A DNA stretch of 6,594 nt, taken from positions 1 to 6,594 of the forward strand of contig JAUMYK010000042.1 in assembly GCA_030528665.1 (NCBI GenBank), in the 5' to 3' direction. This stretch comes from a bacterium. GTDB lineage: Bacteria > Patescibacteria > JAEDAM01 > Absconditabacterales > Absconditicoccaceae. The notes below the pieces were generated by a model. That model did not search any database. It saw only the letters and a program-made list of their open reading frames with translations, and was not told the DNA's origin. Position numbers and translations under genes: made by a program. Position 1 is the first letter of the stretch. The number at the start of each line of letters is the position of its first letter. This document shows positions 1-6,594 of the stretch, in pieces.

Positions 1-53
1 ATCATTTCTTTATCCTCTCTACAATGTGTAAACTTATCTATGCAACAGTACAT

Positions 54-1298
54 TTATTTTTTTGTTGGAATTTTTCGTTTCCCATTTTGGAAGAAGGTTT
101 CTTGACTACCATCTGCACGGACTCCTGTAATGCAGAGTTCCTCATCTCCTACCATAAAATCCACATGGATGATGCTTTCGTTCACGCCAAGCTGATCTTT
201 TTGTTCTGAAGTTAGGGTGTTTCCTTCTTTAATTGTCGTAGGATAGGCGTTTCATAGCGCAAAGTGGCAGCTCGCATTTTCATCAAAGAGGGTATTGGAA
301 AAGATGATCCCTGATTGATAAATTGGTGAATTGATAGGTACGATTGCAACTTCTCCGAGTCTTTTAGCGTTTTGGTCAGTAGCAAGCAGGTTTTTGAGTA
401 CTTCATAGCCTTTTTCTGCCCAGAAGTCTATGACTGCTCCGTTTTCAAATTTGAAGCCAAAGTTTTCTATGATCTTTCCAGCGTACTCGAGAGGGAATGT
501 TGACTGAAGTATGCCGTCTACTCCGTACTTGTGTGGCATAGAAAATACTTCTTCGGTTGGGAGGTTTGCGCAGAAGGGGATTCAGTTTTGAGTTTTTTCT
601 CCAGCTGCGATCCAGTGATGTCATTCTGGGAGTTGTACCCAGAGATTTGTTGTACTACTTAGGTAGTGGAGTTTTTCGAAATTTTGGGTATTGAGATAGG
701 TGACATAGCTGTTGAGTTGATCAAGGTGCTGGTGCCATGCGGCTAGAGGATTGTCTTGATCGATTCTTGTGAGTTGAAAGATTTGCATTCGTAGTTTGTG
801 GATATTTTTGCTGCTTTCCTCTGTTTTATAGATAGCATTTGCCCATCCTGCTGTTGGTATTGCTGCTATTGTTCGATTGACTGCGTTTTCTGAGATGAGT
901 TTACGGTAGGCTTGTTTAGATTTTGCAAGTGTTGCTGATGCTCTGCTGATTTTCTGTGGATCGATATCATTGAAGAGATTGGGATCGGTCATATAGAGTG
1001 CAATTTGTGCGCAGTTTGATTTAAGCTCTGCAGTATAGCCATCTTCGAGCCACTGTGGGTGGAGGTCTAGTACCTCCTCTGGTGCCATTTGGTATTTAAT
1101 GAGATCAAGTTCTTCAGATCTTCGCCTATAAAAAATCTGTTGTGCTCATGCTTTGTAGGCTTCTTTGGTCAAAAGTTGTACGAAGTGATGGGATTCAAGT
1201 GGTGCATTGATGATAAGGTTTTGTCCTGATTGGAGGTTGACACCAAAGCGGACAATGAGTTCTGCGTATTCTTGTTGCATTTGTTCAAAAGTTTTCAT
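54..1298 (-). CDS. ampS: M29 family metalloaminopeptidase (AmpS/AmpT/PepS type)
   Basis: This 414-residue cytoplasmic aminopeptidase should remove N-terminal residues from peptides using a two-metal centre. Reading TGA as Gly gives one uninterrupted frame with four TGA codons (residues 51, 226, 239, 349), from ATG to TAA. The M29 signatures are all visible: NLPTEEVF with Glu250, RLGEV with Glu316, LFDENASCH with Glu340 and His345, and IHVDF with His378 and Asp380. From memory, T. thermophilus AmpT uses Glu250, Glu316, His345, His376 and Asp378, so the numbering is nearly identical and the length (about 410) is normal. The start is the first ATG of the frame and gives the expected N-terminus (MKTFEQMQQEYAELIVRFG). 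No Shine-Dalgarno is visible. It lies 37 bases after the lipoprotein gene with no clear promoter between, so cotranscription is likely. The symbol is by family only. Confidence 0.93.
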
Positions 1299-1321
1299 TG
1301 TGAGGATAAGAAAAGAGATAA

Positions 1322-1337
1322 AAATCTGATCAGATTT
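1322..1337. repeat. 16-base perfect palindrome at the end of the lipoprotein gene
   Basis: AAATCTGATCAGATTT is a perfect palindrome that overlaps the TAA stop codon of the lipoprotein gene and lies 24 bases before the aminopeptidase start. On the minus strand it runs into TTTTTATCTC. As RNA it would give only a short AT-rich stem, so it is a weak or attenuating terminator at best. It could also be an operator or a chance feature. Confidence 0.4.
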
Positions 1338-3735
1338 ATGTTTTTTTTAGTTTGGTGAGGTTTCCACCTCGCTCCAGCATATCAAAGTTACTCCCTCTTT
1401 CAAAGCGTTTCAAAAAGTAGCTATTCCCAGTATCGGGGTGGCGTGGATCGTAGCTGATATGTGTATTTTGAGGATGTTGATGAGCCTCCATAAAGACTCT
1501 GAAGCTTTTTTCAGGAGTATGTTTCCAGCTCAGCTTTGCATAGGGTTCAAAGGCTTCGTTGAATTTAAAACTGATGGTATAAACAAATGCTGGATCAAAC
1601 TCAGGTAGCCAATACTCAAGAAAATCAGCTTTCTCTTGTTGATTAAAATTCATTGCGTTGAGTTTGTGTTCAAGAAAGTGGGGAATATCTTTACCATCTA
1701 CGCTCCATCAGAAGGTGTTGTTACGATAGTTTCATCGGAAGGTAGCGTAGTACAGATATGGGAACTGCTCTCCATCAACGGTGATATTGCTATTTTTATC
1801 TGTGCTGAACTCCCATGTGGTATTCTTGGTAAAGCTTGGTATCAGGGTTGTAAAGCTACTTTTTTCAGGGAGAGTGATGGTCAGTTCATTAGCTCTTTCT
1901 TGTTGATCATAGGTATAAATTACTGGTTTGCAACCGCCTGCTCCATGTGCAAATTCTACTCCTGAGGCAGGATAGATATAGTAGTAGTGTTCAACTGGAC
2001 TTTTCTGAATATTGTAGAGAGGGAGGATCTTACTATTGAAGATGATGCTATCATTACTGTAAGGATTTCACTCTGGAGCAAGGTCAGCTTTTTTCATTTT
2101 TTCTTCGCTTAGCCAAAGTGAGTCATGGAGTGCTTTGATTCTAAAATCAGTTTTTTCTCAGCAGGTATTGTCAAGAAAAACTCCTCGTTGTCCCATTGTG
2201 CAATAGATTGTTTTGGAGAGTTTGAGATCATGAACATATCATTTTTCATCCATTATTAGAGGCTCCTGGCTATAGAATACTGCTTCAGGAGTTTGGAGAT
2301 CTGATGGTTTTGTATAGATGAGTGTGAGATTTGGATGAGCTTTAAATCTGAGGAAGTATTTCTCAAAGAGCATCCCAGTTTTTTTGATATGTTCTGTAAT
2401 TTGCGCTTCTGCTGCTTGTTTATCCTCAAAGATATGGAAAAAATTTTTGTATGATCCGTAGTCTTCGTCTTCGTTTTTTTGATCAAAAGTCGTATTTTGA
2501 AGCGTATAGCTTTCTCCTAAAAAGTTGAGTGTTTGTGGGAGTTGGAGTTCCTTGTGAGTGAGAACAGTTTGTGCTCTTTCCGTATCCATGCAGCTATAGT
2601 CGGTTTGTTGACTGATGTTATAGTCAGGATGTGCATGTTTTCGAGAGATACGGCTATTCATGAAAAAATAGTCAATTTTTATTATCAGTTCTAATGCTGC
2701 ATTATATACGAGTGTTGTACTTTCCTCTTCTTCGCTGTTGGTATGAAAGCTTTGGAGGTATCGGTTTTTATAGTTTTTGATAGGTTTTTTGGGATCAAAA
2801 CAGAAGGTATCAAAGCAAAGTTTTGGATCAAATCCGTAATCTTGATAACTCATATTTTCCAAATCAATGGTGATATACAGATCTGTCTCCTGTCCAATAT
2901 AATTATCATTTTCGTCGTAGTGAGCCTCCTCTCAGTAGCTGAGGATTTGGAGTGTTTGCTTTTTTGCAAGCTTATTTCTTAGCATAGTATTGATCATCTC
3001 TGTGGTAGTTGGTAGTTCTTCAGCTTTTTTTTCCTCTTCATATGCTCTGATGTAGACGGTATCTGGTTTGCGTAGTGATCAGAGTGGGAGATCAATGCCA
3101 TTTCAGGTTGGCATGAAGAGTTCGGATTCATCCTTTCGTTCTGAGGTTTTTTGGATATGGAGTCCGTTTTTTGTTCGTTGTACTTGAAAATCTTTTGTAA
3201 AATCTCCTGAGACAGTAAGTTTTGGTTTACTTCGTGGAGTATTTCTTATGAGGTCTGGGTTAGGTTTGTTGATATTGGGTTTTTGGTTGGTAGTTCCTGT
3301 AGTAGCAAAGAGTTCAATCAGGCTGTTTTGTTCACTAAGAGGAAGATGGATATTTTCAAAAATAAGGGAAATCTGACTATTTTTTTCTTCATCGATGTGA
3401 TAGCGATTGGTATCATAGCTATATGATTCAAGGGGACTCTGAGGTGTTTGGTCACTAAAAGTGTAGGTATAGGTATCATCTTTACAGGTATGCCAGGTAG
3501 GATCTTCTGGGGCTGTGGTGCTGCTTCCTGTGCCATTTTTGAGTACACATTCTTGATAATTGAGTGGCCAATATACGAGTTCTCTGTTGAGTTGACTAAA
3601 GTCATTGTGTGTGATGGGGATGGCTTGAGTGATGTTGTCTCAGCTTTCAATACTAGGATGGCTGGTTTCTGGGCTACAAGCGCTGAGTCCTATCCCTAGG
3701 ATGAGTCAGAGCATAAGGAGAAAATTTTTATTCAT
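1336..3735 (-). CDS. Large predicted surface lipoprotein with C-terminal KPVIY-type domain
   Basis: Function unknown. This is a 799-residue frame with ten TGA codons read as Gly (residues 10, 32, 211, 219, 268, 499, 526, 556, 668, 676), ending in TAA. The N-terminus is a lipoprotein signal: a short charged start, the hydrophobic run FLLMLGLILGIGL, and the lipobox Leu17-Ser18-Ala19-Cys20. The mature protein should be lipid-anchored outside the cytoplasmic membrane. Residues about 145-185 form a Pro/Asn/Thr-rich linker. Residues about 190-580 are a mixed, Asp/Glu- and Tyr-rich region that I do not recognise. Residues about 583-799 match the pattern of an uncharacterised domain, recalled from other CPR bacteria and Firmicutes, that begins CKPVIY(L)Y and continues with PYLYY, GWSVDGKDIPHFLE, EKADFLEYWLPEF and FERGSNFDMLERGG. 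Here it starts GGCKPVIYTY at residue 600. A good promoter lies just upstream. No Shine-Dalgarno is visible. Confidence 0.85.
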
Positions 3736-3769
3736 CTTTTGAGGGGTAAAGGGATAAAAGCTTTTTCTC

Positions 3770-3797
3770 ATTATATGCGCCTTTACGGAAATTTCAA
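3770..3797 (-). promoter_or_regulatory. Promoter of the lipoprotein gene
   Basis: On the minus strand TTGAAA (3797-3792) is followed after 16 bases by a perfect TATAAT (3775-3770). Transcription would begin near 3763, leaving a leader of about 28 bases before the ATG at 3735. Further upstream the minus strand is A-rich (about 3800-3836, including a T7-A6 run), which could act as an UP element. The rest of the 188-base gap (3736-3923) holds no gene. I see no convincing terminator for the metallopeptidase gene ending at 3924, only a weak TACTC/GAGTA stem near 3862-3879 without a T tract. Confidence 0.65.
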
Positions 3798-3923
3798 GTC
3801 AGATTTCTTGTTTCTCTTTTCCATTTGCATTTTTTAAAAAAAGCTGAACATCTCTAAATTCCTACTCCTTATAGTGAGTATGTTGTTTTTGTTAGCTTAT
3901 CTCTGGTCTGGTATGATAGTATA

Positions 3924-5048
3924 TTAGTAGTCTGTTTGGTCTGTCCAGATTGTGTAGAGGTTGTTTAAGATTTGAAAACGTAGTCCTACGAGTTCTGGAT
4001 ACTGGTAGAAAAAGAGTTGTTTTTGGTCTATAGGATTGTCTGGATTGAGCTGATCTCTCGGGGTGATGATAAATGCTGTAAAGCTTTCTGCGAAGTCTTC
4101 ATCTGGATTGCTCGCTGCATAGTTGTTGATGAAAGCAGATTGGTTGAGTTGATAAAATGTTAGGATCTCCTTTGGTGAACGATCAGTATTTTGAATCCAG
4201 TCTTTGTCTACCTTTCTCCAAAACTGATAAGCAAAATGCTGGAGATAGCTCCATGGTGTATGACAGTCATAGCTCATCTCTGATCGGCATGCGAAGATAT
4301 TGCCATAGTGTTTTTTATCTAAAGAAAAGAGATGTGCAAATTCATGCAAAAGTGTAAGGGTGGAAAAAGGTTCTTCATAGCCTATATTTTCTAGATCTAT
4401 GCCAAAAATATTGTAATGGTCAGGATTGAGCAAGGTTCCAACTCATCTGCTGGCATCAATATAGCCTGCATCATCTCCTCCATGATGGATATAATAGTTT
4501 TTGAGCTGTTTTCTCCATGGAGTAGGAATAATGCTGGTGAAGTAGTCCCAAAGTTCTTCAGCAAGGAGTTTTTCCTCCTCATTGAGTCCTTGATTTTCTC
4601 TCAGCTTGATCTGATCTCCATTGATCTGATATTTGGCTAGTAGTGTTTCATCTTCCTCATCCTCTACTTCGTGATCTTCTATTCATCTGTCATAGTTTGT
4701 GCTTAGAGCGAGGTCTTCATGAGTATCGTATCATTCTTCATCTTCTAGACCATCAAAAGTTTTGAGTTCCTCATATGCATTTCTCCATGGGCTCTCAGAG
4801 CTTGGATCAAAGAGTGCATAAGCAATCTCATCTCCTTGTGTGCCACACTCTCGTATTGTTTTGCAGTCAGATCATTTGGGCACTTGCGCTTGGTCATCAA
4901 TATTGAGTTGTGCTTCAATCCTAAAAGGGAGAGTTTCATTTTGATCTTGAAAGAGTGGAAAGAATACACCTCAGAGTATATAGCTTCAGATCAGGAGTAT
5001 GCTTGCAGTCAGGATCAGGCGTATGAAGGATCGTATTCTGCGATGCAT
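3924..5048 (-). CDS. Membrane-anchored HExxH zinc metallopeptidase
   Basis: A predicted zinc endopeptidase of 374 residues, with six TGA codons read as Gly (residues 21, 26, 59, 106, 122, 202). Residues 1-7 are basic (MHRRIRS) and residues 8-30 are one hydrophobic segment, so the protein is probably tethered with its catalytic part outside. Residues about 97-135 form a strongly acidic linker. The catalytic domain covers about 140-374: HEFAH at 235-239 supplies His235, Glu236 and His239, and DEDFAESF places Glu321 as the likely third metal ligand. The pairing of HEFxH with a later NYA...DEDFAE motif resembles HExxH proteins of the anthrax lethal factor/PPEP or Peptidase_Mx type, recalled from memory; the exact family is unsure. 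The start is the only ATG after the upstream in-frame TAA that also keeps the hydrophobic segment. It lies 24 bases after the RNase H gene with no promoter between, so it is probably in that operon. No Shine-Dalgarno is visible. Confidence 0.87.
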
Positions 5049-5072
5049 GGGGATGTAGTGTATGTTAAAATA

Positions 5073-5681
5073 TTATTTTCTTCCAAAATCTGCTGGGATT
5101 TCTCACCACTCTTTGGTATTCCATTTGAGAATTTTTGTTGAAAAGCTATTGTTTGCAAGTCGAGATTCTGCTCTTTTGATCAGTTCAAAGGTATGATGAT
5201 GGTCTCAGTGTGATAAAAAATTCGTTTTACATTTGCCTTCAAGAATCCAATTGATCGCTATTTTTGAGTCAGAATAGAGTGCAAAGTCAGAATTGTTTTC
5301 TTTTAAATAGGCTAGACCATGTACAAGTGCCAAAAATTCTCCAATATTGTTAGTTCCTTTTCCTACTTTGACCTGAAAAATTGTTTTTTGGCTCAGGAGA
5401 TCGATTCACTGATACTCTAGGATACCAGTGGCACTTGAACATGCTGCATCTACGGCAATGCTCGTTTTGACAAAGGGAAGGTCTTTTTCATGCCACTTTT
5501 TTTCTGGTTGATAGTGAATTTCCCATCACTGTTCCCAGGCTTGTTGAGCTAGAGATGCTGTTTTAAAACTTTTGTATTTTGCGCCTTTGATACCTGTAAC
5601 GAGTGGTTTGACTTTATCCCAGGAACTGAAAATTCCCTTTTTTTTCCCCTCCCAAATGACATATCGTTTTTGTTCAGCCAT
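5073..5681 (-). CDS. rnhA: Ribonuclease HI with N-terminal viroplasmin-like domain
   Basis: It cleaves the RNA strand of RNA:DNA hybrids, such as primers and R-loops, in the cytoplasm. The 202 residues include four TGA codons read as Gly (52, 92, 159, 193). Residues 1-52 are the small hybrid-binding domain, with YVIWEGKKKGIFSSWDKV and GAKYKSFKT. Residues 72-202 are the RNase H fold, with catalytic acids Asp78 (IAVDAACS), Glu115 (NNIGEFLAL), Asp138 (LYSDSK) and Asp198 (EIPADFGRK). The C-terminal IPADFGRK ending is typical of the viroplasmin-domain subgroup. Two of its conserved glycines, YQ-G-ID and W-G-EIPAD, are encoded by TGA. The ATG at 5681 is chosen because MAEQKRYVIWEG begins the domain directly. 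Reading further upstream only translates the T-rich leader. It is first in a likely two-gene operon with the metallopeptidase. Confidence 0.95.
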
Positions 5682-5689
5682 CTTTATGT

Positions 5690-5709
5690 TAAAAAAAAAA
5701 TAAAAAAAA
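5690..5709 (-). promoter_or_regulatory. T8-A-T10 tract in the RNase H leader
   Basis: On the minus strand eight T, one A and ten T lie between the predicted transcription start (about 5711) and the ATG at 5681, so nearly the whole 30-base leader is uridine. There is no Shine-Dalgarno. The tract could be an S1-type ribosome landing site, a site of transcript slippage, or a simple low-complexity run; the sequence alone does not decide. Confidence 0.4.
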
Positions 5710-5717
5710 CTGATCCA

Positions 5718-5745
5718 ACTATACTCTTCTCTCTTCCAAATGCAA
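5718..5745 (-). promoter_or_regulatory. Promoter of the RNase H-metallopeptidase unit
   Basis: On the minus strand TTGCAT (5745-5740), a 16-base spacer and TATAGT (5723-5718). The -35 hexamer and spacer length are the same as in the promoter at 6553-6526, and both -10 boxes are preceded by GAG. The predicted start near 5711 gives a leader of about 30 bases. It lies directly after the terminator at 5801-5767, so the RNase H unit is transcribed separately from the region above. Confidence 0.65.
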
Positions 5746-5766
5746 GTAACTGCCTTATTTTTCGCT

Positions 5767-5801
5767 AAAAACAAAAAAAGAGTAGACAAGGTGTCGACTC
5801 T
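5767..5801 (-). terminator. Rho-independent terminator of the upstream transcript
   Basis: On the minus strand the arms GAGTCGACA (5800-5792) and TGTCTACTC (5788-5780) pair around a three-base loop with one C-T mismatch. A further A-T pair closes the base. T7, G, T5 follow immediately (5779-5767). A stem followed by a T tract on the minus strand is the classic layout of an intrinsic terminator. It would end the transcript that starts near 6519. Confidence 0.75.
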
Positions 5802-5819
5802 CATTTCTCAAAGAAATGA
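5801..5819. repeat. Perfect 8-bp hairpin beside the terminator
   Basis: TCATTTCT and AGAAATGA pair perfectly around a CAA loop. The hairpin abuts the terminator stem; the two share base 5801. It has no T tract of its own on either strand. It may be the last structural element of the RNA ahead of its terminator. Confidence 0.5.
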
Positions 5820-5865
5820 AAACTATAGACTCAGCCCCAAACATTCGAGGATTGCGGATTGCAAC

Positions 5866-5909
5866 TATCTAATGCTCTAGGCATTCCTAGAACTTTTGTG
5901 TATTAGATA
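5866..5909. repeat. Nested inverted repeat
   Basis: An outer pair, TATCTAAT (5866-5873) with ATTAGATA (5902-5909), encloses an inner hairpin, TCTAGG (5876-5881) with CCTAGA (5886-5891), around a four-base loop. Ten unpaired bases lie on one side and two on the other. Such nesting is more RNA-like than a lone short stem. Confidence 0.45.
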
Positions 5910-5918
5910 CTGTGGATG

Positions 5919-5938
5919 TACTATGTTTAGAGATAGTA
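5919..5938. repeat. Short hairpin TACTAT/ATAGTA
   Basis: TACTAT (5919-5924) and ATAGTA (5933-5938) pair around an eight-base loop, ten bases from the nested inverted repeat at 5866-5909. It is AT-rich and weak alone, and is listed as part of the hairpin series in this region. Confidence 0.3.
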
Positions 5939-6005
5939 TAGACAATTTCCATAGTTTTTTGCACGCTATAGTCTTTGTCCAGGGAATATCAATCATAATA
6001 AGATA

Positions 6006-6404
6006 CTAACGCTGCCTTCTAACTTGCAGGTTTGCATTGCTTAAAATGATATTACATTCAATAGGTAGTGCGCTTAGCTCCATAGCCAGATGATAGTAAT
6101 TGCTCTTTACCTCACTCCTAAATCTCAAGAATACTGTTAGAAAGTAGTTCAGGATTTGATCAATGTTGAGGCAAGAAAGGCAAGTACTAGGTGCTCATCT
6201 TCTCTTTTTCAAATGCTCTTGCTCGGCATTTAGCAGGCGAGAGTAGAGTGCTATCCTCCTGATAGAAACTCTTTTGAAAAACTTAAGTAGTATAAGCTCA
6301 ATTCTTCTTTTACCAGAAAGTAAAGAGAAAAATCTGACTTTGCTCATTTGTTGACTTCAAAGGAGCTCTTGATGCTTACTTTTTTTGATAAAGTAAGGTA
6401 TCAT
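6006..6404 (-). CDS. Doubtful small basic protein (code 25 frame)
   Basis: With TGA as Gly this frame is open for 139 codons (6425-6006) and, from the ATG at 6404, would encode 132 residues ending in TAG. The product is very basic and Leu/Ser-rich (for example FFSLLSGKRRIELILLKFFK). I recognise no family. Against it: only one Asp and few Gly, unlike the four certain genes; frequent AGG; no Shine-Dalgarno; and a TAG stop where the others use TAA. After the TAG the same frame stays open for another 42 codons to 5877, including MIDIPWTKTIACKKLW, so an older gene broken by a stop is possible. It lies inside the predicted transcript, about 115 bases from its start. It competes with the RNA reading of the same region. 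Confidence 0.22.
6375..6397. repeat. Perfect 8-bp hairpin CTTACTTT/AAAGTAAG
   Basis: CTTACTTT (6375-6382) and AAAGTAAG (6390-6397) pair perfectly around a seven-base loop. It lies in the 5' part of the predicted transcript, just inside the start of the doubtful frame at 6404-6006, where it might affect translation if that frame is real. Confidence 0.4.
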
Positions 6405-6419
6405 CTTAACTACTCAAGG

Positions 6420-6433
6420 GGAAGCTTACTTCC
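6420..6433. repeat. Short hairpin GGAAG/CTTCC
   Basis: GGAAG (6420-6424) and CTTCC (6429-6433) pair around a four-base loop in the leader part of the predicted transcript. It is minor evidence of structure. Confidence 0.3.
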
Positions 6434-6525
6434 TATAATCTATAGTGTTTATTAAAGATCATTTCTTTGTAGATCATCATGACATGGCTCCGATGATTCA
6501 GAGTGTTTGTCTTGATGACGATATG

Positions 6526-6553
6526 ATTATACTCCAAAATAAAAATAATGCAA
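6526..6553 (-). promoter_or_regulatory. Promoter of the upstream unidentified transcript
   Basis: On the minus strand TTGCAT (6553-6548), a 16-base T-rich spacer and a perfect TATAAT (6531-6526). The predicted start is near 6519. The transcript would run to the terminator at 5801-5767. The 41 bases beyond it (6554-6594) are A/T-rich and hold no gene I can support. Confidence 0.6.
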
Positions 6554-6594
6554 ATTTTTTAGTACTTTTTTGATAGGAAATGAGAAAGTCAAGT

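Follow-up and report, generated by a model that had tools for sequence, protein, structure and literature searches.

Four adjoining genes on the minus strand of a 6,594-nucleotide stretch of bacterial DNA, called the window here at its full length, are all broken under code 11 and all become single open frames under table 25. The locus thus raises the question of which genetic code its genes use. The preliminary description counted 24 in-frame TGA codons between positions 54 and 5681, read them as glycine, took TAA as the stop of all four genes and assigned the whole to a "code 25 pattern". The recount returned exactly 4, 10, 6 and 4 TGA codons, and the proposed span agrees with the gene coordinates (Table 1). 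Each of the four genes begins with ATG and ends with TAA, and none contains an internal TAA or TAG. With TGA as a sense codon, the longest stop-free run in the whole window is 841 codons. The longest runs in 300 simulated first-order Markov sequences had a maximum of 302 and a mean of 177 codons, and the open frames are therefore not due to chance. When TGA is read as a stop, as in code 11, no run exceeds 230 codons, against a simulated maximum of 175. An alternative RNase H start exists at an upstream ATG at 5804; the start at 5681 fits the family length, with NF046109 matched from its position 1.

Table 1 Positions of the genes and of selected CGA codons in the window.
Feature	Position	Strand	Remarks
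M29 aminopeptidase, 414 aa	54-1298	minus	ORF under table 25, 4 in-frame TGA
Lipoprotein, 811 aa	1336-3771	minus	ORF under table 25, 10 in-frame TGA
Putative zinc metallopeptidase, 374 aa	3924-5048	minus	ORF under table 25, 6 in-frame TGA
RNase H, 202 aa, with an N-terminal Cauli_VI domain	5073-5681	minus	ORF under table 25, 4 in-frame TGA
CGA codon, M29 residue 142	873-875	minus	Invariant Trp column, Trp in 35/35 standard-code homologs
CGA codon, RNase H residue 174	5160-5162	minus	Invariant Trp column, Trp in 13/13
CGA codon, lipoprotein residue 801	1369-1371	minus	Trp of the conserved VVEWGG motif, 10/10 homologs (L038-L047)
CGA codons in 54-5681, examples	75-77, 789-791, 873-875, 1122-1124, 1369-1371, 5160-5162	minus	

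Four genes that code 11 breaks could also arise in an organism with the standard code, through gene decay, errors in sequencing or programmed readthrough. The interruptions, however, consist of 24 TGA and no TAA or TAG codons, and each gene retains one open frame. Two public proteins, P0005 (M29) and P0125 (RNase H), are 98% identical to the window proteins and differ from them by further substitutions, yet carry tryptophan at the same four TGA sites of each protein. The probability left to the standard code is negligible.

The meaning of each codon was read from homologs. TGA and CGA were masked in the query and every codon was scored against the homolog columns. The profile rows came from organisms that were chosen by name and assumed to use the standard code. 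The M29 profile had 35 rows, made up of 26 named-organism proteins (among 120 matches listed) and nine genome-contig loci, and the RNase H profile used the 13 named-organism proteins among 120 matches listed. Summed over the eight TGA columns, glycine scores +19.5 bits, followed by asparagine at −9.0 bits, with arginine at −25.4 and tryptophan at −28.8 bits. These scores support the assignment of UGA to glycine. The M29 TGA codons correspond to residues 51, 226, 239 and 349, where glycine occupies 32/35, 25/35, 32/35 and 35/35 rows, respectively. The RNase H TGA codons correspond to residues 52, 92, 159 and 193, and two of these four columns contain glycine in 13/13 rows. Column 52 (five Asn, four Ser, two Gly, one Thr and one Lys of 13) does not favor glycine and column 159 is variable with glycine in 0/13, but among 25 closer relatives column 52 contains 22 Gly and three Trp. 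Invariant glycine columns number 24 among the 611 columns and hold three of the eight TGA codons (hypergeometric P = 0.0026). In the C-terminal domain of the lipoprotein, TGA688 faces glycine in 10/10 homologs and TGA680, in a poorly conserved stretch, faces it in none. The expectation that the TGA columns would align with glycine is borne out overall, and fails at two of the eight columns and at lipoprotein TGA680. TGA supplies 24 of the 93 glycine codons (26%). The glycine columns are at odds with both selenocysteine and random nonsense at the TGA codons.

Code 4, in which UGA is tryptophan, seems to be assumed by some public gene calls and also gives open frames. It would match the tryptophans in P0005 and P0125, and it raises the metallopeptidase Pfam score by 0.5 bits. 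Against it stand the −28.8 bits of tryptophan at the eight TGA columns and the fall of the PF02073 score for M29 from 487.4 to 469.8 bits. A tryptophan reading of UGA is highly improbable, and the tryptophans of P0005 and P0125 are best explained as the product of code-4 calling on conserved TGA codons. The Cauli_VI domain scores (55.8 versus 55.7) do not discriminate between the two meanings.

The same codon scan flagged CGA, a signal absent from the preliminary description. The four genes contain 17 CGA and no CGG among 1801 codons, and CGA falls on all-Trp columns (filled rows) at six of eight alignable sites, four of four in M29, one of two in RNase H and one of two in the lipoprotein. Tryptophan is found in 35/35 rows at each of M29 CGA59, CGA142 and CGA170, in 31/31 filled rows (four gaps) at CGA408, in 13/13 at RNase H CGA174 and in 10/10 at lipoprotein CGA801. 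The remaining two sites lack tryptophan: the RNase H CGA6 column contains 12 Phe and one Tyr, and lipoprotein CGA679 faces tryptophan in no homolog. The ten lipoprotein homologs come from one plasmid and six genomes and thus are not all independent. Over the six M29 and RNase H columns, tryptophan sums to +30.1 bits and arginine to −22.6 bits. Fourteen of the 611 columns are invariant tryptophan, encoded by TGG at nine and by CGA at five, and five of the six CGA codons are located in them (hypergeometric P = 1.7e-8). Five further codons did not recover their standard residue in the scan: CAA, for which Lys (27.4) outscores Gln (18.7) over 27 columns, CAG (nine columns, Glu), and GTT, TGC and AGG on one to four columns each. 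None of these five strongly rejects its standard residue for an invariant one, and they are interpreted as ordinary exchanges of similar residues or small samples.

Table 25 taken exactly, with UGA as glycine and CGA as arginine, opens all four genes, is the code that a 2026 genome paper describes for a member of this family (PMC13059738) and would suit the two alignable CGA columns without tryptophan. It conflicts with the six all-Trp columns and with the −22.6 bits for arginine, and it is very unlikely to be the code of these genes. The codons other than UGA are therefore not all standard in the window, and CGA is the exception. Because CGA is tryptophan in these genes, table 25 also yields wrong residues, up to 17 of them. 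The "code 25 pattern" stands for UGA and is incomplete for CGA. CGG is unused in the four genes and its meaning cannot be read from them.

Profile and structure scores calculated under the alternative codes rank the codes in the same way. The PF02073 score of M29 is 469.8 bits with TGA as Trp and CGA as Arg, 487.4 with Gly and Arg, and 508.6 with Gly and Trp. Reading CGA as tryptophan raises the best PDB match of M29 (2ayi) from 312.1 to 331.7, the best PDB match of RNase H (6dmn) from 114 to 120.5, and the NF046109 score of RNase H from 202.4 to 209.8. The metallopeptidase match to PF15890 is 25.6 bits (Gly/Arg), exactly the cut-off, and becomes 26.1 (Trp/Arg) or 26.6 bits (Gly/Trp), shifts that are too small to count. 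The TGA and CGA columns of this protein are mostly uninformative in its relatives.

Both codon changes recur in relatives of the window proteins. The counts cover 19 of 37 M29 relatives (those dropped were the near-identical P0005 and 17 in which no swap occurs) and 38 of 42 RNase H relatives (those dropped were the near-identical P0125 and three in which no swap occurs). Swaps are carried by 19/19 M29 and 37/38 RNase H relatives, the exception being P0156. The tryptophan columns contain 88 Trp, 63 Arg and no other residue in M29, and 79 Trp, 143 Arg (143/222) and no other residue in RNase H; these ratios describe swap-bearing relatives only, because rows without a swap were dropped. Misplaced tryptophan occurs in glycine columns (109 cells in M29 and 74 in RNase H) and in three cells of proline columns, and nowhere else. 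Outside tryptophan columns, misplaced arginine is less frequent, with 16 and 2 cells in Lys columns, two in Gly columns and one each in Ala and Asn columns. Arginine is present at all six tryptophan columns in five of the 38 RNase H relatives (P0130, P0133, P0138, P0148 and P0153). The arginines in the relatives' tryptophan columns probably represent CGA or CGG codons, the DNA itself having been read for the window only. The public predicted proteins of the relatives show both codon changes, in the form of what appear to be translation errors.

A tree of 43 M29 proteins places the window protein and the 19 swap-bearing relatives on one side of a branch with 100/100 support and the 23 rows without swaps on the opposite side, in a tree with a midpoint root only. 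The support is still 100/100 after every Trp, Arg and Gly is masked. P0037 lies inside the group and has tryptophan in 14 glycine columns, a sign of abundant UGA, and arginine in 0/8 tryptophan columns, and its nearest tree neighbor, P0039, has arginine at four tryptophan columns. The lack of arginine in the tryptophan columns of P0037 indicates that CGR use varies within the group.

The nearest organism-named RNase H relatives among the matches listed belong to Candidatus Absconditabacterales (P0136, P0140 and P0150, 60-64% identity). These three NCBI-sourced proteins have arginine at five of six invariant tryptophan columns, as table 25 would give. When genome contigs were scanned with the M29 protein, nine loci were matched, all of Bacillota/Fusobacteria and none in a genome of the Absconditabacteria. 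The Absconditabacterales RNase H relatives, together with CGA as tryptophan, favor Absconditabacteria over Gracilibacteria. The comparison, in which none of the organism-named proteins was gracilibacterial, points to Absconditabacteria as the probable source group of a window that holds no 16S or marker gene.

The lipoprotein has a lipobox-like LSAC motif, could start at an inner Met 13 in place of the first of its 811 residues, and contains eight CGA codons beside its TGA codons. Its residues ~614-807 form a C-terminal domain also present in Bacillota proteins, for which no Pfam match was found at E 1. The domain shares 28.8% identity (E 1e-7) with a BspA-type protein of Ruminococcus albus plasmid pRUMAL02 and also occurs in 6/398 genomes, of the phylum of Soehngenia. 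The metallopeptidase has a HEFAH motif and three CGA codons beside its six TGA codons. Its weak Pfam match to ATLF, at 13.8 bits, falls under the cut-off of 27.4 and is not read as a sign of kinship. ARAGORN found no tRNA in the window, and there was no Rfam match in it at the gathering threshold. Under code 25 plus CGA as tryptophan, the ~800 bases at 5805-6594 contain no convincing ORF; this region gave no Rfam match and no tRNA, and the three ORFs tried there gave no Pfam match. A frame at 6426-6593 runs past the window edge.

Instead of an absconditabacterial chromosome, the source of the window could be a phage or plasmid that such a bacterium carries, or a gracilibacterium. Code-25 phages of these hosts have been described (PMC10746230, PMC13059738), and no gene in the window is a chromosomal marker. 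Scans of viral contigs with the RNase H and M29 alignments as queries gave six and 20 loci, respectively. In eight of these 26 loci, the proportion of long open frames was compared between TGA read as a stop and TGA read as sense. This proportion rises only modestly with TGA as sense in L012, L013, L015 and L036, and frames overlap too heavily to judge in L014, L016, L017 and L037. ARAGORN found one tRNA-Cys and nothing else on these eight loci. RNase H has only distant matches, in four phage records. It is the only one of the four proteins to match a PHROG at E 0.01, and the search of viral contigs yielded no confirmed lipoprotein relative; these last two results argue against a mobile element. 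A gracilibacterial source fits poorly with the available text of a 2021 survey, in which CGA as tryptophan is predicted for Absconditabacteria and only CGG as tryptophan appears in some Gracilibacteria (PMC8629427). Either of these other origins is unlikely.

The expected residues at UGA and CGA, the open frames and the well-supported group of relatives that bear both signals are all observed. The window very probably comes from the chromosome of an uncultured absconditabacterium in which at least two codons depart from the standard code, with UGA as glycine and CGA as tryptophan. Going by published work on the group, a tRNA-Gly whose anticodon is UCA would decode UGA, release factor 2 would have been lost, and a tryptophan-charged tRNA with anticodon UCG would decode CGA.

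A more tentative proposal, in which our confidence falls slightly short of even, is that the CGA/CGG change has, in this part of the Absconditabacteria, passed the published early rare-codon stage and is complete or nearly so in some lineages, where these would be the main or only tryptophan codons at conserved positions. If so, tryptophan decoding would have shifted largely from UGG to CGR beside a UGA that now means glycine, and this shift would ease the clash between UGA and UGG within one codon box. Translation of the group's proteins with table 25 or code 4 systematically puts arginine for tryptophan, and code 4 additionally puts tryptophan for glycine. A lineage with abundant CGA as tryptophan makes a published, thinly sampled prediction directly testable.

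The code is of an already known kind, since UGA as glycine was reported, and CGA and CGG as tryptophan predicted, for Absconditabacteria by Shulgina and Eddy in 2021 (PMC8629427). The text available from that paper points to tRNA(UCG) and tRNA(CCG) for the tryptophan reading and likens the CGA/CGG changes to early stages with rare codons. A 2026 paper again gives CGA and CGG as tryptophan in Absconditabacterales (PMC13092985), and proteomics backs UGA as glycine in one BD1-5 population (PMC4032931). NCBI table 25 (SR1 and Gracilibacteria) shares UGA as glycine with the window and gives CGA as arginine, which is wrong at conserved positions of the window genes. NCBI appears to have added a separate Absconditabacterales table after table 33. 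Gracilibacteria (BD1-5/SN-2) also share UGA as glycine; CGG is tryptophan in some of them, and CGA as tryptophan is not reported for them in the sections of the 2021 survey at hand (PMC8629427). The window resembles the Absconditabacteria code in UGA as glycine, CGA as tryptophan, a low GC content (0.384) and AGA as the main arginine codon (25 of 40 arginine codons, CGA set aside), and it lacks (0/1801 codons) the CGG that is predicted to be tryptophan in that code (PMC8629427). It differs in frequency. CGA makes up 94 per 10,000 codons in the window versus a published <37 per 10,000 in all species of that survey, frequencies that count Pfam-aligned columns (PMC8629427); the Poisson P for 94 versus 37 is 5.6e-4 over the 1801 codons and 0.028 over the 611 aligned columns only. 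One published assembly has CGA at 30 and CGG at 24 versus UGG at 35 per 10,000 (PMC8629427). So far as the literature searched shows, the window goes beyond published work in degree only, with CGA at 94 per 10,000 codons and arginine at 143 of 222 tryptophan-column positions in the RNase H relatives.
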